From: Candidatus Geothermocultor quzhuomuensis
Lineage (GTDB): Bacteria > Actinomycetota > Aquicultoria > Geothermocultorales > Geothermocultoraceae
DNA: 64,000 bases
Direction of reading: 5' to 3'
Assembly: GCA_015711795.1 (NCBI GenBank)
Contig: JACVJC010000002.1
Span: 58,115-122,114 of the forward strand
Shown here: positions 1 through 64,000 of the stretch, piece after piece
Numbering within the stretch: position 1 is the first letter of the stretch
Layout of the letters: each line of letters opens with the position of its first letter
The notes under the pieces: generated by a model
What the model saw: only the letters and a program-made list of their open reading frames with translations
Databases searched by the model: none
Told to the model about the DNA's origin: nothing
Program-made: the position numbers and the translations under genes

Positions 1-18
1 CGAGGAGGCTCAAGGATA

Positions 19-909
19 TTGAATCTGTTAGAAAAACTGAAAAAGGGGTTGAGCAAAAGCCGCTATCAAATTAGGGGAAGCATTACTTCTTTAATTAATC
101 GAACGAAAAAAATTTCTGAAGAGACCTGGGGTGATTTAGAGGAAATTCTTGTTCAAGCAGATGTTGGAGTTGAGACAACTTTAAAATTGATTCAATCTTT
201 GCGAGAGAAAAGGGTTTCAAAGGAAAATCTTTTGGCTGAACTAAAAGAAGAAATCCTCAAAGATTTAGATAACCAAAATTCTTTAGAGTTAAAAGAGGGG
301 CTTAATATATTACTGATTGTAGGAGTTAATGGGACAGGGAAAACAACTTCAATTGCCAAAATTAGTTACTTATATAAGAAAAGAGGAAAGAAAGTCATTT
401 TAGCTGCGGCTGATACTTTTAGAGCTGCAGCAATTGAACAGCTAGAGGAATGGGCAAAAAAGATAGAAGTTGACTTGGTGAAACATCAAAGAGGGGGTAG
501 CCCTGCAGCCGTTGTTTATGATGCTGTTGAAGCTGCTTCAAAGAGAGATGCTGACCTTCTTATTATTGATACAGCTGGTCGCCTCCATACTTACTCTCAT
601 TTAATAGAAGAATTAAAGAAAATAAAGCGGGTGATTTTAAAGCTTTCACCCCAAGCTAACTTAAAAATCCTTTTAGTTCTTGATGCTACCTTTGGTGAAA
701 ATGCACTTTCCCAAGCAAAAACCTTCCAAGAAGGATTAGGACTTGATGGAATTATTTTAACTAAAATGGATGGAACAGCCAAAGGTGGAATCGTTATTCC
801 ACTGCGAAAAAAATTAGGCATTCCCATTAATTTTCTTGGGATTGGAGAAAACCTCGAAGATTTGGTTAGTTTTGAAGCCAAAGCCTTTATAGAAGCTCTC
901 TTTTCTTAA
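19..909 (+). CDS. ftsY: Signal recognition particle receptor FtsY
   Basis: SRP-receptor GTPase that docks ribosome-nascent chain-SRP complexes at the membrane for co-translational targeting. A short helical N domain (about residues 1-85) precedes the G domain. Visible GTPase motifs are GVNGTGKTT from about residue 101, the DTFRAAA segment, DTAGR and TKMDGTAKGG, and the protein ends on the usual FtsY tail (GIGENLEDL...F). At 296 aa it is an NG-only FtsY without the long acidic A domain of enterobacteria, as is normal for Gram-positive bacteria. The TTG start follows GAGGAGG with about ten bases between. The reading frame is open to the window edge, so a slightly longer N terminus cannot be excluded. 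Its stop shares TTAA with the convergent gene downstream. Confidence 0.95.
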   Translation: MNLLEKLKKGLSKSRYQIRGSITSLINRTKKISEETWGDLEEILVQADVGVETTLKLIQSLREKRVSKENLLAELKEEILKDLDNQNSLELKEGLNILLIVGVNGTGKTTSIAKISYLYKKRGKKVILAAADTFRAAAIEQLEEWAKKIEVDLVKHQRGGSPAAVVYDAVEAASKRDADLLIIDTAGRLHTYSHLIEELKKIKRVILKLSPQANLKILLVLDATFGENALSQAKTFQEGLGLDGIILTKMDGTAKGGIVIPLRKKLGIPINFLGIGENLEDLVSFEAKAFIEALFS

Positions 910-3900
910 TCACCTTTTCTAGGTTCTTCTAGAGCTTCACCTTTTTCCATCGATTTCAAGGCTTCAAGAGCGATTAATCGGATTTTCCTTTTTTTGTCTT
1001 TAGTTAATCTTTTAAGACCTTTAATTGCTTCTTCATTCTTAAAATGACTAAGCGCCCAGGCACATGCTGTTCTGACATCCTCACTCTTTGACCATTTTAA
1101 AAGGAATTTTTTTTCAAAAAGAGCTTTTAATAGGACTGGAATTGAGGACTCGTCTCCAATTTTCCCTAAAGTTAAACAAATTTCTATTTGTATAGGTTCG
1201 GGGGATGAATCTAAAAGTTCGTATAAGGAAGGGAGAGATTCTTTTGACTTAAGCTCACCTAGGGCTTTAACAGCCTCGAGGGCAACTGAAATGTTCTTAT
1301 CGTAAATGAAAGGGAGAATGTATTTTGCTTCTTCAGGTTGGGAAATTTTAGTAAATACATGGATAATTTTTTTTCTAATAAAGGGATTTGGGTGAGAGAT
1401 AAGTCTGGAAAAAGCTTCAAGAATTTGGGGGTTGCTAATTGAACTGAGAATGTCAATCAAAGCTATCAAAATTCTGGGAGAAGTTTTCGGAGTTAAAGCT
1501 TTTAAGGCAGGCTCAATAATTTTTTCCCTCATTAAATAAAGAGTTTTAACGATAATTTTATAAATTTCTACATCTTCTTTGGAAAGAAGTTCAATTAAAT
1601 TGGGAGCAGCCTTTTCCCCTAATTTTGCTAAAACAAGAGATGCCCCTTTTTGAGTTTCTTCGTTTCTTGATTTAAGGTCATTAATGAGGATATTGATAGT
1701 TTCGTTTTTAATTTTTTCCATTGCTTGGTTAACGGTTTCTTTTACTCTTTCAGCTTTTGCTTTTTTCTCTAACAACTCAAGAGATCGAGTTGCTTTAGAA
1801 AATTCCCCTCCTTTAATTTCTTGGACAATTTGTTTAGTTAAAATATTGACAAGAGGTGAAAGAACTTCATTTTCTTCTTCCTCTTCGATTATATGGTTCA
1901 AGCGTTCTGCCATTTGAATAAGGATATCCTTTTTCTTTTCCAGAAGCGGGCTTACTTCCTCAATTTTTTGAGCTATATCTTTTCTGTTAGGCGATGGATA
2001 ACTTAATTCATCAAGAAGCTTACTGATAATATTTTGAGTTAAATTTTCCTTCCCTTCTTCAGTTAAAAGTTGTTCAACTATTTTGGGAATTTCCTTTAAT
2101 CTTTCAGGTGTTAAGCTTTTTCTTAAAACTTCTTCTGCTTTTTGAGAAGCAACAAAGGGTGAGGTTTCTGGAGCTTCTTTTAACTGGTAAATTCCTCTTT
2201 TTTGGGCTAAGTCTATTAGCTTGTTCATAATTTTCTCAATTTCACTCTTTTTTATAGGTAATTCAGCTTTCCTCCCCGTCTCTTCGAGGGATCTTGCCAT
2301 TAATTTAGTTATTTTTTCAATTTTGTCATTGGGAAGAGTTGAAAAGATGATATCTTGAAAGCTTTCTTTGCCAGTTGTTTTTTTCAATAAAGAAACGATT
2401 TTTTCAGGGGCAAAAGAAGTGATAGTTTGACTAATTTGTTTATTTAATTTTTCTTGATCCTTAAGGTCAAGAGAGGATTTTAGTTTTTCCATTTTTTCAA
2501 GGATCTCTGCTGCCTTCTCTTCTTGAGATAAAATCTCGGAGAGAAAGAGAGAAAAGGAAGGTGATTGAGAAGGGCTAAGAAGCTGAATTAAGGCTTCTCT
2601 CCCTTCCTCCTCAGCAACTTTACCTTCCAAAACTTCACTTAAAATCTTTTGAAAATCGAGAGGAGAAGGGATAGTTTCAGGTATTTCTAGAGGAGGAATT
2701 TCTTTTGGCTGAATTGAAATTTTTGGTTCCCCTGCCTTGATCATCTCTTTTTCTTCTAGAGTGACATAGATTTTTTCATTTACTTTAATGTGAGTGATGG
2801 AACTTTCTTTAAGCAGAGCTTCTACGCCACCCTTTTCTTTAACAGTGGCAGGATTACTACTTAGCACCTTCAAAAGAGAGATAATTTCTTCTTCTGTTAA
2901 CCCTTTTTTAAAGGTGATACTTTTGATTCCTTGTTCAATAAAAATAGATGTAACAGCGGAAACATAAGTTTTCCCTTTTGCGTCAAGTTCATCTCCTTCT
3001 ACTAAAAGTTCTTTTTCCACTTCGCTCATTGTAAGGGAGCCCCTTTCATTTAAAAGGGGATTTAGGTTTTGTAAAGCTGTTTCAATAGAATCAACGATTA
3101 AGTGACTGGTTGGAGGATAAAGTTTGAGATTGATAAGAGCGGCTCTAAATGAGCGAAGAAATTCAGAAGTTTGCTCCAATTCCTCCCGGCTTAGGGGCTT
3201 TTTTGGTGGTATAACTTCTGGAGTGGGTAAAGAGGGAAGAAGCTGGTTTATCTTCTGCCAGATTTGATTGTGGTAAGAAAGAGCTTTTTCTCGATTATCT
3301 GACTTTGTAAAATGGTAAGCAAGAAAAGGAGCTGCTTCCTCAATCTTAGAAGCATAAAGCGCTTCGATAATTTCTCCAATTTTGTTGTGAAGAAGTTTCT
3401 TCTCTTTTTCTTCAACAATTTCAGAGAGCGCTTTTAATATTTCCTGACTTGTAAAATCAAACCTTTCATCACTTAAAGGTTTTTCTTCTTCAACTAATCC
3501 AATTTTTTTTATCTTATCAACTAGCTCAAGTACTTCGCTTTCACTTTTTTTACCTAATCCTTTAAGTATCTTTAAATCAATTCCTTTGCCTATAATTGAT
3601 GCTTGAACTAATGTTTCTTTAACCTCTTCATCTAATTTCTGGAGTCTTTGCTTAATTACATCTTTCAGGGTTGTTGGAAGTTTGCTTGGTTCAATTGAGC
3701 CAAATAACCAGCGGCCATTTTCAAAATAAATGAGTTTTTCCTCAACTAAAAGGTTAAGAAGCTGTTCAATGAAAAGGGGATTACCAGAAGTAATTTCAAA
3801 GAAAGTTTCGAGAAAGCTAGGCTCCAGGGATATTTGAGGGAAGTTTAATTCAATAATTTCTTTTGTCTTTTCTTTACTTAAGTTTTCAAGTGAAATTTCG

Positions 3901-5078
3901 TCAATAAGCCCTTTTTCTTTAAGCTCTTCTTTTATTTCTAAAAGCTTTTCTCCTTTAAACTCAAAAGGGGTGTAGGTAGCTAGAACAATAAGGGGTGATT
4001 GAAGAAGTGACTGAGCTAGAAGAGGGATTAATTCAAGTGATAACTCATCAGCTAATTGAAAATCGTCAATAGCGAGGAGGGTAGTTCTTTCTGTTGAGAT
4101 CTCTTTAAATGTTTTGATAATAACCTCGGGTAAACTTTCTCCACTTTCTTGAGAAGGGATTGGGAAGGCTAAATCTTTAAGTTCTGGTATTATTTTTAAT
4201 AAATCTTTTCCAAAAAGAGACAATATTTTTTGGGAAGTTTTGCTTTCTTTATTTTGAATAAGATAATTCTTAATAAGCGAGGCAAAGAGGTAGAAAGGTT
4301 CGAGCATTTTTATTTCTTCGCCTGATGTAAATAAGTAGGCAAAGCCCCTCTCTTCAGCTTTTTTGAGGATTTCAGTTAACAACCTTGTTTTACCAACTCC
4401 ATGTTCACCTTTAATTAAAGTGAAATTCCATTTACCTTGTTTAGCTAAATCAAGGAGAGAATTGATTTGAGATATTTGCTCATCTCGACCGACTAATGCT
4501 TTAAAACTAGGAAGAATTGGAGGGGCAACCTCTTTTGGTATTAAGGAAAAGAGAGAGACACGATTTCTTCCCATCTTTTTAGAGGCATAGAGAGCCTTAT
4601 CAGCTGCTTCAATTAAATCTTTTGCCGTTTGAGCGTCATCGGGGAAGGAAGCTAAACCAGCACTTAAAGTAACCTTAAGGTTAAACTGAGGAAGACAAGG
4701 GGTATCCGCAACAATTTGAACAAGTTTATTGAGAATTGGTTGAGCTTCTTCCTTTGATGTTTCTGGAAAAAGGATGGCAAATTCATCGCCAGCGTATCTT
4801 GTTACAATATCTTTATCTCTAACATTTTCTTTTAAAAGTAAGGCAACTTTGCTTAAAACTTCATCACCAGCTAAATGGCCATAAGTGTCATTAATTTCTT
4901 TAAAGTGGTCAACATCAATCATACAAAAAGAGAAGGGATAGTTTTTAGTTTGATTTTTTTTAATTATTTGAGGAAGTTGTTGGAAAAGATACCGCCGATT
5001 GTAAAGGTTAGTTAATTCATCTGTGAGCGCTAAATAGATTAAGCTTTCTGGTGAAGGTTTTAATTCGTTATCTTTCAT
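906..5078 (-). CDS. GGDEF diguanylate cyclase - AAA ATPase - HEAT-repeat giant regulator
   Basis: A 1390-aa multidomain signalling protein. Residues about 10-175 form a GGDEF domain with active-site AGDEF and, five residues before it, RDKD matching the RxxD inhibitory c-di-GMP site, so it may be a product-inhibited diguanylate cyclase. From about residue 190 comes an ORC/AAA_16-type ATPase with Walker A GEHGVGKTR and Walker B LLAIDDFQ, resembling the ATPase part of MalT/adenylate-cyclase-type regulators. The long middle (about 640-1150) is charged and helical with no family I can name. The C terminus (about 1170-1380) looks like HEAT repeats (LGEKAAPNLIELL, LGELKSKESLPSLYELL). The ATG has only a weak ribosome site (AGGGATT). 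It is monocistronic and converges on ftsY with a 4-bp overlap. GGDEF and ATPase calls are firm; the overall role is unknown. Confidence 0.85.
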   Translation of the reverse strand: MKDNELKPSPESLIYLALTDELTNLYNRRYLFQQLPQIIKKNQTKNYPFSFCMIDVDHFKEINDTYGHLAGDEVLSKVALLLKENVRDKDIVTRYAGDEFAILFPETSKEEAQPILNKLVQIVADTPCLPQFNLKVTLSAGLASFPDDAQTAKDLIEAADKALYASKKMGRNRVSLFSLIPKEVAPPILPSFKALVGRDEQISQINSLLDLAKQGKWNFTLIKGEHGVGKTRLLTEILKKAEERGFAYLFTSGEEIKMLEPFYLFASLIKNYLIQNKESKTSQKILSLFGKDLLKIIPELKDLAFPIPSQESGESLPEVIIKTFKEISTERTTLLAIDDFQLADELSLELIPLLAQSLLQSPLIVLATYTPFEFKGEKLLEIKEELKEKGLIDEISLENLSKEKTKEIIELNFPQISLEPSFLETFFEITSGNPLFIEQLLNLLVEEKLIYFENGRWLFGSIEPSKLPTTLKDVIKQRLQKLDEEVKETLVQASIIGKGIDLKILKGLGKKSESEVLELVDKIKKIGLVEEEKPLSDERFDFTSQEILKALSEIVEEKEKKLLHNKIGEIIEALYASKIEEAAPFLAYHFTKSDNREKALSYHNQIWQKINQLLPSLPTPEVIPPKKPLSREELEQTSEFLRSFRAALINLKLYPPTSHLIVDSIETALQNLNPLLNERGSLTMSEVEKELLVEGDELDAKGKTYVSAVTSIFIEQGIKSITFKKGLTEEEIISLLKVLSSNPATVKEKGGVEALLKESSITHIKVNEKIYVTLEEKEMIKAGEPKISIQPKEIPPLEIPETIPSPLDFQKILSEVLEGKVAEEEGREALIQLLSPSQSPSFSLFLSEILSQEEKAAEILEKMEKLKSSLDLKDQEKLNKQISQTITSFAPEKIVSLLKKTTGKESFQDIIFSTLPNDKIEKITKLMARSLEETGRKAELPIKKSEIEKIMNKLIDLAQKRGIYQLKEAPETSPFVASQKAEEVLRKSLTPERLKEIPKIVEQLLTEEGKENLTQNIISKLLDELSYPSPNRKDIAQKIEEVSPLLEKKKDILIQMAERLNHIIEEEEENEVLSPLVNILTKQIVQEIKGGEFSKATRSLELLEKKAKAERVKETVNQAMEKIKNETINILINDLKSRNEETQKGASLVLAKLGEKAAPNLIELLSKEDVEIYKIIVKTLYLMREKIIEPALKALTPKTSPRILIALIDILSSISNPQILEAFSRLISHPNPFIRKKIIHVFTKISQPEEAKYILPFIYDKNISVALEAVKALGELKSKESLPSLYELLDSSPEPIQIEICLTLGKIGDESSIPVLLKALFEKKFLLKWSKSEDVRTACAWALSHFKNEEAIKGLKRLTKDKKRKIRLIALEALKSMEKGEALEEPRKGD

Positions 5079-5438
5079 TTGAATCCCTAATAAATAAAAA
5101 ACTTAGGCTTTAATTTTATAATTGTAATTTATAAATCCTTTTCATAAATCCTCAACCTAGATCATTTTTAAATTCGAATATCGAAATTCTAAATTCCTGC
5201 TTGCAACAGAAAAGCGAAACAAATTTCAAATTTTATTTCCATTCGTATTCCTTCTTTCTCCCTTAATCCTATCTTTTCTTCCACCTTGGCCCAAAAAGCT
5301 TGAGCACTTTTAAAGGTAATTTATGTCAATATAATTATATCAATATTTGAATTGTTCCTCACCTATGATAAGTTATTAGAGGATAGAGAACAAGTAACAG
5401 GTAACAACAAATAACTGCTAATTGTGTTAGTTAGATAG
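5079..5438. other. Intergenic region between divergent genes
   Basis: 360 bases with no credible reading frame, very AT-rich, separating the minus-strand GGDEF gene from the plus-strand peptidase. The half next to the peptidase carries a promoter-like sequence (listed separately). The half next to the GGDEF gene is AT-rich with several TATAAT-like hexamers, but none paired with a clear -35. Confidence 0.5.
5347..5374 (+). promoter_or_regulatory. Promoter, extended -10 type, upstream of peptidase T-like gene
   Basis: TTGAAT, 16-base spacer, TAAGTT, with TG one base before the -10 (TGaTAAGTT). It lies about 65 bases before the start codon. Sequence match only. Confidence 0.5.
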
Positions 5439-5447
5439 GTGGGTAGT

Positions 5448-6578
5448 GTGAAAGATTTGCCTAGGGCTGTTCAGACATTTATTGAGTTAGTTAAGATTCC
5501 AAGTCCTTCTTTTAGAGAAAAAGATTTTTGTTTTCACCTTAAAAAAATTTTAGAAGAGTTAGGGTTGGAAGTATTTATTGATGATGCCGGAGAAAAGATC
5601 GGTGGCAATTGTGGAAATTTAATTGCTATTTTACCTTCAAATGAGCCATCTTATCCGCCTCTTTTGTTTAATTCTCACTTGGACACAGTTGAGCCATGCG
5701 ATGACATTAAACCAGTAATTGAGGGAGATTTAATTAAAAGTGACGGTAAAACTATCTTAGGAGCGGATGACAAAGTTGGAATTGCAGCTATTATCGAAGC
5801 ATTAAAGAGGGTGATTGAAAATAATTTAAATCATGGGAGGTTAGAATTAGTTTTTACAGTGGGGGAAGAAAAAGGGCTTTTGGGAGCGAAAAATCTTGAC
5901 CTATCGATTTTTCAAGCTCAAGCCGGCTTTGTTCTCGACTCAGAAGGGGAAGTTGGGAAGGTAGTCATTAAGGCTCCTTCACAGGATTATTTCAAAGCTA
6001 CTTTCAAAGGTAAAGCTGCTCATGCAGGCGTTTGCCCAGAAAGCGGCGTAAATTCAATTCAAATTGCTTCTCGAGCAATCTCCAAAATGAAATTGGGTCG
6101 GATTGATTATGAAACGACAGCTAACATTGGTTTAATCAAAGGAGGACTGGCAATTAACATTGTTCCAGAAGAAACTGTGATTGAGGGGGAAGCAAGAAGC
6201 CATAATGAGAGAAAACTAACTTGTCAAATCGAAAAGATGAGAAGAGAAGCTGAGAAAGAAGCTAAAAAAATGGGTGGGGAAGTGAAGGTAGAAGTAACTC
6301 GCCTTTACAATTCCTTTCATCTTGATAAAAAGAGCCTTCCCTTAAGAATTGCCTCAAAAGCCTTGAAGCTACTTGGTGTGAAACCTATATATTTTTCAAC
6401 CGGTGGCGGCTCCGATACCAACATCTTCAATCAAAAAAATATTCCTTGCTTAAGTTTAGGGGTTGGAGCTTCTAATGTTCATACAACTGCAGAAACAACA
6501 ACCATTAGTTCGCTTGAAAAATTAACTGCTCTCATTTTAAAGATAATTGAAGTGAGTAAGGATTTTAAAGATGGCTGA
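5448..6578 (+). CDS. M20-family metallopeptidase, peptidase T-like
   Basis: Zinc-dependent exopeptidase of the M20/M25/M40 superfamily, closest in pattern to the PepT-like tripeptidase group; probably a cytoplasmic enzyme releasing residues from short peptides. Expected metal ligands are visible: FNSHLDTVEP (His, Asp), LGADDKVG (bridging Asp), TVGEEKGLLGA (catalytic and metal Glu), the LDSEGEVG acid, and a late His in GVGASNVHTTAE. The dimerisation lid sits between. The track begins at GTG 5439, but GTG 5448 has GGTGG five bases upstream and is preferred (377 aa). The next gene overlaps by 8 bases, so they are co-transcribed. An oligopeptide importer elsewhere in the window could supply substrates (inference). 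Confidence 0.88.
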   Translation: MKDLPRAVQTFIELVKIPSPSFREKDFCFHLKKILEELGLEVFIDDAGEKIGGNCGNLIAILPSNEPSYPPLLFNSHLDTVEPCDDIKPVIEGDLIKSDGKTILGADDKVGIAAIIEALKRVIENNLNHGRLELVFTVGEEKGLLGAKNLDLSIFQAQAGFVLDSEGEVGKVVIKAPSQDYFKATFKGKAAHAGVCPESGVNSIQIASRAISKMKLGRIDYETTANIGLIKGGLAINIVPEETVIEGEARSHNERKLTCQIEKMRREAEKEAKKMGGEVKVEVTRLYNSFHLDKKSLPLRIASKALKLLGVKPIYFSTGGGSDTNIFNQKNIPCLSLGVGASNVHTTAETTTISSLEKLTALILKIIEVSKDFKDG

Positions 6579-7674
6579 AGAGAGAATCAATTTTAAAAAA
6601 GGAAAGGTCATTAAGATTATTAAAGCTTATGAGGGACTAACCTTAGTTGAAGTGAAAGTCGATGGACTTAAAAATCAAGCTATTAACTATGAGTATTTAA
6701 CTGGAGCTATTTCACCAGGTGATGAAGTTATTTTAAACACAACCGCACTTGACTTAGGGCTAGGCTCTGGGGGTTTCCATTTCGTTCTTTGGAATACCAG
6801 ATATTCTCGCTTAAGCTTTCCTGCTCCAGGTCATATAATGAAGCTGAGGTATACACCTTTTCAGTTAAAGTGCCTGGCTTTTGAAGAAAGGGAAAGCCCT
6901 TACCATTACGATATAAAAAATAAAGTAAATCTGGAAAAAATGCCCGTTATTATAGGTTCTCTTCATAGTCAACTTCCAGCTATTGCATTAACCTTAAAAA
7001 AACTTCTGCCTAAGTTGAAGATTTCTTATATTATGACTGATGGGGGAGCTTTACCCATTTATTTTAGTGACAATGTTAGGTATTTAAAAGAAAGAGGAGT
7101 AATTGATAAAACTATCACCATTGGAAATGCTTTTGGCGGTGACCTTGAAGCCGTTAATATCTATTCTGGTCTTATCGCAGCTAAAGAAGTGGTTCAGTCT
7201 GATGTTGCAATCGTCATTATGGGTCCAGGTATTTTAGGGACTGGGACAGCCCTAGGTCACACTGGTTTGGAGCAAGGAGAAATTATCAATGCAGTTAATA
7301 TCTTGAAAGGATTTCCCATTGCTGTTCCTCGAATGCATTTTAAGGAAAAACGAAAGAGACATTATGGTATAAGCCATCATACGATAACTTCTCTTTCCCT
7401 TATTGCTTTAACCCCTTGTGTTCTTCCTTTGCCTCAAATTGAGAGAGGTAAAATGGATTATGTTCTTAATCAATTAGAAGAGTCAGGCATTAGCTTGATG
7501 CATAAAATTGAAATTGTTGATGCTTCTATAACTTTATCGGTTTTAAAGGAGGTTCCTCTCAGTTTAAACACTATGGGGCGGGGAATTGATGAAGAACCAG
7601 AATTTTTCATGGCAGCTGGCTCTTCTGCCGTTTACTTAAGGGAAAAGCTAAAAAACAAAGAAAGTGAAAAGTAA
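6571..7674 (+). CDS. DUF3866 family protein
   Basis: A 367-aa cytoplasmic protein of the DUF3866 family, known mainly from Gram-positive lineages; no biochemical function is established. The N-terminal 80 residues look like a small beta-rich domain (KVIKIIKAYEGLTLVEVKVDG), followed by an alpha/beta domain with glycine-rich loops (MGPGILGTGTALGHTGLEQG) that resemble nucleotide or phosphate-binding loops. No transmembrane segment is seen. The ATG overlaps the last 8 bases of the peptidase gene, so translation is probably coupled. The pairing with an M20 peptidase is the only functional hint here. Confidence 0.85.
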   Translation: MAEERINFKKGKVIKIIKAYEGLTLVEVKVDGLKNQAINYEYLTGAISPGDEVILNTTALDLGLGSGGFHFVLWNTRYSRLSFPAPGHIMKLRYTPFQLKCLAFEERESPYHYDIKNKVNLEKMPVIIGSLHSQLPAIALTLKKLLPKLKISYIMTDGGALPIYFSDNVRYLKERGVIDKTITIGNAFGGDLEAVNIYSGLIAAKEVVQSDVAIVIMGPGILGTGTALGHTGLEQGEIINAVNILKGFPIAVPRMHFKEKRKRHYGISHHTITSLSLIALTPCVLPLPQIERGKMDYVLNQLEESGISLMHKIEIVDASITLSVLKEVPLSLNTMGRGIDEEPEFFMAAGSSAVYLREKLKNKESEK

Positions 7675-7829
7675 AAGGGGAGTGGAGAGCAGCGAAAAGC
7701 GAGTTGAAAATGATGGGGCTAGCACCTTGCCCAGCTTAGGGATAAGTTTGTCAGAAGGGAGCGAAAAAGTAGGTATCAGATACTCGATGGAGAAAAGGTA
7801 AAGGGTAAAAATTAAAAAGGTTGGTGAGT

Positions 7830-8393
7830 ATGGACAAAGTTAAAGGTTATAAAGTGCTCAATTCTGAGCTTAAATATCAAGGAATAGTTCTTAATGTCTT
7901 TCTTGATAAAGTAAAGTTCCCTAATGGTAAGGTATTTTTGAGAGAAGTTGTTAAGCATCGAGGAGCAGTTGGAATTGTTCCCTTAAATTTAAAAAATGAA
8001 GTTATTTTAGTTAGGCAATATCGTCATCCTGTTAGTGAGGAATTATTAGAGATTCCTGCCGGCTTGCTTGATAAAGGCGAATCTCCACTTGATTGTGTTC
8101 GTCGTGAAGTAGAGGAAGAAACTGGCTTTACTTGTTCTCAAATCATTGAAATGGCTAGATTTTATACTACTCCTGGCTGTAGTGATGAGACTTTTTATCT
8201 CTACCTAGGCTTAAATGCTCAAGCTGGTGAGAGAAGACTTGAAGAGGATGAGATAATTGAAGTGGAAACTTATCCCATTAAGAAGGCAATTGAGTTAATT
8301 AATCAAGGGAAAATAAAGGATGGAAAAACAATCATTGGTTTACTAATGGCTTACAACTATCTTCAGCAGAAGGAAGAGATAAGAGATGAATAA
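7830..8393 (+). CDS. nudF: NUDIX hydrolase, ADP-ribose pyrophosphatase family
   Basis: Hydrolyses ADP-ribose or related nucleoside diphosphate derivatives to AMP and a sugar phosphate. The full Nudix box GX5EX7REVxEExGF is present around residues 82-104 (GLLDKGESPLDCVRREVEEE), preceded by the family's VRQYRHP segment. About 187 aa is standard. The track starts at TTG 7821, but ATG 7830 has AAAAAGG nine bases upstream and fits family N termini better. The stop overlaps the recombinase start by 8 bases, placing it in an operon with xerD and deoB. Confidence 0.88.
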   Translation: MDKVKGYKVLNSELKYQGIVLNVFLDKVKFPNGKVFLREVVKHRGAVGIVPLNLKNEVILVRQYRHPVSEELLEIPAGLLDKGESPLDCVRREVEEETGFTCSQIIEMARFYTTPGCSDETFYLYLGLNAQAGERRLEEDEIIEVETYPIKKAIELINQGKIKDGKTIIGLLMAYNYLQQKEEIRDE

Positions 8394-9270
8394 GGAGTTT
8401 AGAGAATACTTAAATTATTTGCTTGTTGAAAAAGGGGTTTCTCGAAATACATTTCAATCTTACCAAAGGGATTTATTAGATTATCTCTTATTTTTAAGAA
8501 AGAAAGGCTTATCTCTTAATAAGGCTCAAGATGAGGATTTAATAGCTTTTTTATCTCAAAAGAAATATTCACCCACAACAGCTAGGAGAAAAATCTCTTC
8601 AGTTAAGGGATTTTATCGGTTTTTACTGATGGAGGGAAAAATTACCCAGCTTAATTTAGATTTTTCTTTGCCCAAAATTCCCAAGAAATTACCTGAAGTC
8701 CTTACTATTAGAGAGATAAATAAACTTTTAAATACTCCTCAGGGAGATAGTCCAGTGTCTTTTCGAGACCGCGCTCTTCTTGAGGTTTTATATGGGGCTG
8801 GCTTGAGGGTTTCTGAACTTATTTCCTTAAATCTCGGAGACATTAGTTTGAAAAAGGGCAATTTAAGGTGTTTTGGCAAAGGGGCTAAAGAAAGAATTGT
8901 CCCCTTGGGAAGATATGCTATCCACGCTCTTTCCCATTATTTAGTTCGGGGGAGACCCTTGCTCGTTAAAGGCTTAAGAGAATCAGCTCTCTTTGTTAAT
9001 CAGCGAGGCAAGAGGTTAACCCGTCAGGGATGCTGGTTGATTTTAAAAAAATATGCAAAACAAGCAGGGATAAAGAAAATTCATCCTCATTCTCTTAGAC
9101 ACTCATTTGCTTCTCACTTGCTAGAAGGTGGGGCTGATTTACGCTCTGTTCAAGAGCTTTTAGGCCATTCAAGCATTACCACAACTCAAATCTACACTCA
9201 TCTGAGCAAAGGTAAATTGAGAGAGATTTATGAAGCAGCTCACCCCCGAGCGAGAATGGAGAAAGATTAA
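8386..9270 (+). CDS. xerD: Tyrosine recombinase XerD/XerC
   Basis: Site-specific recombinase of the Xer family, which resolves chromosome dimers at dif near division. The N-terminal SAM-like core-binding domain covers about residues 1-85. The catalytic domain shows Arg in GAGLRVSELISL, Lys in GKGAKERIVPL, HSLRHSFASHLL (HxxR), LGHSSITTTQIYTH (His and nucleophile Tyr). Length (294 aa) and lack of extra domains match XerC/XerD rather than a phage integrase. Nudix-xerD-deoB gene order is also seen in Gram-positive genomes. The ATG overlaps the nudix stop by 8 bases. No dif site was recognised in the window. Confidence 0.93.
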   Translation: MNKEFREYLNYLLVEKGVSRNTFQSYQRDLLDYLLFLRKKGLSLNKAQDEDLIAFLSQKKYSPTTARRKISSVKGFYRFLLMEGKITQLNLDFSLPKIPKKLPEVLTIREINKLLNTPQGDSPVSFRDRALLEVLYGAGLRVSELISLNLGDISLKKGNLRCFGKGAKERIVPLGRYAIHALSHYLVRGRPLLVKGLRESALFVNQRGKRLTRQGCWLILKKYAKQAGIKKIHPHSLRHSFASHLLEGGADLRSVQELLGHSSITTTQIYTHLSKGKLREIYEAAHPRARMEKD

Positions 9271-9273
9271 CCA

Positions 9274-10464
9274 ATGAGATCTCAACTTTTCAAAAGAGCT
9301 ATTATTATTGTTCTTGATAGTCTTGGCGTTGGTGAGCTACCCGATGCTTATTTGTATGGTGACGAGGGAAGCAATACTTTAGCTAACACAGCAGCGGCTG
9401 TTGGGGGTCTTAATTTACCTAATTTCCAGCGACTTGGACTGGGCAATATCGTTAAGGTTAAGGGTGTCTCTTCAGCTAGCCGGCCCTTGGCTTGTTATGG
9501 AAAAATGGCTGAAAAATCAGCTGGTAAGGATACTACAACTGGACATTGGGAGATGATGGGTCTTTATCTTGAGAAGCCCTTTCCTACTTATCCTAACGGC
9601 TTTCCTCCTCGAATAATTGAAGCTTTTGAAAAGAAAATTAAAACTAAAATTTTAGGTAATAAACCAGCCTCAGGGACGGAAATTATCCAAGAGTTAGGAG
9701 AAGAGCATTTGATAACGGGTTATCCAATTGTTTATACCTCAGCTGATAGTGTCTTCCAAGTTGCAGCACATGAGGAAGTTGTTCCGGTTAAAAAACTTTA
9801 TAGGATTTGCCAAATGGCAAGAGAGATTTTAAAGGGAGAAGATGCAGTAGGAAGGGTTATTGCTCGGCCCTTTATTGGTCAACCTGGCAGTTTTTCTCGA
9901 ACTGAAAGGAGAAAAGACTTTTCTCTTCCTCCACCTTCAAAAACTGCTCTTGATTATGCTCATGAAAATGGTATACCTGTCATGGGTGTTGGGAAAATAG
10001 GACAAATTTTTGTCGGAAGGGGAATCAGTAAAACTTTTCATATTACTAATAACCAGGAAGGGCTTATTAAAACAATCGATTTAATGAAAAAAATTAAGAG
10101 GGGAATCGTTTTTACTAATCTGGTTGATTTCGATATGCTTTGGGGCCATCGAAATGACCCTCAGGCTTATGCTAAAGGCTTGGAAGAAGTTGATAGCTTT
10201 CTTCCTCAAATATTTAATATTTTAAGGCAGGATGATGTTTTGTTCTTCACCGCTGACCATGGTTGCGACCCAACGACTAAAAGTACAGACCACTCTCGTG
10301 AGTATGTTCCTCTTTTAGTTCTAGGCTTGAGAATTCGTCAAGGGGTAAATTTAGGAATCCGTCAAACATTTTCTGATTTAGGAAAGACTTTATCGGAACT
10401 TCTCGGCTTTGAAGCAAAAATCGAGGGGAAAAGCTTTGCTTCAGAGATTTTAAAGCAACCTTAA
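9274..10464 (+). CDS. deoB: Phosphopentomutase
   Basis: Interconverts (deoxy)ribose-1-phosphate and (deoxy)ribose-5-phosphate, joining nucleoside breakdown to central metabolism. An alkaline-phosphatase-superfamily enzyme of 396 aa, the usual length. Metal-site motifs are [13 protein letters not shown] at the N terminus, the phosphothreonine region [27 protein letters not shown], and [20 protein letters not shown]. Begins 3 bases after xerD. The pyrimidine-nucleoside phosphorylase at 13.3 kb makes its substrate. The stop codon shares TTAA with the stop of the opposing histidine kinase gene. Confidence 0.96.
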
Positions 10465-12401
10465 ACTTTTATGGGTATATCGAGCTTTATTTTTGTTCCC
10501 TTACCTGATTGGCTTTCAATAGTTATTTTCCCCCCGATAATACTTGCTCTTTCTTCCATGGCTAGCAAGCCATAGTGACCAGGAGCTTTCCTAATTACTT
10601 TTTTATCAAATCCAATTCCATCATCTCTGATTTCAAGCTTTAGCTTATCTTTATTAGTAAAGAACTTAATCCAAACTTGGCTTGCTTTTGAGTGCTTGAG
10701 AATGTTTATAAGAGCTTCTTGGATAATTCGGAAAAGATTAATTTCCATCTCTTTATTTAAAGAAGGGATTTTTTGGGGGAATTCAAAGTTGAATTTTATT
10801 TTTGAACTTGCAAAGTGAAGATTAACTATCTTTTTTATTGCTTCAACAAGTCCGAAATCGGGCTGGCGAACTGGCTCAAGCTGAGTGAGTAGGTCTCGTC
10901 CTTGCCTAATACTCGATTGAAGAATTTCTATCAACCTATTTCTTCGACTTAAAGTTTTTTGGTTGAGTTGCGAAAGGTCAAGAGATTGAAGAAAGTATGT
11001 AGTGGCAACGAGACTTTGAATTAAATCATCATGAATATCAGCAGCGAGCATAAGACGTTCTCTTTCCCTTGTTTTAATAATATTTTTAGTCAGTTCTCTT
11101 ATTTTATTCCTTTCAATTTTCAGTGCTTTTAGGGTTGCTCTGAGTTCTTTTTCTACTTTTCTTCGCGAAATACTAGAGACGATAATTTCCCCAACGGTCC
11201 GGAGGCAATCAATATCTTCTTTTGTCCAGCTTCGAACTTTTTTAGTTGTTGCTAAGCCAATGAAGCCGTAAAGTTTATCATTGAGGTAGAGTGGGGTGGC
11301 TAAAAAAGCTTTAACATTAAGAGACTTAATCATCTTTTTTCCCCAAAAGGCTTCCAGCGGCAACTTTTTGGTATCAGAAATAACAATATTTTCTTTTCTT
11401 TGAAGCTTTGACACCAGCCAGGGAAAGTTTTCCAGTTTTATCGGTGGGATTTTTTTCTTTTCTTTCTTTTCCCTGTGAGAAGTCCAAAGGTGGGTATTGT
11501 GTAGTTGTTTGCTGTCTTCTTTGAACTGAAAGAAATAACATAGATCAGCATCAAAGAGTTTTCCAAGATAAGAAAGGGCTCTTTTTATACCTAGGTCAAT
11601 TTCTTGGAGTTGGATAAACTCGCTTGAGATTTTACTGATAACTCTTTCTACCTCCAAATAGTGGTGGAGTTTTTCTTCATCCTCTTTACGCTTGGTAATA
11701 TCTTGAACTAATTCAATTACTGAAACGACATTTCCCCTTTCATCCTTAAGGGGGGTGGTTGTAACTTCAAAGAAACGAATTGTTTTACCAGTTGGTGTTT
11801 TGGTAATTGCTGAGTAGACTTTGCCATCTTTAAAAGTTTTAATTGTCGGGCAATATGAGCAAATCTTTTTTCGAGGCGGATCGTTAAAAGATTGATAACA
11901 AATGGGCTGGCTAGCTAAATCGATTTTTGGAAACCATTCTTTCATTTGGCGGTTCATATCAAGAATTTTCATTCCTTGCCCGATGATGCTAATCCCAAAG
12001 TTTATATTATCTTGAATTTTTTGGAGCTTATCCCGCTCTAAGCGAAGAAGATTTTCTAACTCTTTTTCAGCAGTTATATCTTTGACCTTGTGAACTGCTA
12101 ATTCAATTTCTCCTTTTTTGTCAAAAATGGGATAGACTTCAACTCTTAAGTACCGTCCGAGATTTTCAGCATAAAATTCGAGACTTTCACTCTTTTTGCT
12201 CTTAAGCATTTGCTTAAAAGAACAATTTGGGACTGGTTTATCACTTTGGTGGAAGAGACGGTAAAAAGTTTCTCCGATAATTTTTTCTTTAGGTATGCCA
12301 AGAAGGGAAGCGGTAGCTGAATTGGTTACAAGAATATGAAAATCGGAATCGGTGAGAAAGATACTTTCATCAATTACTTCGAAGATTTTCTCCCAAACCA
12401 T
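10461..12401 (-). CDS. PAS-PAS-GAF sensor histidine kinase (NarX/DegS type)
   Basis: Apparently soluble 646-aa kinase of the HisKA_3 class that normally partners NarL-type response regulators. Order: PAS (about 5-115), PAS (about 120-245), GAF (about 255-410), coiled coil, HisKA_3 with phospho-acceptor His near residue 457 ([13 protein letters not shown]), then HATPase_c (N box [36 protein letters not shown]). The second PAS contains [19 protein letters not shown], a Cys cluster ending in CxxC that could bind metal or sense redox state. No membrane segments. No adjacent regulator; the LuxR-type regulator at 48.2 kb is equally orphan and a plausible partner (inference). Three copies of a 15-bp repeat lie just upstream. 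Confidence 0.9.
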
Positions 12402-12432
12402 TCTAACTACTCTCTAAATTTATCATATTTTA

Positions 12433-12483
12433 CTTATCAAAGTAAGTCTTATCAAAGTAAGTTTTCCGCTTATCAAAGTAAGT
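12433..12483. repeat. Three copies of a 15-bp partly palindromic repeat
   Basis: CTTATCAAAGTAAGT occurs at 12433-12447, 12448-12462 and 12469-12483: two in direct tandem, the third one helical turn further (21 bases start to start). Each copy is an inverted repeat (CTTA-tcaaag-TAAG; the first extends to ACTTA/TAAGT). They begin 32 bases upstream of the histidine kinase start and also precede the divergent cwb2 remnant, which suits operator sites. Replication slippage is the alternative. Confidence 0.6.
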
Positions 12484-12584
12484 TTTCCTCAAAAGAGGAA
12501 TTTTGCTAAAAATAAAGAACGAAATTCAAAATTTACTCGCCTTAAAAAGTGATGATTTATAAGGGAACTTTCTGGAATTATGCC

Positions 12585-12612
12585 TTGACATTAAATGATG
12601 ATAAGATAGTTA
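12585..12612 (+). promoter_or_regulatory. Promoter upstream of broken cwb2 gene
   Basis: Consensus TTGACA, 16-base spacer, TAGTTA, followed at 12642-12651 by AAGGGGGTGA, one mismatch from the full anti-Shine-Dalgarno complement. The expression signals look intact although the gene behind them is damaged. Confidence 0.45.
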
Positions 12613-12656
12613 GTAAATGAAAACAGGCTTATTTTGAGAGAAAGGGGGTGAAGGGG

Positions 12657-13045
12657 ATAAAAAAGGACTTTGCTTTTTTCTGATCATCTCTTTAGCTTCC
12701 TTAAATCTTTCAGTAACTGTTAGTGGAACTACTACTCAAATAGTAGAAAACAATCGAATTGAGATAGCCATTGGGATTTCCAAGGAGACATTTACTAACA
12801 CTGATTCAGCTACTTATGTTGTTTTGGCTTGTTTCAATGCCTTTCCTGATGCTTTAGCTGGCGGTCCTTTTAGCAGCCAAGAAAACGCATCGTTACTTTT
12901 AACCCAGCCGTCAAATATTCCTTCAGTGGTCAGTAATTATTTTACTTCTCTTGGCTATAGTGGCAATGCTCCTCCTAAGCTTTATATCTTGGGTGGCGGA
13001 GATTACTATGATTTCTTATATAGCCAAGGTCCTGGTTGCTCATAA
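12657..13045 (+). pseudogene. Truncated cell-wall-binding repeat 2 protein, start codon lost
   Basis: The frame shown by the track from 12824 is open back to 12638. It encodes a signal-peptide-like stretch (KKGLCFFLIISLASLNLSV) followed by the start of one cwb2 repeat (NRIEIAIGISKETF...FPDALAGGPF...LYILGGGDYYDF). There is no start codon where the Shine-Dalgarno sequence AAGGGGGTGA predicts one. The DNA reads GGGGATAAAAAAGGA, exactly what ATG AAA AAA GGA would become after losing the G of ATG. The protein also stops after about one repeat, whereas intact relatives carry three (compare the gene at 32.8-34.5 kb). The start lesion could be a sequencing deletion. The short C terminus argues for a true remnant or a tiny one-repeat protein. 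Confidence 0.6.
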
Positions 13046-13183
13046 CCGATTGAAGCATAGAAGAAAATTAAGCTAAGGTTTAGTCTTAAATTAAGCAATT
13101 TAAAAACTTTTAACTTTACATAAACTTAAACTGAATTGTTTACAAGTCACAAAACGCAACTTAGAAGTGATGTTTAGATTGCC

Positions 13184-13215
13184 TCTTGCCTGCCTGTCGG
13201 CTGACAGGGCAAAGA
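13184..13215. repeat. Strong imperfect hairpin before nucleoside phosphorylase gene
   Basis: CCTGTC-ggct-GACAGG with outer CTCTTGCC/GGCAAAGAG pairing. No T-run follows, so it is not an obvious terminator. Similar CTGTC/GACAG sequences occur near 15.68 kb and 24.75-24.87 kb, so it may belong to a small dispersed palindromic repeat family. Confidence 0.4.
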
Positions 13216-13270
13216 GGAGTTTACTAACTTGCTTTCTGAACTTACTCTAAGCCATTCTAAAGGTGTAAAA

Positions 13271-14575
13271 ATGCGAGCATATGAAATTATTGCTAAGAAA
13301 CGAGACAATTTTCCCTTGAGTTATGAGGAGATTAACTTTATGATTCAGGGCTTTGTTGAGGGAAAAATCCCTGACTATCAAATGGCTGCTTTCTTGATGG
13401 CAGTTTTTATTCGTGGTTTAAGCCTTGAAGAACTTGTTAACTTGACTAGTTCGATGGTTTCTTCTGGTAAAACCATCGATTTAACTTTAGTTAAAGGAGT
13501 TAAAGTTGACAAACACAGCACAGGTGGTATTGGCGATAAAACCACCTTAGTTGTTGCTCCTCTTGTTGCTTCCTGCGGTCTCAAGGTAGCTAAACTTACT
13601 GGGAGAGCCTTAGGTCATACTGGTGGAACTATCGATAAGCTTCATTCAATTCCAGGTTTACGGACTGACCTTTCAACTGAAGAGTTTATTAATCAAGTTA
13701 ATCAAATTGGTATAGCTTTGTCTGAAGCGACCGAAGATATTGCCCCAGCCGATAAAAAAATTTACTCTTTGAGAGATTTAACGGCCACTGTATCTTCTAT
13801 CCCTCTCATTGCTTCCAGTGTTATGAGTAAGAAAATAGCTGGCGGAGCTGATAAAATTGTCATTGATGTCAAGTGCGGCTCAGGTGCCTTTATGAAGTCG
13901 CTTGAAGAAGCGGAAGAGTTAGCTCAGATTCTTGTTTTAATTGGGAAAAAAATGGAAAGAGAAACTCACGCTCTCATTACCAATATGGATGAACCTTTAG
14001 GTAAGGGAGTAGGAAATGCTCTCGAAGTAAAAGAAGCAATTGAGACTCTTAAGGGGAAAGGCCCCCCTGATCTTACTCAACTCTCTCTTCAAATAGCTTC
14101 TGAAATGCTGATATTAGGTGGAATTGCTTCTAATCAAGAAGAAGCTCAAGATATTCTCACTCAAAATATTATAACGGGCAAAGCAATTAAAAAGTTAGAA
14201 GAAATGATAAAATTTCAAAATGGTGATCCTGAGGTTGTAAAATTTCCCGAAAAGCTCCCAACCGCCTCACTTATTTCTGAATTCCCTGCCTCAGAAGAAG
14301 GTTATCTAACTACTATTGATGCTGAGAAAGTTGGCTGGATAGTTCATGACCTTGGAGCTGGAAGAAAAAAAAAGGAAGATAAAATTGATTACTCTGTGGG
14401 GTTAGTTTTTCATAAAAAAGTCGGTGATTATCTTAAGAAAGGTGACTTAATTGCTGAAATTCATGCTAATACTTATGAATCACTTGATTTGGCTGATACT
14501 AGGTTAGGGGAAGCAATTGTTATTAGCTCTCATAAACCTGCTCCAAAACCTCTTGTTTACAAGATTATCAAATAA
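13271..14575 (+). CDS. pdp: Pyrimidine-nucleoside (thymidine) phosphorylase
   Basis: Cleaves thymidine, uridine or deoxyuridine with phosphate to base plus (deoxy)ribose-1-phosphate, which DeoB then isomerises. Family signatures: KVDKHSTGGIGDKTTL (phosphate site), LTGRALGHTGGTIDKL, DVKCGSGAFMK, and the C-terminal lid domain. The track begins at TTG 13229. ATG 13271, five bases after AAAGGTG, gives a 434-aa protein of standard PdP length starting MRAYEIIAKKRD, so that start is preferred. Monocistronic between the cwb2 remnant and cysK. PdP or DeoA cannot be fully separated by eye; length and N terminus favour the Gram-positive PdP type. Confidence 0.93.
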   Translation: MRAYEIIAKKRDNFPLSYEEINFMIQGFVEGKIPDYQMAAFLMAVFIRGLSLEELVNLTSSMVSSGKTIDLTLVKGVKVDKHSTGGIGDKTTLVVAPLVASCGLKVAKLTGRALGHTGGTIDKLHSIPGLRTDLSTEEFINQVNQIGIALSEATEDIAPADKKIYSLRDLTATVSSIPLIASSVMSKKIAGGADKIVIDVKCGSGAFMKSLEEAEELAQILVLIGKKMERETHALITNMDEPLGKGVGNALEVKEAIETLKGKGPPDLTQLSLQIASEMLILGGIASNQEEAQDILTQNIITGKAIKKLEEMIKFQNGDPEVVKFPEKLPTASLISEFPASEEGYLTTIDAEKVGWIVHDLGAGRKKKEDKIDYSVGLVFHKKVGDYLKKGDLIAEIHANTYESLDLADTRLGEAIVISSHKPAPKPLVYKIIK

Positions 14576-14686
14576 AAATTGCTCTATCATGGTAGGTAAA
14601 TTTCAAGTGAGAGCATTATCAAAACATAAACCTTGATGTTTCCTTGGAAATGAGGTATAAGAAAGAAAATTTTAAGAAAGGGAAAT

Positions 14687-15577
14687 ATGAGTAAAATTTT
14701 AGATACTATTGGAAAAACACCAGTTGTTGAAATCACTAAGTTAAATCCCAATCCTAAGGTAAAAATCTTGGCTAAACTTGAAGGATTCAATCCAGCTGGT
14801 TCAGTTAAGGATAGAATTTGCCTCTATATGATTAAATATGCTGAAAAAGAAGGAAAATTGACCAAAGATAAAATAATTCTTGAAGCAACCAGTGGAAATA
14901 CAGGAATTGGTTTGGCAATGGTTGGAGCAATTAAAGGTTACACTGTTCAAGTAGTTATGCCTGAAACAATGAGTGAAGAGAAGAAAACAATTCTTAGAGC
15001 ATTTGGAGTTTGTATTATTTTAACACCAGGCGAAAAAGGGATGAGTGGAGCAATTGAGCGGGTAAAGGAACTTGCTAAAAATACCAAAAGGTATTTTGTT
15101 CCTAATCAATTTGAAAATCCTTACAATGTTTTAGCTCACTATGAAACAACTGGAAAAGAAATTCTTGAACAAGTAGGTAAGGTTGATGTCTTTGTGGCAG
15201 GAATTGGAACTGGTGGAACCATTACTGGAGTAGGACGACGCTTAAAAGAAGTTTATCCCCAAACAAAAGTTGTTGGTGTCGAACCTAAGCAAGGTTCAAA
15301 GATACAAGGACTAAGAAATCTTTTAGATTATACACCCCCCATTATCGATTTAAACCTAATCGATGAGAGAGTTATTGTCGAGGATGAATCGGCATTTGAG
15401 ATGACTAGAGAACTAACTAAGCGCGAAGGAATTTTTGTTGGCATTTCTTCAGGTGCTGCTATGGTTGAAGCTTATCGCCAAGCTAGTCTTTTAAAAGAAG
15501 GGGTTGTTTTAGTTATTTTTCCTGATCGAGGGGATAAATATTTAAGCACTGAATTATTTAGTGAACCATCTATTTAG
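14687..15577 (+). CDS. cysK: Cysteine synthase (O-acetylserine sulfhydrylase)
   Basis: PLP enzyme making cysteine from O-acetylserine and sulfide. The PLP lysine lies in FNPAGSVKDRI (residues about 32-42), the substrate loop is EATSGNTGIGLAM, the PLP phosphate loop GIGTGGTITGVGR, and the C-terminal serine loop is GISSGAAMVEA. At 296 aa it is slightly shorter than E. coli CysK, similar to CysK/CysM of anaerobes. AAAGGG lies close before the ATG. No serine acetyltransferase is adjacent, so use of O-phosphoserine or another acceptor cannot be excluded. Confidence 0.9.
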   Translation: MSKILDTIGKTPVVEITKLNPNPKVKILAKLEGFNPAGSVKDRICLYMIKYAEKEGKLTKDKIILEATSGNTGIGLAMVGAIKGYTVQVVMPETMSEEKKTILRAFGVCIILTPGEKGMSGAIERVKELAKNTKRYFVPNQFENPYNVLAHYETTGKEILEQVGKVDVFVAGIGTGGTITGVGRRLKEVYPQTKVVGVEPKQGSKIQGLRNLLDYTPPIIDLNLIDERVIVEDESAFEMTRELTKREGIFVGISSGAAMVEAYRQASLLKEGVVLVIFPDRGDKYLSTELFSEPSI

Positions 15578-15751
15578 TCTGATAACTAATTGAAGAGCAT
15601 AAGAATCTTAAATTAAAACCCAACAACTTTTGAGGATTTGAGAAAGAAAAAAGTAAGCACCGCAGCTAATAAAGGATTACTGTCAGACAGGCATGATAAA
15701 ATTAAACTTCAAAAGCGAAAATTTTTAATCTATTAAAGGGTAAGTTCACAA

Positions 15752-16420
15752 ATGTTAGAACCAGTAGTAGTTAAGGCAACAACTCTAGAAGATGCTTGGT
15801 TTCAGCTGATAAAAGAGTGTGTTGAAAAAGGCTATGTTTACACTATTGACCAGGGAAGTTATGCTGGGCAAAAAAGGAAGCAGCTTTACTCTGCTCTAGT
15901 TCATATAAAGTATCCCTGGACTCGTCCCTTAGCTCCTCAAATGCCCCCAAGTTGTCCCATTAATCCCCCCACCACAGATGAGAAAATTGAGGAATATTTT
16001 TGTGAGTATTTGATGAACCCAAAACTTTTACCTAATGAAGAGTACCGCTATTCTACCTGGATTGTTCCTCAAGTCGAAGAAGCCATTAAAAAGTTTAAGA
16101 AACATGGTTTTGGCACCAATCAGTGCTGTATCAATGTGGGTGATAGTGAGTCGGCAAAGCTTGATGACCCTCCTTGTCTCCGAGTGATTGATATGAAAGT
16201 GGTTGAAGGTAAACTTCACTTTCATGTTCTATTCCGTTCCTGGGATTTATTTGCCGCTTTCCCTGAAAATATGGGAGGGTTGGAACTTTTAAAAGAATAT
16301 GTCGCTTCCGAAATCGGTGCTGAGAATGGAGAGTTAAATGCCTATAGCGCCGGCTTACACTTATATGACCATTTTTGGAAATTAGCCGACCTCCGCCTTG
16401 GAAAAACCAGTAGCGAGTAG
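15752..16420 (+). CDS. thyA: Thymidylate synthase, methanogen-type ThyA
   Basis: Folate-type thymidylate synthase fold making dTMP from dUMP. The catalytic Cys is in DDPPCLR (residue about 142). The downstream FRSWDLFAAFPENMGGL corresponds to the dUMP-binding RSxDxFLGxPFN segment of classical ThyA, and SAGLHLYDHFW to the late HxY motif. At 222 aa it is much shorter than bacterial ThyA (about 264 or more) and matches the short archaeal class (TIGR03283), for which the cofactor may be a methanopterin- or folate-type methylene carrier. ATG start. Lies near deoxynucleoside salvage genes but with its own spacing. Other candidates such as ThyX do not fit the motifs. Confidence 0.82.
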   Translation: MLEPVVVKATTLEDAWFQLIKECVEKGYVYTIDQGSYAGQKRKQLYSALVHIKYPWTRPLAPQMPPSCPINPPTTDEKIEEYFCEYLMNPKLLPNEEYRYSTWIVPQVEEAIKKFKKHGFGTNQCCINVGDSESAKLDDPPCLRVIDMKVVEGKLHFHVLFRSWDLFAAFPENMGGLELLKEYVASEIGAENGELNAYSAGLHLYDHFWKLADLRLGKTSSE

Positions 16421-16487
16421 CTTGGAGCGAGTATAAAGAAAAATTACAACGTTTTATCTTATTAATCGGTAATTTTGGACAAATGAG

Positions 16488-16910
16488 ATGAAGCAGGTAA
16501 AACAGCGAGTTTTATTTGTTTGTTATGGGAATACTTGCCGGAGCCCAATGGCTGAGGGTCTTGCTAAGAAAATACTTGGCAATTCTTACCACATTGAAAG
16601 CGCTGGACTAATCACTCCAAGCTGGGATAATGCAGCTGAAAATGCTATTAGAGTTATGAAGGAAGATTTCGGTATTGATATATCTTCTCATCGACCCAGG
16701 AATATTGCCAGTGTTAACCTTGAGGACTTTGACCGCATTGTTGCTCTGGATTTATATGTAGGTGAGAGACTCGAAAGAGACTATCCATTTATTCAGGAAA
16801 AACTAGTTACATGGGAAGTCGAAGACCCAATCGGTCAAGACATAGAAGTTTATAGAAGGTGTGCAAAAGCCATTGAAAAACTCTTGATGGAAATAAGTCT
16901 TAACATTTAG
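16488..16910 (+). CDS. Low-molecular-weight protein tyrosine phosphatase
   Basis: Cytoplasmic phosphatase with the P-loop CX5R near the N terminus (VCYGNTCRSPMAEGLA) and the general-acid DP motif late in the protein (WEVEDPIG). At 140 aa it is the standard LMW-PTP length. Related folds include arsenate reductase ArsC and arginine phosphatase YwlE; the extended GNTCRSPMAE loop with Thr resembles the YwlE-like group, but this is not decisive. No kinase or capsule genes are adjacent. Confidence 0.88.
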   Translation: MKQVKQRVLFVCYGNTCRSPMAEGLAKKILGNSYHIESAGLITPSWDNAAENAIRVMKEDFGIDISSHRPRNIASVNLEDFDRIVALDLYVGERLERDYPFIQEKLVTWEVEDPIGQDIEVYRRCAKAIEKLLMEISLNI

Positions 16911-17097
16911 TTTTATGGATAAGTTTGGAAACCACCATTTTTAACTGAAAGGTAGGCTAGGGACCCCGGCTTTGATTCTGCGACGAGCAAGGAAATTGCT
17001 GGTTACTTTTTTAGTTGATAAAAAGTGGTGTTTTAAATCTTGGGCTCATTTTGGGGAAGGATTAAGTGAAGGGTGATTGATGGATTAATGGGTTTGC

Positions 17098-17126
17098 TTG
17101 ACAATCTTACATTTGTTTTGTAACTT
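17098..17126 (+). promoter_or_regulatory. Promoter before orphan antitoxin gene
   Basis: TTGACA, 17-base spacer, TAACTT, about 33 bases before the ATG; GAGGAG at 17144 provides the ribosome site. Confidence 0.55.
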
Positions 17127-17159
17127 TAAATTGTAATATTAGTTTGAGGAGTTGAGTTA

Positions 17160-17321
17160 ATGATTAAAATCGTTAAAGGAGCAACACTCCGTGGCTACTT
17201 TAGCGATGTACTAAATGAGGTTTTAAAGGGCAGAGGTTATTTTATTGTAACCAAAAGAGGGCGCCCTGTATCTGCCTTGGTAAATCTTGATTTTTTAAGC
17301 TTTTACCGGATGGCCAATTGA
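17160..17321 (+). CDS. Phd/YefM-type antitoxin-like protein (orphan)
   Basis: A 53-aa ORF missed by the track because of its size. The sequence has the Phd/YefM pattern: N-terminal strand and helix (KGATLRGYFSDVLNEVL), then ...YFIVTKRGRPVSALVNLDF, the typical DNA-binding fold with the RGxPVxALV core. Such antitoxins neutralise RelE- or Doc-type toxins and repress their own promoters. It has a good promoter and ribosome site, but no toxin gene follows: the next gene is an unrelated SdpI-like membrane protein 32 bases downstream. It may be solitary, a regulator, or the remnant of a decayed module. The C terminus is shorter than in full-length family members, so the toxin-binding tail may be missing. 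Confidence 0.7.
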   Translation: MIKIVKGATLRGYFSDVLNEVLKGRGYFIVTKRGRPVSALVNLDFLSFYRMAN

Positions 17322-17353
17322 GCGGCAACTTAAAAATCTAATTAGCGTTAAAA

Positions 17354-17995
17354 ATGAATATGAGAAAAGCTGAGATTACTATCTTGTGCTTAGTTTTATT
17401 CTCTTTCCTGTTAGGTGTTTACTTTTATCCTCAAATGCCAGAAACAATGGCTTCTCATTGGAATGCTCAAGGAGAAGTAAATGGGTATATGTCTAAGTTC
17501 TGGGGATTGTTTTTGATGCCTCTTATTTTTCTCGGGCTTGCTTTGTTTTTCATTGCTATCCCCAGAATAGACCCATTAAAAGCAAATATTGAAAAGTTTA
17601 GAGAGTACTACGATCTTTTTATCATTTTGTTTTTTCTCTTCATGCTTGCCATTTACCTTCAAACAATTCTCTGGAGTTTGGGAATTAAAATAAGCCCTAA
17701 TGCCTTTTCCCCTGTTGGGCTTGGTGTCTTTTTTTTCTATACCGGTATTTTGCTGGAAAATGCCAAAAGAAACTGGTTTATCGGTTTTAGAACTCCTTGG
17801 ACTCTGAGCAGTGAGAAAGTGTGGGATAAAACTCATCAAATTGGTAGTAAACTCTTTAAGATTTCTGGCATAATCGCTTTCTTAGGAGTTTTTTTCCAAC
17901 CTCTTGCAGTTTATTTTGTTCTTATTCCAATTATTTCAGCCGTTACTTATCTAACTATTTATTCTTATCTTGAATATCAAAAAGAAGTACATTAA
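17354..17995 (+). CDS. DUF1648 / SdpI family membrane protein
   Basis: A 213-aa integral membrane protein. The N-terminal DUF1648 segment has one helix followed by MASHWNAQGEVNGYMSKF, a very characteristic motif. The C-terminal SdpI-like part carries NWFIGFRTPWTLSSEKVWDKTH. About six transmembrane helices. SdpI in Bacillus is the immunity protein against the SdpC killing factor and signals to a repressor; most family members have no proven role. No SdpC-like toxin or repressor is adjacent, so immunity function is not supported here. Confidence 0.85.
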   Translation: MNMRKAEITILCLVLFSFLLGVYFYPQMPETMASHWNAQGEVNGYMSKFWGLFLMPLIFLGLALFFIAIPRIDPLKANIEKFREYYDLFIILFFLFMLAIYLQTILWSLGIKISPNAFSPVGLGVFFFYTGILLENAKRNWFIGFRTPWTLSSEKVWDKTHQIGSKLFKISGIIAFLGVFFQPLAVYFVLIPIISAVTYLTIYSYLEYQKEVH

Positions 17996-18043
17996 TAAGG
18001 AAAAAGCTCTAAGATACTTTTAGCTTTCGATCTTAGGTGTGGT

Positions 18044-18799
18044 ATGAAAATATATGTTGGATGCTGTGGTATACCTCAAGGACTCTCAAAGTATTCTCAG
18101 GTTTTAAAAGTTGTTGAAATAAACTCTACTTTTTACAAGCTACCTCAGCTCAAAACAGTTCAAAAATGGAGGGAAATGGTACCAAAAGACTTCATTTTTA
18201 CAATTAAAGCTTATCAAGGAATAACTCACCCCATTACTTCGCCAACTTGGAGGAAAAGCGGGATTAGGGAGCTTGAGAAGTTAAAGGATAAAGTAGGTTT
18301 TTTAAAGCCAACCAATGAAGTTTTTCAATTTTGGAGTGAAACCTTAAAAATCTCTACAACTTTAAATTCTCCTATTTGCTTAATCCAACTACCAGCCAGT
18401 TTTAAGGAAAGTAAAGAAAACATAGAAAACGCTGGAGAATTTTTCTCTGCAATCGAGAGGAGAAAAGTTTCTATTGCTTTAGAGTTAAGAGGATGGAGTC
18501 AAGAAAGATTTAGAGAAATTTGTCAAAAATTTGATTTAATTAGTTGCACCGACCTTTTTGAGTCTGAGCCTCTTTGGTTTTCGGAAAGAGAAATTGGTTA
18601 TTTTAGGCTGCACGGGAGTTATGAAAAGGGAAGAATTAATTACAATTACAAATATACTCAAAAGGAATTAAAATGGCTGATTCGTAAAATTGAAAGTTTA
18701 CAAAAATTAAAAGAGGTTTACTGCTTTTTTAATAACTTTTGGATGTGGGAAGATGCAATTCAGCTTCAAAATCTTTTAAAAATGGAAGGGTATGAGTAA
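18044..18799 (+). CDS. DUF72 family protein (YecE-like)
   Basis: TIM-barrel-like protein of the DUF72 family, 251 aa, no established function. Recognised from the N-terminal YVGCCGIPQGLSKY, the VEINSTFYKLP segment, and the late IGYFRLHGS...Y and CFFNNFW motifs that line the presumed active site. Cytoplasmic, single gene about 50 bases after the SdpI-like gene. Confidence 0.85.
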   Translation: MKIYVGCCGIPQGLSKYSQVLKVVEINSTFYKLPQLKTVQKWREMVPKDFIFTIKAYQGITHPITSPTWRKSGIRELEKLKDKVGFLKPTNEVFQFWSETLKISTTLNSPICLIQLPASFKESKENIENAGEFFSAIERRKVSIALELRGWSQERFREICQKFDLISCTDLFESEPLWFSEREIGYFRLHGSYEKGRINYNYKYTQKELKWLIRKIESLQKLKEVYCFFNNFWMWEDAIQLQNLLKMEGYE

Positions 18800-18894
18800 T
18801 TTATATTGGAGTGTTACTAACTTATCTAAGGTTTACATTTAATAACTAGAGTTACAATTTACTTTCTAAAATTATCCTTCAGGCATACTTATTA

Positions 18895-18900
18895 TATAAT
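18895..18900 (+). promoter_or_regulatory. -10 element of oxygen-defence operon
   Basis: TATAAT within ATTATATAAT, about 40 bases before the rubredoxin start; the region 17 bases upstream (TTATCC) is a poor -35. Confidence 0.4.
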
Positions 18901-18940
18901 AAAGAAGTGACAACCTCCATAAGAGTGAAGATTTAAAGGG

Positions 18941-19111
18941 GTGAAAAAAATAGCTAAATATCGTTGTACTGTTTGCGATTATATCTATGACCCTGAGCTT
19001 GGTGACCCGGATTCAGGGATAAAACCAGGAACACCATTTGAAGATTTGCCAGATGATTGGGTTTGTCCAATCTGTGGTGTTGATAAGAATATGTTTGAAA
19101 GGGAAAGTTAA
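18941..19111 (+). CDS. Rubredoxin
   Basis: A 56-aa one-iron electron carrier, too short for the track. Two knuckles are visible: [20 protein letters not shown] and [16 protein letters not shown], giving the Fe(Cys)4 site. It begins the operon rubredoxin - flavodiiron protein - desulfoferrodoxin, in which rubredoxin supplies electrons to the other two. The start is ambiguous. GTG 18941 is the only standard start codon in frame, but the Shine-Dalgarno-like AAAGGGGTGA overlaps it. The codon at the ideal distance is ATA 18950, followed by GCT AAA TAT, where relatives read M-A-K-Y. Either GTG is used or ATA replaces ATG. Confidence 0.92.
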
Positions 19112-19113
19112 GA

Positions 19114-20286
19114 GTGGGAGTTAGAGAAATAAAACCACGAATTTATTCAGTTGCTCTTATGGACTGGGATCGGAGATTATTTGATGGGCTTATACCTCTT
19201 CCAAATGGAACAAGTTACAACTCTTACTTGATAAAAGGGAGTCAAAGAAATGTTCTAATTGATACTGTTGACTTATCTAAAGGTCAAGAATTTATCGATA
19301 TACTTAAGAAGCAAGGAATCAATCGGATTGATTATGTTATTGCTAACCATGCTGAACAAGACCATTCTGGTGCTTTATCTCTTGTGCTTGAAGTTTACCC
19401 CAACGCTAAAGTAATAACTAATTCGAAATGCCAAGACATGCTGATGAATTTGCTTTTAATCCCTGAGAGTAAGTTTTTTACAGTCAAAGATGAAGGAACT
19501 ATTTCTTTAGGAGATAAAACATTAGAGTTTATTTTAACACCATGGGTTCACTGGCCTGAGACAATGTTGACTTACCTAAAAGAAGATAAAATCCTCTTTA
19601 CTTGTGATTTGTTCGGCTCCCATCTGGCAACTAGTTATCTCTGGGTAAGCGATGAAACAAAAGCTTATCAATCTGCCAAGCGTTATTATGCTGAGATAAT
19701 GATGCCATTTAGGAAAAGCATTAAAAAGCATCTCGAGAGGATTGAGGGATTGGATATTGAGATAATTGCTCCAAGTCATGGCCCTATTTACAACAAACCT
19801 CGTTTTATTCTCGATGCTTACAAAGATTGGGTTTCCGACGAAGTAAGAAGTGAGGTAGTTATATCTTATATTTCAATGCATGGTAGCACTGAGAAAATGG
19901 TAAAATACTTAGTTGATGCTTTAATTACAAGGGGCTTTATTGTAAAACCGTTTAATTTAACCCAAACCGATGTTGGGGAATTAGCGATGGCATTGGTTGA
20001 TGCCTCGACGATAATAATTGCTTCGCCTACGGTTCTAGTCGGACCCCATCCCCTTGTTTTTTATATAACTTATCTTGTTAATGCTTTAAAGCCAAAATTA
20101 AAATTCGCTTCTATCATTGGCTCCTATGGGTGGGGTGGTAAGATGGCGGAGCAAATTATTGGTCTGTTAAACAATTTAAAATTAGAGATTATTGAGCCAG
20201 TTATTGTTAGGGGGTATCCGAAAGGTGAAGACTTAAAAGCATTGGATAGATTAGCTGATGAAATTCAAAATAAACATGGGGGCTAA
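19114..20286 (+). CDS. fprA: Flavodiiron protein (A-type flavoprotein, O2/NO reductase)
   Basis: Reduces O2 to water, or NO to N2O, in anaerobes, with electrons from rubredoxin. The N-terminal beta-lactamase-like domain (1-250) holds the diiron ligands: NHAEQDHSGAL (HxExDH), the WVHWPETM His, the CDLFGSH Asp and the PSHGPIY His. The C-terminal flavodoxin domain (about 255-390) has the FMN loop SYISMHGSTEKM. At 390 aa it is the minimal class A form with no fused rubredoxin, matching the separate rubredoxin gene two bases upstream. GTG start. Confidence 0.94.
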   Translation: MGVREIKPRIYSVALMDWDRRLFDGLIPLPNGTSYNSYLIKGSQRNVLIDTVDLSKGQEFIDILKKQGINRIDYVIANHAEQDHSGALSLVLEVYPNAKVITNSKCQDMLMNLLLIPESKFFTVKDEGTISLGDKTLEFILTPWVHWPETMLTYLKEDKILFTCDLFGSHLATSYLWVSDETKAYQSAKRYYAEIMMPFRKSIKKHLERIEGLDIEIIAPSHGPIYNKPRFILDAYKDWVSDEVRSEVVISYISMHGSTEKMVKYLVDALITRGFIVKPFNLTQTDVGELAMALVDASTIIIASPTVLVGPHPLVFYITYLVNALKPKLKFASIIGSYGWGGKMAEQIIGLLNNLKLEIIEPVIVRGYPKGEDLKALDRLADEIQNKHGG

Positions 20287-20314
20287 ATCCTTTTTAGAAG
20301 GGAGGTTGAATTAA

Positions 20315-20689
20315 ATGGCTGAAAGATTACAAGTTTATAAATGTGAAGTTTGTGGACATGTTATTGAAGTCTTACATAGTGGCAAAGGGCAACTGGTTTG
20401 TTGTAATCAGCCAATGAAACTTATGGTAGAAAACACAGTCGAAGCTTCTTTTGAAAAACATGTACCAGTTATTGAAAGGACTGCGGATAGCATTAGAGTA
20501 AGAGTAGGAAGCATTCCTCACCCCATGGAGGAAGCTCACTATATTGAGTGGATTGAGTTAATCGCTGATGGGAATACTTATCACTGCTTTCTTAAGCCAG
20601 GTGATGTACCTGAGGCTATCTCGCAAGTAGAAGGAGAAAAGACAATGGCACGGGCTTATTGTAACCTCCATGGCTTGTGGAAGAGCTAG
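20315..20689 (+). CDS. dfx: Desulfoferrodoxin (superoxide reductase)
   Basis: Reduces superoxide to peroxide without making O2. The N-terminal desulforedoxin domain has Cys ligands in [12 protein letters not shown] and LVCCNQPM (centre I). The C-terminal SOR domain has [21 protein letters not shown] and [13 protein letters not shown], supplying the His4Cys centre II. 124 aa, a complete 2Fe-SOR. GGGAGG precedes the ATG. Third gene of the operon. Confidence 0.95.
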
Positions 20690-21035
20690 AGATTTACTGT
20701 GATTAACAATAAAGTTCAAAGATTCAATTGAGAGGTTATAAGCACTCGACCTTGAACTTGGGAAGCGAATGTTTAATCTACCCAAAGTGTCCGAAAAGAG
20801 TTAAAAGCTTGGTTTTCCCCCTTGAAATCTCATCATGACCAAGTAAATTTCCTCCAACCCAAAACTCAAAAAGGATTTAATAAATTAAGCAAACAGCTAT
20901 TTAATTGTTAAAGTCACAATCCATCTCAAAATTATTTTAGCCGAAACAAATCCTTGAAAAGATATTTCAAAGAGGAGTAGAATTAACCACAATCAAAACC
21001 TTTCTTAACTTATAATTCCGTTAGAGGAGAAGGAA
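20690..21035. other. Intergenic region, no gene recognised
   Basis: 346 bases with no convincing reading frame, RNA fold or repeat. Near the right end TATAAT (21011) sits just before GAGGAGAAGG, which serves the next gene. A promoter there would leave almost no leader, so the real promoter may lie further left. Confidence 0.4.
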
Positions 21036-21752
21036 TTGGAGTTTGACTTTAAATTGTTGGAGGAATTACAAGATTTAGACTTAAAGATTGAAAAGATGGA
21101 AGAAGAGAAGTCAAACCTTCTTGAATTCAGTGAAGTTAAGGAATTAGAAAAAGAACTCCGTCACCTTAAAACTCTTTTTGAAGAAAAGGGAAATCAGCAT
21201 GGTAAGGAAAATCTCAAATTAAAAAAGTTGGAGGGAGAGTTAGATTTACTGGAGATAAAGATTCAAAAAGAAGAAAAAAGACTTTACAATGGGACAGTGT
21301 CAAACCCTAAAGAACTATCTTCTTTGGAGGGAGAAGTAAAGTTACTCAAAGCCAAGAAAGATTTTATGGAGACAGAACTTTTGATTCAAATGGATAAGGT
21401 AGATGCTCTTACCAAAGAGCAAAATGACCTTTCTTTAAAGGTGAGTGAGTACACCCAAAAAATCAAGGAAATGGAAGAAGAGCTTAAGAGAAAATTAGAA
21501 GAGGTTGAAAAGAGCCTAAATGCCTTTAAGGGTTCAAAATCTGAAATTACCCCGAAAATTCCTGATGAAATTTTAAAAGCTTATAACAACTTAAGAGGGA
21601 AAAAGAGCGGGCGAGTGGTGGTTGATTTAGAAGATGGTGTTTGCCAAGGATGTTTTATGGCTTTGCCCGCTGAAAAAGTTGACAAAATGATTTTACAGAA
21701 AGAGAAACTTTGGTTTTGCCCCCACTGCCAGAGAATTTTAATTGTAAAGTGA
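21036..21752 (+). CDS. Coiled-coil protein with C4 zinc ribbon (zf-RING_7 / CT398-like)
   Basis: A 238-aa protein: a long charged coiled-coil hairpin (residues about 5-170) and a C-terminal zinc ribbon with GVCQGCFMALP and WFCPHCQRIL. This is the widespread bacterial family PF02591 (CT398, HP0958-like). HP0958 in Helicobacter binds RpoN and flagellar mRNA, but the role elsewhere is unclear. TTG start with GAGGAGAAGG upstream. The following RNase H-QueD gene begins 2 bases after the stop; a zf-RING_7 gene next to an RNase HI-like gene is a common arrangement and suggests nucleic-acid work. Confidence 0.88.
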   Translation: MEFDFKLLEELQDLDLKIEKMEEEKSNLLEFSEVKELEKELRHLKTLFEEKGNQHGKENLKLKKLEGELDLLEIKIQKEEKRLYNGTVSNPKELSSLEGEVKLLKAKKDFMETELLIQMDKVDALTKEQNDLSLKVSEYTQKIKEMEEELKRKLEEVEKSLNAFKGSKSEITPKIPDEILKAYNNLRGKKSGRVVVDLEDGVCQGCFMALPAEKVDKMILQKEKLWFCPHCQRILIVK

Positions 21753-21753
21753 A

Positions 21754-22557
21754 ATGGAAAATAAAAGTAGAGATGTTCTTTTTCTTTATATTGATGGAGC
21801 TGCTCGGGGAAATCCAGGACCAGCTGGCATTGGCTTAGTTTTATTTGATGAGGAAGAGAGAGAAATTGAAAGTTATAATGAATTTATTGGAGTGAAAACT
21901 AATAATTTTGCAGAATATACTGCTTTAAAGATTGGTCTTGAAAAAGCTAAAAAATATAAGCCTTTAAAACTCACTATTTTTTCCGACAGCGAGCTTTTAG
22001 TCTCCCATTTAACGGGAAAATACAAGGTTAGAAGTTCTAACTTGTTAAAAATTTTTCAGGAGGTCAAGGAAAAGATAAAGGACTTCAATCAAGTTAAAAT
22101 TAAAAATATTTCCCGTGAAGAAAACTTTCGAGCTGATAAATTAGCTAATCAGGCTATCGATAATCATTTAAATCGCAATGAAAAGGAAGGAATATTTGAG
22201 CTAACTGTTAAAAGTCATTTTGACGCAGCTCATTTTTTGAGAGGTTATCCTGGTGAGTGTTCTAAGCTACATGGTCATACCTGGGAAGTAGAGGTAACAA
22301 TTGGTGGAAGGAAACTTAATGAGATTGAGATTTTATATGATTTTCGAGATTTAAAGCAAGAATTAAAAAAGTTATTAAATAAGTTTGACCATAAATACTT
22401 AAACGAAATTCCCCCTTTTGATAATATTTCTCCAACTGGTGAAAATCTAGCTCGCCAACTCTTTTATGAAATTGAGGCTCTTTTGCCGTCAGGGATTTTT
22501 TTAAAAGAAGTGAGTGTTTGGGAATCCCCTGAAGCAAAGGTTACTTACCATCGCTAA
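21754..22557 (+). CDS. Fusion of RNase HI-like domain and QueD (6-carboxytetrahydropterin synthase)
   Basis: One uninterrupted 267-aa frame with two different enzymes. Residues about 8-137 are an RNase HI-like domain with all four acidic residues in place: LYIDGAARGNPGPAG (Asp), NNFAEYTAL (Glu), FSDSELL (Asp), FRADKLAN (Asp). Residues about 146-267 are a complete QueD/PTPS domain: SHFDAAHFLRGYPGECSKLHGHTWEV (zinc His residues and catalytic Cys), LYDFRDLK, FDHKYLNE, PTGENLAR and VWESPEAKVTYHR. QueD makes 6-carboxytetrahydropterin for queuosine/7-deazaguanine synthesis. No ATG, or well-placed GTG/TTG, starts the QueD part separately. No other que genes are in the window. Confidence 0.85.
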   Translation: MENKSRDVLFLYIDGAARGNPGPAGIGLVLFDEEEREIESYNEFIGVKTNNFAEYTALKIGLEKAKKYKPLKLTIFSDSELLVSHLTGKYKVRSSNLLKIFQEVKEKIKDFNQVKIKNISREENFRADKLANQAIDNHLNRNEKEGIFELTVKSHFDAAHFLRGYPGECSKLHGHTWEVEVTIGGRKLNEIEILYDFRDLKQELKKLLNKFDHKYLNEIPPFDNISPTGENLARQLFYEIEALLPSGIFLKEVSVWESPEAKVTYHR

Positions 22558-22732
22558 CCCAACAGCTAAACAGCACTCTGTTTAGTTACTTTGTTAGTCT
22601 GCTTGCTTGTTCGCCTAACGGCTGGTTAGCTGCTGGCTTGTTGGTTGGTCAGCCTATAGCTGAAGGAAGTGAGCCCCAAGTAGATTGGTAATTCTTACTT
22701 ACTTAACAGTTTCCATTTCGTGCTCTTCAAAT

Positions 22733-22848
22733 TAAGGTTTTGCTCACCCCCCCGCGTTCGGGTGAGGAAACGCGGACAAAAACCTATTAGATTTTCAGAG
22801 CCGCTTCTGGTACCTGTTAAGGGTAAGAGCCAATACTTCTTGGGGCTC
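22733..22848 (-). ncRNA. Candidate structured RNA with own promoter
   Basis: Read on the minus strand from the promoter at 22855-22883, the transcript would open with GAGCC...GGCTC enclosing TACC-cttaaca-GGTA. It continues into AGGTTTTTG...CAAAACCT closing a region where CCGCGTT pairs with AACGCGG and CTCACCC with GGGTGAG in crossed order. The two inner helices compete or form a pseudoknot. No Rfam family is recognised. It could be a small RNA or a leader whose downstream gene is lost. Confidence 0.3.
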
Positions 22849-22854
22849 AAACCA

Positions 22855-22883
22855 ATCTTAAATATTGACTCCAAAGTTGTCAA
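22855..22883 (-). promoter_or_regulatory. Minus-strand promoter in intergenic region
   Basis: TTGACA, 17-base spacer, TAAGAT on the minus strand. No protein gene lies directly downstream on that strand. Confidence 0.55.
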
Positions 22884-22927
22884 GGATTTTTTTAATAAAA
22901 ATTTTTAATAGTTAGTTTAGTTAAAGC

Positions 22928-23062
22928 TTAATAAAAACGGGTAATTACTAGAACGAAGATAAAAAAAACAATAGTTATAATAGTAGCAATGATAAGACTT
23001 TGCCAGACTACTGGATCTTCTTTACGAACAAAATTTCTAACTACTTCAATAAACTTTTCCAT
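22928..23062 (-). CDS. Small single-pass membrane protein, 44 aa
   Basis: A short ORF absent from the track: about 20 polar residues (MEKFIEVVRNFVRKEDPVVW) followed by one hydrophobic helix (SLIIATIITIVFFIFVLVI) and a basic end. AAAGGA lies just before the ATG. A consensus promoter 130 bases upstream and a structured leader argue that it is expressed. The topology recalls SecE or other tiny membrane subunits, but it lacks the SecE WP motif and nusG is not adjacent. Function unknown. Confidence 0.55.
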   Translation of the reverse strand: MEKFIEVVRNFVRKEDPVVWQSLIIATIITIVFFIFVLVITRFY

Positions 23063-23183
23063 TTTCCTTTAAATATTCCTTTTTGGGAGACTCTTTAAAA
23101 CCTTTATTAAGCCCCCAGTGGGTTCTCGCCACGCAATCTGGCTATCAACCATGGGGGAGGGAAAGAACCCTCCAATGGAGGGC
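23063..23183 (-). promoter_or_regulatory. Structured 5' leader (possible riboswitch or cis-RNA) of the 44-aa membrane protein gene
   Basis: The predicted transcript starts near 23183 with CCCTCC-att-GGAGGG. It then has GGGTTCT pairing 37-45 bases later with AGAACCC, CCCCCA pairing with TGGGGG, and an inner GCCA/TGGC hairpin. The GGGTTCT and CCCCCA helices cross, so they form a pseudoknot or are mutually exclusive. The density of exact complementarity far exceeds surrounding DNA. No known riboswitch class is recognised. Confidence 0.4.
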
Positions 23184-23189
23184 AAACTA

Positions 23190-23218
23190 ATCGTATCGGT
23201 TATTAAATTAAGTGTCAA
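23190..23218 (-). promoter_or_regulatory. Minus-strand promoter of structured leader
   Basis: TTGACA, 17-base spacer, TACGAT on the minus strand; predicted start near G23183. Confidence 0.6.
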
Positions 23219-23258
23219 CCAATCTGAAGTGAAGCTTTAAAAAATTTTCATTTTGTCT

Positions 23259-23286
23259 TTGACCTTCAATTTTGTTAAAATAAGAT
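23259..23286 (+). promoter_or_regulatory. Promoter of MTH938-like gene
   Basis: TTGACC, 16-base spacer, TAAGAT, 30 bases before the ATG; arranged back to back with the minus-strand promoter at 23190. Confidence 0.5.
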
Positions 23287-23315
23287 TACTTTCTTTAAAA
23301 TTTTTGGTGAGCAAA

Positions 23316-23675
23316 ATGCTTCATATTGACTTTATCTCTTTTGGTAAGGTAGTAGTGAGTGGTCAATCATTCAAGGACATCTTGATAATTGAGGAGCAGG
23401 TAATTCCAAGGAACAAAGGGACTCTTAAGGCTATTTATGGAACAAGCCATTTGATTAGAAAAGAAGAAGTGGAAACACTTCTTAAAGGGAAACCTGAGGC
23501 AATTGTTATTGGAACTGGCTTTGCTGGAATGGTTAGGGTGGATAAAGATTTGATAAAAAAACTTGAAAAGAAAGGAAGTAAAGTTTACGCTCTTAATTCC
23601 CGAGATGCAGTTAATAAGTTTAATGAGCTTGCTGGTAAGAAGAGGGTAAATGCTTTAATCCATACTACCTGTTAA
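23316..23675 (+). CDS. MTH938-like (DUF498/AAMDC) domain protein
   Basis: Small alpha/beta protein of the Mth938/NDUFAF3/AAMDC family (PF04430), unknown biochemical role. Seen from ISFGKVVVSGQSF at the N terminus, a central PEAIVIGTGFAGMVRV and the final VNALIHTTC. The track begins at a TTG inside the likely promoter. ATG 23316 with GGTGAG four bases before it gives the normal 119-aa protein. The AmmeMemoRadiSam radical SAM gene follows 12 bases later, so they form an operon; such proximity hints at a shared pathway. Confidence 0.85.
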   Translation: MLHIDFISFGKVVVSGQSFKDILIIEEQVIPRNKGTLKAIYGTSHLIRKEEVETLLKGKPEAIVIGTGFAGMVRVDKDLIKKLEKKGSKVYALNSRDAVNKFNELAGKKRVNALIHTTC

Positions 23676-23687
23676 ATAAGTTAAACT

Positions 23688-24728
23688 GTGATTTCTCCAA
23701 CTTACAATTTACCAACTATTAAGGAAGCGCTTCTCTACCGAAAGTTAAAAAAAGGAAAAGTTAAATGCGGTCTTTGCGAGAGAAAGTGTACTGTCTTTCC
23801 AGGCAAAAATGGGTTTTGTCAAGTCAGAGTAAATCTTAATGGAACTTATTACACTTTAGTTTATGGTAATATTGCAGCTCTTGAGAGCCGACCAATTGAA
23901 ATTAAACCATTTTTCCATTTTTATCCTGGTACAACTGCTTTAACTTTTTCAACATGGTCCTGTAATTTTAACTGCCCATGGTGTCAAAATTATACTCTTT
24001 CAAAGAGAAAGCTGGAATTAACTAGAGGTAATTATATTTCCCCAGAAGAAATAGTTAAGACAGCTCTTAATCATCAAGATGAAGGAATTTGTCTTAGTTT
24101 TACCGAGCCGACTTTACTCTTTGAATACGCATTAGATGTTTTTCCCCTCGCTCAAAGGAATAATCTTTACAACTGCATTGTTTCTAATGGCTACATGTCG
24201 TTAAAAGCTCTTTATTCTTTAAAGGAAGCGGGTCTGGATGGGATAAAAATTGATTTAAAAGGAGACGAAAAATTTTATCGGCAATTTGGCTTGGAAGCGC
24301 AAGTTGTTTTAAGAAATGCTCAAAAAGCAAAGGAAATTGGTCTCCATCTTGAGATTGTTAATTTGCTCATTACAGATTTAAATGATAGCGATGATTGCAT
24401 AGATTGGGTAATTGAGAATCACCTCAAATTTCTAGGCGAGGAAGTTCCTCTTCATTTTACTCGCTACTATCCTGCATACCAATATTTTGCTCCCTCAACG
24501 AGAATAGAGATTTTAGAAAAAGCTTATGAAAAAGCAAAAAAAGCTGGGGTTCTTTATCCTTACTTGGGCAATGTTCCTGGTCATAAAGGGGAGAATACTT
24601 ATTGTCCAAGATGTGGTTTCCTTTTGATGAAAAGGTATGGGCCCAATTTGATTAAGGTTAATCTTGATGGAAAAAGCTGTCCCAAATGCCATTTTAAGAT
24701 TTCAATAGTTTTAAAGAGTAAGGATTGA
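23688..24728 (+). CDS. amrS: AmmeMemoRadiSam system radical SAM enzyme
   Basis: A 346-aa radical SAM enzyme of the PflA-like group. The 4Fe-4S motif CX3CX2C is in TWSCNFNCPWCQNYTLSK. A preceding Cys-rich segment (KCGLCERKCTVFPGKNGFCQV) and a C-terminal zinc-ribbon-like CPRCGF...CPKCHF are typical of the AmmeMemoRadiSam subclass. The partner proteins (Memo and AMMECR1) are present in this window as one fused gene at 61.9 kb, about 37 kb away. The reaction of the system is not settled to my knowledge. GTG start with a weak ribosome site, so probably translationally coupled to the MTH938-like gene upstream. Confidence 0.88.
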   Translation: MISPTYNLPTIKEALLYRKLKKGKVKCGLCERKCTVFPGKNGFCQVRVNLNGTYYTLVYGNIAALESRPIEIKPFFHFYPGTTALTFSTWSCNFNCPWCQNYTLSKRKLELTRGNYISPEEIVKTALNHQDEGICLSFTEPTLLFEYALDVFPLAQRNNLYNCIVSNGYMSLKALYSLKEAGLDGIKIDLKGDEKFYRQFGLEAQVVLRNAQKAKEIGLHLEIVNLLITDLNDSDDCIDWVIENHLKFLGEEVPLHFTRYYPAYQYFAPSTRIEILEKAYEKAKKAGVLYPYLGNVPGHKGENTYCPRCGFLLMKRYGPNLIKVNLDGKSCPKCHFKISIVLKSKD

Positions 24729-25064
24729 AGAGGTACAGAAAATTTGAAGCTCGAAGCACCTGTCGGCCAATGTCAATGGTGTTAAGAGTTTACAAGTGGT
24801 ATTGTTAAGGTAATCAGCTATTGGCTTTGATTGAAGAGTATAGGGCAGATTAGCTCTGACAGGAGGGCGAAATTTGAAACAAAATATTAAATTAAATGAC
24901 TCAAAATTTTAAATATTTTTCCTTAAAATTGGAAAATTAAAAATAAATTTGTTTAGAGTTTCCAATTTCGATTTTAAGAAACCATGTTGATACGGGATTT
25001 AAAGCAACCAGAACTTACAATTTTTTTGGAATTATCCCTAGAATATAATTAATTTTGAGAGAAT
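24729..25064. other. Intergenic region before CrtI-like gene
   Basis: 336 bases without a credible ORF. Contains CACCTGTCGG and, about 115 bases on, CTGACAGG (possible dispersed palindromic repeat arms), and TATAAT at 25044-25049 just before the next start codon with no clear -35. Confidence 0.4.
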
Positions 25065-26537
25065 ATGGCAAGAGATTTTGATGTTATTGTCATTGGGGCA
25101 GGAATTGGTGGTTTATCAGCTAGTGCTTTACTAGCTAGGCGAGGTTTTAAGGTTCTTCTTTTAGAGCAAGGAGCAAAAGCAGGTGGTTGTTGCCAAAGTT
25201 TTCAGAGAAACGGCTATCTCTTTGATGTAGGTTCTACTCTTTTTGCTGGGCTGGAAGAAGAAGGGGTATTACAAAGAATTCTTAAGGAGTTAAAGGCAAG
25301 GATTGTTTACCAGCAGGTAGATGGCAACTTTGGGATTCTTATCGGTGATAAGAAAATAAGATTTTTTTCTCAACGAGCAAGATTTTTTGAGGAAATTAGA
25401 AGATCTTTCCCAAAAGATTATCGAGAAATTCTAGAGCCTTATCCTAAATTTGAAGAACTGGCTGATTTAGTTTGGGATATTCTCAAAAAAGAGCCAATTT
25501 TTCCTCCTCACGGAGGGTATAGAAGTTTAATCACAAGGCATTTTAAAAAGTTGCAACCCCTTTTTATTTCTCAAAATTTGGTCGCTGGCAATCTTTTAAA
25601 AATTAAAAACCCGGAAATTAAAAGACTAGTTGATGGCTACCTATTTTTTAATACTCAAAGAGAGACAAGCCAAAGTGCGCTTTTAAATGCTTCTCTTGTC
25701 CTAACTCAGCACTTTAAAGGGCTTTTTTCACTTAGAGGAGGCTTGCAAACTTTCGTTTTAGCTTTGGTTGAAGCTATTAAGTCTAATGGGGGAAAAATTA
25801 GTTATCAAACGAGAGTCGATAAAATTTTACTTAAAAAAGGAGAAGCTTTTGGAGTGAGACTAGCTAATGGAGAGGTAATTTCATCTTGGTCGATTATAAG
25901 TGACGCCACCATTTGGAATACATTTGAAAAACTTTTAGATGAAGAAGAGGTAAATAAAAGAATAAGAAAGAAGCTAAGGCAAATACCTCAACCTTGGGGA
26001 GTTTTTTGTCTTTATTTAGGATTGAGCGAGAAGGCAATTCCTCCAAAACTGATGGACTTCAATCAAATTCACTTATCTAAAAATTCTTCTCATTGGGAAG
26101 GAAATACTTTGTTTATTTCTCTTTCTCCATTAGATGATTTTACTAGAGCGCCCCAAGGAAAAAGAGCGGTAACTGTTACTCAGCTTACTTTTTTAGATAG
26201 CTGGGCTCGGGATTCAACTTATCACCAGATGAAGGAAGACTATATTAAAAGAACTATTCGGTTATTGGAAGGAATTTTTTTCGATTTTAAAAGAAATATC
26301 GATTTTTTGGATGCAGCTACTCCTTGCACTTTTGAAAATCATACTTTAAGACCAAAAGGAGCTATCTGGGGTATCCCTCAGGTTCCACAATTTTCTGGCT
26401 TGAGAGGATTTCCTATTAAAACGGAGATTAAAAATCTTTTAATGGTTGGGGACTCAGTCTTTGTCGGCAAAGGAGTAGCTACTAGCGCTTTATCAGGCTA
26501 TTACGCAGCTAATTTATTGACTGACTATTTTATTTAA
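25065..26537 (+). CDS. Phytoene desaturase / retinol-reductase-like FAD oxidoreductase
   Basis: A 490-aa NAD(P)/FAD-dependent amine-oxidase-superfamily protein of the CrtI/CrtD/RetSat type. The N-terminal dinucleotide fold is VIVIGAGIGGLSASALLARRG, followed by the GG-doublet (QGAKAGGCCQSFQRNGYLFDVG); the C terminus carries LLMVGDSVFVGKGVATSALSG, the FAD-closing motif. It probably desaturates or saturates an isoprenoid, but no carotenoid genes are adjacent, so the substrate is unknown. Monocistronic; ATG start. Confidence 0.82.
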   Translation: MARDFDVIVIGAGIGGLSASALLARRGFKVLLLEQGAKAGGCCQSFQRNGYLFDVGSTLFAGLEEEGVLQRILKELKARIVYQQVDGNFGILIGDKKIRFFSQRARFFEEIRRSFPKDYREILEPYPKFEELADLVWDILKKEPIFPPHGGYRSLITRHFKKLQPLFISQNLVAGNLLKIKNPEIKRLVDGYLFFNTQRETSQSALLNASLVLTQHFKGLFSLRGGLQTFVLALVEAIKSNGGKISYQTRVDKILLKKGEAFGVRLANGEVISSWSIISDATIWNTFEKLLDEEEVNKRIRKKLRQIPQPWGVFCLYLGLSEKAIPPKLMDFNQIHLSKNSSHWEGNTLFISLSPLDDFTRAPQGKRAVTVTQLTFLDSWARDSTYHQMKEDYIKRTIRLLEGIFFDFKRNIDFLDAATPCTFENHTLRPKGAIWGIPQVPQFSGLRGFPIKTEIKNLLMVGDSVFVGKGVATSALSGYYAANLLTDYFI

Positions 26538-26563
26538 AAAAAATTCCCAATTTTAATTTCAAA

Positions 26564-26572
26564 TGGTATAAT
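26564..26572 (+). promoter_or_regulatory. Extended -10 promoter before zinc-ribbon membrane protein
   Basis: TGgTATAAT, a perfect extended -10, 30 bases before the ATG; no good -35. Confidence 0.5.
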
Positions 26573-26601
26573 TTTCTAAATCTATAAGATAAGGTTTAAA
26601 T

Positions 26602-27702
26602 ATGCTCTTTTGTCCTAAGTGTGGTGCTCAAAATGAGGAGGGGTGGGAAAGCTGCGTTAAATGCCAGCGAGACCTGGTTAAAGCACAAAGCTCTATTGAG
26701 ACGGGCTTAAGTTGCTTGCACTGTGGTCGCGAAATTGAGAGAGAGTGGAGCTTTTGCCCAGGCTGCGGTCAGGGTATTGACTTAAAACAGTTTGAGGGAA
26801 AAAAGCCAGAAATTACTGAGCAAACCCAGTCAGAAACCTCTCCTTTACCAATTTTAATTGATGAAAAAACAAGGCTAACTCGAGAAAAAAGTGAAGCGCT
26901 CAGAACATATAGATGGTTAATCATAGCTGGTAGCTTAATACTCACAGGTCTTATAGTTAGCTTTGTTACCTGGTTTGCCATTGGGAGTCGCGCAATTTAC
27001 ACCAGTAATGCCTCTTCGATACTTCTTGGACTTAATAAAACCAAAGCTGACCTTCTGCAAATTACTGCAACTCTTTATCCTCAAGAAGGGGGAGTTCCTC
27101 AAGAAAGCTTAGTGGAACTCCGAACTTGCAGAGAAAAGTTTAATAATTTGTATGAGCTAGCAAACAAGCTCAAACCTCCTTCTGAAGCCCGAGAATCTCA
27201 TAAGCAATTAGTTGAAACCATATCGCAATGTTTATCAATTTCAGATAAGCTCGTAAGGGCTTTAGAAAATAATGACGCTGCTCTTTACGGAGAAGCACTG
27301 GCTGAACTAGATAAAGTTAGGGAGACACAAGTTGCCCCTGTTGGATTTCCTGCTATTTATATGGCTCAAGAAGTTACAGTAAAAGCTGACTTGTATCAAA
27401 TTAGGATGGATGTTAGGCGAATTGTTGCTACCGAGGAACCTCAACAAGGTGGAGGCAGCCAACAAGCCGTGAATGACCTTCAAGTCGATAAAGAAAAATT
27501 AGATAAATTGCTGAAGCAATTAAATTTACTAAAACCTTCTTCGGGTTCTGAGGAGAATCATCAGCGCTTGTTAGAAGTCGTTACTCAGTATCAAGGTATT
27601 GTCGAAAAGCTAATCAGGGCTTATCAAAGTAATGATACAAGCCTTTATTTTGAAGCCCTTCGTGAATTAGATAAAGCTGAGCAAATACCACTTGAGTTTT
27701 AA
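26602..27702 (+). CDS. Membrane protein with two zinc ribbons and a duplicated extracellular helical domain
   Basis: 366 aa. The cytoplasmic N terminus has two zinc ribbons (LFCPKCGAQNEEGWESCVKC and LSCLHCGREIEREWSFCPGC), a linker, and one membrane helix (about 104-130, LIIAGSLILTGLIVSFV). The rest is presumably outside and contains an internal duplication: two helical units of about 95 residues, each with KADL.QI, a Gln/Gly-rich loop (YPQEGG / EPQQGG), LKP.S, H..L, and ending in LYxEAL.ELDK. No family is recognised for the duplicated unit. Possibly a surface sensor or ligand-binding protein; function unknown. Confidence 0.75.
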   Translation: MLFCPKCGAQNEEGWESCVKCQRDLVKAQSSIETGLSCLHCGREIEREWSFCPGCGQGIDLKQFEGKKPEITEQTQSETSPLPILIDEKTRLTREKSEALRTYRWLIIAGSLILTGLIVSFVTWFAIGSRAIYTSNASSILLGLNKTKADLLQITATLYPQEGGVPQESLVELRTCREKFNNLYELANKLKPPSEARESHKQLVETISQCLSISDKLVRALENNDAALYGEALAELDKVRETQVAPVGFPAIYMAQEVTVKADLYQIRMDVRRIVATEEPQQGGGSQQAVNDLQVDKEKLDKLLKQLNLLKPSSGSEENHQRLLEVVTQYQGIVEKLIRAYQSNDTSLYFEALRELDKAEQIPLEF

Positions 27703-27780
27703 TATTGCTTGAATAAAGCCTTTCTTCAATACTTTAAAAATTGATAAACCGAAGCCATTTTGCCAAACTAAATTGTTTAC

Positions 27781-27809
27781 TTGACTTGATTTGTTTTTGG
27801 TGTTAAGTT
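27781..27809 (+). promoter_or_regulatory. Promoter of subtilisin leader
   Basis: TTGACT, 17-base spacer, TAAGTT with TG one base before (TGtTAAGTT). It lies about 160 bases before the protease start, leaving a long leader. Confidence 0.6.
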
Positions 27810-27815
27810 TAAGGT

Positions 27816-27931
27816 GAACTTTCAAATTTAGTTAAATTATTGTGGGGTGCGAGGAATCACAGTCTCTAGTTTGGGCGCACTTGGGCTGTGAGGAGCAAAT
27901 AGTGAAACCGACCCGAAGGTCGGTTTTCTTT
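27816..27931 (+). promoter_or_regulatory. Putative attenuator or riboswitch leader of S8 protease gene
   Basis: The leader holds GTGCG (27847) pairing with CGCAC (27876), and TCACAG (27857) pairing with CTGTGA (27886). These are crossed helices of a pseudoknot or alternative folds. They are followed by a perfect terminator hairpin AACCGACC-CGAA-GGTCGGTT with TTTTCTTTTT (27906-27931). The terminator lies between promoter and gene, with an ideal AAAGGAGGTGA ribosome site 20 bases later, so regulated read-through is likely. No known riboswitch class is recognised. Confidence 0.5.
27906..27931 (+). terminator. Rho-independent terminator inside protease leader
   Basis: 8-bp GC-rich stem with CGAA tetraloop followed by TTTTCTTTTT. 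It could alternatively end transcription from the upstream zinc-ribbon gene. Confidence 0.75.
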
Positions 27932-27969
27932 TTAAGAAATCAAAATTTTGGAAAGGAGGTGACTGAAGG

Positions 27970-29187
27970 GTGAAGTTAAGAGTTTTTTTAGGAGTTGTTT
28001 TTATTATTGCCCTTGTTGTCATTTTTTATACCCTGGTGGGATTTGCTTTTGGAAGAAGTGGTAGGATGGAGCGAAAGATAGTTGTTTTTAAATCAGGTAT
28101 TTTGAACGAGCCAGCTCGAGAAGTTTTAGTAAAACAGTTTGGCGGGGTTAAGATTAAGGATTTGACTTTAATCGATGGAATGGCTGTGCTTTTACCACCT
28201 CAAGCAGAGGAAGCTTTAGTCCATCAGGCGGGAGTTTTAAGAATTGATGATGACATTATAGTTGAAGCTTTAATTAAGGGTGGCGTGGCTGGAAAACCAG
28301 CTCCTCCTCAACCAGTTGAAAGTTTACCTTGGGGTGTCAATCGAATTGATGCTGACTTAGCATGGGGCACGAGTACGGGTGACCCGATTAAAGTTGCTAT
28401 CATTGATACTGGAATTGATTTAGCCCATCCTGATTTGAAAGCCAATATTAAGGGTGGATACAATGCTATTAATCCAACCAAATCTCCTAATGATGATAAT
28501 GGCCATGGCACTCATGTAGCTGGAATTGTTGCTGCCATCGATAATGAAATTGGAGTGATTGGCGTTGGTCCACAAATTGACCTTTATGCAGTCAAAGTTT
28601 TGAGTCGCACCGGTTCTGGCTACCTCTCTGATGTGATTGAAGGACTTGACTGGGCAATTTCTAATGGAATGCAAGTTGTTAATATGAGTTTGGGCACAAA
28701 TACTGATGTTCAATCTTTCCGCGATGCGGTAATACGAGTTAGTCAAGCTGGTATTATTCAAGTCGCTGCTGCAGGCAATAATTCTGGTGGTTCAGTTACT
28801 TATCCAGCGGCTTATCCAGAAGTAATTGCTGTTTCTGCTACTGATTCTAGTGATTTAATTGCTTCTTTTTCTTCAGTTGGTCCTGAGATTGATTTAGCGG
28901 CACCAGGGGTAAATATTTATTCAACCTATAAAGGTTCAACTTATAAAACATTATCAGGGACTTCTATGGCTTCTCCTCATGTCGCTGGAACAGTAGCTGA
29001 TATTTTAGCAACACCAGCTCGAGCTCCTTATGACAGTAATCTCAATGGAGTTTGGGAACCATCTGAAGTAAAAGCAGTTTTACAGGCAACAGCTGATGAT
29101 TTAGGAGTAGTTGGTTTTGATAATTATTATGGCTACGGCTTAGTCGATACCGAAGAAAGTGTCACGGGAATTCAAACTAATCTCTAA
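27970..29187 (+). CDS. Subtilisin-family (S8) serine protease, exported
   Basis: 405-aa secreted endopeptidase. An N-terminal signal or anchor helix (FLGVVFIIALVVIFYTLVG) is followed by an inhibitor-like propeptide region (about 35-100) and the S8 catalytic domain. The triad is visible in VAIIDTGIDLAHPDL (Asp), NGHGTHVAGIVAA (His) and SGTSMASPHVAG (Ser), with the oxyanion Asn in AAAGNNSGG. No cell-wall anchor is seen. GTG start after AAAGGAGGTGA, the strongest ribosome site in the window. The long leader upstream suggests regulated expression. Confidence 0.94.
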   Translation: MKLRVFLGVVFIIALVVIFYTLVGFAFGRSGRMERKIVVFKSGILNEPAREVLVKQFGGVKIKDLTLIDGMAVLLPPQAEEALVHQAGVLRIDDDIIVEALIKGGVAGKPAPPQPVESLPWGVNRIDADLAWGTSTGDPIKVAIIDTGIDLAHPDLKANIKGGYNAINPTKSPNDDNGHGTHVAGIVAAIDNEIGVIGVGPQIDLYAVKVLSRTGSGYLSDVIEGLDWAISNGMQVVNMSLGTNTDVQSFRDAVIRVSQAGIIQVAAAGNNSGGSVTYPAAYPEVIAVSATDSSDLIASFSSVGPEIDLAAPGVNIYSTYKGSTYKTLSGTSMASPHVAGTVADILATPARAPYDSNLNGVWEPSEVKAVLQATADDLGVVGFDNYYGYGLVDTEESVTGIQTNL

Positions 29188-29240
29188 GGAGAGAGCTAAG
29201 TAGCCAAACAGCTTATAAATCTGTAAAGCTTTATATGTGA

Positions 29241-29246
29241 TATAAT
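29241..29246 (+). promoter_or_regulatory. -10 element of RNase P RNA gene
   Basis: TATAAT exactly seven bases before the first base of the predicted RNA; the -35 is not clear. Confidence 0.55.
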
Positions 29247-29252
29247 AATTGT

Positions 29253-29655
29253 GGGAAGTAGACCGGGTGGTCACTCCCTGATAATAAAGCTTATCAGGGA
29301 GAGGAAAGTCCGGGCTTCACAGGGCGAGGTGGCTGCTAACAGCAGCTCGTTGTGAGACGAGGAAAGTGCCACAGAGAGCAAACCGCCTCTTATTATGTTG
29401 AGGTAAGGGTGAAAGGGTGGTGTAAGAGACCACCGCTCTGGTGGTAACATCAGAGGCATGGTAAACCCCACCTGGAGCAAGGCCAAATAGAGAAGGAAGG
29501 TTATCTGCTTTGAGCGGAGAGCCTGCCATGTTGCCCGCATGGCTATAACTTCTGGGTTGGCTGCTTGAGTCCAATGGCAACATTGGACCTAGATAGATGA
29601 CCACCACCCCTTGTTAAAAATGGGGTACAGAACCCGGCTTATAGGTCTGCTTCCC
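29253..29655 (+). ncRNA. rnpB: RNase P RNA, type A
   Basis: Catalytic RNA that removes tRNA 5' leaders. Conserved blocks are present: GAGGAAAGTCCGGGCTTCACAGGGC near the 5' end, the CAGAGAGCAAACCGCC region, AAGGGTGAAAGGGTGG, and AGAACCCGGCTTATAGGTC at the 3' end. The 5' GGGAAGTAGACC pairs with the 3' GGTCTGCTTCCC as P1, fixing both ends. T6 follows directly, so P1/3' stem plus T-run may act as terminator. Several short track ORFs across this region are spurious. Confidence 0.95.
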
Positions 29656-29858
29656 TTTTTTAGTTAGAAGTTAACAGTAAGGAGAGAGCAGAAAATAGTT
29701 AGCAGATAGCAGTGAGCAGACTGAAGAGCTGAAGCTTGTCCCTTCATTGCATTCAAGGCAAGCTTTAGGCCGAAGCCCTGAGTAAAGCGAAGGAACTAGG
29801 GATTAAAAGGTAGGCAGGGCAGATAGGTCGGGCAGTCAAAATTTATTAGTTTAGTGTC

Positions 29859-29890
29859 TTGTTTATTGATGATATATATGCTAGCATATA
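29859..29890 (+). promoter_or_regulatory. vapBC promoter with overlapping 16-bp palindrome
   Basis: TTGTTT, 17-base spacer, TGcTAGCAT (extended -10). The perfect palindrome TATATGCTAGCATATA (29875-29890) covers the -10 and ends three bases before the first ATG. This is a likely autoregulatory operator for the ribbon-helix-helix antitoxin. Transcription would begin near the first ATG. Confidence 0.5.
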
Positions 29891-29893
29891 AAG

Positions 29894-30133
29894 ATGAGGC
29901 GCACTATGATTTATTTAAAAGACAATCAATATACTCAGCTCGTGAAGCTAGCTAAAGAGGAAAAAAGGAGCTTAGCCGAGCTTATTAGGCTGGCGGTTGA
30001 TTCTCTTCTAAAAAAGAAAGAAAGAAAAATTAATTATCTTTCAATTGTTGGTATTGCTGAAGGTGAACCAGGGCGAATCTCTGAAAATGCGGAATCCTAT
30101 TTAAAGGAATTGTTTCAAAAGAAAAAAGAATGA
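29894..30133 (+). CDS. Ribbon-helix-helix antitoxin, VapB-like
   Basis: 79-aa antitoxin and likely repressor: an N-terminal beta strand and two helices of the RHH fold (RRTMIYLKDNQYTQLVKLAKEEKRSLAELIRLAVDSLL), then a charged flexible tail that would wrap the toxin. The first ATG (29894) would be nearly leaderless given the promoter position. ATG 29906 has GAGG six bases upstream and may be the main start. Overlaps the toxin start by 4 bases (ATGA). Confidence 0.85.
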   Translation: MRRTMIYLKDNQYTQLVKLAKEEKRSLAELIRLAVDSLLKKKERKINYLSIVGIAEGEPGRISENAESYLKELFQKKKE

Positions 30134-30546
30134 TTTTAATTGACACTGGTGCCATATATGCAATTCTTGATAAAAATGATGCAAATCACAAAAGGGCAGT
30201 TGACTTATATCGTTCAGTCGCTGGTAAAGAAGAACTAGTTTTGCTTTCGCTAGTTTTAGTTGAAACTTGGTTTTTGTTAGATTCCAGGCTGGGCAGTTAT
30301 GTAGCAAGCCGTTTTATTTCTTCAGTTAATGAAGGAATCTTTAGTTTTCATGAGATAAGTTTGGATGACATCTCACGAGCCATTGAGATTGAAAAGAGGT
30401 ATAAAAGAGCGAAGTTTGGTTTAATTGATTCTGTCTGCTTTGCCTTTGCTGAAAGAAAAAATATCAGGGAAATTTTTACATTTGATAATCACTTCTCAAT
30501 CTATAAACCAAATCATGTGAAGCAATTTAATATTTATCCTTTTTAA
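30130..30546 (+). CDS. PIN-domain toxin, VapC-like
   Basis: 138-aa Mg-dependent RNase of the PIN family. Acidic residues are visible in ILIDTGAIYAILD (Asp), SLVLVETWFLL (Glu), KFGLIDSVCFAFAE (Asp) and FTFDNHF (Asp). VapC toxins cleave tRNAs or rRNA; the target here is unknown. Start overlaps the antitoxin stop, giving the classical coupled pair. Confidence 0.88.
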   Translation: MILIDTGAIYAILDKNDANHKRAVDLYRSVAGKEELVLLSLVLVETWFLLDSRLGSYVASRFISSVNEGIFSFHEISLDDISRAIEIEKRYKRAKFGLIDSVCFAFAERKNIREIFTFDNHFSIYKPNHVKQFNIYPF

Positions 30547-30561
30547 GCTGACCGGTTTTCT

Positions 30562-31833
30562 TTAGAAATTTTTGAGGTTATACTCTTTTTCCAATGAATT
30601 AGCCATTATGCTTGCTTTCCTTATTTCTTCATAGGAAAAAGATTGATTTGAGATGATGTAGTGGGGTGGAGCATCATAAAATACTAGTCCTAATTTTTGA
30701 GCATTTTCATGAAGATGAGTTCCGGGTAAAACATGAAGAGTTGAAAAAATTATGGTTGAAGGTTTAAGGTTAAAAACAAATTTGATAGATTTAACGAAAC
30801 TGAAAAAATTATCTCCAGGCAAGCCAATAATTAAGTCAGAAATAACCTTGATATCATTCTTGAGCAAAAGTTCGATGCCCTTTTTAAATTTGCTTTTATC
30901 AAATTCCCGTTTAACATTTCTTAATACTTGAGCATTAATCGTCTGAGGCCCAGTTTCTACACTAACGACATTGGCTTTTTTGAGCAGTGAAACGGTTGCC
31001 TTATTAACTTTTTCGCAAGCAATCTCAATGGTGTGGAGTTTAGTATCAAATTTGTTTAACTTTGAAATCATTGAGGAAAGCTTCTTGACATTTTTTTGAT
31101 TGAGATTAAAAACGGGGTCGATGAAGGAAAAACTCTTTACATTTTCTTGGCTTAGGATAAATTCGAGATCACTTTTAACCCTTTCATCAGAGAAGAATCT
31201 AAGTTTAGGATAATTTTTCCCTTCGTAGCAGTAAGCACAACTGAAAGGGCAACCTCGGTATGTTTCAAGGTAAGTTACTTTGTCTTGAGGAACTATTGTT
31301 TTAGTTAAAAAAGGAGAGGGAATTTCATCGAGATTTTCTATTAAAGGTTGGTCAGGATTAGAGAAGATTTTGCCATTCTTTCGGTAAGAAATTCCTTTGA
31401 TCTTTTCTAATTTTCCCTCATTAAGTGCAAAATGCTTAATAATTTGGGAAAATGTAACTTCACCTTCACCCCTAACGATAATGTCAATTGCAGGATTTTC
31501 TTGAAGATATTTTTTACTAATCGGACCTACTTCAGGTCCACCCAAAACAATTTTAATTTCAGGGTTTAACTGTTTAATTAAAGGAGAGAGTTTTAAAATT
31601 TTTTCCATATTCCAGCAGTAACAAGAGAAACCTACGATTTTGGGGGAGATACGAGAGATGGAAAATAAAGCTTGTTCGATATCATTGCAATCTTTACAGA
31701 GGTCAAGTATATCGATAATTACCCTTTCCCGTATTAACTTATCCTTAAGGGCATAAGCTTTTAAATAGCCAAAAGCCAGAGAAAAATTTCCACAAACATT
31801 AAAGGTTAAAAGCAATACCTTAGTTTTATTCAT
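30562..31833 (-). CDS. B12-binding-domain radical SAM protein
   Basis: 423-aa protein with an N-terminal cobalamin-binding-like domain (about 1-140: KVLLLTFNVCGN, VGFSCYCWNMEKIL, IKIVLGGPEVGP, VRGEGEVTF) and a radical SAM domain with CX3CX2C in YRGCPFSCAYCYEGKNYP. The B12 motif DxHxxG is not evident, so cobalamin may not bind. The track starts 21 codons earlier; ATG 31833, with GAGGTG seven bases upstream, is preferred and overlaps the preceding radical SAM gene by 8 bases. Substrate unknown; similar proteins modify lipids, peptides or tetrapyrroles. Confidence 0.85.
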   Translation of the reverse strand: MNKTKVLLLTFNVCGNFSLAFGYLKAYALKDKLIRERVIIDILDLCKDCNDIEQALFSISRISPKIVGFSCYCWNMEKILKLSPLIKQLNPEIKIVLGGPEVGPISKKYLQENPAIDIIVRGEGEVTFSQIIKHFALNEGKLEKIKGISYRKNGKIFSNPDQPLIENLDEIPSPFLTKTIVPQDKVTYLETYRGCPFSCAYCYEGKNYPKLRFFSDERVKSDLEFILSQENVKSFSFIDPVFNLNQKNVKKLSSMISKLNKFDTKLHTIEIACEKVNKATVSLLKKANVVSVETGPQTINAQVLRNVKREFDKSKFKKGIELLLKNDIKVISDLIIGLPGDNFFSFVKSIKFVFNLKPSTIIFSTLHVLPGTHLHENAQKLGLVFYDAPPHYIISNQSFSYEEIRKASIMANSLEKEYNLKNF

Positions 31834-32689
31834 TTTTAAGCACCTCAATATAGCCAATCTTTTCTCTTTTTGAAACGGGCTTAAATTCTTCTGCACCGTT
31901 CTTTTCTAAGTAGTCTTGGATAATACCGGGACAAACTAAATTGTAAGAGCACTTAAGACAGTTTTTATTTTTTTTATAAAGCCAGTTAAAGGGTTGATAA
32001 AGCTCAAGCACATGATGTTCATATTTTTTCATTAAGCATAAAGGAATTTTTTCCGTTAGAATCCAGATACGATTTAGAATGCTTAAATCTATAGCATTTT
32101 TCACAAAGGGCATTACTTCGCTTATTTTAAGGTTAAGGTCAGAAAAAGAAAGAATGATTTTATCTACTTTTAAAGGAATGACAAACTTAACTATCTCTTC
32201 AATATTTTCAAAATTTTCTTTTGAAATAGGAATTCTAATAGTGATGTGGGGGCTGAAGGGTTGATTATTGAGGTTATTTATGCTTTTCAAATTGTGAATC
32301 CCTGAAACTGTCTGCCAAAAGCTTCCCAAAGTTTGAGTAATTGAATCATGTTGGTAATTGTAATAACCATGAAGTTTGATTTCAAAGATGAAATTGCCAC
32401 TCTCAATAGCTGCGCAGGCAAAATTCCAGTCAGAAAAAGCTCTCCCGTTAGTGACAATCTTAATCCTTTTAAAGTTTCTCATTCTTGCTATTGATATTAA
32501 CTCAAAGAAGTCTTCTCTTATTGTTGGTTCTCCTCCAAAGAATTCAATATTTTCATCACCAGGAGAGTTTTCTATTTCTTTTCTTATCTCTTCAAATGGC
32601 CTCTGTTCTCGAGATATAAAAAGGTATTTGCAGTTTACACAGTTATTATTGCAGGAACTTCCGACAAAAATTTTTTTATATTTAATCAT
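31826..32689 (-). CDS. Radical SAM protein with C-terminal SPASM-like cysteines
   Basis: 287 aa. The N-terminal radical SAM cluster is SSCNNNCVNCKYLF (CX3CX2C), followed by EFFGGEPTIREDF (GGEP SAM-binding motif) and KIVTNGRAF. The C terminus has CLKCSYNLVCPGI, a reduced SPASM/twitch-like auxiliary cluster. Many such enzymes mature peptides, but no precursor peptide is recognised nearby. First of two overlapping radical SAM genes on the minus strand, so the two probably act in sequence. Confidence 0.83.
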   Translation of the reverse strand: MIKYKKIFVGSSCNNNCVNCKYLFISREQRPFEEIRKEIENSPGDENIEFFGGEPTIREDFFELISIARMRNFKRIKIVTNGRAFSDWNFACAAIESGNFIFEIKLHGYYNYQHDSITQTLGSFWQTVSGIHNLKSINNLNNQPFSPHITIRIPISKENFENIEEIVKFVIPLKVDKIILSFSDLNLKISEVMPFVKNAIDLSILNRIWILTEKIPLCLMKKYEHHVLELYQPFNWLYKKNKNCLKCSYNLVCPGIIQDYLEKNGAEEFKPVSKREKIGYIEVLKNE

Positions 32690-32848
32690 CTTCTAGCTTT
32701 TCTCCTACTTCACGGTGATTTTTTCAATAATACCTAATAAGCTTGGGGTTAGCAAATTAAATCTTTGGGCTAACAAATGAACAAGCAACAAGTTGAGGGA
32801 GGATTAAGGTAGGGTAAAGTAATTGCCATCCATTTTATTGAGCTTCAT

Positions 32849-34459
32849 TTATAGATTGAAGTAATGGGCTTCTGTCTCAAGGGAATACGAGCGAACATTT
32901 AGAGCCCCCTCATTTGATAAAATTTTAAACTCAAAAGTTGCTGTTTTACCGGGCTCAATTGTGTTAGTAGAAGGGTAGGTAAAATCAACGCCAACCACTG
33001 TATCAGTTGAACTGTAAAAAGTTCCAATGATTTTAATGAAGTAAGCCTTTGAGTTTCCTGTGTTTTTTATTTCCCCATGGACAAAGTAATTTCCAAAGTC
33101 GTCTCTTGATGCCCAATGATTAGTAATCTGAATGTTTTTATCTGGAGGTTCTTGCGTTGTTTGATAACTCACTCCCAATCGATATGTTTTCCAGCCTTCT
33201 TCTAAGGAGATGAAACTTGTTTCAAAAGGGCTTTTTTCTGATGGTCCAATGATATCCCTAATAGTGTAGGTAAATTTAGTTGCTATAGCGACATTAAGCT
33301 TGTTGTAAAAAGTGGCATTGATTTTAGTAAATCTTATATTACTTGAAGTTTCATTCTTAACCTCCCCGACTAGGTGAAAAGTTCCGTGGGAATCTTGATA
33401 AACTCGATGACTAGTAATAACAACTCCACTTGGTTGGGGTTGAGTAGTTGAAGTAATGACACCTGTTTCAATCCAAAAAGCAATGTCTTCTGAGATAACA
33501 CCAGTTCCACCTAAAATAATTGAGTTTAAAATGGAGGTGCGTTTTTGGTCCATCCAAATCTTGGAAATTTCAGGTGGAGGAGTTTGCTGGCTTATTAAAA
33601 GAAGAGGGGAACCTTTCTTTCCAGCTAAAGCCCCGCCAGTTAAAGCATCAGGATAGTCTTGACCTGTGGCTACATAAAGGGAATTTAAATTTAAACCAAG
33701 CTGAACCGAATAATTAATTATCGCTATGTTAGTTTCGTATCTATTGTTACCTGAAAGTCTAGTAGGGTTAGGAAGTTGGTTTTGAACATTTTCCGAAATA
33801 ATCCCTGCTCCTCCAAGGATGATTGTTTTGGTTATTGCTAAAAAGCTTAGGGCTTTCTTAGTTGAAGAGGGAATAGAATCTTTGGATACCAGGAGGATAG
33901 GGTACCTTTTAAATGAAACAAGAGGGGAGATGGAAAGAGCATCTGGAAAATTAAAGCCATTAGTAATGATAGCAGTTTTATCAGGAATAGACCCTTTTAA
34001 TTTTTCCTTTAAAGATAAGGCAATTTCCTGGGCAGTTGCAAATCTATCCTGACCAGAAATTCTTTTTACGGAAAGACCAAGGGAAAGCAGTTCATTAGTG
34101 ACATTATTAGAAACAGCTCCTTCCCCTCCTAGAACAAAAGCATTTTTTGCTTTTAGTCTTTTAATTTCTTCTTTGACACCTTGAGGGAGGGAATTCTTTT
34201 GAGTGAGGAGGATAGGAGCTTCATAAGCACCAGCCAGGGAAGAGCCAGCTAAAGCATCTGCGAAGCCTTCACCTGTAGCAATAAAAACATAATCACAAGA
34301 ATTCCAGCCATTGTAAGAAATTTCAGTCGAAGTTGTATAGCGATCATTTCCAGTTAAGCGGGTTACAGAAATATTTTGAGCAAAGGAGAGGGGTGGAAAG
34401 ATTAATTTTAAGGTGAGGAAAAAGACCAATAATTTCTTGGATTTGGTAAGTTTTTTCAC
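32849..34459 (-). CDS. Surface protein with three cell-wall-binding type 2 repeats and two FxLYD domains
   Basis: 536 aa. Signal peptide (KKLLVFFLTLKLIFPPLSFAQ), then three cwb2 repeats of about 95 residues, each with R(L/I)(T/S)G..R(Y/F).T, (F/Y)(A/P)DAL and ILGG. These bind secondary wall polymers non-covalently in Clostridia and relatives. The C terminus (about 345-536) holds two related beta domains (FHLVGEVKNETSSNIRFTKI and FVHGEIKNTGNSKAYFIKI) of the FxLYD type. Likely anchored on the cell surface; function otherwise unknown. The broken gene at 12.66 kb is a one-repeat relative. Confidence 0.88.
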   Translation of the reverse strand: MKKLTKSKKLLVFFLTLKLIFPPLSFAQNISVTRLTGNDRYTTSTEISYNGWNSCDYVFIATGEGFADALAGSSLAGAYEAPILLTQKNSLPQGVKEEIKRLKAKNAFVLGGEGAVSNNVTNELLSLGLSVKRISGQDRFATAQEIALSLKEKLKGSIPDKTAIITNGFNFPDALSISPLVSFKRYPILLVSKDSIPSSTKKALSFLAITKTIILGGAGIISENVQNQLPNPTRLSGNNRYETNIAIINYSVQLGLNLNSLYVATGQDYPDALTGGALAGKKGSPLLLISQQTPPPEISKIWMDQKRTSILNSIILGGTGVISEDIAFWIETGVITSTTQPQPSGVVITSHRVYQDSHGTFHLVGEVKNETSSNIRFTKINATFYNKLNVAIATKFTYTIRDIIGPSEKSPFETSFISLEEGWKTYRLGVSYQTTQEPPDKNIQITNHWASRDDFGNYFVHGEIKNTGNSKAYFIKIIGTFYSSTDTVVGVDFTYPSTNTIEPGKTATFEFKILSNEGALNVRSYSLETEAHYFNL

Positions 34460-34543
34460 ATTAGGTCCCTTTAATTACTTTTAATTAAGGAGAATAAAAT
34501 TAAGAATTTAAATGAAATCTTATGCCCTTAAGAAAAAATTGTC

Positions 34544-34566
34544 AAACAATAATGTTATAATTGTTT
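34544..34566. promoter_or_regulatory. Extended -10 promoter inside an inverted repeat
   Basis: AAACAAT-9-ATTGTTT flanks TGtTATAAT (34553-34561), a perfect extended -10 on the plus strand, between the divergent cwb2 and Pro-rich zinc-ribbon genes. An operator overlapping the promoter is the likely meaning. Confidence 0.45.
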
Positions 34567-34643
34567 CAGCTTCTTTTATTATGGTAAAAAAAGTGATATT
34601 CTTAAAAGGAATAAGCTCCTGAAAATGGAGGGAGGCGAAGATA

Positions 34644-35420
34644 ATGAAATGTCCAGTTTGTGGCAATGAGATGAAGGAAGGAGAAGAACATTGCTCAGTT
34701 TGTGGAGCTAGGATTGTTAGTGAGGCGGAGGCGCCTACTGTTCCTTCAGAGCAAGTAAGGGAAGGTGTTTCTGCTGGAGAAGAAAGACCAGAAGAAATAG
34801 CCAAACCAGCTGAGGAAGTTCCTCCTTTTGAAACAGGTCCACCTGAGGCAGGTCCACCTGAGGCAGGTCCACCTGAGGCAGGTCCACCTGAGCCGGTGAA
34901 GGAGGAAGAAAAAGTATTTGAAGGAGTTGCTCCACAGGAAGTTATCCCAACTCCATCAGAAGCAATGCCCCCAACTCCTTCAGCTCCATCCGAACCAGTT
35001 ATCGGGCAACCTCCAGCTGTTGAAGAGACAAAAGTACCTGAACCTTCTGAACCTGCACCAGTGGAAGGTACTCTACCAACTACTCCTACTTATGAATCAA
35101 TTTCTCCACCTGTTACTGAGCAACCTCAACCACCTGTTGAGCCTTTATATGCACCACCTACAGAGCCAACAGTAGCTAGACCATCTGAACCAACTCCTCC
35201 ACCTGAAGCAGTTCAACCAGCTGTTGAGCAACCTCCAACAGCGCCTGAGGTAGTGGCACCAACTGAGCAAGCAGTCGCCCCTGTAGCAGAGGAGGTTGCT
35301 CCACCCAAGAAAAAGCGAGGAATATTTCGTTACCTTCTTATTGCTTGGGTAATTATTATGATCCTGCTTGCTCTTGTTTTAGTAACAATTATTGCCTTTC
35401 CTAATCTCCTTTCCCGTTAA
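34644..35420 (+). CDS. Zinc-ribbon, Pro/Glu-rich membrane protein
   Basis: 258 aa. N-terminal zinc ribbon (MKCPVCGNEMKEGEEHCSVC), then about 190 residues of low-complexity Pro/Glu/Val sequence including four tandem copies of GPPEA, and a C-terminal membrane helix (YLLIAWVIIMILLALVLVTII) with a basic KKKR in front. Tail-anchored topology with the ribbon in the cytoplasm is likely. Not a named family. ATG start after GGAGGGAGG. It is followed by a charged secreted protein gene; together they may form a surface unit (inference). Confidence 0.75.
   Translation: MKCPVCGNEMKEGEEHCSVCGARIVSEAEAPTVPSEQVREGVSAGEERPEEIAKPAEEVPPFETGPPEAGPPEAGPPEAGPPEPVKEEEKVFEGVAPQEVIPTPSEAMPPTPSAPSEPVIGQPPAVEETKVPEPSEPAPVEGTLPTTPTYESISPPVTEQPQPPVEPLYAPPTEPTVARPSEPTPPPEAVQPAVEQPPTAPEVVAPTEQAVAPVAEEVAPPKKKRGIFRYLLIAWVIIMILLALVLVTIIAFPNLLSR
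34834..34893 (+). repeat. Four tandem 15-bp repeats within Pro-rich gene
   Basis: Unit CAGGTCCACCTGAGG at 34834, 34849, 34864 and 34879 (last copy one mismatch), encoding GPPEA. In-frame, so copy-number change would lengthen or shorten the protein without frameshift. Each unit contains CAGGT/ACCTG arms. Confidence 0.9.
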
Positions 35421-35495
35421 AACCATTTTGAAACTTTTATCACCTTCTTTCGTTTAATTCGATAGAGAAATTAAAAGGGAAGGAGGTAAAGGAAT

Positions 35496-36200
35496 ATGAA
35501 AAAATTTCTTGCTGGTGTTCTTGTTTTGCTTCTTATTTTTCCAGCCTTAGCTATGGCAGCTGAAGAATCAGGTAAAGAAGCTGTTTTATCTGAATCAATT
35601 TCTTTAACCGAGACCTCAGTAGGAGAAACTACTGAAACAACACAACTACCTAAATCAGCTCTTTCAACTACAGAGACAACTCCTCCTGCTTATGTTATTA
35701 GTATTTTCAGCTATCAAATAATTATTGTCCCGCCAACTCAAGAGGGTGAGTCTGTCTCAATTGGTCTTTTTAAAGTTAGTGAGAGCGGAGAAGGTGAAGA
35801 AATTGCTAATTTTACAGTTGGCGGAATTGTTGGTAAGGCTGTTTCGGCTGCTGCTAGAGCAATAGCCCCTGGTGTTGAGCATGGTAAGGTAGTTAGTGCT
35901 TATGTCCATAAAATAAATGAAGAACGAAAGAAAGCTCGAGAGGAAGCAAAAGAGGAAAAGAAGGAAGAAAAAAAAGAAGCAAAAGAGGAAAAGAGAAAGG
36001 AAAAAGAGCTTAGAAAGAGGGAAAGAAAGGAAGAGACAACTGAGACTGTTCAAGAGGAAGAAGCTGATTCAACGGAAATAATAAAAGGAAAAGTCGAAAA
36101 GGAAGGTAAAGTTGAAAAGGAAGGAAAAGGTAAAGGTGATAAAGGAGGCAAGGGAAAAGATAAAGGCAAAGAAAGCGAGAAAGAGACTGAAGAAGATTAA
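35496..36200 (+). CDS. Secreted protein with highly charged Lys/Glu-rich tail
   Basis: 234 aa. Clear signal peptide (KKFLAGVLVLLLIFPALAMA) followed by a Thr/Ser-rich part (SLTETSVGETTETTQLP), a moderately hydrophobic middle (YVISIFSYQIIIVPP), and a tail of nearly only K, E, R, G and D (residues about 145-234, with KVEKEGKVEKEGKGKGDKGG repeats). Resembles no enzyme; the tail could bind wall polymers or nucleic acid, or form an extended coil. A good terminator follows, so the gene ends the operon. Confidence 0.7.
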   Translation: MKKFLAGVLVLLLIFPALAMAAEESGKEAVLSESISLTETSVGETTETTQLPKSALSTTETTPPAYVISIFSYQIIIVPPTQEGESVSIGLFKVSESGEGEEIANFTVGGIVGKAVSAAARAIAPGVEHGKVVSAYVHKINEERKKAREEAKEEKKEEKKEAKEEKRKEKELRKRERKEETTETVQEEEADSTEIIKGKVEKEGKVEKEGKGKGDKGGKGKDKGKESEKETEED

Positions 36201-36224
36201 ATAAGCTGCTTACTTTAAAACTGC

Positions 36225-36252
36225 AAAGCCCTCGACCGATCGGGGGCTTTTT
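36225..36252. terminator. Rho-independent terminator between convergent genes
   Basis: AAAGCCC(T)CGA...TCG(G)GGGCTTT stem followed by TTTTTATT, with AAA on the other side so that it may work in both directions. Its right end touches the stop codon of the editing-domain gene. Confidence 0.8.
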
Positions 36253-36676
36253 ATTCTAAGGAAATAATTCGCGCAATTCTTGAAAGAGGATGACCCTTAG
36301 CTTTAATTTCTAGGGAATTAAACCAGCCAAAGGGGGTTCTCGTTACTTCAAAACCTTTATTTTTTAATTTTATCTCAATTTTTTTTAGGAGATTGAGAGC
36401 AGTTTCAGGGCTTGAGAGTTCTCCAAAAAGATGAGCGAAAGAATGAAGGACTACTTTTTTCACTCCAAGTAGAGCCAAGTGATTTTCGATTTCTTTTACG
36501 GTTTTTTCCGCTACCAGTTCAGGATTAGTTTCGTCTTTTTTCTCGGAACTAGCCAGGATAAGGAGGGCATCAGTGACTTCAGTTACTGGGTTGTCATATT
36601 CTTCAATCACTTTCGAGCGCCCTTTTTCCGTTATTGTGCATTTAAAATATTCTACATGCCAGCCTAGAAATCTCAT
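36251..36676 (-). CDS. Stand-alone archaeal-type threonyl-tRNA editing domain
   Basis: 141-aa protein with the fold signature of the archaeal ThrRS N-terminal editing domain (PF08915), related to D-aminoacyl-tRNA deacylase. The blocks are MRFLGWHVEYFKC at the N terminus, ILASSEKKDETNPELVAEKT, VVLHSFAHLFGELSSPETAL, and RTPFGWFNSLEIKAKGHPLSRIAR, in the archaeal order and spacing. That domain hydrolyses Ser-tRNA(Thr). Here it is free, with no synthetase core, implying trans-editing. Bacterial ThrRS normally carries an unrelated N2 editing domain, so this is unusual. A strong AAGGTGA precedes the ATG. No family paralogue is seen in the window. Confidence 0.85.
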   Translation of the reverse strand: MRFLGWHVEYFKCTITEKGRSKVIEEYDNPVTEVTDALLILASSEKKDETNPELVAEKTVKEIENHLALLGVKKVVLHSFAHLFGELSSPETALNLLKKIEIKLKNKGFEVTRTPFGWFNSLEIKAKGHPLSRIARIISLE

Positions 36677-36801
36677 TTTTCACCTTCTTTAACGATATCA
36701 TAATTGACCTTCTCGAGTAATTCTAGAAGGCATTTAATAAGCTGAACAGATGGCATGGGAGCAAGTTCTTTGGTAGGATATTTGAGGGGAAATAAAACAA
36801 G

Positions 36802-37590
36802 GTGAGTCGCATAGTTAAAGTTTGCTGTGTGCAAATGGATATAGCTTTGGGAAAGCCACAAGAAAATCTGGGAAAGACTTTGCGAAAAATTGATGAAGCT
36901 AGTAAGGATTCTCCAGATATTATTTGCTTGCCTGAGCTTTTCACCACAGGTTATTACCTTGAAGAAGCCAATGATTTAGCTGAGCCAATTCCTGGAGCAA
37001 CAACTGAGGCACTTTCAAAAAAGGCTAAAACCATTAACTCTTTTATAATTGCTGGTAGTATCCTAGAAAAAAGTAGCAACGGGATTTATAACACTAGCGT
37101 AGTTATTAACCTAGAAGGCAAAACTGTTGGGAAATACAGCAAAATTCATCTTTTTCCCCTTTTTAATGAGGACAAGTATTTAAAAGCCGGGAATGAAAGT
37201 TTTTGTTTAGATTTAGGGATAGCAAAGATTGGCATAATGATTTGCTACGATTTGAGATTTCCCGAACTTGCAAGAAAATTGGCTCTTCAAGATGGAGAAA
37301 TTCTCTTTATTCCATCAGAGTTTCCTAATCCTCGCCTTTCCCATTGGCGCCATCTTTTAATTGCTCGGGCAATTGAAAACCAGCTTTTTGTTGTTGGAGT
37401 AAATCGAGTTGGAGAAGATGAAAAAACAAGTTATTTCGGGCACTCGATGATTGTTAACCCCATGGGAGAAGTTCTTGTAGAAGCAGATGAGAATGAGAAA
37501 ATTATTTACGCGGAAATAAATTTAGATGAAATAAAGAGAGTTCGTTCTTCGCTTCCCACCTTGACCGAACGCCGCCCCGAAACTTACTAA
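36802..37590 (+). CDS. Carbon-nitrogen hydrolase (nitrilase superfamily, omega-amidase-like)
   Basis: 262-aa amidohydrolase with the Glu-Lys-Cys triad: CLPELFTTGYY (Glu), VGKYSKIHLFP (Lys), IGIMICYDLRFPELAR (Cys). The CYDLRFPEL context is typical of the Nit2/omega-amidase and related branches that hydrolyse small omega-amides, but the substrate is not fixed by sequence alone. GTG start; the N terminus (SRIVKVCCVQMDIALG) matches the family's first strand. Divergent from the editing-domain gene with only 125 bases between. Confidence 0.87.
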   Translation: MSRIVKVCCVQMDIALGKPQENLGKTLRKIDEASKDSPDIICLPELFTTGYYLEEANDLAEPIPGATTEALSKKAKTINSFIIAGSILEKSSNGIYNTSVVINLEGKTVGKYSKIHLFPLFNEDKYLKAGNESFCLDLGIAKIGIMICYDLRFPELARKLALQDGEILFIPSEFPNPRLSHWRHLLIARAIENQLFVVGVNRVGEDEKTSYFGHSMIVNPMGEVLVEADENEKIIYAEINLDEIKRVRSSLPTLTERRPETY

Positions 37591-37663
37591 CTGAAAAGTG
37601 ATGAGTAAACACTAAACAAGATGAAGAGCTAAAGTTGAAAGTCACTGATCATGAACAACGAAG

Positions 37664-38377
37664 CTATAAATAAACAAAGAGTTCTTCGAGGGTGGATATC
37701 TTGGGGCAGGTGGGGCAATTGGCTTCATTAAATTTGCCCCAGCGGTTAATTAAGATGGGCTTTAAGCCAACTTTTTCTGCTCCTTCGACATCGGCATACC
37801 AGTGGTCACCAACATGAAGAGTTTCTTCAGGAAGTGAGCCAACTTTTTCTAGACCAAGCTCAAAAATTTTTGGGTCAGGCTTGGCTATTCCAACAGCCGC
37901 TGAAGCAAAGATAAATTTAAAATATTTATCAAGTTTCAAGCCTTGAAAGATATGCTTGAGACGACTATCCCAGTTAGAAATAACTCCAAGCTTGAGACCC
38001 CTCTTTCTCATTTTATTTAAAGCTGGAATAACATCAGAAAAGGGTCTCCATCTTTCTGGTTTGCCAAATTCTTGGTAAATCAACTTTCCAAAGTAACAGC
38101 TATCGCCATCAATTCCCACCAATTCCATCCAGTAACGGTACATATCTGTCCAGACACCAGAAGCTCCTTCTTCAGTTTTCCAAAAGCTATCATCACGCCA
38201 ATAAATTTCTTCGTAGTAATCATTAACTTTAGGAAGGGTATCTTTTAACCGGCTTAAATCTACTTCTATTTTATGTTTGATTAAAACCTCTCTAGCTACC
38301 TCTTCTACAGAGGGGTAGGGAAAAAGTAAAGTATTTCCCACATCAAAGAAGATTGCTTTCACTTTATTCAACTCCAA
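37664..38377 (-). CDS. HAD-superfamily hydrolase (REG-2/HDHD3-like)
   Basis: 237-aa phosphatase-like protein. Motif I is FFDVGNTLL, where the second Asp of DxD is replaced by Asn (DVGNT), as in the HDHD3/REG-2 group. Motif II ISNWDS, motif III Lys in IAKPDPKIFE, motif IV HVGDHWYADVEGA. Substrate unknown. Closely follows, on the same strand, the WYL pair, with 46 bases between, so it may be in their operon. Confidence 0.87.
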   Translation of the reverse strand: MELNKVKAIFFDVGNTLLFPYPSVEEVAREVLIKHKIEVDLSRLKDTLPKVNDYYEEIYWRDDSFWKTEEGASGVWTDMYRYWMELVGIDGDSCYFGKLIYQEFGKPERWRPFSDVIPALNKMRKRGLKLGVISNWDSRLKHIFQGLKLDKYFKFIFASAAVGIAKPDPKIFELGLEKVGSLPEETLHVGDHWYADVEGAEKVGLKPILINRWGKFNEANCPTCPKISTLEELFVYL

Positions 38378-38423
38378 TCATAAAACTTTCAATTTAATAG
38401 TAACTTCGAAGAGTGACATAAAA

Positions 38424-39392
38424 TTAATCATATCTTTTTTGTATCCTTTTAAGTTCTTCTAAAAACTTCTTGGTCAAATTAGGTGGTTCAAGAATTTTTG
38501 CTCGATCACGATAAGGTAGAACACATTGTTTAATTAACCAAGGATAATTATTTCTATTAACTTTTAGTGTTAAAATACACTTCCCATCGGGAAATTCTTC
38601 AATTCGGCGCTTACTCCATTTGTCTTTAATTAGCCAGGCAATCTCTTTACTGTATAGTATTTTAACCGTTACATCATCTGGTGATTCAATATAACTTTGA
38701 TTAATTAAATTTTCAATCTTTAAATCTTTTGGCTTCTTAAATTTTTTTTCAGTGGGGGTAAATTCCTTTATTCGGTCAATTCTGAACTTTTTAACAACTT
38801 TATCTTGATGACAAAAACCAATCAAATACCAAGTGCTTCGAGCTAGTACCATTTCGTAAGGGTCAACTTCTCTTTCGGTGATTTGGTCTTTACCTAAACC
38901 GTGGTAAACAAGTTTTCCTGTGACATTTTTTTTAATGGAATAATCGAGATTTTTTAATATTTCTTCACTAGTGTTAGGTTCGACAGTCATACCAACAAGC
39001 TTAAAGTGTTGGTCAACTTGTTTAATTGCTTCATGGGAAAGGGCTCCTCTCACTTTATTAATTACACTTTTCATGGAATCGATAAGTTCAAGATTAGATT
39101 TTTTAAGGAGCTCTGCTCCCATAAGAATTGCAACAGCTTCTGATGAAGAGAGGCTTACAGGCCGGGATAAAAAGTCAGCAAATTTTATTTTTACTTGGTC
39201 GTCTTGAATATCAACATCAATTAAATCATAGGGGGTATATTCAGGTAATCCACAAAGGCTAATTGTTTCCAAAAGATGGAGTATTTTTTTTCGTTCTAAC
39301 TTAAATTTGCGACAAAGATCGTTAATCTTTACACCCTGATGTTGAACAATGTATGGAATTAAAAGTAAAGCTTCTCTTATTTCTTCCACCAA
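38424..39392 (-). CDS. WYL-domain transcriptional regulator, PafC-like
   Basis: 322-aa regulator: N-terminal winged-helix segment (IREALLLIPYIVQHQGVKINDLCRKF), WYL domain (TWYLIGFCHQDKVVKKFRIDRIKEF), and C-terminal WCX extension. In mycobacteria PafB and PafC form a heterodimer activating the RecA-independent DNA damage response. Here the two genes are 5 bases apart in the same arrangement. There are no proteasome genes nearby, as expected if the pair is ancestral. Assignment to PafC rests on its position and architecture. Confidence 0.82.
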   Translation of the reverse strand: MVEEIREALLLIPYIVQHQGVKINDLCRKFKLERKKILHLLETISLCGLPEYTPYDLIDVDIQDDQVKIKFADFLSRPVSLSSSEAVAILMGAELLKKSNLELIDSMKSVINKVRGALSHEAIKQVDQHFKLVGMTVEPNTSEEILKNLDYSIKKNVTGKLVYHGLGKDQITEREVDPYEMVLARSTWYLIGFCHQDKVVKKFRIDRIKEFTPTEKKFKKPKDLKIENLINQSYIESPDDVTVKILYSKEIAWLIKDKWSKRRIEEFPDGKCILTLKVNRNNYPWLIKQCVLPYRDRAKILEPPNLTKKFLEELKRIQKRYD

Positions 39393-39397
39393 GTCAC

Positions 39398-40408
39398 CTA
39401 ATATAAAGATTCAATAGATTTAAGGATTTTTTTCATCTCTTTTCTTAAGTGAGTTGGTTCTAAGATTTCAATATCATTTCCCAAGGTTAAAGCAAAATCA
39501 ATAAAATTTGAGAGGTTAAAAACCCTTACTTTAACAGTACTGCTTCCATCAGGAAAATCCTTAAGCTCTAGGCTATTTTTAAAAATTCTCTTAACCCAAA
39601 ATGATACTTTGGGAGAGAGCCAAACTTTCACTTGTTCTTCTTCATCTTGCTCATATTCCCAAGGTTGGATATCATGATATTTTTCAGGACGAAAATCTTG
39701 AGGAATTTCAAAGTCAGGCTCCACGCTTTTTCTTGTGATTATTTTTAAATTTCTCATTCGTTCGACTTTATATGTTCTGATGTGTTGATGAAGGTGACAG
39801 AATCCAACTAAATACCATGACCATCTTTCGTAAAAGATATGATAGGGGTCGACCTTCCTTTGGCTGGTTTCTCCTGTTTGAATATAGTAATAGGAAAAAG
39901 TAATCCTTTTACGGTTTCTAATTGCTTCGTCGAGTATTTCAACATATTGAGCAACTCTTTCATGGTAGCGGGAGGAAAAATCAAAGTATCGAGGGAATGA
40001 CTCTCTTGCCTTTTCTTCATTAATTTCACTTTCAGGAAAAGTTGAAGATATTTTTAAAAGAGCACTTTCTAAGTTTTCTTGGAATGGATAGCCGCGTTGT
40101 TTAGCTAAGAAATAAAATAAGCTTTGTAAAGCAATAATTTCTTCAGGGGAAAAGCTAATATCAGGCAAATAGCGTTTTTCTAAAGGAATAAGGTAACCTC
40201 TTTCCGATTCTGGAACATTACCAATATAGTCAATCTGAATGCCTAATTCAATTAGTTCTTTTTTATCTCGGTGAAACATTTGGTGGAGAGCTTCAAAGGT
40301 TTTTCCTTGGTATCCTAAGACTTTGTCTCCAATCTCTTCTAGCGATACAGGTCTTTTTAAAGAATAAAGGAAGCTGAGGAGATTAAGTTGCCTTTCAATT
40401 TTCCTCAT
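39398..40408 (-). CDS. WYL-domain transcriptional regulator, PafB-like
   Basis: 336 aa, with an N-terminal HTH (RQLNLLSFLYSLKRPVSLEEIG), a WYL domain with SWYLVGFCHLHQHIRTYKVERM, and a WCX C terminus. First gene of the tandem WYL pair. WYL domains sense nucleic-acid fragments or small ligands to control DNA damage or phage-defence genes. The SxxWYLVGFCH sequence is clear. ATG start without a strong ribosome site. Confidence 0.82.
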   Translation of the reverse strand: MRKIERQLNLLSFLYSLKRPVSLEEIGDKVLGYQGKTFEALHQMFHRDKKELIELGIQIDYIGNVPESERGYLIPLEKRYLPDISFSPEEIIALQSLFYFLAKQRGYPFQENLESALLKISSTFPESEINEEKARESFPRYFDFSSRYHERVAQYVEILDEAIRNRKRITFSYYYIQTGETSQRKVDPYHIFYERWSWYLVGFCHLHQHIRTYKVERMRNLKIITRKSVEPDFEIPQDFRPEKYHDIQPWEYEQDEEEQVKVWLSPKVSFWVKRIFKNSLELKDFPDGSSTVKVRVFNLSNFIDFALTLGNDIEILEPTHLRKEMKKILKSIESLY

Positions 40409-40652
40409 TCTTGAAACACCATGCCTTTAATTTTTAAGATACCATACCTATTTTTATTTTTCTATTAGGTTTTCTTAAGGTGTTTAATTAAGATATGTTA
40501 AGAAATAAAAAGAGGGAAGGGCTTTAGATCTCTTATTTATTGAAAGAATTAAAACTTCATCGTCTTTAAATAGAAGTTGTTGAGAAAGCCAAAATATGTA
40601 AAAATATATCAGTATTATTTAAGATGAAAGTTAAAATTGGAAGGAGATAGGT

Positions 40653-40877
40653 TTGCTGACAGTAGTAATTGTAATTCATATTTTAGTTTGTCTCGGTTTG
40701 ATTGTGGCGATTTTGCTTCATTCGGGGAAAGGAAGTGGGCTTTCTCCTTCCATTTCAGGTAGCTTGTCAACTTTTGCTGGAACAACTCTCATTGAAAAGT
40801 ATCTTGACCGAATTACCATTGGTTTATCAATTGTCTTTGCCGTCACAACCATTATTTTGGTCATTTACTTAAAATAA
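40653..40877 (+). CDS. secG: Preprotein translocase subunit SecG
   Basis: 74-aa subunit of SecYEG: two membrane helices (LTVVIVIHILVCLGLIVAILL and ITIGLSIVFAVTTIILVIYL) joined by the conserved cytoplasmic loop LLHSGKGSGLSPSISG...FAGTT. TTG start after AAGGAGATAGG. No enolase or rnr gene adjacent, unlike in many Firmicutes. Confidence 0.93.
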   Translation: MLTVVIVIHILVCLGLIVAILLHSGKGSGLSPSISGSLSTFAGTTLIEKYLDRITIGLSIVFAVTTIILVIYLK

Positions 40878-40930
40878 TTTTAAAAAGCCAAAAATTTAAA
40901 AAGCTGTTAATTGAAGCGGAGTTTAATTTT

Positions 40931-42604
40931 TTGAAAAAAAATTCTCTATGGTTAACAATCTTTATAATTACTGCTTTATCAGTCTCTGTTGTCGCTGGCT
41001 GCCAAAGGAAGGAAAAACTCTCCAGGGAATCTTTAACTGAGGGAAAACCTGTTAAAGGGGGCCAAATTATCTATGGAATGCTTGAGGAACCTGATAAACT
41101 TGACCCCTATAGCTCTCAAATGCTTTCTTCCGCTAATGTTTGCAACCTTTGCTTTGATGGCTTAATTAAGGTTGATAATGAGTCAAGGGTAATTTCCTGG
41201 TTGGCTGAAGAGGTTCCGACCATTGCTAATGGGGGAATATCGGAAGACGGCTTAACCATTACTTATAAACTTAAAAAGGCTATCAAGTGGCAAGATGGCA
41301 AGCCTTTAACTTCGGGTGATGTCAAGTTTACCTGGGAGGTAATAATGGGTAAGCATGGCAAATACACCCCTGTTACAACAATTGGCTATGATAGGGTGGA
41401 ATTAGTTAAAACTCCAGATGAAAGGACGGTTATTTTTCATCTCAAAGAAGTTTATGCTCCTTTTGTTAATACCCTTTTTCAATTTGCGATTTTCCCAAAG
41501 CACCTTTTAGAAAAATCTCAAGACCTCAATAAAGACTCTTTTTTCCGAAGGCCAGTTGGATCAGGTCCATTTAAAATAAAAGAGTGGAAAAGTGGAGAAT
41601 ATATTATTGCTGAAGCTAATAGCAACTACTTCTTGGGTCGACCCAATCTAGATAGAATCATTATCAAGTTTATTCCTGACGACAATACTCTTTTTACACA
41701 AATGAGGACAGGTGAAATTGATGTTTGGGAAATGGTTCCGCCAACGATGAGTCAACAAGCTGAACAAATTAAGGAAGCAAAACTTTATAAAACAACTGCT
41801 GTTAATTATGAAAATTATGCCTTTAATCATAGCAACCCAATTCTTTCAGACAAAAGGGTAAGAAAAGCTCTTTGGTATGGAACGGACATTAAAACAATTT
41901 TAGAGAAGCTTTATCCCGATTCTGACCCCAGCATTGCTGTTACTGACCAATATCCTAAAAGTTGGGCTTATAACAAAAACTTAAAGCCTTATCCTTACGA
42001 CCCTCAAAAAGCTAAGAAATTACTGGAAAAAGCAGGGTGGAAAGATGTTGATGGCGATGGTATTAGGGAAAAGAATGGGAAGAAACTCACTCTTACAATC
42101 TCAGCTCCTAGTGGCAAGAAAGATAGGGAGCAGAAAGAGGAAATTTTACAGGAGCAGTGGAGAAAAATTGGGGTTGATTTAAAGATAAAGAATTATGACT
42201 CTTTAACTCTTTTCGGTTCTTTTGAAGAGGGGGGAATCCTTACCACTGGAAAGTATGATGTTGCTATTTTTGCTTGGATAGCGGGGGTTGACCCTGATGA
42301 CTCTTCTTTATGGAGCATCGATCAGATTCCATCAAAAGAAAATCCCTCAGGGCAAAATTCTTATTTTTATCGAAATCCGAAGATTGACAGACTTTGTAAA
42401 GAAGCAGTAAAAACAATGAATCAAGAGAAACGCAAGAAATATTATTGGCGAATTCAAGAGATTCTCTACGAAGATGCTGTAACTATCTTTGAAAGATATT
42501 GGGTTGATTTAAACTCTGCTACCCTAAAACTTCATCAGTTTAAGCCTAATCCAACTAACCAAGGGCATATGTGGAACGTTTACGAGTGGTGGAAAGAAAA
42601 GTAG
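40931..42604 (+). CDS. ABC-transporter peptide-binding lipoprotein (SBP family 5)
   Basis: 557-aa solute-binding protein of the DppA/OppA family. Lipoprotein signal with lipobox SVVAGC followed by a charged linker. SBP_bac_5 features are FDGLIKVDNES, TYKLKKAIKWQDGKPLTSGDVKFTWEVI, RPVGSGPFKIKEW, WYGTDIKTIL. Delivers oligopeptides, or another substrate such as nickel or sugars, to the permeases encoded next. TTG start 53 bases after secG. First of five import genes. Confidence 0.92.
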   Translation: MKKNSLWLTIFIITALSVSVVAGCQRKEKLSRESLTEGKPVKGGQIIYGMLEEPDKLDPYSSQMLSSANVCNLCFDGLIKVDNESRVISWLAEEVPTIANGGISEDGLTITYKLKKAIKWQDGKPLTSGDVKFTWEVIMGKHGKYTPVTTIGYDRVELVKTPDERTVIFHLKEVYAPFVNTLFQFAIFPKHLLEKSQDLNKDSFFRRPVGSGPFKIKEWKSGEYIIAEANSNYFLGRPNLDRIIIKFIPDDNTLFTQMRTGEIDVWEMVPPTMSQQAEQIKEAKLYKTTAVNYENYAFNHSNPILSDKRVRKALWYGTDIKTILEKLYPDSDPSIAVTDQYPKSWAYNKNLKPYPYDPQKAKKLLEKAGWKDVDGDGIREKNGKKLTLTISAPSGKKDREQKEEILQEQWRKIGVDLKIKNYDSLTLFGSFEEGGILTTGKYDVAIFAWIAGVDPDDSSLWSIDQIPSKENPSGQNSYFYRNPKIDRLCKEAVKTMNQEKRKKYYWRIQEILYEDAVTIFERYWVDLNSATLKLHQFKPNPTNQGHMWNVYEWWKEK

Positions 42605-42614
42605 GGAAGTAACT

Positions 42615-43571
42615 TTGGGGTTTTATTTAAAAAGGAGATTGCTTCAAACGATACCACTTCTTTTAATAATTGCAATTCTTTGTTTTATTCTAATTCATCA
42701 AACGCCAGGGGGTCCTCTTTCCGTTTATACTTTTGGCAGAAAGATTGCTCCTAGGGATATTGAAAGAATTAAGGATTCACTCGGATTAAACAAGCCATTA
42801 TACTGGCAATTTTTTTACTGGCTTCGACAAGTTGTTTTTTATGGGGATTTAGGCTATTCTTATGTAACCTGGCAGCCAGTGAGTAAATTAATTTGGGAAA
42901 GACTTCCTAACACAGTGATTCTTATGTTTTCTGCGCTTTTTCTCTCAATTCTTTTTGCTTTCCCCATTGGAATTTTTTCTGCTCTTAAAAAGTATTCTTT
43001 ATTTGATTATGTTGCAACTACTTTTTCCTTTATTGGTTATTCGATTCCTATTTTTTGGCTTGGCTTAATGGCTCAATTGGTTTTCTCAGTGAAGTTAGGT
43101 CTTTTGCCAAGTGGCGGGGTTAGAACACCAGGATTACCTTTTAATCTCCTTGATCGTATAAAGTATCTTGTTTTACCCAGTTTTGTTTTGGCTTTAACTT
43201 TTATTGCTAGCTGGAGCCGTTACATGCGCGCTAGTCTTTTGGGGAAACTTAGAGAGAATTATGTGATTACGGCGAGGGCTAAAGGGTTAAGTGAAGTGGC
43301 TATTCTTTTTAAACATGTTTTAAGAAATGCTCTCATTCCAGTTGTGACTATCGTAGGCTTGCAGCTTCCTCTCATTTTTAGCGGGGCTGTTATCACTGAG
43401 ACTATTTTTGCCTGGCCTGGGATAGGACGCCTTTTGTTTCATGCTTTGCTTCGACGAGATTATCCTCTTATTCAGGGGATTTTGCTCATCTCATCTTTAG
43501 TTGTCATTTTAAGCAATCTTTTGGCTGATATAGCTTATGCTTATATTAATCCCAGGATTCGATATGAATAA
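42615..43571 (+). CDS. ABC-transporter permease, DppB/OppB type
   Basis: 318-aa inner membrane subunit with six helices. An N-terminal PGGPL segment is typical of DppB, and the EAA loop is ITARAKGLSEVAILFKHVLRNAL with RYMRASLL before it. TTG start 10 bases after the binding protein stop. Pairs with the next permease. Confidence 0.93.
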   Translation: MGFYLKRRLLQTIPLLLIIAILCFILIHQTPGGPLSVYTFGRKIAPRDIERIKDSLGLNKPLYWQFFYWLRQVVFYGDLGYSYVTWQPVSKLIWERLPNTVILMFSALFLSILFAFPIGIFSALKKYSLFDYVATTFSFIGYSIPIFWLGLMAQLVFSVKLGLLPSGGVRTPGLPFNLLDRIKYLVLPSFVLALTFIASWSRYMRASLLGKLRENYVITARAKGLSEVAILFKHVLRNALIPVVTIVGLQLPLIFSGAVITETIFAWPGIGRLLFHALLRRDYPLIQGILLISSLVVILSNLLADIAYAYINPRIRYE

Positions 43572-44442
43572 AAGAGATAAAAATTTAACTATCTCAACTT
43601 TCCCTACAGGAATTTTTCTTGAGGTTTGGAGAAGATATAAAAGACACAAGATGGCTTTGGTCTGCTCTTTCATCCTCATTTTTCTTTATTTATTAATGAT
43701 TTTAGCTCCTTGGATTACCCCTAACCCCAACCAACAAGACCTATCCAATAGATACTCTCCACCTAGTCTAAAACACTGGTTAGGTACAGATGAACTCGGG
43801 AGAGACTTTTTGGCTCGCTTGATTCATGGAGCTAGGGTTTCTTTGACAATTGCTTTTACAGCTGTTTTAATTGCTTTACTTTTTGGAATATTGGTTGGCT
43901 CCATCGCTGGTTATTATGGTGGATTTATTGACAATTTTTTAATGAGGTTTGTTGATATTATGCTAACTCTCCCTGAGCTTCCTCTACTTTTAATTTTAGC
44001 TGTCTTGATTGGGGCAAATTTTCTTACTATTTCCCTTTTTATTGCTGCTTTTTCTTGGATGACCGTTGCTCGTTTAGTTAGAGCTGAATTTCTTGGTTTA
44101 AAGAAAAAAGAGTTTATTGAGGCAGCCATAGCGCTTGGAGCTTCAAGCTGGAGAATAATTTTTCGTCACCTTTTACCCAACTCTTTAGCACCAGTAATTG
44201 TTGCAGCTACTTTAGGGATTGCTGATGCTATTTTAATCGAGTCAGCTCTTAGTTTTTTAGGTTTTGGAGTTCAACCACCTACTCCCAGCTGGGGAAATAT
44301 GTTAACAAATGCACACGATTTCCTTTGGCGAGCTCCTTATCTTGCTATTTTCCCTGGTCTTTTTATTGCTTTAACTGTTTTATCCTTCAACTATGTTGGT
44401 GATGGCTTGAGAGATGCTCTTGACCCTTTTTTAAAGGAGTGA
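43564..44442 (+). CDS. ABC-transporter permease, DppC/OppC type
   Basis: 292-aa permease with an N-terminal OppC segment (RYKRHKMALVCSFILIFL), HWLGTDELGRDFLARLIHGAR, and EAA loop EAAIALGASSWRIIFRHLLPN. The track starts at 43537, but ATG 43564 after CAGGA gives the standard N terminus MNKRDKN and overlaps the upstream gene by 8 bases. Confidence 0.93.
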   Translation: MNKRDKNLTISTFPTGIFLEVWRRYKRHKMALVCSFILIFLYLLMILAPWITPNPNQQDLSNRYSPPSLKHWLGTDELGRDFLARLIHGARVSLTIAFTAVLIALLFGILVGSIAGYYGGFIDNFLMRFVDIMLTLPELPLLLILAVLIGANFLTISLFIAAFSWMTVARLVRAEFLGLKKKEFIEAAIALGASSWRIIFRHLLPNSLAPVIVAATLGIADAILIESALSFLGFGVQPPTPSWGNMLTNAHDFLWRAPYLAIFPGLFIALTVLSFNYVGDGLRDALDPFLKE

Positions 44443-44449
44443 AAGGACG

Positions 44450-45445
44450 ATGCAACCTTTAATTGAGGTTGATAACTTAAAAACTTATTTTTTCTTAAAT
44501 GAAGGAATCTTAAAGGCAGTTGATGGCGTCAGTTTTTCTCTAAAGAAAGGAGAAGTTTTAGGAATAGTTGGTGAATCAGGTTGCGGGAAAACTGTTACTG
44601 CTCTATCAATTCTTCGTTTAGTCTCTCCACCAGGCCAAATTGTTCAAGGGAAAGTTCTTTTTAAGGGGACGGATTTAATTACCTTAAAGGAAGAAGAAAT
44701 GAGAAAAATCAGGGGGAACCGAATTGCTATGATTTTCCAAGATCCGATGACTTTTCTCAATCCTTCTTTTAACATTGTTAATCAAGTAAGCGAAGTTATC
44801 CTCCTTCATCAAAATGTTTCAAAAAAAGAAGCTTTTGAAAAAGGAGTTAATTTGCTTGAGAAGGTCGGAATACCCCGAGCCAGGGAGAGAGCTTTTAACT
44901 ATCCTCATCAATTAAGTGGAGGGATGAGGCAACGAGTAATGATTGCTATGGCTCTTTCTTGCCAACCTGATTTGCTTTTAGCTGACGAACCAACAACAGC
45001 TTTAGATGTAACCATTCAAGCTCAAATACTTGATTTGATTAAAGAAATTCAAAAGGAGACACATTCTTCTCTTATTCTTATTACTCATAATTTAGGATTA
45101 GTGGCAGGAGTTTCTTCTAACTACGTGATGGTGATGTATGCAGGGCGAACAGTTGAATATGGACGAATTGAGCAAATATTTTATCATTCAGCCCATCCTT
45201 ATACCTTTTCTTTATTGAAGGCTTTCCCTCATCTTGACCAAGGATCCAAAGTTAAATTTAAGCCAATCAAAGGTTTACCACCTAATTTAATTAATCTTCC
45301 TGAAGGTTGCTCTTTTAATCCAAGATGCGAATGGGCGAGAAAAAAGTGCCTAAAGTTAGCTCCGAAGCTGGTGGAAATTTTCCCAGAGCATTTAGTTGCA
45401 TGCCATTTCCCCCTCCTTCGTAGCAGACCTTCTTCTCGTAGTTGA
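44450..45445 (+). CDS. ABC-transporter ATPase, DppD/OppD type
   Basis: 331-aa ATPase. Walker [10 protein letters not shown], signature [15 protein letters not shown], Walker [13 protein letters not shown], and the C-terminal oligopeptide-type domain with a Cys cluster ([15 protein letters not shown]...VACHF) that in this family can hold an iron-sulfur cluster. GGAG-like site before the ATG. Confidence 0.94.
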
Positions 45446-45618
45446 GGTGAATGAATGTGAAGATGGCTTTCCTGGGGCTTTAGGGGGCGAAGTTAAGTGT
45501 GTTTCGGAGGGTGTCACATCAGTACTTTTTTCTCTATTAGTGGAGTGGTGATAAAAATACCATGGGGATGTGGCAAGGAGGGCCCCACATTGGAACTTAA
45601 TCTTAAAGGAGTTAAAGG
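45446..45618. other. Spacer with hairpin between ABC ATPase genes
   Basis: 173 bases in an otherwise tightly packed operon. Contains ATGTGG-caaggagggcc-CCACAT extended by outer CCA/TGG. No T-run, so RNA processing or stability control is more likely than termination. Confidence 0.4.
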
Positions 45619-46611
45619 GTGAAAGAGATTCTTCAAGTCGAAAATGTGACTAAAAAATACTTATTTTCTAGAGGGTTAATTTTTCAAAAGAAGATTAGTG
45701 AGATTAAAGCAGTTGATAGGGTTTCTTTTTCAATTGAGAGAGGAGAAACATTTGGCTTAGTTGGTGAAACCGGTTGCGGAAAATCAACCATTGCTCGTCT
45801 TATTTTAGGCCTAATTCAACCTGACAAGGGGGACATATATTTTGAAGGTCAGAACATTAACTTAATTTCTAGAAGGAAACTTAATCTTTTGAGAAGAAAA
45901 ATGCAACTTATTTTTCAAGACCCTTTTGCTTCTTTAAATCCCCGAATGACAGTAGCTGAAATTATCTCTGAGCCATTTATCATCCATAATGTAGGAACTA
46001 AAAAAGAGAGAAGGAAGAGAGTTTACGAGCTTTTAGAAATTGTTGGATTAAATCGTGATGATGTAATGAGATATCCTCATGAATTTAGTGGAGGACAACA
46101 GCAAAGGATTGGAATTGCTCGAGCTTTGGCTCTTTACCCCCGCTTAATTGTCTGTGATGAACCAGTTTCTGCTTTGGATCTTTCAATTCAAGCTCAAATC
46201 TTAAATTTGCTTATTGAGATTCAAGAAAGATTTAAATTAACTTACCTTTTTATTTCCCATGATTTAAGTGTGGTTAAAAATGTAAGCGACCGTGTTGCTG
46301 TTATGTATTTAGGGAAGATAGTTGAGTTAGCTAAGACCTCAGAGATCTATAATTTTCCTTATCATCCTTATACAAGGGCTTTAATTTCAGCCATTCCTCA
46401 GCTTAGCCCTCGTCAGGAAAGAAGACAAAGAATAATTTTAAGGGGCGAGGTACCTAAGGGGGAGGAAGGTTCTTCTGGCTGTCGCTTTGCTAGTCGCTGT
46501 TGGAAAAAAGAAGATATTTGTATTGATGTTGAACCTAAATTTCAAGAGTTTTCACCAAATCATTGGGTTGCTTGCTACTTTCCAGAGGTTTCTCGTTATC
46601 TGACATTTTAA
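45619..46611 (+). CDS. ABC-transporter ATPase, DppF/OppF type
   Basis: 330-aa second ATPase. Walker A GETGCGKST, signature FSGGQQQRIGIARAL, Walker B LIVCDEPVSALD, oligopeptide C-terminal domain with GCRFASRCWKKEDIC...WVACYF. Starts with GTG 7 bases after AAAGGAGTTAAAG. Completes the five-gene importer. Confidence 0.94.
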   Translation: MKEILQVENVTKKYLFSRGLIFQKKISEIKAVDRVSFSIERGETFGLVGETGCGKSTIARLILGLIQPDKGDIYFEGQNINLISRRKLNLLRRKMQLIFQDPFASLNPRMTVAEIISEPFIIHNVGTKKERRKRVYELLEIVGLNRDDVMRYPHEFSGGQQQRIGIARALALYPRLIVCDEPVSALDLSIQAQILNLLIEIQERFKLTYLFISHDLSVVKNVSDRVAVMYLGKIVELAKTSEIYNFPYHPYTRALISAIPQLSPRQERRQRIILRGEVPKGEEGSSGCRFASRCWKKEDICIDVEPKFQEFSPNHWVACYFPEVSRYLTF

Positions 46612-46753
46612 ACAGCGGGGTTGAAAAGCAACAACTCAAACCGCAAAATTTAAGTTGGGCTTAGTTAGTAGTATTCTTAAGAGAAATTTGATAAAATTTA
46701 ATTACTTATTAGCTGTTGAACTCGTGAGTTTGTAATTTTTTGCAAGTTAGTGT

Positions 46754-46840
46754 GTCGGAGTGGCGGAATTGGCAGACGCGCTGTCTTGAGGGGGCAGTGC
46801 TGGCAACAGTGTGCGGGTTCAAATCCCGCCTCCGACACCA
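46754..46840 (+). tRNA. tRNA-Leu (GAG)
   Basis: Acceptor GTCGGAG/CTCCGAC, D-arm GCGGAATTGGCAGACGC, anticodon loop TTGAGGG with GAG, long variable arm (class II), T-arm GCGGGTTCAAATCCCGC. CCA is encoded. Confidence 0.95.
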
Positions 46841-46981
46841 AAAATAAATATGGGTTAAAATAGAGATTTTTTTTTTAACTGTTAATAATTTTGTTTTTAC
46901 TTGCTAATTGTGTAATTTTTTGATACTTTTTTAACTATATTTTAAAGATGGTTTGTGAAGGGGCAGAAAAGTTGGTAAGGG

Positions 46982-47701
46982 ATGGCAGAGGTTAGGAAAG
47001 AAGTAGAAGTAAGTCATGATGTAGATTTAAATTTAATTAAGAAGGTAAAAAGGCAAAGAAGGCTTATCTTTATTTTAATTTTAATTAGCTTAATTTTGTT
47101 TTATTACATTTGTTTTGAAAAATATCAAGAAAGAGTAAGAAAAATTCAACTTGAACGAGGCCAAGGCCTCATTACAATTGGCCAATACGAAAAAGCCATT
47201 ATTGAAATAAAAAAAGCAATTTTACTTCGCCCTAATGACCCTTTTGCTCATTTTCTTTTAGCCCAGAGCCATTTAGCCAGAAATCAGTTAGAAGATGCTC
47301 GAAGAGAATATGAGGTGGTTGTTTCGCTTGGAAGTGCTAACGCTGATACTTACTTTAATTTAGCCTTTATTTACCGGATTAAGGATGATGAATATAAGGC
47401 AATGAAATACGCTAAAAAAGCAATTAAATTAAAACCAAATTATACAGCTGCTCATTTACTCTTAGCTGATGTATATGTGGCACTTAAGAAGTGGAAAGAG
47501 GCTCTTTTAATCTATGATAATTTAGTTACATATAAGCCTCCGGGCTGGAATATAGCTGAATTTTATATTAGGAAAGGGCTGGTTCACGCTGAATCAGGAG
47601 ATATGGAAAGTGCTCGACAGGCTTGGCTAGAAGCATTAAAAATTGACCCTAAAAGCAAGGATGCAAGCCGTCTTATTAAGGAATATAAAGGCTCAAAGTA
47701 A
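46982..47701 (+). CDS. Membrane-anchored TPR protein
   Basis: 239 aa: a cytoplasmic basic segment, one membrane helix (LIFILILISLILFYYIC, about residues 29-45), then about four TPR motifs (LITIGQYEKAIIEIKKAILLRPNDPFAHFLLA; AFIYRIKDDEYKAMKYAKKAIKLKPN; WKEALLIYDNLV; GDMESARQAWLEALKIDP). Scaffold for protein contacts at the membrane; partners unknown. ATG. Confidence 0.82.
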   Translation: MAEVRKEVEVSHDVDLNLIKKVKRQRRLIFILILISLILFYYICFEKYQERVRKIQLERGQGLITIGQYEKAIIEIKKAILLRPNDPFAHFLLAQSHLARNQLEDARREYEVVVSLGSANADTYFNLAFIYRIKDDEYKAMKYAKKAIKLKPNYTAAHLLLADVYVALKKWKEALLIYDNLVTYKPPGWNIAEFYIRKGLVHAESGDMESARQAWLEALKIDPKSKDASRLIKEYKGSK

Positions 47702-47789
47702 TTTTGCAGCTTACTTTATTGCTCCCTTAAAATGGAGAAATTTATAAGAGTGTGTTAAGATATTAGAAAAAATATGGAGGCTAAGGGAA

Positions 47790-48143
47790 ATGAAAAAATG
47801 GACTTTAATTTTATTATTTATATTTTTTATATTTTTACTTTTTAATGTCGGATGCCTTGGAAAGGAGAAAGTAAAATTTTTTAAAGTTACTGAAAAAAAT
47901 TTAGTGGCTAGCCCCTCTAGTAAAGCGATTGTAGAGGGAAAAATTAGGAATGAGGGGAAGGAAAGCATAAATACTGTTTTAATAAAGGCTCAGTTGATTG
48001 AAGAAGGCGGTAACATTTTGGAGGAACCATATGAAATGGTTGGACCAATTCAGCCAGGGGAAGAAATTCCATTTAAACTCAATAGCTATACTGATTATTA
48101 TCGAGTCAAGAAATTTAAAGTTTTTATCGACTCAGCTGATTAA
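47790..48143 (+). CDS. FxLYD-domain lipoprotein
   Basis: 117 aa. Lipoprotein signal (KKWTLILLFIFFIFLLFNVGC) with lipobox FNVGC, then a single beta domain with VEGKIRNEGKESINTVLIKAQLIEEGG...EPYEMVGPIQPGEEIPFKL, the FxLYD pattern also present at the C terminus of the cwb2 surface protein. Outer face of the membrane; function unknown. GGAGG upstream of the ATG. Confidence 0.78.
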   Translation: MKKWTLILLFIFFIFLLFNVGCLGKEKVKFFKVTEKNLVASPSSKAIVEGKIRNEGKESINTVLIKAQLIEEGGNILEEPYEMVGPIQPGEEIPFKLNSYTDYYRVKKFKVFIDSAD

Positions 48144-48191
48144 GCTAAAAGAGTCCCCAAACTTTTTTATCTTTTTTAGGCGAGTGGAGGG

Positions 48192-48833
48192 ATGTTTTTG
48201 TCTAAATTAAAAATTCTTCTCGCTGATGACCACAAATTAATCAGGGAAGGAATAGGGTTACTTTTAAAAGATATTCCTAATATAGTGATTGTCGGCGAAG
48301 CAACTAATGGAAAAGAAGCGGTTGAAAAAGCTAATGAATTAAAACCGGACCTAATTTTAATGGATGTTCAGATGCCAGAAATGGATGGTTTAGAAGCAAC
48401 AAGAAGGGTAAAAGAAAATAACCCTATGACTAGGGTAATTATTTTGACAGTTTTTGGGGAGGAAGAGTTAGTTAAAGAAGCAGTGAGGTCTGGCGCTGAA
48501 GGTTATATTTTAAAGGATGTTTCTCGTGGTGAATTAATTCGGGCAATTCAAGAAGTAAGTGAGGGGAAAGCTCACATTCATCCTAAAGTTGCAAGGAGCA
48601 TTTTTGAGGGTTATCTTACTTTAACTTCAATTAAGAAAAAAGGCTTAACCGAACGGGAAAGAGAAATTCTTAACCTTATGTCCCAAGGGAAAACAAATAA
48701 AGAAATAGCTAGTGAGCTTTCTTTAAGCATCGAAACAATAAAAACTCATATTAGAAATATTTTTGAGAAGTTAGAAGCAGTAGATAGAGCTCAAGCAGTA
48801 GCAATTGCATTAAGAAAACATTTATTACAGTAA
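48192..48833 (+). CDS. NarL/LuxR-family response regulator
   Basis: 213 aa. Receiver domain with acidic pair LLADDHKL, phospho-Asp in DLILMDVQMPEMDG, Thr in ILTVFGEE and Lys in YILKDVSRGEL. C-terminal LuxR HTH: LTEREREILNLMSQGKTNKEIASELSLSIETIKTHIRNIFEKL. No kinase is adjacent. The HisKA_3 kinase at 10.5-12.4 kb is of the class that pairs with this regulator type (inference). The next gene lies 25 bases downstream and may be co-expressed. Confidence 0.92.
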   Translation: MFLSKLKILLADDHKLIREGIGLLLKDIPNIVIVGEATNGKEAVEKANELKPDLILMDVQMPEMDGLEATRRVKENNPMTRVIILTVFGEEELVKEAVRSGAEGYILKDVSRGELIRAIQEVSEGKAHIHPKVARSIFEGYLTLTSIKKKGLTEREREILNLMSQGKTNKEIASELSLSIETIKTHIRNIFEKLEAVDRAQAVAIALRKHLLQ

Positions 48834-48858
48834 AAGCAATAGGAAAGAGAGGAAGATA

Positions 48859-49557
48859 ATGGACGAAGAAGAACGAGAAAAAAAGAAAGAAGGGGAGGGA
48901 AAAGAGAAAGAGGGTCAAGAAAAATACAAGGTGCTTGAAGTTTTCGGTTTAGAATTGAAAGTTTCTAATCCTCGTTTAGCTAAGCTTTTAACGATGGAAG
49001 CTAAAGATGTACTTACTACTGATATAAGAGAATTAGGGGATAAAATAAGAAAAGCCGAAGCAGCGGTAGAGAAAGAGGGCATTAGCTCATTATCGGAAAT
49101 TTCTTCTTTAGAAAGTTATCATCAAGCTGTTGATTTTCTAGGACGGTCTCTTGATTTTGAAATTGACCTTAAAGGTATTTGGCGTTCCTCAACGGGTATA
49201 TTTTTATTAATTCACCCTGTTTTTGGTAAAGTAACATTCGAGAGAGCCAAAGAATATGTTATCGAGTTAGGAGAAAAGATAGAAGACTTTGGAGATGTAA
49301 GTGCTGGTCTTTTTGTTGTTACTGACAAACTAGCCTGTGACATTTTTAAAGCAGCTATAAGGGAGGAGAATCGATATCATCAAATAAGGGTTATTTCATA
49401 TGAAAATTTAGCGGCCATTTCAGCATTTAAGGAAGGGAAAGTTTTAACTCATAAGCAAGTAGTGAGCCTTTTAGTTCCCCTAGTAGAGATTGATGTTGGA
49501 GAATTAATTGATGTTATAAAAGCAATTTCCTCTTCTCATCGCAAACCTTTGGGATAG
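48859..49557 (+). CDS. Uncharacterised cytoplasmic protein
   Basis: 232 aa, no family recognised. A very charged N terminus (EEREKKKEGEGKEKEGQEKY) is followed by a helical segment (about 35-95) and an alpha/beta region (about 100-232: IFLLIHPVFGKVTFERAKEYVIELG, SAGLFVVTDKLACDIFKAAI, IRVISYENLAAISAF). The strand-helix pattern with VVTDKLACDIFKAA and RVISYENL slightly recalls restriction-endonuclease-like folds, but catalytic D-ExK residues cannot be assigned. GGAAG ribosome site. Follows the response regulator gene. Confidence 0.65.
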   Translation: MDEEEREKKKEGEGKEKEGQEKYKVLEVFGLELKVSNPRLAKLLTMEAKDVLTTDIRELGDKIRKAEAAVEKEGISSLSEISSLESYHQAVDFLGRSLDFEIDLKGIWRSSTGIFLLIHPVFGKVTFERAKEYVIELGEKIEDFGDVSAGLFVVTDKLACDIFKAAIREENRYHQIRVISYENLAAISAFKEGKVLTHKQVVSLLVPLVEIDVGELIDVIKAISSSHRKPLG

Positions 49558-49628
49558 ACATAGTTCAAAATCTTGAAAAAAAAATTTCAGTTGGTAAAAT
49601 TTTAAGGTTGAGATTTGAATTTAATTGA

Positions 49629-49704
49629 GCGGATGTGGCTCAGTTGGTAGAGCATCACCTTGCCAAGGTGAGGGTCGTGGGTTCAAGTCCCATCATCCGC
49701 TCCA
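49629..49704 (+). tRNA. tRNA-Gly (GCC)
   Basis: Acceptor GCGGATG/CATCCGC, D-arm GCTCAGTTGGTAGAGC, anticodon stem-loop TCACC-TTGCCAA-GGTGA, T-arm GTGGGTTCAAGTCCCAT; CCA encoded. Confidence 0.96.
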
Positions 49705-49919
49705 GAAATAAAAGTTTATTGTGATTTTTTGTTTTGCCCCATTTAATATCTACCAATCAAGGGATTTTAGTTTTAAGTTGATAAGCTTTATTCCAATTTT
49801 CTTGCAGGTAAGCCTGCTCAATGTAGTCAAGCGGTGAAACACAAATTGGATGTTGGGTAAAAATCCTGAAAATCTTTGTATTGAAATAAAAAAGTAATCG
49901 GCATTTATATTTATATATA

Positions 49920-49928
49920 TGCTAAAAT
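49920..49928 (+). promoter_or_regulatory. Extended -10 promoter before tRNA-Cys
   Basis: TGcTAAAAT about 50 bases before the tRNA; -35 not clear. Remaining parts of this 270-base gap show no gene. Confidence 0.35.
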
Positions 49929-49977
49929 AAGATGAGTATTTTTGCATTATCAAGCTTTTTACCTAGCTTTTAATGAC

Positions 49978-50052
49978 GGCGGCGTGGCCGAGTGGCTGAG
50001 GCAGGGGTCTGCAAAATCCCGTACAGCGGTTCAATTCCGCTCGCCGCCTCCA
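49978..50052 (+). tRNA. tRNA-Cys (GCA)
   Basis: Acceptor GGCGGCG/CGCCGCC, D-arm GCCGAGTGGCTGAGGC, anticodon loop CTGCAAA with GCA, T-arm AGCGGTTCAATTCCGCT; CCA encoded. Confidence 0.96.
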
Positions 50053-50210
50053 GGCAATCCCATAAAATCCTGAGGGTTTTAAAGACTAAAGAATCCTATA
50101 AAACGAAGAAGGATAGTTTTCTTCTTTTTTTATTTCTCAAATTGCTAAAATCTTTGATAGTTTGTATAATTCACTCAATAGGTTTCGAGGGCTAATGTTT
50201 AATAAATTTT

Positions 50211-50285
50211 GGGCGCTTAGCTCAGAGGGAGAGCGCTTGCTTGACGCGCAAGAGGTCATAGGTTCAAGTCCTATAGCGCCCACCA
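50211..50285 (+). tRNA. tRNA-Val (GAC)
   Basis: Acceptor GGGCGCT/AGCGCCC, D-arm GCTCAGAGGGAGAGC, anticodon stem-loop CTTGC-TTGACGC-GCAAG, T-arm ATAGGTTCAAGTCCTAT; CCA encoded. Confidence 0.96.
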
Positions 50286-50420
50286 TTTTTCTTTTTTGAA
50301 GCTAAGGATGATAGGCATTTGTCGCTGAAAATTATTTAGGGTGCTTTCTTAAAGCTTTTGTTATTCCTTCTTTACTTTTTGGGATTATCTTTTTGTTCTT
50401 GGTTTACTTTTACTTGAGTA

Positions 50421-50449
50421 TTTACTCTCCTCAAGAATTATGTTATAAA
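50421..50449 (+). promoter_or_regulatory. rpsO promoter
   Basis: TTTACT, 17-base spacer, TATAAA with TGt before it (extended -10). An inverted repeat CTTGAG/CTCAAG spans the -35. Confidence 0.5.
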
Positions 50450-50458
50450 TAAAATCTA

Positions 50459-50503
50459 CCTTAACTCAGATTATCGAGCGCCCGACGATTTTCTTGGTTA
50501 AGG
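50459..50503 (+). promoter_or_regulatory. rpsO leader hairpin, candidate S15 autoregulatory site
   Basis: CCTTAAC pairs exactly with GTTAAGG (50497-50503), enclosing ATCG/CGAT around the GC-rich loop AGCGCCCGA. It lies 20 bases before the rpsO start. S15 represses its own mRNA by binding leader structures in several bacteria; the structures differ between lineages, so this is inference from position and pairing. Confidence 0.45.
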
Positions 50504-50523
50504 AATAATAAAAAGGGTGTAAC

Positions 50524-50790
50524 ATGCTAGAAAAAGAGGAAAAGGCTAAAATTATCAAGGAATATCAGCAGCACGAGAGTGACACTGGCTCTCCAGAGGT
50601 TCAAATAGCTCTTTTGTCCAAAAGAATTAATAACCTAACTGAGCACTTAAAAATTCATAAAAAAGACTATCTTTCGCGCCGAGGGCTTTTAAAGATGGTT
50701 GGCAAAAGAAAGAGACTCCTTGATTACCTTAAAGATTCTGACATTAGTCGCTATCGAGCTATTGTTAAAAAGCTTAATTTAAGAGGTTGA
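50524..50790 (+). CDS. rpsO: 30S ribosomal protein S15
   Basis: 88-aa rRNA-binding protein of the small subunit, contacting helix 22 of 16S rRNA and bridge B4. Complete S15 with [51 protein letters not shown] after AAAGGGTG. pnp does not follow, unlike in many bacteria; the T-box and trp operon come next. Confidence 0.98.
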
Positions 50791-50837
50791 CTTTATCTAT
50801 CATTTGTGTTAATTTTTTTTTAATTTAATATTTTGGG

Positions 50838-51110
50838 AAAGTCAGCGAAGGGGAAGAGTAAACTAAAATATACCTCCAGCGAGTAGGGGATGGTGAAAGC
50901 CCTACGGTAAATATTTTAGTTGAATGGGCCCCAGAGACACAAACCGAAAGCTAAAATCGAGTAGGCTTTGTCGGTATCTCTTCCGTTATAAGAGAAGGAT
51001 ATAAAACCTGATAAGCAGGGGAGTATCCTAGTGAGCGGGGTTAATCCAAAAAGGGTGGCACCGCGGGAGAAAATTACCTCTCGTCCCTATAGATGAGAGG
51101 TTTTTTGTTT
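50838..51110 (+). promoter_or_regulatory. T-box leader, tryptophan-specific
   Basis: Senses uncharged tRNA-Trp to permit read-through into trpE. Stem I begins around AAGAGTAAAC. The specifier loop GAATGGGCC (TGG at 50925-50927) reads a Trp codon. The T-box bulge AAGGGTGGCACCGCGGG is at 51051-51067. A terminator CCTCTC...GAGAGG plus T6 at 51077-51106 competes with the antiterminator. Promoter not certain: TTGACT overlapping the rpsO stop, with TTAATT 16 bases on, is a candidate. Confidence 0.95.
51077..51106 (+). terminator. T-box intrinsic terminator
   Basis: CCTCTC-12-GAGAGG followed by TTTTTT; the 5' arm overlaps the antiterminator side of the T-box. Confidence 0.9.
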
Positions 51111-51122
51111 TTAGGGGGTAAA

Positions 51123-52595
51123 ATGTATCAACCATGCAAGAGTGAATTTAAGAAGTTAGCTCAAAAATATAATTTAATTCCCGTTTATAAGGAAATAATC
51201 TCCGATATTGACACACCCGTTTCTGCTTTCTTGAAGCTGGTTGAGGGGGAAAATGCTTTTCTTCTTGAAAGTGTCGAAGGGGGAGAAAAGCTTGGACGGT
51301 ATTCTTTCTTGGGGAGCAATCCTTATCTTGTGGTAACTGTAAAAGATAAAGGTGTAAGGCTTAGTAATGAGGGATTAGATGAAATAAGGAAAATAAATGA
51401 CCCCTTAAGGGTAGTTGAAGAAATTATCTCTCTTTATCGACCAGCTATTTTGCCTGATTTACCACCTTTTCAGGGTGGAGCAGTTGGCTATTTAAGTTAC
51501 GATGCCGTGAGATATTTTGAGGATATTCCCAGAGAAGCAAATGATGACTTAGGACTTCCCGATATGATTTTTATGTTTACCGATACCATTCTCATTTTTG
51601 ATCATTTAAAGCATAAAATTTATGCTGTTGCTAATGCTAGGGTTGATGGAAACAAAGATGATTCATATGATAAAGCAATTGGCAAGATTGACTTATTAAT
51701 TGAGAAGCTTCGTCAACCTTTTTCTCATTCACTTTTCCCTGATTTAAGAATGAAATTTAATGGAAACTCAGAAACTAATATCAATCATCAAGATTTCATA
51801 GCTAAGGTTAAGGAAGCTAAAGATTACATTTTAGCCGGTGATGTTCTTCAAGTTGTCCTTTCTCAAAGGTTTTTAACTTCAATCAAATCTCAACCCTTTG
51901 ACATTTACCGAATTTTAAGAACAATTAACCCCTCTCCTTATATGTATTTTTTAAAGTTTAAGGAGCTTAATTTAATTGGTTCATCACCTGAACCTTTAGT
52001 AAAGGTAGAAGGGAGAAAGGTTATTACTCGACCAATTGCTGGGACTCGTCCGAGGGGGAAAAATCTTGAGGAGGATAAAAAGCTTGAGAAAGAACTTCTT
52101 TCCGACCAAAAGGAAAGAGCCGAGCATGTTATGCTGGTTGATTTAGGGCGAAATGACTTAGGAAAGGTTTGCGAATATGGCACAGTTAAAGTTGATGATT
52201 TAATGTTCATTGAAAAATATTCTCATGTCCTTCATATTGTTAGCCAAGTAAGTGGGGTTATTAAAAAAGGAAAAACTTCTTGTGATGCTTTGAGGTCAGC
52301 TTTTCCAGCTGGAACAGTAACTGGTGCACCTAAAATAAGGGCAATGGAGATAATTGATGAACTTGAACCCACTTTAAGAGGCCCCTATGCAGGAGCAGTT
52401 GGCTATCTGAGTTATTCTGGAAACTTGGATACTTGTATCACCATTAGGACAGTAGTGGTAACAGGAAACAAAGCTTATATTCAAGCAGGAGCAGGAATTG
52501 TGGCAGATTCAGTTCCGGAGAGGGAGTATCAAGAGACAGTTAACAAGGCTCAAGCTCTTCTCTCAGCTATTTATATGGCGGAGGAATTGGTATGA
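51123..52595 (+). CDS. trpE: Anthranilate synthase component I
   Basis: 490-aa chorismate-using enzyme making anthranilate with TrpG. An N-terminal TrpE domain precedes the chorismate-binding domain with [52 protein letters not shown] and [20 protein letters not shown]. The feedback motif region [16 protein letters not shown] is present. The track begins inside the T-box terminator; ATG 51123 after AGGGGG is correct. Stop overlaps trpG by 4 bases. Confidence 0.97.
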
Positions 52596-53185
52596 TTTTA
52601 GTTATCGATAATTACGATTCTTTTACCTATAATTTAGTTCAATATCTTGGTGAGTTGGGAGCAAATTTAAAAGTTTACCGAAATAACAAAATAACCTTGA
52701 ATGAAATTGAAGATTTAAATCCAACCCATATTGTTATTTCACCAGGACCTTGTACCCCTAATGAAGCAGGAATTTCTATGGAGATTATTAAGAAATTTGC
52801 TCCAAGGATTCCAATTCTTGGTGTTTGCTTAGGTCATCAAGCTATTGGTCAAGTTTTTGGAGGAAAGGTTGTTCGAGCCCCCTCCCCTGTTCACGGTAAG
52901 ACTTCATCTATCTTTCATGATGGCAAGACTATTTTTCAAGGGGTTTCTAATCCGTTTATTGCTACTCGTTATCATTCTTTAATTGTTGAGAAAAAAAGTT
53001 TGCCTGACTGCTTAGAGGTTTCAGCTCAATCAGAGGATGGTTTAATTATGGGGTTAAGACACAAGGAATTTTTAACAGAAGGAGTTCAATTTCATCCTGA
53101 GTCGGTTCTCACTCTAGAAGGGAAAAAGATATTAAGTAATTTCTTAAAGATTAAATTGAAATCAAAAGTTAAGGTGAGGGGGTGA
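52592..53185 (+). CDS. trpG: Anthranilate synthase component II (glutamine amidotransferase)
   Basis: 197-aa class I glutaminase supplying ammonia to Trp[19 protein letters not shown] at the N terminus, oxyanion SPGPCTP, nucleophile Cys in [15 protein letters not shown], catalytic His and Glu in [11 protein letters not shown]. It could also serve PabB in folate synthesis. Overlaps trpE (ATGA). Confidence 0.96.
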
Positions 53186-53190
53186 ATTGA

Positions 53191-53514
53191 TTGCTTTACC
53201 GAGAAGGCTTAACTGATAGTGGTTATAATTTCCAAGTCGAAATTTTAAGTTTGGTTGATGATTTTTGCACCTGGCTTGAAGAGCAAGGGTATAAGTTCGA
53301 GAGTGAAATCCAAATTGCTCTAATGAGTTTTTTTGTCCTTTTAGAGTTAAGAGAAGCTCTTAATGAGTTAATCAATGATTATCAAAAATTACCAGTTTTT
53401 AAAAATCTTTCTCCTTTAGAAGCATATGAAACCCTAAAAAGAGAAATGGAAAAGGAAAGAAAGAAAGTGGTTAATTTTAAAACTAGAAAAAAGCGTGGAG
53501 GTGATAGAGATTGA
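53191..53514 (+). CDS. Unknown 107-aa protein inside trp operon
   Basis: No family recognised. Predicted nearly all helical, acidic N-terminal half (VEILSLVDDFCTWLEEQGYKFESEIQIAL) and a basic C terminus (KVVNFKTRKKRGGDRD). TTG start six bases after GAGGGGGTGA. It sits 5 bases behind trpG and overlaps trpD by 4 bases, so it is translated as part of the operon and was presumably kept for a reason. Length and helicity allow a chorismate-mutase-like or regulatory (anti-TRAP-like) idea, but no motif supports either. Confidence 0.7.
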   Translation: MLYREGLTDSGYNFQVEILSLVDDFCTWLEEQGYKFESEIQIALMSFFVLLELREALNELINDYQKLPVFKNLSPLEAYETLKREMEKERKKVVNFKTRKKRGGDRD

Positions 53515-54530
53515 TTCGAGAAGCAATTTCAAAAGTTGTTCACGGTGAAAAATTAAGTTTACCTGAGGCTTCTTTAGTAATGGAAGAAATTATGAGTGGT
53601 CAAGCAACAGATGCTCAAATTGCCTCTTTAATAACAGCTTTAAGAATGCGGGGAGAAACGGTTGAAGAAATCACTGGTTTCGCTAAAACAATGCGCCAAT
53701 TTGCCCAGAAGATTTATCCAAGGGAGAGGAAGTTAATTGATACCTGTGGTACTGGTGGTGATGCTGCTTGTACCTTTAATATTTCTACTGCTACGGCTTT
53801 TGTTGTAGCTGGAGCAGGCCTGGCCGTGGCTAAGCATGGTAATCGCTCAGTTTCAAGCCATTGTGGAAGTGCTGATGTTTTAGAGAGACTGGGAGTTAAG
53901 ATTGATATTCCTCCAAAAGAAGTAGCTCGTTGTATTGATGAGATTGGGGTTGGTTTTCTCTTTGCACCCACTTTTCATTTAGCAATGAAATATGCTATTG
54001 GGCCAAGAAGGGAAATTGGTATTCGAACCGTCTTTAATATTCTAGGACCTTTAACTAATCCAGCTGAAGCTTCACATCAAATTTTAGGTTGTTATGACCT
54101 TAATTTATTGCCAATTTTAGCTCAAGTATTGGGAAATTTAGGGGTTAAACATGCATTAGTTGTTCACGGAGCTGATGGTCTTGACGAATTATCAATCACC
54201 GGTGAAAGTGATGTTTGTGAGTTAATTGATGGAAAGGTGAAGTCTTTTAAAATATCTCCAGAGGAACTTAATCTTAAGAAAGCAAATTTAAGTGAGATTA
54301 CTACCCAAAATATTGATGAAAATGCAGAGATTTTAACATTAGTTCTTAAAGGTAAAGAGGGGGCTCAAAGAGATATTGTTCTTTTAAATTCAGCAGCTGC
54401 TTTTCTCGCAGCTGAGAAGGCGAGAACTTGGAATGAAGGGATAGAAATAGCAGCTAATTCAATTGATAGTGGCCAAGCTTATCAAAAACTTAAAGATTTA
54501 ATTGAGTTTACCAATAAAGTGGGCAAATAA
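53511..54530 (+). CDS. trpD: Anthranilate phosphoribosyltransferase
   Basis: 339-aa enzyme joining anthranilate with PRPP. Motifs: DTCGTGGDAACTFNISTATAF (PRPP loop), KHGNRSVSSHCGSADVLERLG, GVGFLFAPTFHLAMKYA, GPLTNPA, VHGADGLDELSITG. TTG start with GGAGGTGA upstream, overlapping the 107-aa gene. Stop overlaps trpC by one base (TAATG). Confidence 0.97.
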   Translation: MIREAISKVVHGEKLSLPEASLVMEEIMSGQATDAQIASLITALRMRGETVEEITGFAKTMRQFAQKIYPRERKLIDTCGTGGDAACTFNISTATAFVVAGAGLAVAKHGNRSVSSHCGSADVLERLGVKIDIPPKEVARCIDEIGVGFLFAPTFHLAMKYAIGPRREIGIRTVFNILGPLTNPAEASHQILGCYDLNLLPILAQVLGNLGVKHALVVHGADGLDELSITGESDVCELIDGKVKSFKISPEELNLKKANLSEITTQNIDENAEILTLVLKGKEGAQRDIVLLNSAAAFLAAEKARTWNEGIEIAANSIDSGQAYQKLKDLIEFTNKVGK

Positions 54531-55303
54531 TGTTAAAAGAAATTTTAGCTACTTGCAAAAGTCAACTTGAAAAAGTAAAAAAGGAAAAGCCCCTTTTGGA
54601 AGAAGAAAGGGAAAAAGCTTTCCTTCAAACTTCTCGAAATTTCAAGGAGGCAATTAGTAAGGAGAAGATAAGCTTAATTGCTGAGATAAAAAAAGCCTCA
54701 CCTTCCAGAGGGGTGATAAAAGAAAGATTTAATCCCTTGGAAATTGCCTTAGCTTATCAGGAAGGAGGAGCTCAAGCAATTTCTATTGTCACTGAACCCC
54801 ACTATTTTCAAGGTTCTTTAGCTTATCTTAAGATGGTTAGAGAAAAAATATCTTTGCCGATTTTAAGAAAGGATTTTATCTTTGACCCTTATCAAGTTTA
54901 TGAAACAAAAATTTCGGGAGCTGATGCTATTCTTTTAATTGCCAAGATTTTAACCTTAGAAGAGTTAAGTTTTCTTATGGAACTTTCAAGAGAACTAGGC
55001 TTAGATGCTTTAATTGAAGTCCATGATGAAGAAGATTTAAGGAAAGCTCTAACCGTTAATGCTAGTATCATCGGTATTAATCACCGTGACCTAAATAGCT
55101 TTACTATAAATTTAAGGATTTCGGAGGATTTAATTAAAAAGATTCCTTCAGGAAAGGTGGTGGTTGCTGAGAGTGGGATTAAAACTTCTGAAGATGTAAG
55201 CTACTTGCGAAAATTAGGTGTTAATGCAATTTTAGTTGGCGAAGCATTAATAGAATGTTCTGATGTTAAGGCTAAAATTACTGAGTTAGTGAGGGGAAAC
55301 TGA
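54530..55303 (+). CDS. trpC: Indole-3-glycerol-phosphate synthase
   Basis: 257-aa TIM barrel ring-closing enzyme. IAEIKKASPSRGVIKE (catalytic Lys and Glu region), LRKDFIFDPYQVYE (catalytic Lys), GINHRDLNSF, VAESGIKTSEDV, AILVGEALIE. Separate from TrpF, as in most Gram-positives. Confidence 0.96.
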   Translation: MLKEILATCKSQLEKVKKEKPLLEEEREKAFLQTSRNFKEAISKEKISLIAEIKKASPSRGVIKERFNPLEIALAYQEGGAQAISIVTEPHYFQGSLAYLKMVREKISLPILRKDFIFDPYQVYETKISGADAILLIAKILTLEELSFLMELSRELGLDALIEVHDEEDLRKALTVNASIIGINHRDLNSFTINLRISEDLIKKIPSGKVVVAESGIKTSEDVSYLRKLGVNAILVGEALIECSDVKAKITELVRGN

Positions 55304-55336
55304 AAAGGAATAAATAAAGCAAAGGGGGAAGGGTAA

Positions 55337-56689
55337 ATGGATGAAACGAAAATTATTTTGAGTGAGAAGGAAATGCCAGAAGCTTGGTATAATATTTTGC
55401 CTGATTTACCTAAGCCTTTGGATCCACCTCTTCATCCTGCAACTAAACAACCAGTTGGGCCTCAGGATTTAGCTCCTATTTTCCCAATGGAGTTAATTAA
55501 GCAGGAAGTCAGCATGGAGAGATGGATTGAAATTCCTGAAGAGGTAAGAGAAATTTATAAGCTTTACCGACCAACTCCACTTTTTAGGGCAAGGAGACTA
55601 GAGAAAGCTCTTGATACACCAGCTAAGATTTATTACAAGTATGAGGGTTGGAGTCCTCCTGGTAGTCATAAGCCCAATACAGCGATTGCCCAAGCTTACT
55701 ACAACAAAAAAGAGGGAGTTAAGCGATTAGCAACTGAAACAGGGGCTGGGCAGTGGGGTAGTGCTCTTGCTTTTGCTTGTAAACTATTGGGTCTTGAGTG
55801 CACTGTTTATATGGTGAAAGCGAGTTATCATCAGAAACCTTATCGGCGCGTTCTAATGGAAACTTGGGGCGCTAGGGTTATCCCGAGTCCCAGCGATTTA
55901 ACAAATTCAGGTCGGAAGATTTTGGAAGGTGACCCAGAATGTCCTGGAAGTCTAGGGATAGCTATCAGTGAGGCTGTTGAGGATGCCGCTACTCATGAGG
56001 ATACTAAATATTCCTTAGGGAGTGTTTTAAATCATGTCCTTTTACACCAGACTATCATTGGGCTTGAGGCAAAAAAGCAACTTGAAAAGGTTGGAGATTA
56101 CCCCGATGTCATTTTTGGGTGCATTGGCGGTGGTAGCAGCTTTGGGGGGATAAGCTTACCTTTTGTTAAGGATAAACTTGAAGGAAAAAATATTCGCTTA
56201 GTAGCGGTCGAGCCAACTGCTTGCCCTACCTTAACTAAAGGTGTTTACGCTTATGACTTTGGAGACACTGCTCAAATGGCACCTATTATTAAGATGTATA
56301 CCTTGGGGCACACATTTGTTCCAGCTCCAATTCATGCGGGTGGCTTGCGCTATCACGGGGATGCTCCAATCATTTGTTCCCTTTATAACCAGGGGATTGT
56401 TGAAGCAGAAGCTTACTATCAAAACCCTGTCTTTGAAGCTGCACTTTTATTTGCTCAAGTTGAGGGGATAGTTCCAGCACCTGAATCAGCTCATGGTCTC
56501 AAGGGAGCAATTGAGGAAGCCAAAAGGTGTAAGGAAAGTGGGGAGAAGAAAACAATTTTGCTCAATCTTACTGGCCATGGCTACTTCGATTTATCCGCTT
56601 ACGATAACTATCTTTCCAAGAAACTGGAAGATTATGAGTATCCAGCGACCAAAATCGAAGAAGCTTTAACCCACTTACCCATCATATAA
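55337..56689 (+). CDS. trpB2: TrpB2-type tryptophan synthase beta-like enzyme
   Basis: 450-aa PLP enzyme of the TrpB2 class (TIGR01415), which makes Trp from indole and serine without obligate TrpA, or uses O-phosphoserine in some archaea. Long N-terminal extension ([21 protein letters not shown]), PLP Lys in [43 protein letters not shown], and the class-specific [15 protein letters not shown] and ESAHGLKGA. Found together with TrpB1 in the same operon. GGGGGAAGGG precedes the ATG. Confidence 0.94.
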
Positions 56690-56819
56690 GACTAAAGACT
56701 GGAAAAAAAGAAAGAGTTGGCTGTCTAGTGTAACTTTAGACTTCAGTTTATAGGCTAAATATGGGTTAAACTACATTTATAGGAGTTTAGAGGAGCAATA
56801 ATTAAATAGCAACAAGCAA

Positions 56820-57485
56820 ATGGTTTACATTAAAGTTTGTGGGATTACAAACTTGGAGGACGCTTTTTTAGTAGCTGAACTGGGGGCAAATGCAATTGGC
56901 TTTGTGTTTGCCCCTAGTTCTAGAAAGGTTGAGCCCGAAATAGCTCAAGAGATTATAAGGAAGCTTCCTCCATCCATTGATAAAGTTGGTGTCTTTGTTA
57001 ATGAGGATGAAACTAAAGTAAAAGAAATAGCTTCTTTTTGTTTTTTAAACTCTCTTCAGTTTCATGGTGAGGAGGACCCGATTTATTGTTTAAATTTTGC
57101 TCCGAATTTTAAAGGAAAAATTATTAAAGCTTTTAGAATAAAAGAATATGACAGCTTAAAAAGTATCTTAGAAAAGGTGAAGGAGTTTCAAGTTGATGCT
57201 TATTTATTAGATACCTATGATAAAGAAGTTTATGGAGGAACAGGAAAAACTTTTAATTGGGATATTGCAGTTGAAGTCAAGAGATTAGGTAAGCCAGTAA
57301 TCCTTTCTGGTGGCTTAAATCCGCAAAATATCACTGAAGCAATTGAAAAAGTTAAGCCTTATGGGGTTGATGTGAGTAGTGGGGTTGAGACTTTTCCTGG
57401 CAAAAAAGACCCCGATAAATTGAGGGCATTTATTAAGGCTTGCCTGCAGACAAGTAGCGAGGAAGACCTGAAACCAAGAACTTAA
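56820..57485 (+). CDS. trpF: Phosphoribosylanthranilate isomerase
   Basis: 221-aa TIM barrel. IKVCGITNLEDAFLVAELGANAIGFVF (catalytic Cys), GVFVNED, LQFHGEED, LLDTYDKEVYGGTGKTFNWD (catalytic Asp), ILSGGLNPQNI, GVDVSSGVE. 130-base gap before it, without an evident terminator or promoter. Confidence 0.96.
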   Translation: MVYIKVCGITNLEDAFLVAELGANAIGFVFAPSSRKVEPEIAQEIIRKLPPSIDKVGVFVNEDETKVKEIASFCFLNSLQFHGEEDPIYCLNFAPNFKGKIIKAFRIKEYDSLKSILEKVKEFQVDAYLLDTYDKEVYGGTGKTFNWDIAVEVKRLGKPVILSGGLNPQNITEAIEKVKPYGVDVSSGVETFPGKKDPDKLRAFIKACLQTSSEEDLKPRT

Positions 57486-57538
57486 AACTAAACTTGACCC
57501 TAAGAAATTAGCGAGTCACAAGTTAGGAGAAACGAGAA

Positions 57539-58735
57539 ATGATGTTACCAAACAAAAAAGGTTATTTTGGTGAATTTGGTGGCAAATTTGCCCCAGAAAC
57601 CTTAATGAGTGCTTTGGAAGAATTAGAAAAAGCTTATTTTTATTTTAAGAAAAACCAAGATTTTCAAAGAGAGCTTAATTATTATTTAAAAGAATATGCC
57701 GGTCGACCCACTCCTTTATATTTTGCAAAGAAGCTTTCCAAACACTTTAAAAAAGGCAAAATTTATTTAAAGAGAGAGGATCTTCTTCATACAGGTGCTC
57801 ATAAAATTAACAATACTATTGGTCAAGCCCTTTTAGCTTTAAAGATGGGCAAGAAAAGAGTAATTGCAGAAACAGGAGCTGGTCAACATGGAGTAGCAGT
57901 AGCCACTGCTTGTGCTATCTTTGGGCTTAAGTGCCAAATTTATATGGGCGAAGAAGATATGGAAAGACAATCCCTAAATGTTTTTAAGATGCAACTTTTA
58001 GGAGCTGATGTTATTCCTGTTTCTTCAGGGAGTAAGACCTTAAAAGATGCTATTAATGAAGCTATGAGGGACTGGGTGACTAATGTCAAAACGACATTTT
58101 ATCTTTTAGGTTCAGTGGTTGGACCTCATCCTTATCCCCTAATTGTTCGGGATTTCCAAAGGATAATTGGCTTGGAAACCAAAAGGCAAATTTTAAAAAA
58201 AGAAAAAAAGCTACCTGATTATATTTTAGCTTGTGTGGGCGGGGGAAGTAATTCAATTGGTATTTTTCATCCGTTTATTGGCACTTCAACCAAGCTTATT
58301 GGGGTTGAAGCAGCAGGATTAGGCCTTAATACTAACTTGCACAGTGCTTCATTACTCAAAGGTAAAAAAGGGGTTCTTCATGGAGCATTGAGCTACATTT
58401 TGCAAGACAAATTTGGTCAAATCAAAACTACTTACTCAATTTCAGCTGGTCTTGATTATCCTGGTGTAGGTCCTGAACATGCATATTTAATGGAAAAAAA
58501 ACTGGCTACCTATGTTGCAGTGACTGACAAAGAAGCTCTTGAAGCTTTTCACCTTCTTTCTCAAACTGAGGGAATCTTACCAGCTCTTGAATGTGCTCAT
58601 GCTTTAGCTTATCTTAAGCATTTATCTCCTTATTTGAAAAAGGACCAAATTGTGGTGGTTAATCTTTCAGGCCGTGGTGATAAAGACATTCAAATTATTC
58701 AAAAGGAAACTGAAAAGAAAGTTGAGCCGAATTAG
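57539..58735 (+). CDS. trpB: Tryptophan synthase beta chain (TrpB1)
   Basis: 398-aa canonical beta subunit. [15 protein letters not shown] at the N terminus, PLP Lys in [68 protein letters not shown] at the C terminus. Overlaps trpA by 14 bases. Confidence 0.97.
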
Positions 58736-59519
58736 AGAGAAGTTTCGCCAATTAAAAAGAGCAAATCGAGCTGCCTTTATTCCCTTTCTAACCGCTGGTT
58801 ATCCCAATCTTCAATCCTTCCTTGATTTAATAAGGGTACTCGCATCAAATGGAGCTGATATCATTGAAATTGGATTGCCTTTCTCTGACCCACTAGCGGA
58901 TGGCCCAACTATTCAGAGGTCATCTCAGATTGCTCTAGCTCAAGGAGTTAACTTACCGCTAGTCTTTGAGATGGTCAAACAGCTTCGGGAAGAGATAGAT
59001 TTACCTTTTGTTTTAATGAGTTATTACAATCCACTTTACAAGATGGGAATAACCAAGTTTTTTAGTGAAGCTTCTAAGGCAGGCTTTGATGGGGTTATTG
59101 TTCCCGATTTACCAATTGAGGAAGCTAATTCTTGGGTAAAAAAAGCAGCTAACAAGATTGACCCTATCTTTTTAGTTGCTCCAACTAGCACTCTTCTAAG
59201 GATAAAAAAGATTACTTCTTTTTCGAAAGGTTTTGTTTATTGTGTTTCTTTAACTGGTATCACTGGGGAAAGAGAAAAACTTCCTCTTGGACTCAGAAAA
59301 TTTATTCTTCAAGTTAAAAGTGTTACTGAGAAGCCAGTGGCCGTTGGTTTTGGTATATCTAATCCTTTTCAAGTCCGAGAAGTTGCTCAAATTGCTGATG
59401 GTGTAATTATTGGAAGTGCTATAATAAACCTAATTGATTCAGAGAAGAGCAGGAAAGAGCAAATTAAGATTTTAACTTTATGGATTAAAGAGATAACTTC
59501 TTCATTGGTAAGAGAGTAA
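58722..59519 (+). CDS. trpA: Tryptophan synthase alpha chain
   Basis: TIM barrel that splits indole-3-glycerol phosphate. [33 protein letters not shown] (catalytic Glu), [25 protein letters not shown] (catalytic Asp), [22 protein letters not shown]. The track start at 58650 lies deep in trpB. TTG 58722 gives about 265 aa, the standard size, and overlaps trpB slightly, indicating coupling. Exact start uncertain. Confidence 0.95.
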
Positions 59520-59534
59520 AAATCTTAGATAAAA

Positions 59535-60386
59535 ATGGAGAAAAGGGTTTTGGAAAAAGAAGTTCAATTAGAAAAGGATAAAAATAATACTAAGAGTGAA
59601 TCGGAAGAAATATGGTTTAGGTGTAGTGCTTGTCAGGAGCTTATTTACCGTAAGGATTTTGAAAAAAACTTTAAAGTTTGTCCTAAGTGTGACCATCATT
59701 TCCGATTGGGGGCCCTTGATAGAATTTCTTTCTTAATAGATGAAGGCACTTTTGAGGAAACAGATGCAGGTTTACGTTCAGTTGATTTCTTGGGATTTAA
59801 GGGAGCAAAAACTTATCTTGTGAGTTTAAAGCAAGCAGAGGAAAAGACTAAGCTTAAAGAAGCAGTTATAACAGGAATAGGAAAGATAGGCGGAAAACCT
59901 GTTGCTTTTGGTGTGCTTGATTTTGATTTTATTGGAGGGAGCATGGGGTCAGTTGTTGGTGAAAAAATCACTAGACTTGTTGAGAGAGCTATCGAAAACA
60001 ACCTTCCTTTAGTGATTGTTTCAGCTTCTGGTGGAGCACGGATGCAGGAGGGAGTAATTTCTTTGATGCAGATGGCGAAGACATCAGCAGCTATTAAACG
60101 TTTTTCCCAAGGGAATAAACCTTTTATTTCAATTTTAGCCAATCCGACATCAGGAGGAGTAACAGCTAGTTTTGCTAGTCTTGGCGATATAATCCTTGCA
60201 GAACCTGGAGCATTTATTGGTTTTGCTGGACCCAGGGTTATTGAACAAACAATCAAGCAAAAATTACCTAAAGGTTTTCAAACAGCCGAATTTATGCGTG
60301 AACATGGAATGGTGGATAAAGTAGTTCATCGAAAAGAATTAAAAAAAACCATTATCCAACTCTTAACTTTTCTTACGGAGAAATAA
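59535..60386 (+). CDS. accD: Acetyl-CoA carboxylase carboxyltransferase beta subunit
   Basis: 283 aa. N-terminal zinc ribbon FRCSACQELIYRKDFEKNFKVC-PKC, then the crotonase-like fold (GSMGSVVGEKITR, VSASGGARMQEGVISLMQMAKT, ANPTSGGVTASFASLGD). Makes malonyl-CoA with AccA and biotinylated AccB. Follows trpA by 15 bases, so fatty acid and Trp synthesis genes appear to share the operon. Confidence 0.96.
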   Translation: MEKRVLEKEVQLEKDKNNTKSESEEIWFRCSACQELIYRKDFEKNFKVCPKCDHHFRLGALDRISFLIDEGTFEETDAGLRSVDFLGFKGAKTYLVSLKQAEEKTKLKEAVITGIGKIGGKPVAFGVLDFDFIGGSMGSVVGEKITRLVERAIENNLPLVIVSASGGARMQEGVISLMQMAKTSAAIKRFSQGNKPFISILANPTSGGVTASFASLGDIILAEPGAFIGFAGPRVIEQTIKQKLPKGFQTAEFMREHGMVDKVVHRKELKKTIIQLLTFLTEK

Positions 60387-60387
60387 T

Positions 60388-61347
60388 ATGCGCCGTTTTG
60401 CTTATGATTTTGAGCGAGCCTTAGTTGAGCTAGAAGAAAAGTTAGATGATTTGAAAAAGTCCCCTTCAGTGCAAAATCCAGAAATTGCAGAAGAGATTGC
60501 TTACTTAGAGTCTCAAATAGAAAAGTTACGGGAAAAAACTTATGCTAACTTAACTCCTTGGCAGAAAGTAAGAATAGCCAGACACCCTGACCGTCCTCGG
60601 ACACTCGATTATGTTGAGCATATTTTCCATGATTATCTTGACCTTCATGGTGATCGTTTGTATAGCGATGACCCTGCAATAGTTGGGGGTTTTGCTTTTC
60701 TTGATTCCCAGAAGGTGATGATTATCGGTCACCAAAAAGGGAAAAATCCTAAGGAAAATGTACTAAGAAATTTTGGTATGGCTCATCCAGAAGGTTATCG
60801 AAAAGCTCTTCGTTTAATGAAACTAGCCGAGAAATTTCATCTACCTCTTATTTCTTTTATTGACACTCCAGGGGCATACCCTGGAATTGGAGCTGAAGAG
60901 AGAGGTCAGGCAGGTGCAATTGCTTTGAACTTATTTGAAATGAGTGCCTTAAGGACTCCAATTATTGTAATTAATATTGGGGAAGGAGGAAGTGGAGGGG
61001 CACTAGCAATTGGTGTGGGAGACCGCATCTTTATGCTGGAAAATGCTTATTATTCAGTAATAACACCTGAAGGGTGCGCCTCGATTCTTTACAATAATGC
61101 TTCAAAGGCAGAAGAAGCGGCAGAAGCTTTAAAGCTGACCGCTGAATCTTTATTTGAGTTAGGTTTAATTGATGGGATAATTCCTGAACCACTTGGAGGA
61201 GCCCATCGTGACCCTCATTTCGTCAGTTTGAAGTTAAAAGAAACTCTCAGTTCAACTATTAAAGAGTTAGTAAATATCCCCCTTGAGCACTTAGTGGAAG
61301 AACGTTACCAAAGGCTGCGCAAGATTGGCTTCTACAGAGAAGAATAA
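60388..61347 (+). CDS. accA: Acetyl-CoA carboxylase carboxyltransferase alpha subunit
   Basis: 319 aa. N-terminal coiled coil (ALVELEEKLDDLKKSP), then WQKVRIARHPDRPRTLDYVEHIF, GHQKGKNPKENVLRNFGMAHPEGYRKA, SFIDTPGAYPGIGAEERGQ, GEGGSGGALAIGVGD. Starts 2 bases after accD. No accB or accC in the window. Confidence 0.97.
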   Translation: MRRFAYDFERALVELEEKLDDLKKSPSVQNPEIAEEIAYLESQIEKLREKTYANLTPWQKVRIARHPDRPRTLDYVEHIFHDYLDLHGDRLYSDDPAIVGGFAFLDSQKVMIIGHQKGKNPKENVLRNFGMAHPEGYRKALRLMKLAEKFHLPLISFIDTPGAYPGIGAEERGQAGAIALNLFEMSALRTPIIVINIGEGGSGGALAIGVGDRIFMLENAYYSVITPEGCASILYNNASKAEEAAEALKLTAESLFELGLIDGIIPEPLGGAHRDPHFVSLKLKETLSSTIKELVNIPLEHLVEERYQRLRKIGFYREE

Positions 61348-61900
61348 CCTCATTTATAACCAAGTTCCATTTTTGCTTGGAAGTGGTAGGTTGCAATCAG
61401 CATATCATGAAGAATAATTACAAATTAGAGTATTAAGGCGGTTTAAGGGAGCAAATGAAGCAAATCAGAGACGGTGACGATAGCTATTCCTTTATAATTT
61501 TTAATTTTTGGATATGTTTATGACTACTGACAATTAAATTGACCTTACCTCCAGGGGCACATTCCAAAATACGGTTAACCGGCTTATAAGCCAAAAAGTG
61601 AAGTTTAACTTAGGATTTAAGAATTATACCAATTCAACTTATTCTTTTTAAAATTGTAATGACATTTTCCTCAAGTTATTTGTGGTTTTCCTTAGGATAG
61701 CTGGGGAGGTAAATAAGATAATCTTTTTTGTATCCCAAGAAGATAGGCTTCTTCAAATTTACTACTGGGAATAACAAATGTGGAAACAAAAACATTGTGT
61801 CAAAGACAACCTTTATCATTATCCTTCTCAAAAATAATCTTTTCCACTTGCTTAACCTTAAATATTCAGGTATGTTTTTAAGTAGGTTTTAGGTGAAAAT
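61348..61900. other. 553-base gap with decayed sequence
   Basis: No complete gene. It contains a PIN-like fragment on the minus strand (separate entry), a perfect 12-bp palindrome GGCTTATAAGCC near 61580, and an imperfect inverted repeat ACCAAGTTCC...GGAAGTGGT at about 61369-61395 just after accA, without a T-run. Confidence 0.45.
61484..61603 (-). pseudogene. C-terminal fragment of a PIN-domain toxin-like gene
   Basis: A minus-strand reading of 39 codons ends ...VNRILECAPGGKVNLIVSSHKHIQKLKII-stop. This resembles the last third of PIN_3-type toxins (RILECA...ADYIVSGDKHLLELK) with the GDK site changed to SHK. A stop codon lies just upstream in frame and no start codon is found. Probably a remnant of a toxin-antitoxin module; chance resemblance is possible given its size. 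Confidence 0.35.
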
Positions 61901-63421
61901 ATGAGAAAGAGAGACATCATAATAATTGCTCTCACTTTAACAGCAGGCTTGCTCTTTTGTATATGGTTAGTTAAACCACAAATTTTTAAGATTGGGGAGG
62001 AAAAAATGGGAGCTTTTTTCAAGAGACCTTCAAGGATTAGAGAACCATTTGCCGCTAAGATTGGGTTTTATCCTAGTGATGCCGAAAGCTTAAAACGAAC
62101 TATAAACTCTTTATTAGAATCAGCTCCACTTGAAAAAATTCCAGGTGAAATTGTAGCTTTAATTGTTCCTCATGCTGGTTATCAGTATTCTGGAGGAGTT
62201 GCTGCTTATGCATATCGTCAGATATATGATAAAAATTTCGATTGCGTTATCATTATAGGTCCTTCTCACCGGGCCTATATCGATGGCATTTCAATTGGCG
62301 AGGAAGATTACTATAACACTCCCTTGGGCTTAGTCCCTTTAAATGGAGATATTGCTCTTGAGCTTAATAAAGCAGGTAAAAAAATATTTTTTGATTCAAC
62401 TGCTCATGCCCAAGAGCACTCAGTAGAAGTTCAAGTCCCTTTCCTTCAAGCAACTCTTAAAGATTTTAAGATTGTTCCAATAGTAATGGGCAATCCAACA
62501 TGGTCAAATGTAGAAGAATTGGCTAAAGCCCTTGTTGAGGTAGTTAAAGAAAAAAGTATTTTAATCATTGCCTCTTCAGATTTTTCTCATTATTATCCTT
62601 ATGATCAGGCAGTGAAGATGGATAAGATTGCCCTAGAAAATATTGAAAAGATGGATGCCAAGGCTCTTTATCAAGCTCTTGAAGAAGGTCGTTGTGAGCT
62701 TTGCGGAGCTGGTCCCGTTTTAGCTGTACTAGAAGCGGCTAAAAAATTGGGAGCTGATAAGATTAAAGTTCTCAAATATGCAAACTCAGGAGATATTACC
62801 GGGGACAAAAGCGGAGTTGTTGGTTACGCGTCGATAGCTATTTATAAAGGTACACAGACTAAGCTCAAGTCAGAAAAATGGTTGGGGGAGAAGGAGCAAA
62901 AGGAATTACTTAAAATAGCTCGAGAAACCTTAAAGTCTTACCTTCAAGGAAAAGGCAAACCCCAGTTTGAAGCAAAATATCGACAACTCAAAGAAAAATA
63001 TGGGGCTTTTGTTACCCTTGAGAAAAATGAACAATTGAGGGGATGTATCGGGCATATTGTGGCTGATAAACCACTTCTAGAGATAATTCCTGAAATGGCC
63101 ATAGCTTCGGCAACTCAAGACCCACGTTTTCCTCCAGTTAGTTATGATGAGCTTAAAGATATTAAAATTGAAATCTCTGTTCTCTCGAAGCCAGTAAGGG
63201 TAAAGGACCCCAACGAGATAATTGTTGGCCGTGATGGTTTAATCATTAGAAAAGGATTTTACTCCGGGCTTCTTCTTCCTCAAGTGCCAGTTGAGTGGGG
63301 CTGGAGCAAAGAAGAATTTTTAACTCAAGTTTGCTTAAAAGCTGGTTTGCCTGGAGACGCTTGGAAAGAAAAAGACGCCGAGCTTCAGCGCTTTAGTGCT
63401 CAAGTTTTTAAGGAAGAGTAG
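61901..63421 (+). CDS. Memo-AMMECR1 fusion (AmmeMemoRadiSam proteins B and A)
   Basis: 506 aa. N-terminal membrane helix (IIIIALTLTAGLLFCIWLV), then the Memo domain (about 45-320; VALIVPHAGYQYSGGVAAYAY, IIGPSHRAY, AHAQEHSVEVQVPFL, IASSDFSHYYPY, CGAGPVLAVL), then the AMMECR1 domain (about 325-505; YGAFVTLEKNEQLRGCIGHI, ATQDPRFPPVSYDEL, GLLLPQVPVEWGWSKEEFL). Memo resembles extradiol dioxygenases and can bind metal. The N-terminal helix would place the whole protein at the membrane, probably outside. AGGTGA before the ATG. Partner radical SAM enzyme at 23.7 kb. Confidence 0.9.
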   Translation: MRKRDIIIIALTLTAGLLFCIWLVKPQIFKIGEEKMGAFFKRPSRIREPFAAKIGFYPSDAESLKRTINSLLESAPLEKIPGEIVALIVPHAGYQYSGGVAAYAYRQIYDKNFDCVIIIGPSHRAYIDGISIGEEDYYNTPLGLVPLNGDIALELNKAGKKIFFDSTAHAQEHSVEVQVPFLQATLKDFKIVPIVMGNPTWSNVEELAKALVEVVKEKSILIIASSDFSHYYPYDQAVKMDKIALENIEKMDAKALYQALEEGRCELCGAGPVLAVLEAAKKLGADKIKVLKYANSGDITGDKSGVVGYASIAIYKGTQTKLKSEKWLGEKEQKELLKIARETLKSYLQGKGKPQFEAKYRQLKEKYGAFVTLEKNEQLRGCIGHIVADKPLLEIIPEMAIASATQDPRFPPVSYDELKDIKIEISVLSKPVRVKDPNEIIVGRDGLIIRKGFYSGLLLPQVPVEWGWSKEEFLTQVCLKAGLPGDAWKEKDAELQRFSAQVFKEE

Positions 63422-64000
63422 AGGAAAAAAGCACTTGATACTGTGAGAAGACTAGTAAGAAAGAGTGTTTTTAAAACACCATAAATTGGGATGAGAAAAG
63501 CGCTGGCTAAAAAGGCTCCAATACAAGCACCAAATAAGTCAACTCCATAAATTTTACCTGCAATTTTGCCCAGTGTTTCTCTTTTTTTAAGAATTATTCT
63601 TAAAGAGAGTGGGAATTCAAATCCAACAAAAAACCCAGCTAAAAGGGTGAGAGAACTAAAGATAAGTTCGGGCAAAAAGAGAGGAAAACTTGTTTTTCTT
63701 AATATGAGAAGGAAGATGATTAGGGCAAAAAGATAAATACTTAAAGCTAACTGAGTTATCAAAAGAAGACCTTTACTATCTTTGAGTATTTCAACCTTCC
63801 TCTTCGATAAATAGCTGCCAATTGATAGTCCAAGCATGAATCCAGCTATAACTAAACCAACTTTTGCGTAAATGTATCCATAAAAAACTTGGAAAGAGTA
63901 GATGAGGATGATTTCTACGACCATTCCAGCTAAACCTGTTATCCAAATTAGAGATAAGATGGGAAATTCTTGTGAAAACCGAGTTCGAAAAGCAAAACCG
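63400..64000 (-). CDS. Membrane protein, spermidine-synthase-associated TM domain type (5' partial)
   Basis: The track starts at ATG 63924, but the frame stays open to the window edge (…FPILSLIWITGLAGM), and the family's conserved helix continues there, so the gene extends outside the window. About six helices visible, with QVFYGYIYAKVGLVIAGFMLGLSIGS and VGFEFPLSL as conserved blocks. These match the membrane part found fused to, or paired with, spermidine-synthase-like methyltransferase folds. Polyamine function is unproven. Its 3' end overlaps the Memo-AMMECR1 gene by 22 bases, convergent. Confidence 0.72.
   Translation of the reverse strand, partial: GFAFRTRFSQEFPILSLIWITGLAGMVVEIILIYSFQVFYGYIYAKVGLVIAGFMLGLSIGSYLSKRKVEILKDSKGLLLITQLALSIYLFALIIFLLILRKTSFPLFLPELIFSSLTLLAGFFVGFEFPLSLRIILKKRETLGKIAGKIYGVDLFGACIGAFLASAFLIPIYGVLKTLFLTSLLTVSSAFFLYSSLKT

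Follow-up and report, generated by a model that had tools for sequence, protein, structure and literature searches.

The gene at positions 36251-36676 of the window (the whole stretch of 64,000 nucleotides from Candidatus Geothermocultor quzhuomuensis that was analyzed) encodes a free-standing threonyl-tRNA editing domain of archaeal type, in which four of the seven side chains closest to the scissile bond differ from those of the archaeal domain. The membership of the protein in the PF08915 family and its DTD-like fold are certain. A trans-acting deacylase is the natural reading of a free DTD-like editing domain of the archaeal ThrRS type in a bacterium, and we give an even chance to its being a DTD-fold deacylase that acts in trans on aminoacyl-tRNA 3' ends and has been respecialized from plain Ser-tRNA(Thr), probably toward tRNAs with U73. 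The gene and its nearest features are as follows.

36251..36676, minus strand: stand-alone PF08915 (tRNA-Thr_ED) protein of 141 aa, from the open reading frame, Pfam profile, fold and alignment
36681..36687, minus strand: Shine-Dalgarno-like GAAGGTG, a few bases upstream of the ATG, read from the sequence
36225..36250, no strand assigned: hairpin of 11 pairs with a T-tail, between the editing-domain gene and the convergent gene 35496-36200, z -3.6

The open reading frame is intact, with an ATG start and a stop codon within the window, and its product carries the motifs SFAHLF, TPFGWFN and KGHPLSRIAR. GAAGGTG is a plausible ribosome-binding site for it, and the terminator-like hairpin would serve the plus-strand gene 35496-36200, possibly both genes. 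That convergent gene encodes a secreted-type, Lys/Glu-rich protein; within 34644-36200 (plus strand) a zinc-ribbon membrane protein with PPEAG repeats is followed by this low-complexity protein, which has no Pfam match. A carbon-nitrogen hydrolase gene is divergent from the editing-domain gene. There is also a 27-codon ATG frame, MPSVQLIKCLLELLEKVNYDIVKEGEK, at 36674-36756 on the minus strand; it closes with an ATGA that overlaps the beginning of the editing-domain gene, an arrangement resembling translational coupling. The minus strand also encodes WYL/WCX regulators in tandem at 38424-40408, of which one has an HTH of PafC type; this arrangement is mainly familiar from the Actinomycetota and hints at the phylum of the host.

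The sequence-only reading had proposed a stand-alone archaeal ThrRS-type editing domain in a bacterium with no synthetase attached, and the bare 141-residue frame with its full-length profile match bears this out. PF08915 matches residues 1-137 along profile positions 1-136 of 137, with an E-value of 5e-37 and 127.4 bits against a cut-off of 30.2. No Pfam family besides PF08915 matches the protein, PF02580 (DTD1) included, and a profile search of the host genome gave this protein as its one PF08915 match. There is no fusion to ThrRS catalytic or anticodon-binding domains, and the bacterial ThrRS of the host is encoded on another contig. The NF011500 model (ThrRS-ed, a Ser-tRNA(Thr) hydrolase) reaches 66 bits over the N-terminal part only, against a cut-off of 362 bits, and a full-length match including the anticodon domain was not obtained. 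The closest solved structure by sequence is 4rrf, the Methanocaldococcus jannaschii ThrRS editing domain (E 1e-27), followed by those of Pyrococcus abyssi and Aeropyrum pernix. An AlphaFold2 model built from 28 aligned homologues (pLDDT 93.4, pTM 0.88) recovered the fold of 4rrf rather than a different one: a Foldseek comparison with the PDB gave a query-normalised TM of 0.91-0.93 at 1.5-1.6 Å, and it placed all of the archaeal ThrRS editing domains on top, with the DTDs after them (TM about 0.57-0.67).

In the P. abyssi domain, the seven side chains within 6 Å of the scissile bond are Pro80, Phe81, Ala82, His83, Tyr120, Lys121 and Glu134; Glu134 is contributed by the partner subunit and holds the amino group of the substrate, the oxyanion hole is formed by main-chain nitrogens of residues 81 and 82, and the catalytic group is the tRNA 2'-OH (PMC4491819). 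Four of these seven side chains differ in the window protein, with Pro80 replaced by Ser, Tyr120 by Phe, Lys121 by Asn and Glu134 by Arg, and Phe81, Ala82 and His83 are retained. The published mutants bear on these positions. A Y120A/E134A double mutant retained activity and selectivity, so that side-chain changes there are tolerated, and K121M and its equivalents in the P. abyssi, A. pernix and M. jannaschii domains were severely compromised on Ser-tRNA(Thr), with the water displaced (PMC4491819), so that with Asn121 the window protein could be an enzyme of little or no activity.

Alignment of 73 PF08915 domains separated two kinds. Lys121 together with a non-basic residue 134 is found in 43 of 43 domains of the classical kind, comprising all of the ThrRS-fused domains and 11 free archaeal ones. 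The altered kind lacks Lys121 and has Arg or Lys at position 134 in all 30 cases, every one a free protein, five from the host class and 25 from elsewhere; since these counts come from related sequences they stand for two kinds and not for 30 independent events. Altered domains occur in the host class, Bacteroidota, Calditrichota, Cloacimonadota, Planctomycetota, Thermodesulfobacteriota, some methanogens and Njordarchaeota; a genetically tractable laboratory strain of Methanosarcina carries both kinds. Of 137 positions, the 10 that best tell the two kinds apart include all of 80, 120, 121 and 134 (hypergeometric p 5e-4), and positions 81, 82 and 83 are mostly conserved across the 73 domains. 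The altered kind is not described in the open-licence literature that we searched, which does cover SepCysS-linked and SepRS-fused domains (PMC5424206, PMC8762117), and it may be described elsewhere. We propose, at slightly under an even chance, that the free proteins with Arg/Lys134 and no Lys121 form a distinct, scattered family of DTD-fold hydrolases with a rebuilt, charge-reversed shell and an undescribed substrate other than L-Ser-tRNA(Thr), to which the host class may have come independently of the Bacteroidota/methanogen branch.

A further suggestion of the sequence-only reading, that the free domain compensates for a ThrRS without an editing domain, did not survive inspection of the host ThrRS. 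This enzyme is encoded outside the window at 34811-36487 of contig C12, has 576 residues from its own ATG, matches TIGR00418 from 1 to 564 and aligns with Escherichia coli ThrRS (1qf6) from residue 61 to near the end. We take H73, H77, K156, D180 and C182 of the E. coli enzyme, in these numbers and roles, to be the N2 editing-site residues, and all five of the aligned residues are present in the host enzyme. It lacks the N-terminal TGS domain, which is also missing from the ThrRS of one class relative (G245) and present in the others; TGS loss was considered as a partner trait and rejected, since the host and G245 lack TGS but G256 and G302 combine the gene with a longer ThrRS. Compensation for a missing DTD is ruled out as well, because the host encodes DTD1, beside a RelA/SpoT-like gene. 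The host thus lacks neither threonine editing, given the intact N2 site of its ThrRS, nor DTD. The tRNA_SAD domain occurs in only two large host proteins, ThrRS and an 886-residue frame taken as AlaRS, and thus no free AlaX was seen. Other bacterial hosts of the free domain have a full-length bacterial ThrRS where one was found, although in one of these a simple pattern did not pick up the Cys-x-Gly-Pro-His motif; no ThrRS was found in G303, a genome that is 79% complete.

Published work reports a possible U73 dependence of the archaeal editing domain, a requirement of bacterial DTD for a purine at that position, and U73 in bacterial tRNA-Gly (PMC8762117, PMC11295145). All three tRNA-Thr of the host end in U73, as do the tRNA-Cys and two tRNA-Gly that were examined, and nine other host genomes gave U73 in 20 of 20 tRNA-Thr. 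It is also seen in tRNA-Thr of class members both with and without the gene, so it is permissive and not diagnostic, and we rejected it as an explanation of which class members carry the gene. The host tRNAs thus allow a U73-directed enzyme without predicting its carriers. Ala-tRNA(Thr) recognized through a G4:U69 pair, as for ATD, was likewise rejected as a substrate, the three host tRNA-Thr having G-C or C-G at 4:69.

In the reading that we favor, the protein would be free-standing and presumably dimeric, would bind the tRNA 3' adenosine as its archaeal relatives do, and would rely on a water activated by the tRNA 2'-OH and on an oxyanion hole to which Phe81 and Ala82, both retained, contribute their main chain. 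The amino acid pocket would be retooled by Ser80, Phe120, Asn121 and Arg134, with the charge reversed at the residue that, from the other subunit, holds the amino group of the substrate. Such a pocket would most likely serve to clear a charge that is not plain L-Ser on tRNA(Thr). For the substrate, the proposal that asks least would be mischarged residues, such as D-amino acids or Gly, on tRNAs with U73 (Thr, Cys); these would not be served by bacterial DTD1, which follows the purine-73 rule (PMC11295145). In a single case, Draconibacterium, the free gene lies about 13 bp from a DTD gene, which would fit a U73-directed DTD relative covering the tRNAs that DTD1 leaves unserved.

Two other readings are each unlikely. 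The protein might be an ordinary trans-editor that removes L-Ser from tRNA(Thr) as a backup to the N2 domain, for instance when the N2 cysteine is oxidised, with Arg134 replacing Lys121 in positioning the water. The similarity of the window protein is highest to true Ser-editing domains, KGHP and GW are kept, the host tRNA-Thr have the U73 just described, and archaeal free domains do act in trans (PMC4491819, PMC8762117). However, Lys121 and Glu134 are replaced in every member of the altered kind and the N2 site of the host is intact. The Aenigmatarchaeota genome G313 provides a counterexample: its ThrRS of 495 residues apparently lacks the editing part, and its free domain keeps both Lys121 and Glu134. 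These two are likely to be a true trans-editing pair in a DPANN archaeon; the free domain there looks as a genuine compensating editor should, and the window protein does not resemble it.

It is also improbable, to much the same degree, that action on aminoacyl-tRNA has been lost and that the fold now binds or hydrolyzes some other adenosine-linked or metal/redox-related compound. The loss of Lys121 and the charge reversal at 134 would suit such a change, as would gene neighborhoods elsewhere. At seven loci in the Bacteroidota, a PF02579 (Nitro_FeMo-Co) or PF02579-like gene comes directly before the free gene, and one of these loci (L010) has such a gene on each side and a radical SAM gene between them; in methanogens the free gene is paired, also at seven loci, with a conserved gene for a SAM methyltransferase of about 200 residues. 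Since neither neighbor is a translation gene, a nontranslational role stays alive for that other branch. Neither neighbor is seen in the host class, however, where the free gene has no shared neighbor and no conserved tRNA-related one; a conserved neighborhood of the window gene was therefore discarded as a line of evidence, the PF02579 and methyltransferase associations being those of other branches. The retention of His83 and of the oxyanion-hole residues also speaks against the loss of aminoacyl-tRNA action, as do the relative beside DTD and another (L007) downstream of a CCA-adding enzyme gene.

The distribution of the deacylase that we propose is patchy. In the host class PF08915 matched in six of 36 genomes, five of them with intact genes from five different families and the sixth (G224) with a remnant; absence from the other 30, together with the decayed copy, indicates that the gene is dispensable. 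On contig 27 of G224, deletions have joined the remnant to the end of the beta-propeller gene downstream, of which G256, a member of the same genus, has an intact copy; either the gene is being lost or the assembly is at fault. In a sample of 297 genomes from the phylum the gene was confined to members of the host class, and in the Bacteroidota sample three of 297 genomes matched, two of them above the cut-off. A scan of named genomes gave, besides a fused archaeal ThrRS, bare domains in Bacteroidales, Flavobacteriaceae, Draconibacterium, Caldithrix, Cloacimonadota, Desulfohalobiaceae and other Thermodesulfobacteriota, Planctomycetota, Methanosarcina, Njordarchaeota and Aenigmatarchaeota.

The tree resolves three groups: the 25 other altered domains (100/99), the host class (100/97), and the fused plus classical free domains (98/96). 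After the removal of eight positions of the active-site region, which included 120, 121 and 134 and left the neighboring discriminating positions 79, 80, 135 and 136 in place, support for the split of the fused and classical domains fell to 87/84 and the trait was still one change on the tree. Constraining the host class together with the archaeal fused domains was not rejected (AU p 0.30), and grouping it with the other bacterial members to the exclusion of the archaeal ones was rejected (AU p 0.003). The host class is thus a clade of its own, apart from the other bacterial members, the two outcomes leave room for both transfer from archaea and an old bacterial family, and the charge reversal at 134 may have arisen once or twice. 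The same permitted grouping, the patchy distribution and the decayed G224 copy could be taken to mean a recent transfer of a functionless archaeal ThrRS fragment that is now drifting, which we regard as very improbable: the gene is intact in five class families at 47-62% identity to the window protein, with TPFGWFN and KGHP[LI]SR[IV]AR invariant, and so is kept by selection. Least credible of all is a part in the Sep-tRNA(Cys)/SepCysS cysteine pathway. In its favor are reports of such linkage in Euryarchaeota and of fusion with certain bacterial SepRS (PMC5424206, PMC8762117), and an arginine that could bind phosphate; against it, SepCysS was not found in the host (TIGR02539 best 32 bits against a cut-off of 365), and the free archaeal domains whose neighbors were judged by eye, on sequence, to be SepCysS-like genes belong to the classical kind, with Lys121 and a non-basic residue 134.

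Proofreading that does without catalytic side chains has its standard example in the DTD/ThrRS-NTD fold, and a family that keeps the backbone machinery with four of the seven scissile-bond side chains swapped offers a direct test of substrate choice within the fold. Its hosts have ThrRS editing already, and the one tested has DTD1 as well; the family may expose a tRNA charging error that bacteria need cleared and that is so far unnamed. Under current annotation these proteins would be labeled as threonyl-tRNA editing proteins, a name for which their active site gives no support.

Among known systems, the N-terminal editing domain of archaeal ThrRS (P. abyssi, M. jannaschii, A. pernix) is alike in its whole-length match, fold, Phe81-Ala82-His83, PFG and KGHP motifs and short size of 140 residues; the window protein differs in being unfused, in its residues at 80, 120, 121 and 134, and in coming from a host with a ThrRS of the bacterial N2 type. 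The crenarchaeal ThrRS-ed/ThrRS-2 system also has its editing domain apart from the aminoacylating enzyme, but ThrRS-ed has its own anticodon-binding domain and the Lys/Glu pair, whereas the window protein is a bare domain. The free tRNA-Thr-ED proteins beside archaeal SepCysS are equally bare but keep the classical residues, and the SepRS-fused tRNA-Thr-ED is also bacterial but reportedly keeps the serine motif (PMC5424206, PMC8762117), in contrast to the window protein, whose host is without SepCysS. DTD1 shares the fold, stands alone and likewise has a residue other than Lys at position 121 (Met in DTD), but the window protein has no close sequence similarity to it, and its host encodes a DTD1 separately.
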